From Polytrichum commune (taxonomy: Eukaryota > Streptophyta > Polytrichopsida > Polytrichales > Polytrichaceae), in assembly GCA_950295325.1 (NCBI GenBank), contig OX485803.1, positions 45,151,554 to 45,215,553 on the forward strand: a stretch of 64,000 nucleotides of DNA, given 5' to 3'. Below the pieces are notes generated by a model, which was given only the letters and a program-made list of their open reading frames with translations, made no database searches and had not been told where the DNA came from. Both the position numbers and the translations under genes were made by a program. This document shows positions 1-64,000 of the stretch, piece after piece; the stretch's first letter is position 1, and each line of letters starts with the position of its first letter.

Positions 1-4726
<4,726 letters not shown>

Positions 4727-5345
4727 TGCACAAGATCCTCCTCCCTCTCTCCTGCAACTTCTCTTGCGCTCCTCTTCTTCTTTTTTGTTTTCACCCGCTG
4801 CTCCTTCTTTCTTTCTGTCTTGTACTTCCCTTTGTGCTGAACTTCAACATGATAGCTGGCTCCTCAGACTTCTGTGATGGTCACTCCACAATTATGCATT
4901 TGTCAGCATCCCAGACTGCACGATGCACATCCGACTGCCGAATTGCTACAAAACCCAATGTACAAGCCAGCACATGCAAAAACTCACCGAATTCCTAAAC
5001 CCGGCCGGGTGAAATCCGATGAAACAGGAAACCACGATACCGATACCGAGGAAAAGCGGGGAACAGGGGACGATGATGCGAGAGAGTTTTGGTCGTTTGC
5101 TAAACCCTCCAACACAGAGAGGCACGGAGAAAGGTTCTCGGAGAGGAGGGGACAGGGGGTGGAGATACCAATCCTATCACCGCTGTCCTGCCCCCCACCC
5201 CAATCGTAGATCCTCCATTTCCGTGGCTAACCACGTATATCGGATTTAAACAAAGTCTAAAAGTAACCTGACCTAATCCTAATTCGGTTACTTGTCTCAA
5301 CCCTAAACACCTGGGATGTCCAAAAGCAACCATTCTTTTACTTTG
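4727..5345 (-). promoter_or_regulatory. NRPC1 leader and putative promoter region
   Basis: This lies directly upstream of the NRPC1 start codon. A possible 5'UTR intron is visible on the minus strand: donor TTCG/GTGAGTTT at about 4988 and a pyrimidine-rich stretch ending GTTGCAG just before 4751, about 25 bases upstream of the ATG. The leader is C/T rich as in many plant genes. I do not see a convincing TATA box on the minus strand. The intron is inferred from splice-site appearance only. Confidence 0.4.
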
Positions 5346-7106
5346 AGGCCATGGATGGGAGCGGTAAGTAGCTTATATCTTTTATGAGGGAAACTATTTC
5401 AATCAATCAAGGAGTCTACAGGAAATTCAGATCATGTATGAGGAAATGATTCTTTTAGTTTTCATGGTTCGGAGGGATTTTACTTCAATTTTTTTTTTTC
5501 CACTAAAGTATGATGGTTGTCATCTATCGTTTTGGAGCGACTTTCTTAATGAGAAAGGAAAATAATCTTTATGATTTTCACAATTATTCATTATTTTTTC
5601 ATCTAGCACTTCCTCACATAACTAAAAATGTGTTGAAAACACGATGTTTTGGATTGTCAGCCATATTATGTAATTATTAATGTCAAATTCTTCTAAATTA
5701 TATCTATGAAGCTCATGAAGATTTTCAAACATTATAATGGTGTGGATATGGTCTAAAAAGTATCATCCACAACTTTTTAGAAATGTGATATGTCTTTTTA
5801 AACCAAAAAGTCAAAGCTTTTAATCAACCTATGAATTGCAAAGAGAGCTTGAGCAATTAGGGGCTAGTCAAACACTTTATAGACACCATGATGATTTGTG
5901 TGCATTAGGTGTGCATTCACAAACTCCTTTCCATCCCCTAGGTCATAGAATACCCTACTAGCATGCACACCCCCTCTCTCCCCCCCCCCCCCCCCCTCCA
6001 ACATCTCTATCCTTAATCTCAAAAGACATGATGGCTCCATCTTTATTCTTAAAAGACAACATCGAGAAAGAATATGGTCAAATGGCTAACACATGACTAA
6101 GCTTAAGTAATGCGAGTAAATGGCTCAACAACACAAACATCAACAAAAAGAAATGGTCAAAGTTCTTTTGGAACTCCAAAAATAATTCTTATGCCCATAT
6201 CACTCAAACATTGAAGCATATATATGGTATATCTATACGGGCAACTTTTGTAAAAATAAATAAAATGTAAACTAACACTTCTCTCATGTCTACACCCTAT
6301 GTCACCTTAACCAAGTTGACACATGCCTAGACATTCTATCATGTTGCACAAACAAACACTCTATGACAAGAAAAAATGGTCAATTTTTTTATGAAACTTC
6401 AAACAAACTTCTTATGCCCATACCATTCAAACACTTAAGTATATATATGACATATGTGGGCAATTTTTGTAAAAGATGTTTTAAATTACATCTTTTTAAA
6501 TAAATAAAACCTCTCTCATTTATGCACTCTATGTCCCCTTAATCAAGTTAACACTACGCATTTTATCATGTTGCACAAACAAACATCTAAACAACCTTAG
6601 GACAAACCAAGAAGGAAGCTAAGACACGAGTTAGAGAGCGGCGAGCGGTACAACATAAGTAACGAGTAGTAACATGTGAGTGGTAACGACAAATATAGTA
6701 AACACACGCATATTTAGGGGTTGTACTCTACATTTGGAACTCATTTAGGTGGATTCATTCAATTATAAATAAATTTTATAATTGAAGGGGCCTATTTTTT
6801 ACGATGGATTATTAGAAGAAGAAAAATGTGTCAATTGTTGATTTTTATTATAATAATCTAACATATTGGTGCGTGCAATCAACGTAGAGTATGAACATCT
6901 CATATCATGTACAACAGTAGATGTTGTTATTTTCATTAGCTCATGTACAATCGCAAAATGCCAAAGTCAATACACATATGTAAAATTTTAAAGTTCAAAT
7001 CAATTTTGAACTTGCTATATAGTGTAACATACTATAACACACAACCAATATAACACATTAGAACACACTATGACATATGTATCAAGGCATGTTTTTGTAA
7101 ACTATA
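5346..7106. other. Intergenic, no gene seen; old tandem duplication
   Basis: This is AT-rich DNA without a supportable reading frame. It contains a pure C run at about 5979-5997. Two diverged direct copies lie at about 6151-6365 and 6374-6595 (spacing about 223 bp). They share AAATGGTCAA, CTTATGCCCATA, CATATATATG and a block ending CATGTTGCACAAACAAACA. Confidence 0.6.
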
Positions 7107-8467
7107 TCAAACAGAAGAAGATGCTATGATCACACCAAAATTATTATTGGATTCATTGAATCCAATAAGCTCACCCAAAAGACTCAAATGAAACTCACCT
7201 CTTGCAACTAGGGATCCTAGTGCTTCAATTGTTGCAATGCGGTCGGTTGCATAAAAATAAAGGAAATCATGTTCAAATTTGTGCAACAGGGTCTGAATTC
7301 CTGCGGCGCTCACAAATGCAGCAACAAAGGGTGCATTCTCGACGGCAATAGTAGCATTGATATGATTTACAAAAGAGCATTCAGCTTGCAAAGATTGCAA
7401 AGGTTGCAATGGTGATTACTAGATTGTTAACGATAGATATCTCCGAGCTTACAATTACCACACACCCGCTTGTATGGTAATGCGGATAGGTTGACCACAG
7501 TCATACACCCCGTAATTTGCAATAATCCAACAAGAAATGCACGTTTATATTTACACATAATTTTTAAAATGAATGAAAGGAGAACACCAATCAAATAGAA
7601 TAGTGTCATTACCTTCCGAGCAACAACTTGGCCCTGATTTTTGATGTGTGTGTTGAAAACAATGGTAAGTTTGGATTTCAATGTGTTAGAATGAATTGGT
7701 GCCAAGATAGATGATCCAATTGTAAGAAGCCGAACATATCCTTTGTTAGAACATGCTATGTTTTATATGATGATATGGGTAGGTTCACCTTTGCGGAATT
7801 GTTCCGCAAGTGAATGGAAATCACTTTGAAAAGCTGGTAAAAAAACTCATCTACATATGCAAACTGAAATTAGAAAAGATGAAGGTTATTTTCAAAATGA
7901 CAATACTAAAAATGAGGTTCTGGAAGTACTTACAACTTGAATGTCTTCAGCATTATGTCCGTCAGCAACTAGGAGCTCAAAATTTTGATCGACTTCTCCT
8001 CTCATGCCAATGACAGTAACAGCAAGTGTGGAAGTGACAAACAGTTGGAGCATTTGCCGTGCAAAAGAACGGATCGTATTTGATACGTGGAAGAAAAATT
8101 TAATTGGAGGATCAAATGGTGGAATCTCATAGACCTTTGTGGCAGTTTAGATATCTATTGTCCAGTCCGAATCTCCCTTGTTATAATTTGACCGGCCTCT
8201 CACACTAAAATTCTCCAACCGCAAAAACTTCTCCCTCTTCAGTTTATCCACGTGCGTTTTCACCAAATTTTTCTTCACAGTTATAGTTATAGTCGTTGTA
8301 CCAACTGTGTCCATAACGTCTGCGTGGAAAAACCAGTGAATTGGAGATTTCGATGGTGACATGGTGCTCCCATAACAAGACAATACAAAACACTCAAAAA
8401 CCACATCTCGAATAGCATTATCCATGTCTTCTAACAATACAGTGGGGCGCTCAGCTCGTTTCGTCAT
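7107..8467 (-). pseudogene. Replication protein A (RPA1-like, OB-fold) gene, degenerate
   Basis: The start ATG is at 8467. Exon 1 (8467-7934) would give 178 codons, with an in-frame TAA at 8149-8147. Residues before the stop include KLKREKFLRLENFSVRG, which looks like the ssDNA-binding OB fold of plant RPA1/DUF223 proteins. After the stop the frame continues as KVYEIPPFDPPIKFFFHV. A short in-phase exon (7833-7789) follows a good acceptor. Further pieces at about 7739-7613 and 7510-7427 (with CGNC) and at 7409-7107 (with ENAPFVAAFVSAAGIQTLLH) resemble the zinc-ribbon C-terminal part, but they are split by stops and frame changes. Upstream, 8468-8620 reads like a C/T-rich leader. RPA1-like genes are sometimes carried by Helitrons; no Helitron ends were seen. 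The family call rests on recall of the pattern. Confidence 0.5.
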
Positions 8468-9218
8468 GATACCTTCAAAAGAACGATGACACACAAAATA
8501 GCAACAAGCAAAGGAAAACAAAGCTAGAGAGAGCTCTCAGGGAAGAATGAGGAGCTTGAAGGATAATGGAAAAGAAGATGAAGGACGAGATTTGCATTGA
8601 AGCTCTTAGGAGGCGGCTCTACAGTTCTAGTAAAAGTTTTTATTAGTTCTAGTTCTACAATTATAATAAGAGTTTTTACTACAGTTCTACTCAGTTTACT
8701 TTTTACTTTTTACCTTACGCCATAGTTTCACTGTTCAGCAACGTAACTCCTGAAAACGCAGCGTTTTCGTGGTCTCCCCCCTTTAGGGACAGAGATAATA
8801 AATTATTGTCATGAAAGAAGTTCTAAAACATTGCCATATACATTTTGTTTTTTTATCAATATAATTTTTTTAAATATCAATACAATGGTCATTTAGGGGG
8901 TAAGGTTTCTACTATGGTTGGCTTTGACCATTTTGTGAAGTAGTCCGATGGACTTCTCCTCTTGGTGAAGTTGTCTAATCCACTTCTCCTTTAGGTGGTT
9001 ACACTACGGCCGGTCAAGACTTCTCAAGGCATTATTTTATTGTCTTTTCATCTTCTTCGGCATACCATCCCTCACCTCAACCAACCATGTCTTGGGCGAA
9101 AATTCTTGACTGACCGGTGCACTTCTCCACCGTAGTGTAAAGCGGCCCTGAGTATCATGCCACCCCATAGCAAGTAGACTTCATTCTTTCTTGCCTCGAT
9201 GGTGGTTTCCTTAGGGCC

Positions 9219-9718
9219 GCTTTACACCTAGAGGCCAATTGCATGAAATTTCCGCCCCTTTTGGGTTGGAGGCCAGCCTCAACTACACATTATAATAAGA
9301 TTATTATGGGGGCCAATTTTTCCATATGTAAAGGCCTTAGTGTCAAGAAGCTAGGTTGATTCAATAAATTTAGCATAATCCAACGGATCTAGCATAATCT
9401 AACATAGAGCCGTTCATATTTCCACATAATCCAATGGATATAGTTCGTTGAAAAGAAATCATATTTTACCAAAAAAAAGTTTTCTTTAATTGAATTGTGA
9501 CAGTGGTCCTACCCTCCATTTTGGGTGCACCCAATTCAACGAGCTCAAGCCGTGTCAGACCATGCATTTCTTGATTAAAAATTTCATACTGGTCACCAAA
9601 TTGGGCCGGCTTCTAGGTGTCAAGGGGTTGGGGCCGATTTCAACCTTTTGGCCAATCACAAGTGAGGATTTCAAGCCTCTTTTACACAACGAATTGGCCC
9701 AAGCTCTAGGTGTAAAGC
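9219..9718. mobile_element. MITE-like element with 15-bp perfect terminal inverted repeats
   Basis: The left end GCTTTACACCTAGAG (9219-9233) is the exact reverse complement of the right end (9704-9718). The element is 500 bp and non-coding. Its interior matches 32397-32790 in the same orientation, and it holds a single copy of the 91-bp unit that is amplified at 32.7-33.3 kb. No clear target duplication is visible. Nearby, 9137-9152 is an inverted copy of the same end (GTGTAAAGCGGCCCTG), suggesting a second, partial element to the left. Confidence 0.7.
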
Positions 9719-12700
9719 AACCCGTAGATGATAGCCCAAGCCAACTACCGAGAAATACCTTAGTTGCACTACACATGCTCTTCTTTCCTCGTAACTACGG
9801 TAACGTTTGGCCCAACAAAATAATAATAAATAAATAAACAAAAACGCATTTTGTTGCCATGATCCCTTGACATTTGTAGCAAGAGAGCCACTTTTGTCTC
9901 TTTCATTGCAAAACTTGTTGAAACATGTAGGCCTTAAAATAGGCATTTTAATTTGGGAACCTCAAGTTCCAAGGTCACTCTCACTTCTACTTCTTCTTCT
10001 TCTTCTTCTGCTGTAAACCGAAGTGATCCCAGGACGAGTTCAACAACCAATCACATATTTTAGGGAAGCAAGGGATGACTTCATGGTCCATGATGTAAAC
10101 AACCCCTAAGATCACTTGATTTTGGAGTTTCTTTGGTCTTGAATCCTAGTAAACCCACCTGAAACTAACAAGTGTTTGATGTTCAAACTGATTGAGACAA
10201 AGTTGTTTATTATGACCCAATGTATAATATGTTCATTTTAAACCACAACATCCCATGTGACCCAAAAGTGGCTGATTACTTCTTCTTTTTAGACAATAAT
10301 TACAACTCTAGTAGTCGTTATTCCATCAAAGAAGTTCATTTTGAGTTCATTTACTCTGAAAACCGGGAGGTTGGAGGAACAGGGAAAGGTTGATTTTGAC
10401 AGCATAGTACCATTTACCTTTCTGAAACATGTTGTATATTCATACATCTAGAGGAAAGTAAAATTGCATAAGAGTCAAACTATGAACTTTATGCAGTAGG
10501 ACGGAACACATGAAAATGCACTCGATATAAGATCGTGATTTTTGGGAACTATCCTACAGTGCATGCCCATATTTGTACGATATTAACACCAATCATAAAA
10601 TGCCTAAATTCCTAAGTGCCGTGTGACATGTATAACATCAACTCCGACAATTTCGTATAGCAATGTATCCAACTTTCCTAAAGATGAGGCGTACTATGAA
10701 GATGCCTTTCGAAGACCAACGAACCATTAAAGTGTCCAATTTAGTGAGATCATACTAAAGATGTCCATATTGTTGTAATCGTTATTTATGCTAGTTGTTT
10801 GTCATAAGTATAGACCCCAACCCAAAAAACATGTTATAAATGCAACTTTTGATTAATTTTTTCAAACCTGAAAGTAGTTTAAGAGGCGTCCATATCAAAT
10901 TTGGGATATTTGTTACAATTCTCTTCATATCCACAATATCCCTCAAACTAGGTCCAAATATTATGAAACAAGAAAATGGTAGAACCATGAGGCTCTGTCC
11001 TTTACTATGAAAGACTACAGTTGTAGTTCTCCACTTTACTCATGCCAGTCCATGGCTATTTACTATACCTATAACCAAACCTTTCTTGGATTTTGTGCAC
11101 ATTCTTCTCAAATGCGGGTCAAGGACTAAAGCTACTCATTTATCACCCAATTTTTTAAAAATAAGTAATTAACAACTGCCAAAATAACTATGTTTAACTA
11201 CATATTTTTCAATACATTTTATGGAGCAACTATAGCTAACTAGATATATATAACTATAGTTAACATCCACATTAAATAAACTGGACCAAAAATAGCAAGA
11301 GCAAGTAACGTTCAAGTGTGAACCCAAAGTGGTTAGGAAATTTGCTCCCGAAACAGAAGAAGTTGATGCATAGTCTCTGTCCTACAGACACAGCCAACAA
11401 ATATCTCAAACTACATACACTCACCCCTCATCATGATGATCATCGGTACCTCGTAAATAGTCCACCAAATTTGTCAAATGTTGTGCATAGCTACACATAG
11501 CCCTAGTGGGTAATGTGCACGTTTTTTTTAAATAGAAGTGCTCACTCAAGTTTCCTATACATAGAAGGTGATGTCCCCATCTAAGTATGTCGTATGATGT
11601 TCTATGATTAGTATTGTATGCTAAATGATCTAAAACTGTCTTTTGTTATAAATCTTTTAATATGAGAAAATAAAAAAGAAAGGAAAATTTTGACTTACAA
11701 TCAATATGAATTATGGTGTTGCTTCAGTGTTGAGTTGGTCGAAGTCTATATGTGATCCTGAAACATTCATTACAAAAATGAAAAGGCCCTGAAGATTACT
11801 ACCTCCCTTGAAGGTGAACATCTTGAACGGGTGTGAACAAATAGGCTAGTGCCAATTTTTCTCAAAGTAAGCCCCTAGATTCCCACATGGTTGGTTGGAA
11901 ATATCGGGTTCACCCAGACGCCCCCGTTATGATTGGGTGGACCACATGTGTTAGGGTGCACTAGAAATCAAGTGCTAAGAAGGTCACGTATTTGAGAACT
12001 ATTCCAACCTTTGGCGTCTTAACTTTGGAGTTCCCATGGATAATATGGTATGAGAAGACGCCTATACAATTATTACAACAAATTTTGCCGAACTTCTCCA
12101 TCTTTTGTAGATTATATTTATAGCCCCTAAATTCCAAAGAAAATCTCATTTCTCATTTTCCTATAATATTATTTTATCTAGAAGGTGGAACACCCATTCT
12201 TTCAAGGGTTAATATGCATATGTTCATGCCCACTATGTAAGAATATAAAAAGTTAGGTTTTAATATGGCACCCTCCTATTGGTTGATCTCCCTCTCATTG
12301 TTAAATCGACTATGTAGTTTGTGGAATCAACTACATAGATGCACCACATGACCTATGAAAAGCTGATTTTTCATCTCACACACACACACATATCCACTAG
12401 CTACCTCAACTTGAGAATGTGAACTTTGCAACTATTTCAAGTTTTGTTGAGAAGAAGATGTCTACTTTTCCCACATCATCATTGTGGAGTTGGTCTCCAC
12501 TTACATGTGGCAAATTGGAAACAATGTTCGTGACAATGACTCATGCTTAAGCCACAAATAGTTTTTGATGTCACATCTCGATTGGTGTTCGGAAGTTAAA
12601 TCCCCTAGATTTGGCATGTTGGCGTCGGATAATGTCAATCTTACACAATGCCATGTCTTTGCCTTTCATTGCTAGGATTCAACCCTCTTTCAATCCTCGT

Positions 12701-12850
12701 GGTTGCTTCATTGAGTTGTGTGCATTCTTGTTGTTTATATATATATGTAGATAGAAACTCCGACCCCTTTCAAGCAAGGGACCGGCATGAATAAAGTGTC
12801 CATTCGTAATGCCAATGACCCGATGCCCACTGGACAAGGGGACATTGGGA
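9719..12850. other. Intergenic, no gene seen
   Basis: No supportable coding region. Contents noted are a TTC microsatellite near 9990-10010, a few copies of the palindromic motif AACTATAGTTAAC at 11180-11270 (a larger cluster lies at 60.85-61.35 kb), and the SINE-like repeat at 11815-11998. The last 600 bases lead into the left target duplication of the large nested transposon. Confidence 0.55.
11815..11998 (-). repeat. SINE-like dispersed repeat, copy 2
   Basis: This is the reverse-complement counterpart of 4176-4345. Reading the minus strand it begins GTGACCTTCTTAGCACTTG and keeps the block GTGCACCCTAACAC followed by GGTCCACCCAATCATAA. It ends in TTCAAGATGTTCACCTT. It has no coding content. 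Confidence 0.5.
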
Positions 12851-12859
12851 CAAATACTA
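12851..12859 (+). repeat. Target site duplication, outer element, left
   Basis: CAAATACTA immediately precedes the left terminal repeat and is repeated exactly at 30983-30991. Confidence 0.9.
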
Positions 12860-13535
12860 GGATCTCCGTATTTTAGTGCTACGAGCGTTTGTAGGACGCC
12901 TCCCGCGGGCAGCACTCATGCTCGGGCAGCCCGTTCCTGTCCTCCCGTCCCGACCCGTCCTCCCGTCCTGACCCGTCCTCCCGTCCTGACCCGTCCTCCC
13001 GTCCTGACCCGTCCTCCCGTCCTGACCCGTCCTCCCGTCCTGACCCGTCTTACCTGCCCGAATTGGCCTTCCTGCCCGTGTCCTCCGTCCTGCCCGACGC
13101 GGCTTTCCGCCTGTCCAGCTGTCCACGCGTCTGTCCAGCTGTCCACCCGTCTGTCCATCCGTCATATCCGTCTCCACCACTACCCCACACCGAACCCGAG
13201 CTCCGTCATTCTTCCTTGCTCACGCCACTAGACAGCTCCGGAGCGAGTGAGGAAGTTGGGGAAAGGTTGTTGCATTGCTAGTTTAGGGTTTGGAAGAGTT
13301 GTAACTTCGATTGATGTTGTCTTAGTCGCCCGCCATGGAGGTGGACATTGTGGATCTGGGAGGGAAATGTGTCTTTTTCGAAGAAGGGTTTGATTTTGTA
13401 ATAGAGGAGGCCACGGAAGATGTACAGGACGGACATGGTTTAGTTTCAGATCTAGAAATTCTTCTGTCATTCTTCTGTCATTTTTCCTTGCTCACGCCAC
13501 TGGACAGCTTCAGAGCGAGTGAGGAAGCTGGGGAA
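12860..13535 (+). repeat. Left long terminal inverted repeat of outer element, with an 18-bp internal tandem array
   Basis: This matches the reverse complement of 30395-30982. It contains about six to seven copies of an 18-bp unit, CGTCCTCCCGTCCTGACC, at about 12938-13050, where the right repeat has only about two. It is GC rich compared with its surroundings. The inner part carries the short frame at 13335 beginning MEVDIVDLGGKCV and a partial second copy of the sub-segment starting CTTGCTCACGCCACT. Confidence 0.85.
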
Positions 13536-14436
13536 AGGCTGTTCAGATCTGGAAATTCCTGCCAGGACGGACGATTATGAGGACAGGCGATTGTACCTGG
13601 TAGTTTCTGATCTGGAAGTTATGAGGACATGTAATGGGTTTGAGGCCATGCAGGCTGAGGCCTCGTCCTGGATGATAGCTTGTTTCTGGAATGCCTACTT
13701 GGATATGTTGGCTATGGACAAAGAGGATGATCTTTGTGTCATGTGGTTGGACGCGTCAAAGGACACAAATTTTGGTGGTGGAAGGCGAGTGCAATGCAAT
13801 TGTTGATAATGTTGTGGAGTTTAGTGCTATTTTTTAGAATAATAGTGTGGGATGTTACAATAAGACAAGGTAGAACCAATGTAATGTTGAATCATAATAG
13901 GACACATTTATGATAGGTGAGAACCATTACATGTCCACTTCGGGCACATGAGTATTGATACATTGACTCCTACCCATTTTCAATAAAGTGTCATTGTTTG
14001 TTGAATTTTGAATGTAAGTGAAACTTCGGCAATTGGGAATTTTCGGAAAACAAGCAATTTAGTAAAATATGACAGGACATGTACAACATTGGTGTCCTGG
14101 AAAGACTTTATGCCTTCCTCATTGAATTCAATAATATTGTAATGTATCCTATCAATGTCATATATCAATCTATGCAACATCCATTGTTTTCAGTGTTGTC
14201 CTAACATAATCTAAACTCCAATGACAGGCTTGTCCAACCTTGTTGAAATGGTTAATTTTATGATACTGAATTTCACATAAAGTGTTGTCCATATACAGTT
14301 GCTTCGCCACAAAATTGCATTGGCATCCTCGCTTAGAGGTTAGACTGGCTTGCAATCTACTTGCCCTCCTCTGCTTTGTCTGTCCTATTGGGAGTGGTTG
14401 CCATGTGAGATTTTTAGGACAGCTTGTATCAGAGTT
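13536..14436. other. Interior of outer element, left of CACTA insertion
   Basis: Unique interior DNA of the Mutator-like element with no recognisable transposase. A plus-strand frame (13519-13806) includes SDLEVMRTCNGFEAMQ and runs on from the terminal-repeat frame, but it matches nothing I know. The CACTA target trinucleotide GTT ends this interval. Confidence 0.5.
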
Positions 14437-14465
14437 CACTACAACAGATTGGGTATTTTGTGACT
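14437..14465 (+). repeat. CACTA left terminal inverted repeat
   Basis: 29 bp starting CACTACAACAGATTGGGTAT, identical in reverse complement to the right end. It is preceded by the GTT target duplication. Confidence 0.95.
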
Positions 14466-15094
14466 AGGGAAATATGACTGGGGATGACTGGTGACTACAT
14501 GCAGTCACATTTTCCCAGGCCTCGACCTTTGGTGGGTACAAAATTCAAAAACATGACTCGCAGTTATATTTTACTGTCGTATTCAGCAAATGTACTGTAT
14601 ACGACGTATGGGAACGACGACTGCCTTTATAGGGAACGGCGGGGAACGTGTATGGTGGACGCCCAGTCATATGTGCCAGTCACATTTTTCTGTGAGTCAT
14701 ATTCTTCAGTCACATTCTGATTAGGACCTTTTTTTACTTTTTTTGGGCAACCCTTGATAATTCAGGCTGCTCTAGACGGGCCTCTTGTGTTTTTGCCCCA
14801 TGACTCATTATCTAGTATTATGGTTTGGAGTATTTATTTAGTAATGACAGATAATGGTCAAAATTAAGTACTTTGTGTGTTATAGTATGAACAACAATGA
14901 AAATTGGGAATGGCCCATGTTTATTTATTGATTGAATAATTAATTGATTGATGTTTTAGGGAGTATAGGGGGGAAATTGGGGAGGAAATTTGATTTTTAC
15001 TATTGCCAAGAGACTAATTGAACATGTATATAATTGAACTTAAATATATACCCACCTAAGTTTCACCAAAACAACTTCTTGCTCGGACGGGAAG
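14466..15094. promoter_or_regulatory. CACTA left subterminal region
   Basis: Contains dispersed AGTCA/TGACT words, for example at 14470-14520 and 14660-14720 (CAGTCATATGTGCCAGTCAC). In CACTA elements such subterminal repeats bind the TNPA-like protein. The rest is AT rich with no gene; the tnp2 stop lies at 15095. Confidence 0.65.
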
Positions 15095-18000
15095 TCAATC
15101 ACCGTCCGAGTCGCAGTGCTCGGAGTCATCTACCAATGCGTCATCCGGTCCCTCTAAACATTCTAATGCCTTGGTAACCACTCCTGGCCCTACTTCCACT
15201 GCATCGCCCAATATGGGTGTTTTCGGTACGATATCGTCATGAAACGCCGTCACTTGTAATCCGGGAAAATCAGAAGTCCTACCTAGTGCTATGCATTGTA
15301 CTTCATCCGTTCTTTGTTGTTTGGAGAATACCCGAACCCCTCTCGGTTCCTTGCGCAAAACAACTTCCCATCCACACTTCGCTACGTCAGGTGCAAAAAA
15401 AACTTGTTCGATGTGGAGAGGAAATGCAAATGATTGTGCTGAGAACGGAATCAATCTGTCAAAGTTTATAATGGTGAATCCATAGTCGTCGCGCTTCATC
15501 GTCGCCCCATCTCCCTTAATGTTTGCAACGACCCAATTGCAATAGAGGACCACCACCTCGAAGAATCCATAGTCCACAGATAGGATTTCCTCCACCCAAC
15601 CCACATACTTCAACTCCGCTGCCTTTGGATTTGTGTCCTTTAGGCCCGAGCGACATAATTGTCGAAATGTTGCGGCCACCCCTGAGTCCATCGTTGTCAA
15701 TTGCGCCTGTGCGCTTCGGACACGGATGTGGTTTCCAAACGCATACATGGATCAATACGACTTCGCTGCATCCGATGGAGGTAACATCAAGGCCCTAACG
15801 TCTTCTTGTACCTCCTCAGTGCCTTCTTCTATGGCGCGCATCACTGCTTTTGGAAACCAAATGTGGAAATCTTCGTCGCGCAGCTCCGCTGGGTACATTA
15901 CCCGCGCCTTCCGCTTCTTGCGCCTATATTCGTGCCGCTCACATTCCCGCCGTGACATGTCATCCTCGTGTTTCCTGCATTTTGGATACAGCCCATGACA
16001 TCATTACCCGGGACTTGCTGAAATCACTAAGGGCAGTCATATTTGCGTACAACAGTAGTCGTAGTGTGTCGCGATAACTACAACGAAATGCATATTTTAC
16101 TACTACATTTTGTGATTGTACTCAGTCATAAATCCCAAAATATGACTGAGTGCAGTCATGACTATAAGGTCACAAAAGATGTGTTTTGTTGTAGTTCGTA
16201 TGGTCTGGATTGTTGTTCTAACAAAGGTGGTGCATTTAAGGTTCTTCCAGTAAACAGTGAACTCACCTCCTCCACTCCTCCAGTGGTGCCGCATTGTTCA
16301 CCACGAACTCATGTATCCATTGTCGAAGGTCGGATGGGAGATGACGCGCCCGCCCGCCACCTTCGAGGATCTCATCATACATTGATGGGTCTTCTTTGTC
16401 ATCCCACACTCTTCGAGTGGTGACTGTATATTCTTGCATATACTCCGTACAAAATCCTAATGCCTCTACTATGGCGTAGCCTTCAGCCATGCAACCCTCT
16501 GGTCGAGTACGGTTTCGGACATACCCTTTTAGAGTCTTCAGATACCTCTCGATAGGGTACATCCAACGTGTATGTACAGGTCCACAAATTTCCACTTCCT
16601 CCACGAGATGCAGGACCAAATGGGTCATGATGTCAAAAAATGATGGCAGGAATTTTTTTTCCAACATGCATAGTGCTATGGCCGCTTCACACCTCATCTC
16701 CTGTATTGTTGCAGGATCAATGGACTTAACACACATCCTCCTGAATACACGGCTCAACATTATTATGGATGTCCGCACTTCCTTTTCCATTGTGCAGCGC
16801 ACACATAGTGCCAACACTTGCTGCATGAGGACATGGTAGTCATGAGATTTCAGGCCTTTTATGCTCCCATCCACGTTTACGCGCTTCTTCAACTGTCCCA
16901 CATAGTGAGTGGGGGTTCGCAGTGCACGCACTTGCTCCACAAAGACTTCACGCTCTTCTTTCGTCATAACGTACGAGGATCGAGGTAGAATCACACTACC
17001 GGGTTTTGTTCCTGCTACGGGCCAAAGATGTGGGCGTATATCCGCCTCCTTCATGTCCAGACGAACTCCAAGTGTATCCTTCTCTCCAAATATGGTTTTC
17101 ATCACATTCTCAGCGATGTTTTTCTCACAGTGCATAACATCCAATGTGTGCCGAATTAGAAGATCCTGCACAATGACTCGACCCAGTGAGAAATTTTCCG
17201 GAGCGAATCACAATATCACTACGTGCAATCATGTGACTGTACATGACTACGTCTACTCACATAATACTCATAAACAATATTACTATATGCAATCATATTA
17301 CTACGTCCACTCCCTTAATTCTCATAATAATATACACGTACTTTCCAGTATGGAAGGTCATATAGACATGTCCTCCTCTTCACTCCATGTTCGTGTACGG
17401 GGTCTGTCGTCTGCCCAGTTTGGTTTCTGTAGTGTTTTTTCATCCACTCTTCTCGCTCGTTCGCATATCGCAATTGCTCTTGACCACTCATCCTTCTTGG
17501 CAGTGGTCTCATCTCCGGGTGCCCATCAAAATTGGACCTTTGTCGTCTCCATTGGTGGGTCATTGGCAGTTGTCGTCTATGCCCAAGGTAAACATTTTTT
17601 TTCAACGCTTTGGAACGCCGTGTTGCCACGTTGGGGCCACATACGGGGCAAGCCCTATGTCCTTTTGTTACTTGCCCCGAAATCAAACCGTACGCCGGGA
17701 AGTCATTCACCGTCCACAAAAGCATGCCATGTAGCTTAAATGTTTTCTCTTTGGAGTTTCCTTGCGATCCGTCCAAGCATTCGATCCCTTTCCAAAGCTC
17801 TTGGAGCTCCTCAATCAACGGTGCCATGTACACATCCACGTTCCTGTCCCTTACACTCTCTTTTCCGGGTATGATTAGCGCAAGCATCATGAAGAAGTTT
17901 TTGGTCACTAACCAAGGGGGGAGATTGTAGTTTAGCATGACCACGGGCCAAGTAGAGTGGCTGAGACTTTGGTTCCTAAATGGATTTACGCCATCCAGTG

Positions 18001-18895
18001 CAAGGCCAAGCCTAACGTTCCGTTCATCTTCCGCAAACCACGGCCACCTATTATTTACGTGGTCCCAAGCCTTCGAGTCCACCACAGACCTCATCACCTT
18101 GTCCTTACTTTTCCCACCTACATGCCACTTCATTAGCTCCGCGATCCGTGTGCAGCTGTACATCCTTCGCAAACGAGGAATCAAAGGAAAATGTCTCAAA
18201 ACTTTGACTGGAATTGTACTGGAGTTCTCGACAAAGCGCGATTTGTGGCATGTTGGGCACTCCATTGCATTCTCCAATTCTTTCCGAAACAAACAACATC
18301 CATCTCTACACGCATGTATTGAGTTGTAGGACAACCCCAACTTCATCAACAAGCCTTTCGCCTCGTTAAATGATTTCGGTAGTGTGTTGTCCTTGGATAA
18401 AATTGTCTCCTTCAACAACTTCAACAACTCATCCACAAAGTTGTTTGGTACAGCGAAGGTGGTGCAACATAATAGTATCAAGAGTGTCGATGTGAGACGG
18501 TTCGAGGGGCTTCCCTCATACAGTGGAGTTCCAGCTTCGTATAAGAGCTTCTGGTGGTCTACCCCACTGGGGTCCTCACTGTTCATGGTACTCCCTCTTG
18601 TTTCCATGGGGTCATTCGTTTCTTCCCTTTCCCCCTCGCTACCTTCACTGTCCTTCGTTGTGAAACCATCCTCCCCTTCATCGTCTTCAACCAATGCATC
18701 CCCGAGTCCCTCATGTATGGTGGCTTCGGTTTTGTGTCCGTCAAATTTGAGGCCATCGTACTTGCCAAAGCACTCTGCCACCATACGTAGCACCTCAACT
18801 TCTCCATCTTGTCCATCGTTTGTGTTAGGGTATGTTTGGCTTCTTTGCCCAGTCCGGGGTGCATGGGAGAACAAGTCAATCGGGCTGTACTCGTC
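15095..18895 (-). CDS. CACTA tnp2 transposase (one in-frame TGA)
   Basis: DDE/D transposase of En/Spm elements, which cuts and joins the transposon ends in the nucleus. Three exons join in phase: 18895-17342, 17165-16267 and 15974-15095 (1111 codons with stop). Exon 1 carries the tnp2 core with LGLALDGVNPF (first acidic residue), KTFKLHGMLLWTVNDFPAYG (second) and an HRACPVC pair. The splice to exon 2 gives LPYWK/DLLIRHTLDVMHCEKN, which includes the third acidic position. Exon 2 continues with the DUF4218-type segment (GLKSHDYHVLMQQ, RWMYPIERYLKTLKGYVRN). Exon 3 holds the DUF4216-type segment (GNHIRVRSA, KRDDYGFTIINF). A TGA at 15754-15752, between KSY and SMYAFGNH, interrupts exon 3. The start is unsettled: the reading frame extends upstream to ATGs at 18967 or 19009, or exon 1 may be spliced to the upstream exon ending at 20128 (also phase 0). 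Confidence 0.9.
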
Positions 18896-19427
18896 CTGCA
18901 TAGAGTGATAAATTTGTGCGCACGTTACATATTTTCGCTTTGGCAGAAACATACGACAAGGATTCATAACATTAACAATCACAGAACACGGATTGTATAT
19001 AACATGCACATATTATATACAAATGTATAAAAACGACAAGGAGCAATCACAAATAGTTTTGTGTCACATGGATGAGTCATAAATTTGTGACTTTTGTGTT
19101 ACATGATTCTGTCATAAAATGCGCGTTGTATCTAACGAGGGGTAATCATAAAACGCCGAATATAACATGAATGTGTAACATGCGTGGGGGGTGGGGGGAT
19201 GTTCATCGATTATGAAGACAATAATGTGTCAGGTGAAAGAAATTTCATGCACCATACAAATACAAGCATTGGATGTAAAAAAATGGTCATGTTCCACGTA
19301 TGCATGTATACCGTGGTCCGGACATGTATACAAAATTTTGTCAAAACAAAATATGACTTCGTGTAGTCATGTTAGTGAACACATGACTCACTTTAGTCAT
19401 CCCGAATATGGACTAATGGGTGTTAGC

Positions 19428-20253
19428 CTACAATGCGGTGTGCGGGTTCAAAGAGTAGTGTGCATACAACTCTTCTCCAACCAAAATGTCCTTTGTGGCT
19501 ATGGTGATTACATACCCCCATTCCTGTTTGTTCCAGGGTTTTGGCAACATGCGAAATCCCACACCACATTTCCTATTTCTTTGCGTCCTATGGAACTATT
19601 TATGAAGCCAGCGACATTCCCCTTCATTACATCTCCATCGATGTACAAGTCCGGCTCAACTTGCATCGCATATGACTTCACTCGAGGTTGTGCCTTCTTC
19701 AAAGATCTGTATTCTCCCAAGGTGTATTGTGGTCCTACAAATGGCAGCAGTTCCTCTCCCTCTTTGGCAGGTTGAAGTGCAAAGAGACCCCAACCCATGA
19801 ATGGGAAGTTGGACACCCTTACTTCCCATTCTCTATTCCAATATGAAAACTTTATAAGTTTTGGGATGGGCCCGTCACACCACTGTCCGTCATACACGTT
19901 TGACCCCCATGTCTGCAAGGCTCGTACTCTTGCAGACGTTGTGTTTGGCATTGACTGTGAAGGCATTTCGTGTCCTCCTAGAAACTTTCTCAGGGATGTC
20001 TTGCAAGCAGCTTTTACAATGGGTCTCCATCGGGCCTACAAAATTCATGTACACAAAGATGAAAACTCGCTCAATGCAGGACCACCCGCTTACGCTCATT
20101 CAAAAGTCGTTTCATGGAATGACTCACCAAGATAGAGGTTGTAAACACAGGGTCCCTTTTTTTGCTGCGAAGATGCTTTCGAATTGTGGCTCGATCGAGG
20201 ACTTTCCCTCCTGCACACTCCATGCATGGGCATGGGTACTTGGATAGCCGCAT
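19428..20253 (-). CDS. Transposon-borne transposase-associated/SET-domain protein (one frameshift)
   Basis: Two exons join in phase: about 20253-20128 and 20035-19428. The first gives KYPCPCMECAGG followed by RATIRKHLRSKKRDP, the Cys-rich pattern at the N-terminus of tnp2 proteins (transposase-associated domain). The second encodes a SET domain: GWGLFAL near its start, then EGEELLPFVG, DLYIDGDVMKGNVAGFINSS and, after a 1-base frame change in a G5 run (19515-19519), ATKDILVGEELYAHYS. SET domains methylate protein lysines with S-adenosylmethionine. Here the usual RFINHS is GFINSS, while the C-terminal catalytic-type Tyr (HYS) is kept, so activity is doubtful. The start is uncertain; 20253 is the ATG nearest the Cys motif, and the open frame continues upstream to about 20340. 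The unit lies just upstream of tnp2 and may be an alternative terminal exon of the same transcript. Confidence 0.7.
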
Positions 20254-20389
20254 TGCATCTGCTTGGACCTCTTCTTCTTGCCATAACTGTAAATGCTTCA
20301 AGCTTTCGACCTGCCATCCTGTGGTGTGCACGGCATACGCGCTGGGTCAATTTGTGATATGGGAATACCTTACAAGGAGGAAGTGCTCG

Positions 20390-20620
20390 TATGCACGCAG
20401 TCACGTATCTATGTGGATTAATACGGTTGGGGAATCAAATAACCCAAGGCAGTCATATAACACAGGGGAGTCATATAAGACATGACAGTCATATAACACA
20501 GGGGAGTCATATAAGACATGGCAGTTATATAACACGCGGGAGTCATATAACACATGCCAATCATATAAGACATGACTGTCATCAGCTCATGACTAGAAGG
20601 CGTGAAAATACTCTCACCTA
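20390..20620. repeat. 36-bp AGTCATATAA tandem array inside CACTA
   Basis: About four copies of a 36-bp pattern, two half-units of the kind AGTCATATAAGACATGAC and AGTCATATAACACAGGGG, lie upstream of the minus-strand unit. The position suits a regulatory array at its promoter side. Confidence 0.75.
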
Positions 20621-20639
20621 AGCCGTGAAGCAACTTGAA

Positions 20640-22430
20640 GGAATATTATGAAACATCATGAACCCAATCCACTTTGTATGAATCTTCTTTTACAACAGTC
20701 ATGAACGTGTTTGATAAATCATGGCATATGATTGTATGATTTAAATAAAAGTATCCTAGTTGAGTTGGTTGAGAAGACTCGACAAGTCATAAACTAAGTA
20801 GCTTATTCTCTTTGAGTTGGATAAGGGTTGTTTTCAATATGAGATCAAGGGCTGCGAGGAAAGAAAATTAGGATGTCTCATTGTCCAAAAACCACGACCA
20901 ATAGATATTCACGTCACTTTTTAAAGCCTTGATCATGGGACATGTTGTAAAGCATACTTAGGAAAATGGCTATGGGCACAATTTGGATTTGCTAATCATT
21001 TTGCACTAATTGTGTATTTCACATCCTATGAGAAGAGGGTTTAAAGAGAGTTGTGTTTATTCAAGACCCACTTACTTTAGTGACCACTAATGTGACCTTA
21101 TGGACCATTGTGCACAATATGTATCTTCTTGGTCATTGAGTGTACACAATTATATATGGGGGCTCACACATAGTGAGCTAAAGTTTCGTATTTTCAAAGC
21201 CGAGCAAACACCAAGCATTAGTTTCATTTGATTTAATTATAGTTATGAGAAATGCATAACATTTGTTGATTTCTTAACTAAATACGCAGGTTCTCCCAAT
21301 TGTGTTCATTGTTGAATGTAGAGTAGTTCTTTGAAATTTGAAGACGTATTCCAATCTTTTCTAAACATATGTCTTTATGATATTTTCTTTTTGATCCTCA
21401 CCGAACCAATTATCAATCATATCTTTAAGTCCGATTAAAGAAGTGAGCCACTTAAGCCCATCTACCTTACATACTTAGAAAAGGTGGTACCAAGGGACCA
21501 ATTCAACATCAAACATTTCTTTTCGCTTCTAAATGAAAACTCGTCCTAGAAGTGCAAAGCAGACTCAATGAACACCGACCTGATAGATGGGTTTCATTTG
21601 TTAACAAAACACTTAAATATTAAGAAGGTACCAAATACAAGCTCAAAGGACACATAGGTATTATATTAAGCAATAATTGACCACTATTATGTGCTGTGTT
21701 GGAGGCATGTGTAGTTCATGCCTCGCTTCGGATCTGTGGCGTCTGTGTCAAGTCATCCAATGTGGATGAAGGGGATTTAGTTTAAAAAAGGTCCCCGTCA
21801 AGGTTGAGGGTCGATTTATTCCAACTAGACTCCATAAGATTAATTCAGGGTCTTTGATGTTATTTTTGGAGTCAAATACAAGTTATACTACAATTCACTA
21901 CGTTTCCTCCTTCATAATGGATGAGTTTACATAGACACCACAAATCCCTCGTCAAGTTCATGCCTTATAAAGTAAATTAGGGAGAAGAGCTAGAATCCCC
22001 TTAGAAAAAATGAATATTTGACCTACTGGATAATTCTTCATTTGATAGAGATAAATTTATATTGGTATAAAAGATCACATGGATAAAACCCATACTTTTT
22101 TTGTATATGGATAAAACCCATATAAGTGTGATGAAACCCATACTTTTTTTGTAAAAGTAATTTCAATGGGGCCCTAAGTAAATCCATGATCGGACCCTTT
22201 TTTACCCTGTTATTGAAAACGAGAACACTTTTCACACTTTTTTCACTTTTCACTTTTCACTTTTTTCTGGGTGATTATAGATTTATGGTGTTCCAATAAC
22301 AATCACTTATTTGACAGTCATTTTTTCATAGCGCAATATTTATTACTATAAATAAATCTAAAAATTCAACTTTTTAGGTGCAAATTAAAATTCATGATCT
22401 ATTTTGAAGCCACATTCCATTTTTTAAATT
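20640..22430. other. Central non-coding block of the CACTA element, built of old genomic repeats
   Basis: No gene. It lacks the AGTCAT motif typical of the rest of the element. About 20990-21500 resembles 43560-44050, and 21700-21980 resembles 58990-59280, both outside the transposon. It is probably an inserted or captured stretch of older repeat DNA between the divergent units; no clean ends were found. Confidence 0.5.
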
Positions 22431-22435
22431 TGTGA

Positions 22436-23626
22436 CTGCCCCTCTCTCTCAGTCACATATCTCTCTCTGCCCCCCCTCCCTCCCTTCCTCTCTCACTCGG
22501 ACCCCGACCTCTCTCTGCCCCCCCTCCTTCCCTCCCCGCGCTCTCTCCCTTCCTCCCTCCCTCCGACCTCTCTCGCTCTCTTTGTGCCCCCGCTCCCTTC
22601 CTCCCTCCCTCGGACCTCTCTCTCTCTCTCTCTCTGCCCCCCCTACCTCCCTCCCCGCGCTCTCTCCCTTCCTCCCTCCCTCGGACCTCTCTATCTATCT
22701 CTCTCTCTCTCTGCCCCCCCCCTCCATCCCCGCGCTCTCTCCCTTCCTCCCTCCCTCGGACATCTGTTTTCTCTTTTCGACCTAAAGCTCCCGCCTTCTG
22801 AACTCATCTAATTCGGCAGTGCTGCGATCGGTGTACTGAACAGGGTCTCGGTGTTCGCCGAAGGGTCTCTGTGGGGAGCGGCGGGTCTCGGTGCTCGAAG
22901 GCGAACAGGGTGTCGGTGTTCTTCCGAGGGTGAAGGGATACAGGGTCGGCGAAGGGATACAGGGTCCTCGGTGCAGGGTTCCGAGGTGCAGGGTCCCCGG
23001 GAGCTGAGTGGGAGAGTGCTGGGGTTCGGTGCTGGGTTGGATTACTTTTCAAAGTGCAGGGTGCTGGGTTGTAATCTAAGTTCGGTGCTGGGTTCGTTGC
23101 TTTTACCAGATTCTTCTACTTCGGTGCATAAAGAGAGCTGGGTGCACTTTGATCCTTCGGCAGCACCACTTAACTTTTTGGGCTGAGGGTAACCCTAATT
23201 CGGACACTAAATCTCTCTCTTGGGCGTCTCTCTCTCTGTTCGAGATTGTCTCACTTTCCAAGGTTGTGCACTCTCTCATCTCCAAGGTTAAGATTTTAGG
23301 TTAAATATTAACACTTCAAAAATCTCAGAACTTGTACTTTGAAAGACGACAATGTAAATTGTGAAATGATCAATCATAATTCGGACACTAAATGTGGTTT
23401 CCTATTGGATTCCTTTAGACACCTCATACTAATACCCCACACACACAAAGTAATACGAAGAGGAGAAAGGTGAGCTCACTTGAATTCGCAACTTCCGTGT
23501 CACTCAGTTGTGGAGGTGCTGGTTGTTCTCCACCTCCTCCGCTCACGGTGTAGCTGGAACGGCAGCAATGGGGACAGCCTAATTGTCCTCAATGAACACT
23601 AATGTGCATTTGGGTATTGTAGAATC
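22436..23626 (+). promoter_or_regulatory. CT-rich low-complexity block and putative leader of the plus-strand CACTA gene
   Basis: 22436-22770 is almost pure C/T with about four copies of a roughly 75-110 bp pattern (CCCCGCGCTCTCTCCCTTCC then CTCCCTCGGACCTCTCT). 22800-23170 is G/T-rich with repeated GGGTCTCGGTG and GGTGCTGGG words. Exon 1 of the accessory gene follows at 23627 after an acceptor-like TTGTAG. The arrangement suggests promoter and leader sequence. Confidence 0.45.
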
Positions 23627-26600
23627 ATGGAGGAGGAAATTCCGGAGTATGAGAGGATGCGGAAGAAAAACATCGAGGCCAACAACCAGAAGCTGCGGGA
23701 ACTGGGTCTGTCACCGATTGGGACTTCTCATTTCAAGAGACCTGAGGACCCCGGGTATGTATGACCAAACCCTAATACAACGGACCCGCTACAGCTAGGG
23801 TTGCTTATGAATTTTGAAACTTTTAAGAGTCCTTGTAGTCATAAATTGCATACAACTTGCTGAAGACATGACTGTTTGCAGTCATAGTTCATAGTATTAT
23901 GACTCCCTGTAGTCATAGTTCAAAATATTATGACTCACTGTAGTCATACTTTAAGGTCATTATGACACAGTCCAGTCACATTTTTGTGATTATGACTCCT
24001 CCCAGTCCTAAAAATATTGTAACTTCTTCCCACAACTTTGTTGTTGTGCATCATATGTGGCTTCTATTGGTTTTCTACGATCGTGCATTTATGATCATGT
24101 GTATGAACAATGTTTTTTTTTGACATCACATAATGAATGAATAATTTCATACTACCCAACAGTCCAGAGTTACCAAATTTGAAAGGGAATTGAAACCATA
24201 ATGCATAGGCTAAATATTTCGGGTGTCATATTGAGGAACAATGTAGTGGGGGCTAACTAAGCTGCTCACATGCATGATTGGTTGGTGCCCGTGATGATAA
24301 TGAAAGTTTGAATTATTGGAACTCAATTAATACTAGCTAGAGCACGTGTATGTGTTTGTTACATATTCCTTTCGTAAGATGAATTCACAAAGGTTCAAGC
24401 TCAATTTTATGTGTTGACAATGTGTATGTGTTGTCAACTCTGCAATAGGTTCTAACAATTACAATGGAATCCTGAACTGAGTTCCAGTAATAGACATTCA
24501 ATTTCAATTTTCATTTTCAACCATCCTCATTACATGTTGTGAACAATTTCATGATTATGACTCCTCCCAGTCATACTAATTTTCACCCACATGACTCATT
24601 TAAGTCATGTTTCAGCATTGGCATGTGTTGGAGTCACAATTTTTGTAAGATGTAATGTCCGTCTAATAACCCCCGCTCGTACTGAACAGTGTGGTTCCCG
24701 CGACTTCCACCAAAAATGCCGAAATGAACAATGTACTAGTCAATTTGATAACAAAAATAGCTAATCTGCCTGATGGCATGCAAGTGGAAGTATTTCGCAC
24801 AATTGCTAGTTTCCCGGCAATTTCATTGCCGGTTTTGGAGAGAGTGGGGAATGAGGTTGCGCGTGTTTTTGAGAGCAGCCATGGCGTGCTTGTGGGAGAG
24901 CCGGGCCCATCTGTAGAGCAGGGTGGTGGCTGGGGTGTGACCACTCGAGCGAAGGGAAAAAAACAACTTCCTGAAACGGACCTCGATGATGACGAGGACG
25001 AAGAGGACGAAGAGGAGACTTCTGAGGACGAGCGGCCCAAACCAAGGAGGCGGAAGGTAAAAACATACATCTCCGTAGTTTCTTGCATTTGCTTCCGCAT
25101 TCAGTCGTTCGCGTTACATGATTATAGGTAGTCATATGACTATAAATAGTCATATGACTTTATCCAGTCATATTATGTAACTTAGTACAGTCATGTAGGG
25201 TGACTCCATGCAGTCATATAATGTATTGTACGTCTGGGTGTGTAGGGAAATGCAAATGAACCCAGGTCATGGCCGTTGCAATCCAGTGGAAAGAAGGGCA
25301 AGGCGGTCGATGAGGAGGATATCCTGCTGTCCCAAGACATGCAAGATACTCTCCGGGCTTGTGAGATGGACGCCGACGACGCATCGGCGGACAGCGAGGA
25401 GGAAGAGGATGGCGCAGGGCATCGTAACGAGCTCCTTGACGAGTTGGAGCTCCGGGAAGTAAGCATTTTGCGGCGTATGGCTCAAAAAGGAGCCGATCCA
25501 ACACAACTTCGCGAGAAGGTGCGTTGCCTTGGCCGGACGGCAGAGGTTCAAGGCGACGACGGAAACGCGCGGCATCGACAGTCGAAGTTGAAGAACCTTA
25601 GGCGGTCCTTGAAGAAGAGTGACGAGCTGCACACTTCTAGTGGTGGTCAGCGTTTGTGGGTCGACGTTGACGAGGCCGGGTGCCCGACAGGGATACACAG
25701 GCCTGACTGGCTGACGCGACTACGCGGGTACTCTCGCGACCTCGACTGGAGCGTCGACAACTTCAGGGCACACCCACGGCCCTTGTTGTTGGCGATTAAA
25801 GACAAGATGGCCGCACAGTTCGAGTACCGTGGTGGACTCGGAGACGTGCCTGAAGCTGTTTTTTTTCTTCAGATTTTGCGCCAGTAGATGCGGACTCGCA
25901 GGTCGAACATGAAGAAATTCATAGAGAGTTGTGGCCCGCTCCCACCGTATGTGAAGAAGGCGTACGTCGACAACTTCAAGCGCTTAATTGCCCGGACGGA
26001 CAAAATCGCGGAAGCTACGCGCATGAAAGCCGCACGGCAGACCGTGCAGACCTTGTCGTATTCTGGAAGGTCCGAGGGGGAGGTGCGCTCTAGACTGGTA
26101 AGTGATTTTGTGTGCAAGTCATTCAAACATAAATAGGTGACAACCTGCAGTCATACAATTCGGTCATATAATGAATGATATCACTTTACATAGTCATACC
26201 GTGAGTCATATGGCCATAGATAGTCACATGTGACCTGAATATAACTTCACCTATTCATATTCAGACACATATGACTTCACCTAGTCATATTGTGAGTCAT
26301 ATGACTTCACCTAGTCATATGTTGAGTAATATGACTTCAGGTAGTCATATTATGAGTAATATGACTTTAGCTAGTCATATTCTGAGTCATATGACTTTAC
26401 CTAGTCATATTCTGAGTCATATGACTTTACCTACTCATATTTAGTATGATTACGTATTTTTCATGGATCCACAGTTGCTCCTTTCACAGGCCGCAAATTT
26501 AGAGCGGCCCCCGATGCAGCTGGAGGTGGAGACCGAGCTAGCGACACCCGGGAAATCAGGACGGGGCCGGTCATCGTCGTCCAGAGGGCCACTCCCAAAT

Positions 26601-29084
26601 GCAAGAGCGGGAGATAGAGCCCTCTTTGTTACGCGGAACGAGCTGCACGACTTCCAGGATAACATGAAGGGGGAGATGGAAGATATGAAGGCTATGGTGA
26701 AGCAGCTGCTGCTGGAGGTGCAGAAGCGAACGACGGCCATGGACATGGAACCGCCAGCCACGGCGGAAGCGGGAGTCGACGTGATCCAAGTAACCGCCGA
26801 AAATGTTGCGTCTGTATACCCTCTAGTACTCGCTTCGAGTACATGTATGGAACACCTTTGCTTCAGCAATGTTGTATGTCATGCATGAAGATCTTTCACT
26901 AATACACGCCTCATGTGGATCATTAGAACATGCAGGCAACTGGGAAGTCGGCGGAATCCGGGCATACTGGGTCGACTGCGGCATCGGAGCCCCTGCATAA
27001 CACCCTAGCAGATATGGGTTGCCAACCCGTCATTCAAAAGAAGAAACCCATAGCCAAGAAGAGGAAGGGCGAAGCGGAGAAGCTATTGGCGGAACGCGAT
27101 GCACGGCCTACCCGGCGTGCAATGGCTCGACAGAAAGAGGTTGGCATTCATGTCATATGCATATTATACTTGTCAGATAGTTATACTTACGTGCAAGCTT
27201 TATGTCTTTAATTTGGCATCAACATTGGACAGTCATATGACTATGTCACATAATATGACTGTAGGCAGTCATATAATATGACTCTAGGCAGTCATGTTAT
27301 ACGACTATAGGCGGTCATACTATATGACTCATTTCAGTCATAAAACATGAGAAGTAGCAGTCATATAACATGACATGAGGTTATCACAAGCAGTCATGTA
27401 TGACAGGGCCGAGTCATAATCTAACGCTAGAGTGTTACTGGGTAGTGGCCTTCCAGGTTATGACGGTTGGAGCGAGTCAGGATCAACCCGTGGACTTGCA
27501 GGAGGACGAAGACCATGAGGAGCCTGCGACGAAGAGGCCGGCAAAACGGGCACATAAAGGAGGCAGTCCACAGAAGAAGAAGAAGAAGGCTGACAATGCT
27601 CCGAAGTTCCAGCCGTTAGCTGCGAAGGTCCCCTCGGTAAGAGTGTCGGACTCCGGGCGTAGGAAAATTATAGTGTTGAATGTTGTAGGGCTTCTTTGCG
27701 ATATCAGACCTCTGCACGATAGGAGAGAGTGGGGCCCGGATCTAGTGATCCACCACGCAAAGGACCTGAATGTAAAAATCAAAAAAAGAACCGACTGCGA
27801 TAAGTTTTTGTCGATGTTGTTCTCTAATTTTGATGTCGGGATATGGTCCCCCGTAGAGCAGAACGTACTAGAGGTTGTAGGTGCATTTCTTGCATCGGGA
27901 ACGACAGCTCAATGGAGCTTTCTGTGGGGGAGGACTTACCCCCTGCAGAACCCAATAAGAGACCTCTGCAATCTATTTGATATGATTCCGGACCCCACGC
28001 ACGGCTCAACACGATGTCTCCAAATCGATTGGGATACAACGGCGACGGCGCGTTCCTCCCCCCCCTCAAATGTCCTAAACTTTCCGGTTTGGGATCCCCT
28101 AAACCCCAACGATGACTTCCTCCGCAGAATCTGCGGGCCATTCGAAGCATTGGCCCGCAAACAATCCGATATTGAATATTGCTTGGCGTATCTGACCAAG
28201 GAGGTCCATCTAGCGTCGGTACCTACGAACCTGGTAGGTTCATCAACACAGGTAAACTGCTCTTGGATATTTTTTGTTTCTATTTGGTTCTCACTCCAAT
28301 CGCAAACAAGTAAGATGCTGATAACATATGTCCGCATAGGTATGTCACTCCACGAAGTAATATGAGGACCCTAGGTGAATATGTAACTTATTGTGATCAT
28401 ACAATATGACTCTGTCCAGTCATATGACTATGGTCAGTTATAGGAAATATGACTATGTTCATTCATATGACTATGGCTAGTCATGGGTTGTATGATTATG
28501 TCCAGTCATATGACTATGGTCAGTTATAGGTCGTAATTATATTACTCATTATTGTCATATCTGATGACTACGGTGCGTTATATGAGTATGTCCTGTCATA
28601 TTATGCAATCATAGCCTAGTGTGAGGTCATATTTTGAGTATTGAAGCTCCAGTAACTCCACGCGGATTGTTTTGATTGTTGATAATTATGTTTTCTGCTG
28701 CAGACACAAGCAGAAGAGGACACTCTCGTATTGTCAGAGACGGCTAATGCGTTGGTGGAGGACGCACCCTTGCCGTTGGCTACGGGGTCCAATGTCAAAT
28801 TGTTTGACTTGGACGAGGAGAACAAGGCCAAGGTGAACGTAGTGGCACAAGGCATCATCGTGAGCCTTGCAGGAGGCTCACTCCACGGGCGCCTCATTGA
28901 GGAGGGCAACGTATCAGTTTGCGTGTCCTCAATCGAGCCGAGAGCAAAGTCCGTGTTGCTGTACGAGGGCAACAACGACGACGATCCTCCGATGCTGCGT
29001 CTGGGCGATGCACTGAAGTCCATCACCAAGTGGCCTGTGGAAGCATTGAAGACTATCCCGCCGGAACCTCAACAAACCACTTAG
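23627..29084 (+). CDS. CACTA accessory transposase (Ptta/En/Spm type) fused to an FCP1-like domain; one in-frame TAG
   Basis: Seven exons join in phase with GT-AG introns: 23627-23754, 24690-25056, 25246-26097, 26475-26789, 26936-27139, 27457-28251 and 28704-29084 (1014 codons with stop). Residues 1-43 hold the plant PEYERMRKKNIEANNQKLRE motif. Residues about 140-200 are very acidic. Residues about 310-449 match the plant Ptta/En/Spm transposase pattern (LWVDVDEAGCPTG, FEYRGGL, MRTRRSNMKKFI, TLSYSGRSEGEV), with a TAG at residue 379 (25885-25887). Residues 500-535 could form a coiled coil (DFQDNMKGEMEDMKAMVKQL), followed by Lys/Arg-rich stretches. Residues about 690-870 resemble FCP1/SCP HAD phosphatases (RRKIIVLNVVGLLCDI, CDKFLSMLFSNFDVGIWSP) without the DxD pair. 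The end has DALKSITKWPVEALK, like a DUF8039-type domain. It probably binds element ends or aids tnp2. Confidence 0.8.
26160..26450. repeat. 30-bp CTAGTCATAT/GAGTCATATGACT array in an intron
   Basis: About six copies of a 30-bp unit (ATGACTTCACCTAGTCATAT then a short spacer) lie entirely inside the intron between accessory-gene exons 3 and 4. Each unit contains inverted AGTCAT and ATGACT words. Confidence 0.8.
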
Positions 29085-29873
29085 ATTTCGGTAGTTTACG
29101 CATTTAGGGATCATGTAGGAAAGATGAACACATTTGGATATGCTTGGAGACATGGACTACATAATATCGTTCAAGTTATTGAAATTTATCTGCTCAATTT
29201 GTGTGCTCAATTTCTTATTTGGCTCAGTCATGTAGCACATGACTTGAATGTGTCGTCATTGCTTGGAATGTGCCACGAAATGTAACTGACATTCAGAATT
29301 GCAAGTAATACGATCTAACTCAATACAGTTACAACAACGCACAAAGAACTACACAATGTGACTCTCCATCTACGCGAATATCACTCCATCATGTCATATT
29401 GTGCATCACATGTTACTAAGAATATGACTACAGAACGTCATATAATAATGTCATCCCCGCAGGAAATGTGACCAATGCCCCAAAAAACATGACTACAAGC
29501 AGTCAAAAAACTAGCAGTCACATTCCACGTGGCCTGCCACGTCGGCAAAATTATGACACATGCAAGTCATATTACACGTTAGCAGAAAACATAACTACAT
29601 GGAGTCACATGCCACGTCGGTTTGGTATTTTTTCTGCCCGGGCAGGTCAAAAAAAGGCACAGACTCCAAGGCTAGTCAAGGTATGTCCCACGTGCAGTGG
29701 GGATCGTAGAATATGTTCTTTTATACGCCTCCACAACCGTATATATTCATATGACTCATGTCCGAAGCGACTCGTCGGTAATGACTAGACCCAGTCACCG
29801 CGCGCGTCATCCGCATCTGGAGCCTCGTCAGTCATATTTTGGGATTTTATGACTTAAGGCAGTCATAAATTAC
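29085..29873. promoter_or_regulatory. CACTA right subterminal region
   Basis: Follows the stop of the accessory gene. From about 29220 it is packed with ATGACT/AGTCAT words in both orientations up to the terminal repeat, as expected for the transposase-binding subterminal array. No gene. Confidence 0.7.
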
Positions 29874-29902
29874 AGTCACAAAATACCCAATCTGTTGTAG
29901 TG
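29874..29902 (-). repeat. CACTA right terminal inverted repeat
   Basis: 29 bp ending CTGTTGTAGTG, the perfect inverse of the left end. It is followed by the GTT target duplication. Confidence 0.95.
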
Positions 29903-29905
29903 GTT

Positions 29906-30124
29906 AGAGGTTGTAGAAACAACTGGACAACTAAAGGTGGAACAAGAGGTGTCTTTGTACTATTTTGTTTTTTCACTGTCCTAGCATCTAGGGTTGATCC
30001 TACCCCGTCCTTGGTTGATTTTCTCCTCCCAAGAAATGTCTGTCCTGTCAAAGGGCCCAGGGGGTGGGATCTGCAACCTCGCCCGCATATTTTCAAGAGT
30101 TACATCCCGCACCCTAAACCTTTC
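29906..30124. other. Interior of outer element, right of CACTA insertion
   Basis: Continuation of the Mutator-like interior interrupted at GTT. It has a minus-strand open frame (ending 29863) without recognisable similarity. Confidence 0.45.
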
Positions 30125-30394
30125 TTATGCACCAGCTTTCAAGCACGTATTGGTGTCCTTGTGGACGATTGTACCTGCATGAATTTCCAGATCTGAAACT
30201 AAACCATATCCGTCCTGTAGATCTTCCGTGGCCTCCTCTATAACAAAATCAAATCCTTCTTCGAAAGAGACACATTTCCTTCCCAAATCCACAATGTCCA
30301 CCTCCATGGCGATTGACTAGGACAACGTCGATCAAAGTTACAACTCTTCCAAATCCTAAACTAGCAATGCAATAGCCTTTCCCCAACTTCCTCA

Positions 30395-30982
30395 CTCGCT
30401 TCGAAGCTGTCTAGTGGCGTGAGCAAGGAAAAATGACAGAAGAATGACAGAAGAATTTCTAGATCTGAAATTAAACCCTGTCCGTCCTGTACATCTTCCG
30501 TGGCCTCCTCTATTACAAAATCAAACCCTTCTTCAAAAGAGACACATTTCCCTCCCAGATCCACAATGTCCACCTCCATGGCGGGCGACTAAGACAACAT
30601 CAATCGACGTTACAACTCTTCCAAACCCTAAAATAGCAATGCAACAACCTTTCCCCAACTTCCTCACTCGCTCCGGAGCTGTCTAGTGGCGTGAGCAAGG
30701 AAGAATGACGGAGCTCGGGTTCGGTGTGGGGTAGTGGTGGAGACGGATATGACGGATGGACAGACGGGTGGACAGCTGGACAGACGCGTGGACAGCTGGA
30801 CAGGCGGAAAGCCGCGTCGGGCAGGACGGAGGACACGGGCAAGAAGGCCAATTCGGGCAGGTAAGATGGGTTAGGACGGGAGGACGGGTCGGGACGGGAG
30901 GACAGGAACGGGCTGCCCGAGCATGAACGCTGCCCGCGGGAGGCGTCCTACAAACGCTCGTAGCACTAAAATATGGAGATCC
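30395..30982 (-). repeat. Right long terminal inverted repeat of outer element
   Basis: Reverse complement of the left terminal repeat, with a contracted 18-bp array. Just inside it (30125-30390) is a second, nearly full copy of the inner repeat segment containing the MEVDIVDLG frame (minus strand, 30307-30125). The left side keeps only a truncated version of that second copy. Confidence 0.85.
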
Positions 30983-30991
30983 CAAATACTA
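30983..30991 (+). repeat. Target site duplication, outer element, right
   Basis: CAAATACTA immediately follows the right terminal repeat. It is identical to 12851-12859. Confidence 0.9.
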
Positions 30992-31064
30992 CTCTCCCTT
31001 TTCAAGGATGGACACTATAGTGACACACTATACAAGTTCCTAGCTAGCCACTAGTGCCTTGAAG

Positions 31065-31243
31065 ATACCGGACATGGTATCCCCCCAAAGGGCTTTGAGG
31101 TACCCATACAACAAGGTCCAAGGACCCCCCACCATAGTTGGGTGGACTAAGGTGGTGAGCACCACGCCGGCATGGGGAATAGAACCCACAACCTCCTCAT
31201 TGGGGGCCATGAGCCCTAACCACCAAGCCAAGGCCCATGGTGC
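31065..31243 (-). mobile_element. tRNA-derived SINE
   Basis: On the minus strand the head reads GGGCCTTGGCTTGGTGGTTA. It contains an A-box-like TGGCTTGGTGG (31230-31220) and a B-box GGTTCTATTCC (31186-31176) about 34 bases apart, the pol III promoter layout of tRNA genes. The rest does not fold as a tRNA, so a SINE is preferred. It lies just outside the outer transposon. Confidence 0.75.
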
Positions 31244-32396
31244 CTCTATATATATGTATATAAGTTTCATTCATTCTATGAGACCTTCGCCGTTCCTTGA
31301 GCAATGAGGATGAGAACAAACGTCATAGTATGAGTAACCAACATCGATGATACAACAAAACTTATCATAACCCTATGACAACGCTAATACCCTGGGGTAT
31401 GGCCACGGATGTCCTACAAACAGACATTTTATTCACTCCGGCCCCTAGTCGGGACCGGAGTTCTTCTTCTTCTTTTGTGTGACTTGTCATTCATTAAAAG
31501 CCTTGAACATCGATGAACAATTTCAAGTCCATTGGAATGCACCCCAGGTGAATGGGGTCTACTAGGGCACGTGGGCATTATTTGGTCACTTTTCTTAATC
31601 GAACACATGTATTTCAGTAGTATATGGGAATGCTCGTAGTAAAAAATGGACACCAATAAAGACACATGTTATGATGCCATTGGACTATGTTGTTCAAGCT
31701 TAGACACAAATATAGGTGCAATAAGTAGTTAACTTCTACATGACATAGGGGTTCAAACTGCGACATACATAAACAATTTCTACAAGTTGTCTTGAAATCA
31801 TAGTTTTCATATTTGGGGGCTAGAAAGTCTACCTAATATTAACACAGACATATGAAGTGTAATACAAACATAACTGAAGTATAATATTAACATATGGTCA
31901 TGTTATGACATCGAGGATCAAAATACTAAGTATTTCTTTGCATCCAAAGGCACTTGTAGTGTGTATTTGAGCCTAAATCTTCAATAACATTGAGGTATAC
32001 AAAGTCTACTTGAAGAATGATTAATTTTAAGTTCGAAGCATCCATAGTCAACCATGTCCGTCGAACCGCTCACTAGGGTACATGTAATGCCAACATGGAT
32101 AATATATGTATTTTTTTAGGCAAACGGAGTTAAGGTTTATGTGGTGCAACTTGTGATTGATTACCCTTGTGAGAGTTTTGACAATTGTCGTGGCCAATAA
32201 TTAGCATTCAGATGAGTGGTTATGAGTTAACCAGTAGATTGACTGTGTAATCTAGTAACTTTACAACTTCAAAATTTGTAGCAATCTCCATATTCATGAT
32301 TTTTTAAATAACAAAATTGCATTCTCCTTAGAATATGTTTCTCTTTGGAATAAATTAATTCCCTATTACTCCTCCTCCAAAGGAGTAGTAGTTTCA
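31244..32396. other. Intergenic with repeat family R1 (minus copy at about 31900-32396)
   Basis: No gene. From about 31900 it is the reverse-complement relative of 39600-40030 and 60740-61710. Shared words are CCGCTCACTAGGGTACATGTAATGCCAAC, given here in pieces CCGCTCACTAGGGTAC and ATGCCAACATGG, and a later GAGTAGTAGTTTC/CTCCTCCAAAGG edge. Confidence 0.55.
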
Positions 32397-32769
32397 ACCC
32401 CTTTTGAATTGGAGGCCGGCCTCAACTACACATTATAATAAGATTATAATGAGGGCCAATTTTCCCATATGTAAAGGCCTTAGGGCCAAGAAGCTGGGCC
32501 GATTCAATAAATCTATCATAATCCAACGGATCTAGGATAATCTAGCATAGAGCCGTTCATATTTCCACATAATCCAATGAATATGGTTCGCTTAAAAAAT
32601 TATATTTTGTTAAAGAAAGTTTTTTTATATTGAAATTTGACATTGGCCTTCCAATTCGGGTGCACCCAATTCAATGAGCTTGGGCCGTGTCAAACCATGC
32701 ATTTTTTGATTAAAAAACTCATACCACCAAATCGGCCCAACGTCTAGGTGTAAAGGGGTTGGGGCCAAT
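32397..32769 (+). repeat. Second copy of the 9.2-kb MITE interior (5' end lost)
   Basis: Same orientation and high similarity to about 9260-9600: GGAGGCCGGCCTCAACTACA and CATAGAGCCGTTCATATTTC. The left terminal repeat GCTTTACACC is missing. The right side leads into the tandem array. Confidence 0.75.
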
Positions 32770-33305
32770 TTTAGCCTTTTGACCAATCACAAGTGAGGAT
32801 TTCAAGCCTCTTACACAACGAAGTGGCCCAACCTCTGGGTGTAAAGGGGTTGGGGCTGATTTTAGCCTTTTGACCAATCACAAGTGAGGATTTCAAGCCT
32901 CTTACACAACGAAATGGGCCAACCTCTGGGTGTAAAGGGGTTGGGGACGATTTTAGCCTTTTGACCAATGACAAGTGAGGATTTCAAGCCTCTTACACAA
33001 CGAAGTGGCCCAACCTCTGGGTGTAAAGGGGTTGGGGCCGATTTTAGCCTTTTGATCAATCACAAGTGAGGATTTCAAGCCTCTTACACAACGAAATGGC
33101 CCAGCCTCTCGGTGTAAAGGGGTTGGGGCCGATTTTAGCCTTTTGACCAATGACAAGTGAGGATTTCAAGCCTCTTACACAACGAAGTGGCCCAACCTCT
33201 GGGTGTAAAGGGGTTGGGGCCGATTTTAGCCTTTTGACCAATGACAAGTGAGGATTTCAAGCCTCTTACACAACGAAATGACCCAACCTCTAGGTGTAAA
33301 GTGGC
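32770..33305 (+). repeat. 91-bp tandem array (about 6 copies)
   Basis: The unit contains ACAAGTGAGGATTTCAAGCC and GGTGTAAAGGGGTTGGGGCC. Unit starts at 32788, 32879, 32970, 33061, 33152 and 33243 are exactly 91 bp apart. Copies differ by a few substitutions. It ends in CTCTAGGTGTAAAG, the MITE terminus, so the array arose by expansion of the 3' part of the MITE family. The periodic open frames in it are artefacts. Confidence 0.95.
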
Positions 33306-33329
33306 GCTTGACTTGCACTCATGTTGTAA

Positions 33330-33600
33330 TGGGAGTTTCGTTCAGTGATCGGGAAGATTTTTGGACATAATCGGTTGAGATCCTAGTGTTTACAAGTCCA
33401 ACCGGTTACATGTTGACATCCTCCGGTTTTCCTTCATTAAATTGGGGCTCATTCTATAAATTCCTCTAAAATGATCGGTAATTTTCGTGCAGTCTCGAAC
33501 TTCAACCGGTTGGTTATTTCTCAAACTCAACCGGTTCATTTGTAACTAAGCTTAACTGCCGGTTCTCCCCGATCATTTGGTTTCGTCCCAGTTTTGATAT
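33330..33600 (+). repeat. AACCGGTT-rich repeat family, copy 1
   Basis: Shares with 41770-41990 (inverted) and 63640-63835 (direct) the words GGTTGAGATCCTAGTG, CATGTTGACATCCT, GATCGGTAAT and ACTTCAACCGGTT. The block ends near GATCATTTGG. It is about 250 bp and non-coding, and resembles a non-autonomous element. Confidence 0.75.
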
Positions 33601-34725
33601 TTTATAATAATAAGATTGTGAAGCCTCTGTCCACTTGTCGATCATGCCAAAAATAAAACGTGGACCGGGGACCCACAAACTACGTGGCTGGGTGTTGGTG
33701 AGGTGGGGGACTCTGGTGTCTCTCTGCGACGGCCCTTGAAGCAGACCGCCATCGCCATGGCCATTTCGTCTCCTTAGACCCTCGGAGACTTACTCGCCAT
33801 TCCGTCCTTCACTTCTTCGCCTCTAGTTACAATACATCTGCTTCCTTGACCAATCCGTCTCCAACTTGGTAGCGTTTGAGCTTCTCACGGGCGAAATTGG
33901 CTCAGGACCGGGGGCGGTGTTTATGAATTAGGGTTTTGCAGAAGCGATGATGAGTTAGGAGCAACTCTGCGGGACGGGGGGCAACAAATCCTGCGCCTTG
34001 ACTCGTTTAAGGGCGTTAAAATGGAAATTACTAGTAAGTGCTGCACGGATTAAATTGGATTGGATTGGTGTTGGTATTGCTTTGGTTTTTGGTTTAGGTC
34101 TGTTGTTGAGAGGTCAATTGCGAAGCCTGACGATGATGCTGCGGTAGGGTTTTGTTTGCGGCAGGTATGATGGATTCGAGAGTTGAATTGATCGATTCTA
34201 TTATTGCACAGTTGTTAGTTTGCATTGCTTGTATTGATGTTTGTTGCCATGAAGCTGGGATGGGTCATGCACACATAGGAGGGGGTCTTGAAATGCTAGA
34301 ATATGAAGAGAGGATGATGTCAGCAATGTATTATGCATTGGCAGTGAGCATTTTGCAGTGGGATTCGCCAAGAGTATATCCCATGTAGGGATTTGTTTGC
34401 GATTTGGTCTATGTTCACAATCTGCAAGAATTATTACAGCACATCACATTCTTAGGGTTGTATTATCTTATATTCTGGGAATCAGTGGTTTAGTCGGAAT
34501 TCTATGGTTTGAACCACATGCTGCGATGAAGAACATAGCATACTGAACAGTTACCAAAATTTCCATTATTTTTCCTATGCTGGACTTTTTAAACTGAAGC
34601 GTAGTGTTTATGGGCAAATAGGTTTGTCTTGGGCAGTGTTCATTTATTCACCCTCTAACTTGGAGGATACTTCTCAGGAGAGAGTTGAACTTTTGTGTCG
34701 AGTTTTCGAAAGAAACTGATACACG
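33601..34725 (+). promoter_or_regulatory. Promoter and leader region of the F-box/PP2 gene
   Basis: GC content rises at 33660-34000 and the text looks like a plant leader (CTCTGCGACGGCCCTTGAAG, ACTTCTTCGCCTCTAG). A leader intron before the ATG at 34726 is likely but I cannot fix its sites. No upstream coding exon is required, because the F-box protein is complete from 34726. Confidence 0.4.
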
Positions 34726-36823
34726 ATGACAGCTAAAGGATCACTGGAGAAGTTGTCAGAGGCATTCTCTGCAGCAAATGACAGCGAGGCGAACAGTTCA
34801 AGAAGTCTCATGCACATTGAGAAAAAACAGAAGGACGAGGAGATGGCAAGGTACGATGAGGCGACCAACATGGATGCAGAGGACAATGGATATGAAGGAG
34901 ATGGAAAAATGCTCATTGATTTACCTAACGCACTCGTTGCTCTCATCAGTTCATATTTGAGTCCTATAGACATAGCCAGAAACACTTGTGTCTGCAAAAA
35001 ATATAAAGACATTTTTGACTCTGATCTGGTGTGGGAACAAGTGGTGCCTTCGTCCTCTGCTGTGGTTATGGGATGTGCAGCAAGTGGCTCACGCAAATTT
35101 GCATCCAAGAAGAAGACCTTTGAGTTTCTCTGCAATCCATTGTTGCTAAAATCTGGCACCCAGGTAAGAGTCACATTTCTCTCCATGGGATTTTGGTTTT
35201 TGGTTCTCCTGTTGGTTTCGAGCACATGAAATCGAACAAGAAACTCAGTAATGCAGTTGCTACCAAATGGGGGCAGCCTTAGTCCCATCACATAAATCAC
35301 AATGCTGCTATTGAACTTTGTGGGCCAAGCACCTTGTGAATCACTTCCAAGGGTTGTGAGATTTTAATTTTGCCATCAAATATCTTGATCTATTTATGGA
35401 CCTCTGGCAGTAGTTTTAAGAATTTTGTCAGTAGAAGGCCATGGAGAGAAGGGTGTCTGATGTATTCGTGAAACTTGGATTCAGTATGTTTATCCAAATA
35501 TTACTGCTTAGCTGCACATGCCACAGTAGTAAATTCTGGAAGTAAAGACTGCTCATGGTGTGTTTGTAAATGGCCCCACAAAAGCTTTGAAATTCAAAAA
35601 GTACTTGACTTGTGCAGGGGTATTGGTTGGATCGAAGCACAGGAGGGGTTTGTTACAGTTTGGCAGCACGGGGTCTTCGAGTTGTCTGGGGTGATGATGA
35701 TCGGTATTGGTCATGGGTGGCTCGTCAAGGCTCAAGGTTGTTGCTTACTACCAGACATGAGAATCAATGTTTGTTAGTAAGGTCACCAGCATACAAACAT
35801 CATGTTAACTCGCACTGAATTCTCACTGTATATCACTTCACTGCTCCTTGGCATATCTTGACATGACAGTCTCTTTGGAAATCCTCCCAGGGTGCATCAC
35901 CCAGCAATGATCACTCAATGAAATTGTGGTACTGCATTGTATTTGGTTTTTGTAAACAGTCACCCTCTTCCTTACTCTGGCTGTCATGGATGTAGAGTTA
36001 GTCAACCTTATCATATCTCTCCCTCGATAATCTTAGGATACAGTTTACTTCTTATTCGTAATGAGTTACTAATACTTCAGGTTGGAAGTGATTCGGCCCC
36101 TTCTCTTTTCTTTTTGTTTTTGTTTCCATATCTCCTGGTTTGAACTATGATATGAATTCTTTCTTGTAGCCATTAACATAGAAGATTTTTGGGGAACGGT
36201 GCAGGTGGCCAGAAGTGGCTTATTTGGAAGAGGTGTGCTGGTTTCATGTGACAGGGGACATGACATGTTTACTTCCTCCAGGTTCATATACTTTATCATG
36301 GCGCCTCCAGTATGATGGGAGTCAGAGGCATAGCGGTTGGGCAAGTGTACCCACAGAATTCACTTTGTCATTGAGTGACGGATCCCAATCAACGACCAGT
36401 CATCGCTATTTGGATCATCAACGCGAGATTGCTGCACTGCAGAATGAACTTGTAGACCTCACACCAGTTCGAATGGTTGATGACTGGTTGGAGTATGATG
36501 CTGGTGAAATCACTGTCGAGAATGAGGAGAAGCAAATTAAATTGAAGTTTGGAATGATGGAGATCCATAGTGGACAGTGGAAGAGCGGGGTTGCTTTGGA
36601 TGGTATAGTGTTGCGTCCGACCTCCATAGCTTTGTCCACTGGCCGGAAAGTTACTGTTGAAGAGCTTGGAAACAGCTCTGTGGAAACTGAAAGGTCTACT
36701 GTCGTAGGAATGCGTCCTTCAAGGCGACAAATGGGGGGCCGAGGTCTATACCGGGCTTTAAGGAGAGGCTTAGTAAGAGTTGTTCGTGGTGACCCACAGC
36801 CCGAAGATGCTGGTAAGAACTAA
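34726..36823 (+). CDS. F-box protein with phloem protein 2 (PP2) lectin-like domain
   Basis: Probable substrate receptor of an SCF ubiquitin ligase. Exons 34726-35163, 35618-35736 and 36205-36823 join in phase (391 residues). Residues 1-60 are low-complexity and acidic. The F-box follows at about 63-105 (MLIDLPNALVALISSYLSPI then NTCVCKKYKDIFDSDLVWEQ), then KKTFEFLC. Across the exon 1/2 junction comes the PP2 signature GYWLDRSTGGVCYSLAARGL then VVWGDDDRYWSWV. Exon 3 begins RWPEVAYLEEVCWFHVTG and holds the sugar-binding-like beta region ending near WKSGVALDGIVLRPTSIAL. The Arg-rich tail of about 50 residues is unusual. A splice donor (G/GTAAGA) sits at 36813 just before the stop; use of it with an acceptor at 38074 would give the alternative tail LAGVLNLESPREGQ, also in phase. 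Identity as a PP2-A-type F-box protein is firm. Confidence 0.92.
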
Positions 36824-36902
36824 GTGGATCCAGCTGCTACCATGGTTTGAGTAATCTGGTACCACTATTAGCCTTCTTTTGGAATATGGCTACACTTGTC
36901 AA

Positions 36903-37205
36903 ACTTTTCTCTAGCTTGTGTTATTTTAGGAGGTGAAGCAAGCATGCCAGGAAGTTTGAAGTGAGGTGGAAAATTGTGTAGGATAGACAATTTTACAGAA
37001 TTTTGGTGTAGAGAAGAGGAAACTTCTCAACACTAGTAATAGGCTCTTTTGGACCCCTTCACTGTCAGTGTTGTCATACAATTTCTCTAGCTTGTATTTC
37101 TTCAGGAGATGAAGTAAGAAAGTCAGGAAATTCCACGTGAAGTAGAACTTTTGTAGGACAGACATTCTCAGAATTGTGGTCTAGAGAAGATGAAACATCT
37201 TAACA
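36903..37205 (+). repeat. 176-bp tandem duplication downstream of the F-box gene
   Basis: Two diverged copies begin with CTCTAGCTTG at 36909 and 37085 and end near AGAGAAGA(G/T)GAAAC. They lie in the likely 3'UTR or just beyond the stop. Confidence 0.85.
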
Positions 37206-39590
37206 GTGGGCAAACTTGAAGACTGACTTCATATCACAATTTTGTGAGCTGGCTATTCTGGGCTGCTACAAAATGTTTCATATCTGTGTGTGAAGTGACA
37301 TACAACTTCTTGGAAGATGTCAATTACTCCCATGAGTGTCACTGAAGTCCTTATATAAACCGACCCACAGTATATCTGAACTGACACTATAATAGGTGGA
37401 TTTTGTCTAGTAGTTGTGGAGCTCAGGTAGATGGATTCTCACAAATTTGGAGGCAGGTTCACTTTTGTATATATGAAGGGTCAAATGGTGGCAGGTGCAC
37501 TAATTTGGCCCAATTTCCTTCAAGAATTTGTTGCTCAACCTTGTGCTATTAAAATATTTTTTTTCCTTTGGATTCTCCTTAGGAGTTGCTCTAGTACACC
37601 TAACTCTCCACACTACATGCAGATCTGTAGGTTTTAATGAGTTGACATGTGAGGCTTTTCCTTATTCTATACTGGCCTAAGTAGGATGTTGCCCTTTGAC
37701 CAGTGCTCCTGGAATAAAAGGCTTCCACCAACTGGTTCTTCTTTGCAAAGTATGTAACTTGACAAAGGATTGGAACTGAAATTGAAGAGATATGTGTCAA
37801 TTATCATTCAGAATTGTTTTTGGGCAGTAGGTGTCATTCTCCCGGATTTTGAGTTTCATCATTGCGTTATGCTTATAGGTGTTCAAAATTGTTGAACCTC
37901 TGTTAAATGTGATCAGTGTTTGAGGCTGTCATATGCAAAGTTTGGTTTTGTTTCTGGTCATGTTGTGCCTACTGGGTGGGAGCCTGAATTCGTTTTGCCA
38001 TGCAATCAAACATGACAACATATTTTTGTGGTGCAATTTCGTCCTTCTCATCCTGCTGCGATGTCATTTGATAGGGCTGGCAGGGGTGCTGAATCTGGAA
38101 AGTCCGCGTGAAGGCCAGTAGAATGCGTATTGGTCATGGTGAGCAATTTCGTGTCGGGAACCTCATTATTTGAAACAGAGAAATGTTTGAATGGTTCCCT
38201 TTGCATGCCTTAGTGCATGTCATTGTGTCACTCTTAACATGCATCACTATCAGAATAAGATACCTCTCATGTTTATAAATATTGGGAAATACTGAGAACA
38301 ATAAGTTACTGTGGCTAAAGACAACTTGAGAAGCTCATCTGGATTCTCTGAAAGTACTCTGTGTCTTGTGTCTCTGGGTCATATGTTACACATGGGTTTC
38401 TCTTTTATATTTCTGATTTGAGTCGTACTGAATCTGCTCTGCACATAGAGAGCACTTTGTAACTATGAAGTGCAAGATAAATGAAGCTAATTCGGTTAGC
38501 TTCCTTAATTAGACACCTATTTTTGGCTCCTAATTGGCAATATAGTTGCTCTAATTGAGTGGGTGAGTTATACATGGTGATTTAGCCACTGCCTCGATAA
38601 TATTTGGGTTGGGTTAGTTGCGTTCGCTAAAGTCAAACTACACCCATCATCCTTCATAATTAGGAGTGCTATCCACCGAGGTATGACATGCTTGATTTGT
38701 GTCCGTGAGGTGGCAAATTAGGAGGTGGCATATGGCTGTGAGGTGCCAACCAACTTGTATTGTGGGTACTCTAAACTGGATTCATTAAATTATTCTATAA
38801 AGTCAATTCAACAACATTTTATCTTACATGCGACCACTTTAGAGACATGACACAACCATTACTGACATTAAACTTGGCTTTTATTGGCAAACGACCCATG
38901 CAGAATCTGCTAATGATGTTGTCCACTTACACAACATTGAATGATAGAAGAGTTCCCTCTATAACATTGGATTGGGAAGTAGAGAAACTTTGATTATGGA
39001 ACTTAGATCAACACCTTCCGCAACTTTGATTTCAGCGATTTCTAATTCTTTGGTCTTGATTCACAATTGCTAACATGCTCAAGCTTCTAATGCTTGAATC
39101 CATTGGTTGGACGATTTTAGCTGGAGGTGTCCACATTAGCCTCGTCTACCTCACATTCAAAGTTGATTTTGTGATGTTTCGATAGTCTCAAGAATTGTTT
39201 AGTTGCAGATTCTTTGCATGCTGAAAGATGGTAGTGGGCGCTTGACACGGATTGTTTCAAATGCATAACAGTATCTAAAACATTTTATGATACAAACACC
39301 TATTTTGGCACTATGATTGATACAAGTGTGTCTATAAAGTGAACAAAAATTGATAATTTAGTTAATTGGTATAAAAGAAGCAAAGTTGTCATTTTGGACT
39401 AACCATTTTGTGATCTCTTATATAACCATGATGGAAACTATACATCATTTAGTCACGTGTATAACTATGTCCGTATTTGAGGCATATCCTAGGTTACACT
39501 AATGGTCAATAACTTCACCATTAGTGTCATCTCATCACACGTGATGTTCAAGTGTGTTGACTTAATATCTTGGCATTAGTATGTATAGTA
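37206..39590. other. Downstream of F-box gene; no separate gene seen
   Basis: Probably 3' flanking DNA. The only possible exon is 38075-38121 (GGCTGGCAGG...CAGTAG), in phase with the alternative donor at 36813. Beyond 38500 the DNA turns AT rich and I recognise nothing. Confidence 0.4.
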
Positions 39591-40030
39591 GTGTTAAGAG
39601 GTGTAAGGTTGAGGCATCTAGAACTGATAAAATAAGAGAGTTTGCATCTCTTAAGGAGGAGGAGCAATGGGGGTTAACTTTACTTGCAAAGAGAAACAAA
39701 TTTTAAGGATTTAAATTATTTATTTATTTTAATATAATAATTAAGAATGAACACGCACACACACACACGCAATTTCTTGTAAAAACTTTCATGCATATGG
39801 AAATTAAAAAAAATTTAAAGTGGTACATTTTATTGGAACATATAGTCAACCTATAGGTTAACCCTTAACCGTTCATCTAAATACTAAGTCTTGGTTGCAA
39901 TAGTTGTCAAAACCCTTCTAAGGGTAATCAATCATAAGCCACCACCACATAAACCTTAACTTTGTTATCCATGTTGGCATTACAGGTACCCTAGTGAGCG
40001 GTTAAATGGAATTGGTTGAGTGTGGATGCC
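39591..40030 (+). repeat. Repeat family R1, plus copy
   Basis: Begins near AAGGTTGAGGCATCTAGAAC. It contains AGAGAAACAAATTTTAAGG and ends with CACATAAACCTTAACTTTGT, GTTGGCATTACAGGTACCC and TAGTGAGCGGTTAAATGGA. The same order is seen at 60740-61710. No coding. Confidence 0.65.
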
Positions 40031-40559
40031 TTGACTTTATGCATGTGTCCCACAATGGTCTACAAGTTTGAATTAAAGTGTATTGTACACAAATGGAACT
40101 TGGCAATAGTATGTTCAAGAATATCTTCCTCTTGCATACCAAAATGTAAGTACATGACACTTGCCATTGATATCCTCAATAATATCTTCCCCTTGCATAC
40201 TAAATCGCAAAACTATCATCTCAAGTATCCCAATGTGGGCCAAAGTGCTACACTTAATGTCAATAATATATCACTTTAAAAAATTACTTATGTTTACAAC
40301 TAGAGAATGTGACACTTGTAGACTTCTAGGCATTTAGATTGTTCGCCAATAGTGTGCATGACACTGAATACCATAAATGGTTTAGAGGCCTTTCTTCTCA
40401 ATGATTTGCATGATCTCATAAAATCAAGAACTACTTGACCTCACTTTGACAATTGTTGACAACACGAATGCTCATATGAGTTCACCCACTTACAAGAAGT
40501 GTTTGAGATAGGCCTATCCACCTCATACATGGTTCATCAAGAAAATAAAATAAAGGGGG

Positions 40560-41760
40560 AGGGGGGGTGCTTGGAGTGCCCAGACACAAAGCACCAGAAA
40601 AAACCATGTACACATTCCAATAGCAAGCATTGCTTTATCTATGCATAGAATGTTTTTGAAAAAAGGAAGGCTTAAAAAGCCCTCCTCTGCAAAAATATCC
40701 CTCAACCCCCTCACTCGCACATACAATGGTACATGCAAAGTAGCTACTGACGACACATTGTTCACAATGACCAAGGCGGAGGCCGATGTTGAGCCATTGT
40801 TGCAGCTACCACTACCAGAGCCAGTGCGCCTATGTTGATGGGGCCATCAAGAGGGACTTGGACCTTAGACTATTGCAACCACATCTGCATCAAGAGGCAG
40901 ACCCTCAACAACACATTGCATAATGTCCTCCTACAACCACGCTTCTCTAGATCCGCACCCTCGAACTCTTCATTCAAACCACAATGATCACAAAGCAAGC
41001 TTTGACCTCCCTCTCCTCATCACAATGCTCATGAGCGATTTGTTAAGACTTGAAATACCTCATGTTTAACACTCCTGAAACCGTATCAAAGAAGGCATTG
41101 GAGATATCTTCAATTTCTATGTCATGGGGTTCATCACGATCTTTCATATTGATGTGGCCCTTCTAACATCCATTCTTGTGGACATCATGGAAATAATCCC
41201 CATGGGATTTGGATAGAATTGACTGCTCTTGCACATGTGAAATAAAGTTCTAGGAAGAGTAACACCCAACTGCTTCTTCATACAAAAACGAACCCATTGA
41301 TGAGCCCTTTGCAATATGTTGCTATGAGAAAGACTCACACAGTTGTTCAAACCCACCTTCCCAAACTTCGCACACTCCAATCGTGACTCCAATTTGCCTT
41401 CATTCATTCATGACATCCGCGGAGACATTGTGATGCACAAACTCAAAATGCTCCTCCCCATTGTCCTCCATGCAATACCAAATCATACCCTTGAAGGTGT
41501 GCAAACCCTCACCCCTCAACCTCTTACAAGAGACTACATGACTTGTTGGACATCTCACATCCCATCTCAAACAAACCTTAATTTTCTTGTTCAAGACCGG
41601 GCAACTACAAAAATTGCCTTTTACAATCATTTGAAAATGCTTGTGGGTCAATGAACCACTCTGCTCCACAAAGCACAACCCTGTGATGCATTCTTCCTCA
41701 AATTGACAAGGACTCTAATATCAATATCAATTCCACCCATCCCAGTTGTCCTGGACGCCT
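40560..41760 (-). pseudogene. HUH-endonuclease (Replitron-like) relic
   Basis: Reading the minus strand, 41678-41400 gives SLTHKHFQMIVKGNF (an H-x-H/HUQ-type metal-binding motif), then VLNKKIKVCLRWDVRCPTSH, GLHTFKGMIWYCMEDNGEEH and FEFVHHNVSADVMNE. A 4-base duplication (ATGAATGAATGA, near 41400) shifts the frame. The protein resumes at 41407-41144 with KFGKVGLNNCVSLSHSNILQ, LGVTLPRTLFHMCKS and MDVRRATSI. Between these, GKLESRLEC contains a 12-base internal duplication. After a TGA at about 41144, further shifted fragments (DIEIEDISNAFFDTVSG) reach about 40.9 kb; below that only stops are seen. The wording recalls Replitron-type HUH proteins in plant genomes. Assignment is from memory of the family and is moderate; being a pseudogene is certain from the breaks. 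Confidence 0.55.
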
Positions 41761-41769
41761 TGAAACACT

Positions 41770-41990
41770 ACTAAGGAAGAACCGGTGGTTAGTTACAAAT
41801 GAACCGGTTGAGTTTGAGAAATAACCAGTTGAAGTTGGAGACTTCGGGAGGATTACCGATCATTTTAGAGGAATCTACAGAATATACCTCAAATGAATAA
41901 AGCAAAACCGGAAGATGTCAACATGTAAACTGGTTGGATTTAGAATCACTAGGATCTTGACCGACTATGCCCAAAAACTTCCCAGGCACT
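41770..41990 (-). repeat. AACCGGTT-rich repeat family, copy 2 (inverted)
   Basis: Reverse-complement relative of 33330-33600: AAATGAACCGGTTGAGTTTG, ATTACCGATCATTTTAGAGG, GAAGATGTCAACATG. It sits directly upstream (minus-strand sense) of the HUH-like relic. Confidence 0.75.
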
Positions 41991-44900
41991 GCCTCAAAGT
42001 AAGGTAGAAATACCCAAACTAGTTAACCACCCTCTACCCGTGCACTAGACCGCCGTCATAATAGTGAAGTGCCAATTGTGAAACCGATCATGGCGAGGCG
42101 GCAACTTCAATGCGTGTACACTTACTGTAGCCAATGGGAGTCAAATTTAATGTACTCACGAGTTAACTGGTTTAGGTGATATTCTATATGGAAATGCGGA
42201 TTACCGTGTTTGGTGTAGGGAGAATCTAGTGAACGAGTAGAAGGTTTGACAACTTTCCACTTTGAAAAATTGTAGCATTTTTTTGTACATGGTGTAAAAA
42301 TATGAAACAACTTCCATTCTTCATGAATCCTTCTCGTCTATCTTGGGAAATTATCTCATGATTGAAAGACCATATCTTCAATGCGAATCACCTTATTTTC
42401 ATGGGTTATGGTATCTCTACCTTACTTGAGCAATGAACGAGTTTGCGCTTGATCTTGCAACCATGCGAGTGCACGCATGTGAGGAGCCATGACAATGAAT
42501 TCGATTCATTCTATTTCTACTAATAATACTGAACAATAGAGGATGCAATCTGCACTGATAATAGAGCTGTCTGGTACCATTAAAACGTTTTCTTGACATA
42601 CAAAATGGAAAAACGCCCGGTAACTTAGTTGGCGAGGTGGCCAACCTCCTTAGCACCGGACATTGTAAGTTAGCCACAGACCGGCATTAGCCACATGCAC
42701 CTGCCTAAATGATAAGGAAATTGGTGCCTAAAGAGGAAGTTAATTGCCCGTCCACCAAACTCCAAGGATCCACCTACAAGCCATGAACATTGTCACAAAC
42801 ACCCGCCCCACACTCGCCACCTCATAATCTAACAAACAAAGCCAAGGGTGGGAAAAACCCAACTTTTTTTCCCGGTCGATGTATTGGGTTTTTGGTTTTA
42901 ATGCAAAAAAACTTGATTTCTGTGAATAAAACCATGGTTTTATTCCGGCACTTGGCACTTGGCACCACCATTGGCGGACATTGGGTCCTCTGCCCTATAA
43001 TCTCAACTTATCTGCAATAAAACCGAATAAAACCGGATTTTGTTGGACCTGAGATGATTGAGTTTTTTTTTTAAAAAACTATGAAAAAACCCAACTATAA
43101 AAAACCGTGTGGTGCTAGCCTTGAACAAAACTCCCTTCTCCACCGCCAATCCAAGGCTGACCTCTTAATTTATGCCAGCCTAGTGTCCCAAGCCTATGTG
43201 ATTGACCAAGTCCTGGAGATGGAGCTTAAGGTCTACACTACTTGTTAAGCATAATAGTGTCAAATTTCTTGTTGGTTGTGATTGAGGTAAACATGCCTAA
43301 TTCGGTTACAAATCCTAGTTGGACATTAGTTTATGAGTGGTGTGTGCTTTAGATGTAAGAATGGGCGTCAAAATGAAATAAACTAATGTTAAAAGAGAGT
43401 GGAGGAGGTGGTCAAAATGTGTTGACCATTCTAGGTCTAATAGTGAATATAATCGGAGGGACCTATATATACGTTCATGTATTAATTGAGGAAAAAAAAT
43501 ATTCAAATTGACAATGATATGCACATGGCCTCCAAGAAGTACGAGGAAGACATCCAGGGCCTCGATTTGGATTAGTCCCAATTGCGTGTTTAACATCCTA
43601 CGAGAAGTGGGTGTAGAGCAAGAAGTCACTATTTAAGACTTGTCTACCTTACTAGGTTCATGATCATGCCGCTTGATTGTAGCTCCATCTAAGATTGGGG
43701 CCACCTCAATAACAAGGGGGGAGGTCCTTTGAAAGTTTTCTTTTCCTTATGTTTGCACAAGTGATGAGACATCTGCCCAAAACCAGATCGAAAATCGGAC
43801 CTCCCTTGCTTTAGTTATGGTCATTTGAAGTGCGTGTTTGCTAATCCCTTAAGTGGACACCTAGGTCCTCCTAACATTGTGTTCACGATTGAGTGTATAG
43901 CAACTACTACTGGTTTTTGAAGACGTTATCCAATCTCCTTCCAAAACAAGTGTCGTTGTGATCCTCACCAAAACCACATACCAATCAAATAGAGGGGTCC
44001 GATTAAGAAGATGAGCGACTTAAGAACCATCGACCTTATGCTAAAATGCTCAATAGATGCGCTCATCTCTTAACATGCCATTGCTATCTCCGAATTGGAC
44101 TCAAAATTGGGGCATGGGCCATGAATATGGTCCACCTATGTGCCTCAAAAGTAGAGCCCAGAAAGACAACATGATTCCCACAATCCCTCCCCCTTCCTTC
44201 ACGTCCCCCTTTGTCTTCTCTGCCAAGTCACCCTCTCACTGAACTACGGTCCCCTATTTCCGCTTTTGCTTCCTAATCATCGAACATGGAACAATTTTTT
44301 CGAGTCCATTCAGCATTTTTAGCATTTTCCCGAATCCCAAGAGACCAAAAAGTTGTTGCTATGCAGTGGTTTTGAAAGTGGCTTTTTTTTCTTTCTTTTT
44401 TTCCTTTTTTTTTTCCCCTGTGTGGAAGTAACATGATGTTGCCAGCTTGTCAAGATTTTTATTTATTTTTTTATAAAAAATTACCACAGGGAATGGCAGA
44501 GTTTCACACCGTTCCTAGCTAACAAAATGGCAGGGTTAGAGTTTATGGACAAGCATCTTGGTAAACAATCATGAGGTGGTTAGATGATTCTTTTTTCTTT
44601 CTTTTTTCTCTTTTTTAATTTGAAGGGGGGGGGGGTTGTAAACCCTTTATTGTCAAAGAGTGCATTCCAATGAACTTGAAACTTTCATATTGATGTGGTA
44701 CCACTCTTGATGGTGAGGGCAATCCAACCAACTATCACTTCTATATTGTATGATTGGCCATTTGTATGTGGATGCCACTTGCATTATGAAGATTTACAAA
44801 AAAGAAATCCTCTTTGTTTCAACAAAACTTGAGAAGATCCAATGATCATAAAGTTGGAGTTCCCAAGTTGGGGCAACTACTAAAAATCTTGGGTTTTTAA

Positions 44901-47900
44901 AATTTGGATGATGGATTGGAGAGGAAGTTCGATAATCAAAATAGGGGAGATGTAGGTATTTATAATAAACATACATGAGACTTTGAATTTTCAGAGTTGA
45001 AGTATTATTTGCCTATTCTAGAGGTGGTCACAGTTCATTGACCAAATGATGAGGGTCTCTCAAAATCAACTTTGAATGCCAATTGGAAACACGTTTAGTT
45101 TGGAGCAGTGTTTTTTTTTTCAAAAGAAATGGGTCTCTACATTGGCTCTTGGCCCATCCATTGGCTAGCTTCTTTGGCAATTTGAGTTGGCTTGAAGGAG
45201 CCCTAGTTGGCCACGTGGGATGACTTAACATATGGCGAATGCGACTAGATGTCATAGAAGGTTTGAGTATGTGGCGATATATAATTTTTTTGGGGCGAGT
45301 GTATGTGGCTATGTTTTGCCAACGTAGAGTTGAAATATGGCCCCCACTTCCTACGTTGTTGATGTAAATGTGGCTAATACAACCCAAAGTACATCAAAAT
45401 TTGGCTACATCTAAGATTCAATGTACAAAAAATATTTGTTCCACGGCCCATGGGAAGAATGCTCAAAAATATGGCTACATGTGAGGTATTCCTCCTCAAA
45501 TACAAGGAGAGGGCCACAAGAACATGTCCCATAACCCTTGTCCAAACCCCAATGAGCATAAATAAAGGAAAAAAAAGACGGAGAAGGAGAAGGAGCTGGA
45601 GCAGGAGTGGCGCGGCGGGGCTTGGCTTGGCTTGGCTCATAAACAAGCCAAAGTTAAACAAAAAGTGCCCACCTGCAGAACCCTAGGCGCCCGGCGTGGA
45701 GGGAGTCTAAACTTGCCGGGGCCTGCCTCGAAAACCCGGTAGACCGTAGGACGGTGGGGATTTTTTGTTGGCAGGAGCAGGAGCACAAGTGGCTTCATGA
45801 GCGGCGATGGAGAAGCACACAACGGGCTTGGGGTGGCGAAGGCAGCAAAGGGAGGAGATGACGGAAGAGGCGAGGGGTTGGAGTGAGGGTTAGGGTTTGG
45901 GCCCCCTATCCCTCGGCCATTAGATCGACGGCGATACGGGCGGCCGTGATTGAGCCGGGGGGTGGCCTCTAACACCGTGGTAACGGGGCCGGGTTGGCTA
46001 CAATGCATGCCGCCCGACCCGGTTTGAGGCTAACCCAACGGGCATTTTCAAAAAAAACCATGTGTAAACATAGCATGGCCCTAACTAGTGTAGCAAAAAA
46101 CATCTGTATAGCCAGATATAAAAACGTTGGTTTGGAGTGTTGCCCACACTACTGAAGATTGATGATCCTTGAAATGGGCAACACCCATGGCATGAAAATG
46201 TGTTTCATCCTTCAAGTCTTAGTGTCGTTCTACGAGTTTCAAAAAAAACCTTCCAGACATCGTTCTCCTTCAAACTACAAATTTCAAACAAGACTTGCAC
46301 TTATCTATTCTTGAAATATTCAAGAACCTCCATGCCAAATTGGGGAGCCCAATGAGAATATAAAGTGGCTCCAAATAGGCTTCTCTTTTCAAAAGAGAGC
46401 CCTGCAAATGGCGGGTTAAGCACGTTCAATTGCAAATAGATTGTAATAGAGCTATTGAGATCATAGCACATTTGTCCAACCTTCACCTTGTTATGTTAGG
46501 TGTATGGACAGTGGACTACCAAGGAAACGAGAGTAGATGATGAGGTGTGGGAGCAACGAGCTATCCACCTACTCAAGCTGATTCTCATACATAACCGATC
46601 AACTCATGAATATAATCTAAAAATTATGAATGATATCGTGCCTCCACATGAAACAATAAGATGACTTCCAGTATCCCTTCCGCTCTTGGAGGAGTGATCG
46701 GTTTAAGTTTACCAATCAGCCTAAAGCTCAAATGATGTATGTGTGCTCTATCACGAAGAGAAGATAAAATTTAGAGTAGATTGACCCATGACATGTCAAC
46801 TTGAAGTTTCTTTTTTCTATACCTACTTATTAAAGTCATTCATGGCCTCCAATAAGTGCAAAACTTTTAGGGTATCGACTATTGAGGGCCGGAAGCGGTA
46901 AGTTAAATGGGCATCGTCATTGGGATTTCCCACAAGGGAAGAAATGGAGCATCAATGGCACACAAGTAGGAGGAGGCATGCATCAGACATCTCGATTTCC
47001 ACAAGGACAAGTAAAATATCAAAATTGAAGTGACGTCCATGAGGCAACCGCTCGCTTGTTGACCACACCTTCGAAGAAGCCGGCCCCATATTAAGTGCAC
47101 CTCTGCTAGAATTGGGTACATGTTAAGTACCGTTCTCACTCTTTAGTATGACACGTTTGGGGAACACACAAAAAGTCGTATCATCAAGGTATCGTTTTCT
47201 CATTAATATGACAAATGGCGTAAAGTTGTCGTATTATTGAGGGAATACGAAATCGTAAGTAATATGAGCTCAAAATAGATATACAACGAGTTTAAACAAT
47301 ATAGATGGTATGAAATAATAATTTATAACTCCGAACAAATATAAATATTCTCAAGAACTCTTGAAATAGGAGTTCAAAGATCTCTGGTGTTGCCTACCCA
47401 AGTTAGTAATTGTCATCTTATCTAGATTCCCTACTAACTTTTGAAAACTAATAATTTCATTAACACCAAAATATAAAGAGTTCTCTAATAAGAAACTAAA
47501 CAACAATGGTGCATGACGTTTAGCATCAAGATGCTGGTGATACTATGTCACCCGTGTACAAGGCAACATATTAGGTAGGAGGCCACTCTAACCCTAACCA
47601 TGTCCATTCTACACTAGTAACCCTAATTGTCATCAAGTTTCTGATGATGAGTGAAGTTCCCAAGTAGTTCCCAAATGAAAATGAATGTATTTTGAACGTA
47701 CATAACATAGGTGAAAAGAATTTTAACATTAACTACCTCTTTAATATGACAAAATGGAGATCCTAAATGTCACATTATCGAGTGTCGTAGTCTTATAAAA
47801 GAGGGAGTTTTGAACTAAAAAGTTTGGTCTTGCAAAAATGTGTTGTAATACCAAGGGTGTCGTATAAACGAGTGTTGTATTAACGAGGTTAGACTGTACA

Positions 47901-49890
47901 TGCAAAATGTGGGATAGGACATTTTGGGAAGAAGGAATGTATTGGTTATATATATATATATATGACAACAAGACTATGTATGCAGATTATAGGTATAAGA
48001 TTTAGAGGATGGTGGCAATTGGATTGAAACACATGTCTTGCTTTGTTAAGTTTTTGAAATAATGGTTGGTTAATCATTAACACTTAGGGTGAGTTTCCAT
48101 GTAGGCCGCTCGTCCACTACATTCTAGATATGAATGGGTTGGAGGTGTTTATATGTACATACGCACAAGCCAGCTACCAACCACATTCTAGTAGGAAATG
48201 TGGAGGGTTGTGGGCACATTCCGCTAAACTTTTATGCATTTACTAAAGCACTTTCTAACTTACAAATGCTAGTCACCGAAGGATTAAAGGCCAATTTTTG
48301 GAGGAGGAGGAGGAGGAGGAGGAGGAGGTTAGTATGTGGGCCTAGATTTGAGAAGATGAGAGTAGCTAATTGACACATACAAACCCCATCCCACTAGATT
48401 CCATCTACATTTAGGTGGGTTTGTCCTTATTCCCACTAGAATCTGGTGGGCAAGTGGTCTATATGGAAACTTAGCCTTAAACATCTAAGCTTTGTGAAGG
48501 TCAATTTTAAATTCCCCCTCCCTCCAACACATCAAGCATGCTAAATTAGGTCATTATGACCAATTTAAAGAATGTTCGACAATTTTGACAGTATGGATGT
48601 TAAGTAGACTTGCTTAGGAGGTCCCACAAAAATGGTTGGTTTGATTTGAATCCATTTTATATGTTAGATTAACATAAAAATATGTAGACCAACATTGAAC
48701 AAAGCAAATTAGAGTTGCAAACATTTGTTCAGTGCATGTATTCACTCCCATTTTCAGCTTATTTTAGTGTATACTAAGGGTTGGTTTACACTAGAGTCCA
48801 ATACTAAAGAAGTGTTGACATAGAGTGATCCTATTGGTTGAGAACGAACTTTTGAAACTAAGAACTTTACACTTGGATTTGGGTCCAAGATATTTAATAA
48901 GTAAATAAAATGAAGTGATGCTAATGTGGGATCACTTACTCCCAAATATTGGGAGTCCCAACCCAAAGAACTACTCTTTCAAGTTTAGGGAATTGATCTG
49001 CAAGCTTGAAATTAACATTTTGAAAGATAAGATCCAACAAGGAGTGTCTTAGAACTTGGGTTTCTTGAATCTGAACCCTAATGTGAATCCATTTCCAAAT
49101 ACCATAAGTTGCAAAACAAACCTTCAATTTACAATTATTAAAAAAAATCTCTATGACAAAGACTAAAAAATGGCACAAGGACATTGCATATTTGTGGACA
49201 CCTTCTTGACATGATTTAAGTTTTAAGACAAGGACACATGGCAGTCATTTAACAACCTTGCCACATAGGTATAATGCATTTATTACCGCATGCCTAACAC
49301 AAACCTTGTGTCTGTTTTCGACTCATGGAGTCACTATCAAAACTGCACTATATACTTGTTCAATGGAAAGACTTGATGAAAGACTTGAGATATAATCCCA
49401 ACCAATACTCAATGAGCGATTGAAAGCACACCACGTGGATTTTTAGATGCCTCCTTCCTCTTTAATCCAATATCACCAAAGTAAAATGTGTTTTTGAGCA
49501 ATGAAAGTGGGTTGACGTTGAAACTATGTCCCAAAGTTTGTGGAAAAAAGTGTTTTGGAGATCTCCATAAAACCTTTGTAACCCCAAACTCACATAAATG
49601 TCACATGAACATGTTGTTTTAAGTCCATCTTAAGGAGCATATTTTGGTTGTCAAAAAATACTTTATTAACCTGACCATAGTTTCTTAAATGGCATACTCC
49701 ATTTGACATGGCACATCATTTTTGTTATTATACTGGTTCAAGTATTGAGTGTAGATATCTTGCTTATTGAGTTGGGCCCCATCAAACTCTATTATAACAC
49801 AAACATCGTAGTTTCTAGTTGATCTTATGACTCTAATATTGACATTCAAAGACCGCAATTGAATCTAAGGTATGAGGGTTTAATCGAATT
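41991..49890. other. Long intergenic stretch, no gene supported
   Basis: AT-rich repeat wasteland. 43560-44050 is related to 20990-21500 inside the CACTA element. 45560-46030 is a GC-rich island with GGCTTGGCTTGGCTTGG and, on the minus strand, CGCCTAGGGTTCTGCAGG, which looks like an old gene leader; its longest frame (minus, 46008-45637) resembles no known protein. A pure GGA microsatellite lies at about 48301-48329 and a TA run near 47948-47963. Confidence 0.5.
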
Positions 49891-49894
49891 GGAG

Positions 49895-50365
49895 GGAGAG
49901 GGTGAAAGTGCTAATTACTATTGTAGAGCCCGATGATTGCTATTTTATACGAAATCAACCCGTAATTCGGGATCAAAGATCCCGAAATGGAACGAATTAA
50001 CAACGTGAGACACATTTTTACTATTACCCCCTCGGCAAGTGTTAGGAAATCAAACCGGGAGCAAGAGGGGAGCTCAAGTAGCAAGGCACCTCAACCCTAG
50101 CCATTGATGATGGGTGAATGTTCACAATATTTACCGAGGTGGAGGGTGAACCGGGGAGAAGGGGAGAGAAGGTGAAACTGGTGATCACTATCGTAGAGCC
50201 TCGGGATGGTCATTTTCCAACCAAACCCTAAATTGAGGTCTAACACCCTGAATCGCATTAGTTTAATGAACTTAAATTGAGATGAATCAATAAACCAACC
50301 TATAGAGGATCAAGTTTCTACCACGACCACATCGGAAGATGCTAGAAAACCAAACCAGTGGTAAT
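49895..50365. repeat. Diverged direct duplication of about 270 bp
   Basis: Two related blocks, about 49895-50075 and 50165-50365, share GGAGAGGGTGAAAGTG/GAGAAGGTGAAACTGGTG, ACTATYGTAGAGCC and a closing AGGAAATCAAACC/TAGAAAACCAAACC. Non-coding. Confidence 0.55.
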
Positions 50366-50829
50366 GATGCACAAAAATGCGCTCGGGAGGCCCATTCCCG
50401 GTAGTAGTGGTGCATAAGAGCCGTAGGAAGTTGAAACGGCAATTGGAGACACTTATCTTAGGTGCGTATTATACTATAATATATTATGTCATGTTATCGT
50501 TTCCAGGCTGGGGTCAACCCCTCCCCTCCCAACTAACCCACTACAGGCATGTGTGGTTTGTCTATTTTGTTCTCGTCGAGTCCGAGCCGACTTCACTTCG
50601 TTAACTCATCACACCAAACAACCAACCCACCCACAAACCAAGTGGCTCCTTGAAGCAAGCGAGCGGGTGGTGGGTACAATGCATTGTCACCATGGCATTT
50701 TGCGGCATGAAATTCCCATGTCAAACAACGCACACATGGGACGGCAGCCGGCCTCGCCTTGAGGAAGAATAATTGTTGTTAACTTAAGTTCGGGCCACCA
50801 CTCGTTCCCAACGTGCCCTTGCTCGAGAC

Positions 50830-51420
50830 AAAAGGCAAAAAGAAGAAGGAAGGAAGTGAAAGAAGAAGTGAACATTCTCTACCTCCAAGATATTCCTATT
50901 TTTATAGTCGATACAATCATGATAACCTCGAGTGCGTATATATGTATATGTGGAATGATATAAAACGAGGTTAAAGCCACGGGCAAGAAGAAGGAAGGAA
51001 GTGAAAGAAGAAGTGAACATTCTCTACCTCCAAGATATTCCTATTTTTATAGTCGATACAATCATGATAACCTCGAGTGCGTATATATGTATATGTGGAA
51101 TGATATAAAACGAGGTTAAAGCCACGGGCAAGAAGAAGGAAGGAAATGAAAGAAGAAGTGAACATTCTCTACCTCCAAGATATGCCTATTTTTATAGTCG
51201 ACACAATCATGATAACCTCGAGTGCGTATATATGTATATGTGGAATGATATAAAACGAGGTTAAAGCCACGGGCAAGAAGAAGAAAGGAAGTGAAAGAAG
51301 AAGTGAACATTCTCTACCTCCAAGATATGCCTATTTTTATAGTCGATACAATCATGATAACCTCGAGTGTGTATATATGTATATGTGGAATGATATAAAA
51401 TGAGGTTAAAGCCATGGGCA
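50830..51420 (-). repeat. 145-bp tandem array (about 4 copies)
   Basis: The unit contains GAAGTGAACATTCTCTACCT, ATAGTCGATACAATCATGAT and ATAAAACGAGGTTAAAGCCA. Spacing of identical positions is exactly 145 bp over four copies, with 1-3% divergence. The open frames seen across it (minus strand) are produced by the repeat and are not taken as genes. Confidence 0.95.
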
Positions 51421-53859
51421 AGAGTGATGCCGCATGTGGCATTTGGTAGGAGTACAGTTAGTTGAATCACGGTGAGCCCACTCCGAGTGTGTTGGGCTTC
51501 AAAGAGCTTGCTGTTTCTTCTTTGACTTCTAAGGAGATGCGTTTGGAGTCCCATGGCCGAAGGCTGAAGGCCAAAGCAAAATTGCCCCAAAATCGTCGAA
51601 ACTGATATGATCGAGTTCAACAACTTACTGAACACAAGTTGCACCTCTTATGATAGGTTTGGTTGTGCAGATGACATCTTTGTGAAGTCGGGATTGTTCA
51701 CACAATTTAATGGTCATCCATGTGTTCAAAAATCTGAAGATTGTAATGTAAATGTGTATGTTGGGTTAAGCCTCGGGTATAGGGTGTGTTGAGATTATAG
51801 AGCATGAATAAGGGTTGTGATGTGTTTTTTTGGGTAGGGAGCTGACTAATCTTGTCTTGATTAAAACTCTTGTTACAATAGGTCAAGTTAACCTTATTGT
51901 AGAGTTATGTTAGGTAAAGTAATTGACAACATACACCCATGTTATCACAGGGTCTTGTTAATCACATGGTATATAGTATTCAATTTTCATCCTGTGAATC
52001 CTTAAGTAAGGACTAGTGTGTTCCTGTATGACTCAAATTGGTATCCATTTTCTCCTGTCTCTCAAGAGTTTTTTATTGTCAGAGTTGTCACATAATATAT
52101 AATATATATATGACCAATCCTTGAGTAGCTTGGAAATGAACACTGTTATCTCTTGTCAAGTGTTATAACTCCAGCCTTCATCTATTTACTACATACTCAT
52201 TTTCTTGGAAAAAGAAGTAGAAGATGTGTTTTACTGCTCGCAGGTTTGGTAATTATAACCCCATCCTCAGACGGTTCCTAAGAGTATGGCTCGTGTGAAT
52301 CTTACATCTCTTTTTAAAGAACCAGTAATACTTCATTGGTCATTAGTGTTCCTTGGAACTCGTTAACCTGATTCTATATCAAAGATCTATCAACGAACTG
52401 ACTGAGTTCAGATCGTTCCTCATACCCATTTGAAGATTATTTAGTACCAATCTTCCTGCCCATAAGAATATCCGACATCAGTTCCCGTAATGTTACTAAT
52501 TCATTCCCAGGTACATGATATTTCTGTGAGAATACTATCTCCTGGCTTTGTAAATATTAATGCAATCAATCCTGTTTTACGGATTGTTAGCAGCATTCCT
52601 GGGTTTATAAGAGCCCCATTGCATATATGGCAATTAATCCACTTCACACGTAAGGGTGCGTTCTATGCCAGAAACGCTATTCGGACTTTATTTTTGCTAA
52701 GTAGAAGATATGTAAGGAGTTCACTTCCTTGTGTACTTCTACAAGATCCAGATTATGTACTTATGAATCATCCTTTCATTTGAACAATCCATTAGATGGA
52801 GAGTGTATGTCCCTATAAACCTTCTGTACTCTTTTTTGCCGGAAAATCAACATTATTCTGTCTATTTCTTGAGACACTAGACTATCTGTTGTCTGATTTT
52901 CAAGAACTCAAAGGAGTTTTTGACACCCATACAGATCCAGGAGAAAATCTGTAAATGTGATTTCCTTGTAGTTTTTTTAGAAATCGCACTCTAGTTCGTA
53001 TGTCCTGATTATAGGACGAAATACAGGAATGAATCAGCTAGTATAGAGAGGAATATTTTTTGAAAATAGAAACTCAGAATCACTATTCCAGATTTCACAA
53101 AGAAAATGCATGGAAAGATGTGGTTGAGTGGACAATTTCTTCGGATGGTGCACTGCACTTGTAGAAGAGGTCCTCACCTGTGCCCATGCTCCCCAACATT
53201 ACCAAGAAATAAGTTAGTAGAGCGTACATCAGGTGTAGGCGGACCTTCTTACTTGTTATCGATGTCAACAAGACAATACTACCTCCTTGGAAATAAGTAT
53301 AATTCAACATATTCTCCATCTTTGCTTTAGAATATATAGAAAATATAAAGTATATCATATGATTCTTGATTTCAAGAATTTGAATGAGAAGCTGATAGTC
53401 CTGAGTAGACAACATTTTCGGGTGTAAACTGTGTAGATTTATCCACTATGGGATTAACACCTTGAAGTCTTCTTGTGATGCACCATTCTTGGTCATCCTG
53501 TTGCTACTACAGGAACTTGGACAGAGTGAATTGTTATATTGGATAAGAACTCCTCTGCTCCGTAATCTGGTTGTATCTATACTGCTTTAACTATTTCAGA
53601 GAGGCAATCTATATTGAGACGGACTTCTGTATCAGATTTGTAGGTGTGTAAGTTTCGCTCCGTCTAAGGTGTGTATGCAGAGGCCGACTCGTGTAGAGCT
53701 CTCAAGTCTAACACTCGCACGAAGCTAACTCACAGTGTCTCGGGTAAGTCTGTCAGAGGTGTTTTCTGAGCCACAACTTTAACCCTTTATATTATTCATT
53801 TTTTCTTTTCTTCTTGGGCAGCCTGTCGAATTTTTTCCGGAGCCCATTCTAGAAGGTGT

Positions 53860-53861
<2 letters not shown>
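51421..53861. other. Unrecognised stretch, no gene supported
   Basis: Base composition is less AT-rich than the flanks and several short frames exist, for example plus 52490-52783 with FIRAPLHIWQLIHFTRKGAF. None has a motif I can assign. It could be a decayed retroelement. Confidence 0.35.

Positions 53862-53903
<42 letters not shown>
53862..53903 (+). repeat. (GA)n microsatellite
   Basis: An uninterrupted AG/GA dinucleotide run of about 42 bases. The serine-leucine frame on the minus strand is a product of this run. Confidence 0.95.
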
Positions 53904-53907
<4 letters not shown>

Positions 53908-55699
53908 TTGTCTTGTAAGGTTAATTTTCTTGATACTTGAACACAAAGTAACTTGGGAATTTCTTATTAAAAGAGAGAATACATGCAATTTGTACGAAAC
54001 ACTACAAGCGTTTAAATATCATGCATGTAGGTACGTACCACTTTTACAATGTCCATCACCTTAACACGAGGTTCATGTGTTGGTTTTGAGTCATCTCCCA
54101 ATAGAGTAGAGGTGCGCATAACCGATCACTTTAAAAGAGGTTCTGCATCGTATATGGAGAAGTATAAGGCGGTGCAATTTCTCCCCATGTAGGAAGATAG
54201 AAATAAGGAGGATTGCAAAATTTCCGGCAATCTTGTTCCTTAAATTGAAATTACTGTGAATTTTTGAAACTGAAACTTGGCCCAAACATATTACCAACAT
54301 CTAGAGCTTGTCATAACCACTCACTCCTCCTCACTTTGACACTCAAACCAAGGACATGTGTCATGGCACTATTGATTCCGACCTAATCAAAATTCAATCC
54401 TAGTCTTATCAAAATTTATGGCACCCCATAGGTTCTTGATGGGGTCCTGATCAGGAATAAGCGCCTCTACTATAGAACTTCAAACTTTTATGATTGTTGC
54501 ATACATAATCTAAAGAGAACATACTTTGACGTGTTGGAATCCATGCCAGTTGCTAACGACAATCAACTACAACTCTTAACCTAATAATAGTATAAACATT
54601 ATGTGCTGAAGGGATGGTTTTAGCACCATCAAGCTTACAGCTTTCTTTTCTTAGAACATTCCAGCACAGGAGGAGCTTCGTGGTCCTCGATCGGGACTCT
54701 TTTTGCATGGATAAGTTAAGTGAAGTTTTTGGGTACGATGGTTTGTAGAATCTTCACGAAAATTGTGCATGCCATAGCCTGCTATACTATATGTTTTGCA
54801 GCAGTACGTTGATGCCTTGAGCCCAACAACTGTTATGTTTTTATTTTATTTTAAAAGACGACTGAAATTCCGAGCCAGAAGACACTCACTTCCCACCACT
54901 TGGCTCCATGGTTTTCAAGATTCCCACAGTATTATTCAACCAGCCTTTCATGCTTTGTGGGCCTTTGGGAATGGGAACCAAACACACATATATACGATGA
55001 TGAGATAATACTTGACATTTCAGTGTGGTTTTGAGAGGCCATTGGATCCGGCTCTGGCAGCTAGTACATTCTCTTGCTATTTGAATCTGCCCTTGAAAGT
55101 CTGCTCCTTTGAAAACGGGGCTCTCCGCTTCCAGTGAACAGATTTAGCTCATGCTTATCAGTAATCCCTTAGCGATCAGACGTTTTATTCTTTTATTCAA
55201 GCATAGCTGCTAAGATTGTGTATGGGATCTCAAAGGTTGATCACAAATATTCATCAGATTTGTATTCATATTTGCTTATCTATACCTCTCATGAAGTGTT
55301 CACACCTCACTTTTCAGTTTGACATTTTGATAATCTCGTCACTTCAGAAACGTATTCAGAATGTGAAAATGTATCTCTAAAAAGGAATCATGACTTCCAA
55401 GCGGATCAAGATGGCACAGTTGCTAACGAAGTGGTCATAATCAATATATAGGCTTCACCATTTCGGATGAAGTAAAATGGTCACTCGTCCATTGTCCCGG
55501 GGAGGCATCCCGACCCAAAAAATCTAGCTTGTAGGTAGACGCGAGCATGTAAATAAATAAGTAAGTAACCAACGTCAGGCAATCCGACGTGAATTTGAGT
55601 TCATTGGTCCTACCCTACTCAAGAATCCGTTTGGTGTAGGGTGGGGTTTACTGCCTACCTTGTGGTGGGTTGGCTCTTGGTTTCTTACCTACTTAGCTA
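53904..55699. other. Intergenic, nothing recognised
   Basis: AT-rich, no supportable frame, RNA gene or clear repeat. Confidence 0.4.
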
Positions 55700-56165
55700 G
55701 TTTTTGCCGTCAAGTAGAGAGAAGATTTCACAACGGGAATCCTCGGGGGGGGGGGGGGGGCAGTGTGTTAAAAATTTAAGGATATAGGTGCGAACAACTA
55801 CTATTTTATAGGGGGGTATTACTTTCAATTCTCTTCTTTTTTTCACATGCTATCATTATGTAAATGTCTACTTTGGGTCAATAGAAAATGGCTTGCATTA
55901 CTTATAATTTCAAATTACCTATTATTCCATACCCTATAGTACTTTAAAGATGTCCAGTGCCATTTTTGATACCCTATATTACTCTTAAGCTCAATTATAA
56001 TTTTTTGCTCCCATGTTTTTAAAATACCCTATCATTTGTTCGCAGGTATATTGCTACTCCAACCAATGACTACCCCCCCCCCCGAGCGGGAATCGAACCG
56101 CCAACCACTCCATTCTGAAATGGGAACCTCTCCACTATTACTTGGTAGTTTAGGGTCGTCTCGGG
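55700..56165 (-). mobile_element. tRNA-derived SINE, interrupted copy
   Basis: On the minus strand it starts GAGACGACCCTAAACTACC near 56160. It has an A-box-like AGTGGAGAGG and a B-box GGTTCGATTCC (56099-56089), then CGCTCGGG. The downstream SINE body (TGAAATCTTCTCTCTACTTG) reappears at about 55731-55712, separated by about 330 bp that includes G and C homopolymer runs (55746-55760 and about 56073-56083), so something has been inserted between the head and body. Confidence 0.65.
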
Positions 56166-56527
56166 CCCTAAACTATGAGCATGTACATTGATTGCTTGCA
56201 TAAGACATCCAACGCCATGAGTTGATTTTATTATACTTTGTCAATATTCAAAGTAAATTTATAAAAACCAAATTTGGGGGACGTTCTTCGCTCGTACTCA
56301 TGGGAAATGAGGTTTTCTAGAAGGGTGGAAGGGAGAGATAACTTCCATTGGAGGCGAGAGAAATAACCGTCGTAAAGTATTTTATTGGGGCACTGGATAC
56401 TTACAAGTTCGGCTTCTAGAGCCGCCATGTTTTCCACACTTTGAAACTTGGTGAACTATATGATATGACTTTTGTGAGCCATGCGTGCATGAATGGCGTC
56501 GCTTCAAGCTCTACGGCACTAGAAGAA

Positions 56528-56706
56528 ACTTGTCCATTAGAACCCATTCATTGCGACTCGTGGCAAGAAAATGCATAATTGAATCATTTTGGTTGTCAAC
56601 CAGAGGTTTTGGTTGCGGTTTGAGACATTTGGCAATCAAGACCCTTTGATTGACAACCGAAATGGTGTAATTATGCATTCTCTAGCCATGAGTAGTAATG
56701 GACAAG
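56528..56706. mobile_element. Fold-back (hairpin) element
   Basis: Left arm from about 56529 (CTTGTCCATTAG ... GAAAATGCATAATTGAATCA, TTTTGGTTGTCAACCA) pairs with the reverse complement of the right arm ending at 56706 (GAATGCATAATTACACCATT, TTCGGTTGTCAATCAA). The arms are about 75 bases with scattered mismatches around a central loop of about 40 bases. Confidence 0.75.
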
Positions 56707-57194
56707 CCGCAACAAATGATTGTAATGGTCAAACTTTTTTTCAAGTGTGACAATTATATTCCACTACCATGTTTTCACTAGAGAAGACAGATGTACATCT
56801 AGTGTAGGAATTTGTGCCAAAGCGTGGCGGCTCCAGGCATGTCCCAAGCAAACTCAAATTCTATGTTGGTGTTGGGTCTATATTTGTTGTGAGTTGGTGC
56901 TAATTCTTTCCATGAGAGCGTCCCCACCAGACCGGGTATGCCAACGCCAAAAATGGGGTATCCTGGGTTCTTAGGTGGCGGTACCGGCATAAATTGAGCC
57001 CCACCAGTGTCCGGTCCCCCATAATTTAGAACCAGCCCGGGTTTAGTAAAGACCTTCCCCCGCCATAAATGGTTCATACAACGGCCCTCCTCCCGCCCGC
57101 CAAGAGATTACTTTAATATCAGATACTCCGATATCCTACTTTATCCCATGTCAAATAATAGGTGTCGTTGTCTTATTGATTGCTTTCTAATTAT

Positions 57195-57401
57195 ACCGGG
57201 GGTATGCCTAGGCTTTTTCTTTTTCTTTTTGAGACAGAAGGCCGAAAGGCTAGCCCCAAAGCACAGGAGGTAGTTGACCACCTGGCAAGTTTTCCATCAA
57301 GTAGAGAAGAGATTTCACAGCCGGGAAGGGAACCCCCAACCTCTTCCTTGAGATTTGGGTATCTCTCCACCATCATCCGGTAGTTTAGGGTCGTCTCGGA
57401 C
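57195..57401 (-). mobile_element. tRNA-derived SINE, second copy
   Basis: Same family as 55700-56165: minus-strand start GAGACGACCCTAAACTACC (57399-57381), degenerate B-box GGTTCCCTTCC (57334-57324), body TGAAATCTCTTCTCTACTTG, and a tail running into a T/C-rich stretch near 57220. The head and body are contiguous here, which defines the intact element. Confidence 0.7.
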
Positions 57402-58511
57402 GGTATGCCTAGGCTTTGGTGGGCTTTGACTCAAGATGAGTTGCCCCGCCCAAGATGGAGGGCTCCCCAAAGGTATTAAATACTTTATACTCTATTTGGC
57501 GTGTACCCGATCTAGTGGGGATGCTCTGGGATACCAGAAGGTTTTAAAACTTCTTCCTAGTATTGCCAAAAACCTTCCAAGCTTTTTGGAGGATTTTGCA
57601 ATTTATGAATCGGCTTTTGGGTTTCAACTAAGTTAGACATACAATTGCCGCATTTGCCTTCTTTTTTTGCTCTTAGAACTTAGACTGGCTCAAGTGTGTC
57701 CCATTTTAAGAGAATTTCGATCCTTTTTTCCCTGGCATCAAAACCAATTGTGTTGCCAAATTCAGTGGTGTAATATTAGAAAATAGAAAAAAGAAAAAAA
57801 TAAAAATCACCACCTGCAATAACATTGATTTGCTCCACATGCATTTAGAGGGGTCCTATTTGGTTTTCTTCCTCAACCCAAGAAACCAAACACTGCAGGA
57901 GATGCCACTAGCAATGAGAATCCCAAGGTCTTTGACGGACTCAATTTTGGTCTTGTCAATTTTGATCAAATGGGCACTTTCCACATTAACATGAGAAATG
58001 TTCAACTGATGCAAATCATCATAGTAACAATGATCCCCAATTGCTTATCAAAGTAATTTTCCCATTTAAATACCCAAAGTTTGACTAGCACACTTTCGGG
58101 TGCTCAAAGGCCTTCATTCATCACCATTATTCTAGAATTGACAATTTTTAGCATCAAACACGTGTTGAACCCGAAACCTAGCTCAGATTTTGGCAACCAA
58201 ACAATTGTGCAAGTCACGTATCATTGCGTACTAAGGGCATCCCTATCCTCTAATATAGTTTCCGTCACTATTCTTGAATGAATGAACGAGCTAATTATGA
58301 CCGTGTCAGGCTTATGCAGAAGTCGATGCATTGGGAACCGTGCGCATGGGTATTTAAACATGTTGTAAATCTTTATTTTTCAATGTTTTAGTATTTGGTG
58401 TTATATAGTAATAATATCTTAGTGTTATAGTATCACACCGCACAAATGTTCATAATCAAGATAGGTGTACATGGTAGATCAGTGTTTCCATTTTGTACCC
58501 TAGAGGGTCTC
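57402..58511. other. Intergenic, nothing recognised
   Basis: No supportable gene or RNA. A/T-rich with several homopolymer runs. Confidence 0.4.
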
Positions 58512-58596
58512 AATCATAAAGAGCAAGGTGGGAGTGCATTTTCATGTTCCCCTTCTAGGAACATCAAACTCCATTCCCGCCATGCTCTTTATGATT
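58512..58596. ncRNA. Candidate miRNA-like or MITE hairpin
   Basis: Arms of 39 bases (58512-58550 and 58558-58596) pair with six mismatches around a 7-base loop. The left arm starts AATCATAAAGAGCAAGG and the right arm ends CATGCTCTTTATGATT. The near-perfect stem is compatible with a plant microRNA precursor or a short fold-back transposon; nothing here shows transcription. Confidence 0.4.
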
Positions 58597-58989
58597 ATAT
58601 AAAAGTGTGAGATTTCCAATGTCACCATTAAGAATATGTGACTAGCGTAGTTAGAGTAAATGTTGGGAGGAAAAGTATACATGTTCAACTCTCTTACCAC
58701 CGGCACTTGCATTTCTATAGTGCTCAAATAATCACTTTACACAAATGTCCTATTTTGAAGCATCCCAAAATTTAAAACAATCAAGCCCCTTGAGTTTATG
58801 CTCAACTCTACATCATTGGAACATTAGAACATTGAATGTGTGTAATTATTGGTAAAATGTGGTCCCCAAGGTGGTATGCTTTGCCAAATTGTTCTACAAG
58901 ATCGAAAATTCCCAATACGCAAGTTCAAAAATTCCTAGCTTTTTGTTCACTTAGCCCCAACATATGAAGAGCATTATACCCATTTAATT

Positions 58990-59280
58990 ACCGGCCCCAT
59001 ACTGCAAGGGCTTGGGATTCGTGGCATCTATGTAAACTCATCCATCCTAGATGAAGGGGCTCTAGTAAAGAAAACTCCTTTATAAGGTTCGAGGGCCAGT
59101 TCATTCTAGCTAAATTTTATTGCACTAATTTGGATCTCTGATGCTATTTCCATAGTCAAATAGTCTATATATAACCATTTGCATCCTATAGTATAATTCA
59201 TTGCATTTTCACCTACGCCGTGAATGAGATTATGTAGAACCACAAATCCCTAGCCTAGTTCAAGAGCCTAATATCGAGGG
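58990..59280 (+). repeat. Repeat family R2, copy outside the transposon
   Basis: Related to 21700-21980: GGATGAAGGGG/AGATGAAGGGGCT, GAGGGTCGATT/GAGGGCCAGTTCATTC and CACAAATCCCTC/CCACAAATCCCTAG in the same order. Non-coding and old. Confidence 0.5.
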
Positions 59281-60739
59281 AGAGAGGGAATTTTCTTATA
59301 TAAGCACACCTCTCATTCATCCCACATGAGAACTTGACCGCTTATAAGTGTGTTGCCGATTCATCTCAAATGACTTTGAGTACACTAATTTGAGGTCTTT
59401 AAAGCTAATCCCGGTGTCAAATCAACTAAAGGAAATAGCATTTGGGTTGCAAACTATTGCAGTATTTTACGTTGGATAAACAAGAAGTACACTCGTATAA
59501 GATAATTCCCTCCCTCTCTCTCCACTACACCATTTATGGTATTTAGTGCGACTTACTATTTGGGATAACAGAATCCGATAACTTCTTACTAAAATCTCTC
59601 ATTTTCACTTTCAAAAGCTGTATAAAATTTTCAGATATTATAGAACAAAATGACTTTCTCAATGAACGATTATATCATTGTTATAGCATTGTGTAACTCT
59701 GAATAGTAGTCACATTAAATACCATAAACGGTGTACTTTGTAATGGTATACACACAATGATTTTTTACGATTTTCATATATAGTAATCGACACTGTTTTA
59801 AACCCAACACTTTTACTAGCACCATGGAACGCCACATCATTCCAAGTGGTGCAAATTGTGAAGGATTCATGATTCTCTCGGACCTTTCAGGTGTCCCTAA
59901 CTTAATTTTTATTGTTATATATGGCTCGGTCATGATGGTGTCAACTGAAAGCACAAAGGGTGGGTAGTTATATAGGTATATGTTTTGAGTACTTCTCCCA
60001 CTCCTACCCGGTTCAAGGACATGACTTGGTTGCCAATGAAATCATTGTGGTTTTTTGTAGTAAGGAAAAGCAAACCAATCACTAGGAAAATCAACACGAA
60101 CGACAACTAACGAACACAACACACCCATTTTTTTAATGGAATGTTATGTTTCCTTTTATTCCCATTTGTTGTTGTGTTTGTAGCCTCCAATCGTGTAGAG
60201 CCAACTCTTCGTAAGCTAGTCAACGGCATCAAAAAGATGGATGCATCGACGTCACACATGTAGACACTTTCACGACTACGAATTGGCGTGCATAGTTAGT
60301 GAATGATGATGATGATGAATGTGTTGAATTCGTTTGAATGGTGTGTTTGGTCACTTTTACGATATAGCATAAGTTACACGAGAGGTGTGTCGAGTCATCT
60401 CAAATGCTTGCTTGAATGAAATGAAATTTAAGCTCAATGTCCCGGAGGCCAACATAACATTATTTAGGTTCATAACAATGTTTTGTGGGGTTGATAGTAT
60501 TTCACATGGTATTTCTGGATTTTTTCCACATTCAGTCAAAATGTGGGAAATATCCGAGAATACTACGTGGAATACCGTCAGTCCCACATAACACTATTAT
60601 GGATCTGAATAATGTTATGAAGGGAATGGGTCCCAAAGTACACAAATTTACACAAGTGAAGTGAATGCAACAAATTGTCTTCACACTGTAGATAAGGGAT
60701 GTGAGCCGTGATGTGGTTGTTTTTCTTAATAGGGCACCT
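59281..60739. other. Intergenic, nothing recognised
   Basis: No supportable gene. AT-rich. Confidence 0.4.
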
Positions 60740-61710
60740 ATAAGGTTGAGGCATCTATAACCAAGAAAATAAGAGGTTTTGCATTCGTTTAGGAGGAGTA
60801 ATAGTGGGGGAATTGTTTTTCTTGTGAAGAGAAACATATTAGACCTTGGACAAATGCCAAAATAACTATAGTTAACTAGATTATTTTCATTATATTTTAG
60901 GGAAAAACTATAGTTAACTAGAAAAAAAATCAAACCAATTTGAAGAACAACTGAAGTTAACTAGAAAAATTTAAGACCAAATTCAATAACAACTATAGTT
61001 AACTAGAAAGAAGTGTTAGAAGATATTTAAAGACATGTTGGAATTCTTCTTTTATCATTTTTTTGTCATATCCTTACTAAATTTAAACAAGTAACTTCCA
61101 CATATCAGCAAAGTTGATATTTCGTGTTTAAGTTTACATTTAATGTTACTTACTTTCATAGGGTTATTGGTATTTAGTGTAGTGACACTACAACACCACA
61201 ACATAATTCTATGGACATGTTGTGCTCAACTTTAGTTAACTAGATGTAGCTATAGTTAACTAGATTTTTCGGCAGACCGAATTTAGAACAACTATAGTTA
61301 ACTACATTTTTTGGTGGGTCAAATCGCAAACAACTATAGTTACGAAAGGCAACTAGTTGACTAATAATTGAATTAGTTGGTTAGTTGTCCAAGGTTTGAA
61401 ACATATTCCAAGAAGAATGCAATTTTTTATTTTTTTATTTTCATGATTATGGAAAGTGCTACAAATTCCCAATCAATAAAGTTTAGGGTCATGTATAGTC
61501 AATTTATAGGTTAACTTGTATCCGCTCATCTAAATTCTTATTCTTGGCTAAAACTATTACGAGGGCAATCAATCACAACTTACAAGCTACCCCCATATAA
61601 ACTTTAACTCTGTTCGCTTTGAAATTGTGGATCTCATCGATGTTGGTATTACATGACCCTAGTGAGCAGTTAAATGGACTTGGTCGACTATGGATACCTC
61701 GACGTTAGCT
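60740..61710 (+). repeat. Repeat family R1, longest copy, with AACTATAGTTAACTAGA cluster
   Basis: The outer parts match 39600-40030. Inside, 60860-61345 carries about seven copies of the palindrome-containing word CTATAGTTAACTAGA at irregular spacing, absent from the shorter copy. It looks like an internal insertion or amplification. Confidence 0.65.
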
Positions 61711-63639
61711 TAGTGGTAAATGACAAGACTTGTACTTATGTATGGACATCAAGAGGGTCTGTCTTATAACGACATTGGACTGTGTGTTCAAAGTATGATA
61801 AGCATTCTAGACTCGATAGTTGACATGATTGGGTTGGTCTATTTAATCACTCAAATAGAAAGATAATATACTATTTGACTTCTCGTAACTTATGTAACTT
61901 GACTCTCATTCTGAAATTTGAAATAACAATCTTCGTGGTTTATGATTATAAACCACATGAGACGATTCCCAATTTAATCCAACGTTTAAAAATGTTTGTG
62001 GGGTTAGAAATACCCACAATAAGACCATGGAAAAAAACTCTATGAAAATATAAGAATTTTTTTCGTCAGTTGAATGTATTGAGGGACAATAAATAAAAAA
62101 TGAACTAGCTTCTAAATCAACCACAACCATAACATCACTCAACTAGCATAACTCAATCCCATGGGTCCAAGAATCCCAATAATATTGTCATGGCACAATG
62201 CTCTCTAGATCCACATGCCTTCATATTCATAAGTTGAAATCGGTTAAGTGTAGTTGGGTTTACACGGCACGTGCCTAACACCACTCCCTTGCAACCGGTT
62301 GAGTCCGTAGGCCAACACATGGTTAATAATGTATGACAAGGGAAAATATTATATCATATTATTAGAATAAACATAAACATAAATCATTTCTCTCCACTTA
62401 CGAGTTAATTTTCTCCCCCTCCTTGATTTACTTGGGGGGTGCTTCCATATCGGAATCATTCATGTTGTTGCCATATCTATTCATTGTCTCTGTATGAGTG
62501 GATCCTCTACATTTCCAACATGGAAACCTACTTAGTTTTCTTACTTTTAGAAAACCATCATCTTATTAAAAACGTTTGTGATGGTAAGGCAAGGACCACT
62601 GTTCTAAGGTAAATGTGTGCATGTGTGCATGTGTGCATGTGGGCATGTAATGACAATTTTTGAGCTTTTTGGACCAATTCTTAGTTTAAGTGAGAAACCA
62701 GTTATTTTTGGGCTTCTTAAATAGGAGTTAGTAGATATGAATGGGGCTATAGACTGGAAGTTCCAAAAGTAACCGAAAATAAGTTATGGCTTCCTTGTAG
62801 AAGTCTCTTGAGGATTGGGAGGCTATTGTATGGAAGGAAAGGAGGCATGAGAGAGAAGGGGGGAGATTTTTTGGCATATGGCTATGGACCTTTTCTGATA
62901 TTTTTTGTGAATGCTTATGAACATATACTTTTGGAGAGAAAATATATACTTTAACACATGCGTGTGATTCGCATGTGACCAATCTATCGTCTGATTGCAG
63001 GCTTGTATTGTTAGTCTATTTCCAGGGGGTTTGTACTGGAAGGGAGAGGCATATATGTAATTTCAAAGCAATGACTGAGTTGAGAGTTAACTTGTAAGTC
63101 TGGCCGGAAAGATTCCTGTTCTTTGTAATGTTTGTGGGATTCATACTGTGATCGATGTTGAGGATAGCCTGATATTAAGTGCGATTAGAAATATCTGTGA
63201 GAAGAATGAGTGTAAGGACGTTGATACTCTGTACTCCTTGTTTTCCTGGATTCGGTCGATTAGCTTAAGTAAGCCTCAGTGATTGATGGGTGTGAGTTAT
63301 CGTAACCCGACTTTCTCGCTGTTTTAATTAGAGAAAGGAGATAGATCCGCATTGAATTATATGGTGAATTATGAGTGAAAACGTGTATGAAGATCTGCTG
63401 AGATTGCAGCCCAGGCCATGGTTTAATCTCCATACTCTATCTTTCATACCTGCCCAAGAATACAAGTCATGACAATGGTCTGTAGAGAATGGGGATACAG
63501 TGAATAATGGTTAGGAGTGATTTGGGGAACTGGACATTAAGCGGAGAGATTGATTAATTTATCTGGGAGTAGCTCTCATTAATTGCCGCGTGTTCTGTAA
63601 TCATCTGAAAGCATTGATTGAGGAAATCTGTGGGCAGAG
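61711..63639. other. Intergenic, nothing recognised
   Basis: A short TGTGCATG minisatellite is present near 62617-62648. No gene supported; the longest minus frame (62982-62728) has no recognisable motif. Confidence 0.4.
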
Positions 63640-63835
63640 ATTGGTTGAGATCCTAGTGCTTGCAAGTCGAACCGGTTTACATGTTGACATCCTTCGGTTT
63701 CTCTATCTTAATTTGAGGTATATTCCATAAATTTCTATCAAAGCGATCGGTAATTCTCTTGAAGTATTGAACTTCAACCGGTTAATTCTCCAACTCATTC
63801 GGTTCATCTGTAACTAACTGCTAGTTCTCCTTGAT
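63640..63835 (+). repeat. AACCGGTT-rich repeat family, copy 3
   Basis: Direct relative of 33330-33600: GGTTGAGATCCTAGTGCTTG, CATGTTGACATCCTTCGG, CGATCGGTAATTCTC, GAACTTCAACCGGTTAATTC. It ends near TTGATCAT. Confidence 0.75.
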
Positions 63836-64000
63836 CATAGATATAGTTGACTATACTATTGACTGATAATGTAACTTCGAGACTGCCGAATAGATTTGTG
63901 CATGAATATAACTAGGTTGATTTAGGGGATAATCACTGTGCTATTAATTTGGAATATGATCCCTTATACTTAAGTTATGTGATGACAATGGTCGTAATGA

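Follow-up and report, generated by a model that had tools for sequence, protein, structure and literature searches.

The plant En/Spm transposon generates TNPA and TNPD from one promoter via alternative splicing and is not known to possess a SET exon. SET genes have been linked to DNA transposons of other kinds: HarbingerS, a Harbinger DNA transposon carrying a SET gene, is reported from oomycetes, as cited in PMC12730594, alongside MuDR families with SET genes from the oomycete Phytophthora. The same text mentions fungal DNA transposons, including EnSpm, that encode a TET/JBP dioxygenase thought to counter silencing (PMC12730594).

The element considered herein lies within a stretch of DNA of 64,000 nt, the whole of which is referred to as the window. 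It shares CACTA ends, a TNP2-type transposase and possible alternative products with En/Spm, the difference being that here the second TNP2-side product would be a SET protein. Going by the descriptions available, a SET gene borne by a DNA transposon is common to HarbingerS, the MuDR families and the present element, but the former are Harbinger and MuDR transposons, as opposed to CACTA/TNP2, and the host group of HarbingerS probably differs. The fungal elements, as described, similarly combine an EnSpm-type transposon with a putative anti-silencing enzyme, although that enzyme is of a DNA-demethylation type rather than a SET protein. SET genes on DNA transposons are therefore already known (Harbinger, MuDR), whilst the CACTA carrier appears new, with no CACTA-borne SET gene reported amongst the titles and abstract openings listed from a literature collection that excludes subscription papers and Repbase entries. 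The interpretation favoured herein, which has roughly an even chance of being correct, is that a resident gene of this CACTA (En/Spm) lineage encodes a SET lysine methyltransferase that modulates the silencing or activity of its own element, with alternative splicing of exon 1.

The window element and its SET exon

The element spans window positions 14437-29902 (15,466 bp, ~15.5 kb) and is bounded by a perfect 29-bp TIR, the left copy of which begins with CACTA (CACTACAACAGATTGGGTATTTTGTGACT, 14437-14465, plus strand) and forms a perfect 29-nt inverted match to the right copy at 29874-29902 (minus strand). The flanking triplets are TTC on the left and GTT on the right and, as these differ, the window copy has no 3-bp target-site duplication (TSD). 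Two relatives do possess one, namely sibling A2 (C2:43574017-43589514; 15,498 bp, with a perfect match over the first 16 bp), which is flanked by TCC/TCC, and one copy of element E (TTG/TTG). Repeats of the form ATGACT..AGTCAT are numerous and spread across the window element. On the minus strand of its left half are exon 1, the SET exon, TNP2, DUF4218 and a weaker DUF4216, with the ORFs of the right half lying on the plus strand. The TNP2 transposase exon (17315-18895, minus strand) contains a Transposase_21 match (PF02992) at 17468-18103 with an E-value of 1.2e-73, and continues on the same strand into DUF4218 (16263-17207; E-value 1e-36) and DUF4216 (15095-15751; 26.9 bits, below the cut-off of 30.6). 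The perfect 29-bp TIR and this transposase match, together with SET profile matches in sibling copies, bear out the proposal of the preliminary description that a SET-domain unit resides within a CACTA element. No Harbinger transposase was matched amongst the 10 window ORF stretches scanned, at E-values of up to 1.

The SET gene opens with a Cys-rich exon 1 (20128-20346, minus strand) bearing a CPC..C pattern, which is Transpos_assoc-like, although its PF13963 score of 21.6 bits falls short of the 27.7 threshold; the same shortfall is seen in 5 of 5 subfamily exons. From the splice-site sequence, a phase 0 intron is predicted at 20036-20127 (minus strand), with GTGAGT following the terminal TTG of exon 1 and TGTAG at its 3′ end. 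The SET exon begins at 20035, directly after TTTTGTAG, and its junction with exon 1 is in phase 0. Exon 1 of subfamily A also scores 23.1 bits against the Pfam U-box model, above the cut-off of 21.4, with the other four subfamily exons falling below it; the similarity of this CPC..C exon to a U-box is probably coincidental.

The open part of the SET exon (19508-20035, minus strand) harbours motifs I to III (GWGLFA, IDG and GNVAGFINSS) in a single frame, whilst the remainder (19428-19507, minus strand), with motif IV (GEELYAHY), is in another frame owing to a frameshift. Specifically, the window frame leaves the sibling sequence past NVVW and meets a stop at 19508, whereas intact siblings read NVVWEF..GEELYAHY without interruption. 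In exon 1 of the window copy the first ATG has likewise fallen out of frame, whereas A siblings read RMAGGEVESLKHLQLW. Due to these two frameshifts, one before the last SET motif and one after the first ATG, the window copy is probably dead. The full motif order attributed to this copy consequently holds, within one frame, for motifs I to III only, and the suggested check against the Pfam SET model gives a divided result: taken by itself, the fragment from the window reaches 21.5 bits where 22.4 are required, but 18 of 18 aligned siblings are matched (E-value 0.01 or better, the best being 3.7e-11), with the first member, an intact sibling, reaching 39 bits. The SET feature is therefore real and far above chance, but the window copy is damaged.

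Conservation of the SET gene and its association with TNP2

A search of the genome (407.8 Mb in 64 contigs, and probably that of a plant, judging by its TNP2-type elements) with the window SET protein returned at least 150 matches (150 of 220 candidates scored), many of them intact, which rules out a chance or single-copy match. Pfam SET (PF00856) itself yields at least 119 matches, 90 of which coincide with those of the window protein (150 of 155 candidates scored, such that the counts are lower bounds). By identity to the window, the copies fall into groups A (mostly 86-94 %), B (~50 %) and C (more distant). Many carry stops; nevertheless, amongst 60 fetched SET places plus the window, motifs I to IV occur in one frame in 50 of 61 rows (17 in A, 19 in B and 14 in C), with the window copy being one of the other 11.

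Within the CACTA-ended elements of the window, A2 and E, exon 1 precedes the SET exon and TNP2 follows it. When the first 99 SET places by rank are considered, 75 have TNP2 downstream on the same strand and none shows any other arrangement, with the remaining 24 having no TNP2 among the TNP2 matches listed. This association varies by rank slice, with a downstream TNP2 in 36 of the first 39 places, 20 of the next 24 and 19 of the last 36, where the slices are only an approximate guide to the subfamilies (A, B and C), since the later ones include a few fragments that resemble A or B. The 51 of 150 SET matches that are left out of the 99 comprise 47 that enter the reverse count only and 4 second fragments that are in neither. 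In that reverse count, a SET exon was found upstream in 72 of the best 150 PF02992 places and not in the other 78, at least one of which does carry SET, in pieces.

With regard to selection, dN/dS was obtained by Nei-Gojobori counting from copies chosen as intact, which lowers the values somewhat. For SET, the B1-B2 comparison gives 0.19 (bootstrap 95 % 0.11-0.30; dS 0.65) and B1-B4 gives 0.21 (bootstrap 0.12-0.33), against 0.13 and 0.16, respectively, for the corresponding TNP2 domains of these three elements; for B2-B4, SET stands at 0.40 versus 0.14 for TNP2. Within-group means for SET are 0.45 (A), 0.22 (B1), 0.35 (B2) and 0.45 (C1). The B2-B3 value is 0.65, whilst that within B3 is 0.99 and dS within B4 is 0, both of the latter resting on few changes; dS is saturated for pairs between A, B and C. 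The SET gene is therefore constrained over the longer branches, albeit less tightly than the transposase. Both expectations attached to the original observation, that of multiple intact copies and that of a Ka/Ks below 1, are thus upheld (as seen in the 50 in-frame rows and the B1-B2 value), and neither a noise-level SET score nor a unique copy devoid of CACTA relatives was encountered.

A conserved SET gene that belongs to the mobile unit and is linked to its transposase must be weighed against a passenger gene fragment, acquired by chance in the manner of Pack-CACTA elements and left to drift. CACTA elements are indeed described as capturing pieces of host genes (PMC8616336), and both the stops present in many copies and the broken state of the window copy fit such an origin. 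Set against this, the position and orientation of the exon are constant in several subfamilies, dN/dS is 0.19-0.21 over a dS of ~0.65, and the transposon SETs form one group apart from those of the host, which together render a drifting passenger very improbable. The last of these points derives from a tree in which 10 transposon SETs are separated from 5 host SETs with support of 100/100. The branch that leads to them is long, a situation about which the program issues a warning, and the 5 host sequences are drawn from 9, the other 4 being of more distant types. This same split speaks against a host SET gene having been captured recently. An origin in viruses or prokaryotes is likewise disfavoured, no relatives having been found in viral_contigs or genome_contigs, neither of which is meant for plants. 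In sum, the SET exon is present in several subfamilies and is under purifying selection on the branches that can be measured.

Active site, predicted splicing and possible function

A profile of 18 members, when compared with the PDB, finds SET1 (H3K4-type; 9.6e-6) and ASH1L (1.6e-5), with KMT2A weaker at 3.8e-4. Residue conservation was assessed over 61 rows (59 fetched copies, the window and E, with one fetched place, L060, dropped as its chosen ORF was exon 1). G81 and G83 of the SAM-binding GxG, D133 of the ID pair and N146, the motif III Asn, are each present in 61 of 61 rows. Of the 52 rows extending as far as the final Tyr of motif IV, 51 retain it and one has Asp; in the window copy a frameshift removes this residue. 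In contrast, His is found at the NH pair in 0 of 61 rows, its site being occupied by Ser (56), Asn (4) or Ile (1), whereas the pair is kept in 9 of 9 SET stretches outside the family, which were taken as host genes. An altered active site (GFINSS) had been noted for the window copy; the absence of His is confirmed, but this is not an oddity of one copy, and decay is ruled out as its source, GFINSS being a conserved signature across the family. Furthermore, the transposon SET proteins end 3-8 residues past motif IV and so have no post-SET Cys cluster, a feature that is not universal amongst SET enzymes.

Due to the absent NH His and the missing post-SET region, catalysis is in doubt and a non-catalytic role is conceivable. 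The fold could then act as a binding module for SAM, a histone tail or the transposase, thereby regulating TNP2, e.g. as a competitor that shares exon 1. In support of this, the NH His is lacking from every row, there is no post-SET region and, for the competitor version in particular, exon 1 is in phase with both the SET and TNP2 exons. Conversely, the GxG (61/61), the Asn (61/61) and the final Tyr (51/52), which are associated with SAM binding and catalysis, show the same strict conservation as structural residues, and PR-domain enzymes such as PRDM9 are active despite lacking the canonical NH pair. A catalytically dead SET domain is therefore a possible explanation, but a somewhat doubtful one.

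The favoured interpretation, that of an active methyltransferase, also depends on how exon 1 is used. Of 60 rows (59 fetched copies and the window, again with L060 dropped), 47 have both a donor GT directly following the same codon of exon 1 and a TGTAG acceptor ahead of the SET exon (donor in 51, acceptor in 53), and one or both, as searched, are missing from the other 13. Together with the phase 0 junction at 20128/20035, this agrees with the earlier claim that the Cys-rich exon joins the SET exon in phase. A predicted acceptor for TNP2, TATGCAG before GAC, is situated at 18896/18895 (minus strand), also in phase 0 with exon 1, and all six elements examined (window, A2, B, C, D1 and D2) show a phase 0 CAG directly ahead of TNP2. 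As exon 1 fits both downstream exons in phase 0, one shared N-terminus is suggested, and the SET exon carries a separate stop codon. The simplest reading of these sequences is that exon 1 is joined alternatively to SET or to TNP2.

Under the favoured interpretation, splicing of exon 1 to the SET exon would yield a short SET protein, and skipping of the latter in favour of TNP2 would yield the transposase. The common Cys-rich N-terminus could recruit the SET protein, either to the element itself or to the transposase complex, and once there it might, as a putative lysine methyltransferase, methylate either histones at the element or the transposase. Such methylation would modulate silencing or activity of the element, either shielding or restraining it. 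An involvement of the SET protein in silencing, as first suggested, would be plausible. Alternatively, the enzyme might act on the transposase or another non-histone protein and not on chromatin at all. The frequent pairing with TNP2 and the possibly shared N-terminus would suit such a target, whilst the nearest solved relatives by profile, although weakly matched, are histone methyltransferases, and the proposal is regarded as fairly unlikely. Epigenetic enzymes borne by transposons are a sign of an arms race over silencing, and the conserved absence of the NH His raises the question of how this SET domain works, or whether it has another role.

SET-bearing and SET-less relatives

Element E (C3:52939767-52954218) has CACTA ends, with 3 mismatches in the outer 16 bp, alongside the TSD given above. 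It possesses a CPC..C exon ahead of its SET exon, the protein of which scores 23.0 bits against Pfam SET (cut-off 22.4), and also carries a DUF4218 part as well as pieces of the TNP2 domain (41-49 % identity). Over 11,150 bp, E shares 99.87 % identity with a second copy located on a different chromosome, although the right end of that copy was not found, and a third shows 96-97 % identity. The near-identity of the first two suggests recent movement of a SET-bearing element. Its SET place (L069, C3:52945326) had been considered as a host ancestor, which is ruled out, as it belongs to this multicopy CACTA element. For B, the element ends were not found, the two copies compared giving rearranged blocks, and for C they were likewise not found, the sole TIR pair recovered being weak (3 mismatches, differing flanks).

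Lineage D (L067 and L068) consists of CACTA-type TNP2 units that have a related exon 1 and no SET exon, and a loose tblastn search found no SET between exon 1 and TNP2 in either D1 or D2. In the TNP2 tree, the position of D beside SET-bearing elements of group C2 (support 95/89) suggests that D has lost its SET exon. Six changes of SET gain or loss were counted in this tree, which is too many, owing to wrong or unsure SET-less labels: in row n_C3_36842 SET is present as pieces split by an insertion, whilst for n_C7_22670 the label is unsure, with 844 bases upstream covered. A single gain of SET with loss in D is possible. More ambitiously, one could envisage a CACTA lineage in which one shared targeting exon serves either the transposase or a self-directed SET writer with INSS in place of INHS, such that the element would place histone methylation on its own copies. 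This chromatin writer, encoded by a transposon and unusual in its active site, would have been kept over several subfamilies and probably lost in D; the idea is put forward tentatively, as something more apt to be wrong than right. The SET gene is abundant, conserved and tied to TNP2, yet absent from a related lineage of the same genome, and thus SET-bearing and SET-less D elements provide a natural comparison with respect to methylation marks, expression and the age of the copies.

A second, divergent gene unit (24670-28365, plus strand) is located in the right half of the window element, and its last ORF is a weak match to NIF/FCP1-like phosphatases (PF03031; 21.5 bits, cut-off 21.8). Phosphatases of this type carry a DxD motif, and as NVVGLL replaces it at the corresponding position, the domain (27379-28365, plus strand) is probably without the catalytic Asp. 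At least 101 NIF/FCP1-like matches are present in the genome, many of them ~8-10 kb from an A-type SET place, with more distant relatives in open frames at C2:43151054 and C2:4740125. A NIF-like ORF (1.1e-14) is also located just beyond the right end of E (L095:7944-8792, plus strand; C3 ~52954944-52955792), and may be a host gene or a piece of another element. Within the window, GC-rich 18-bp tandem repeats occur at 12900-13097, to the left of the CACTA element, and a C/T-rich repeated stretch, perhaps a nested insertion, is situated mid-element at 22443-22821.
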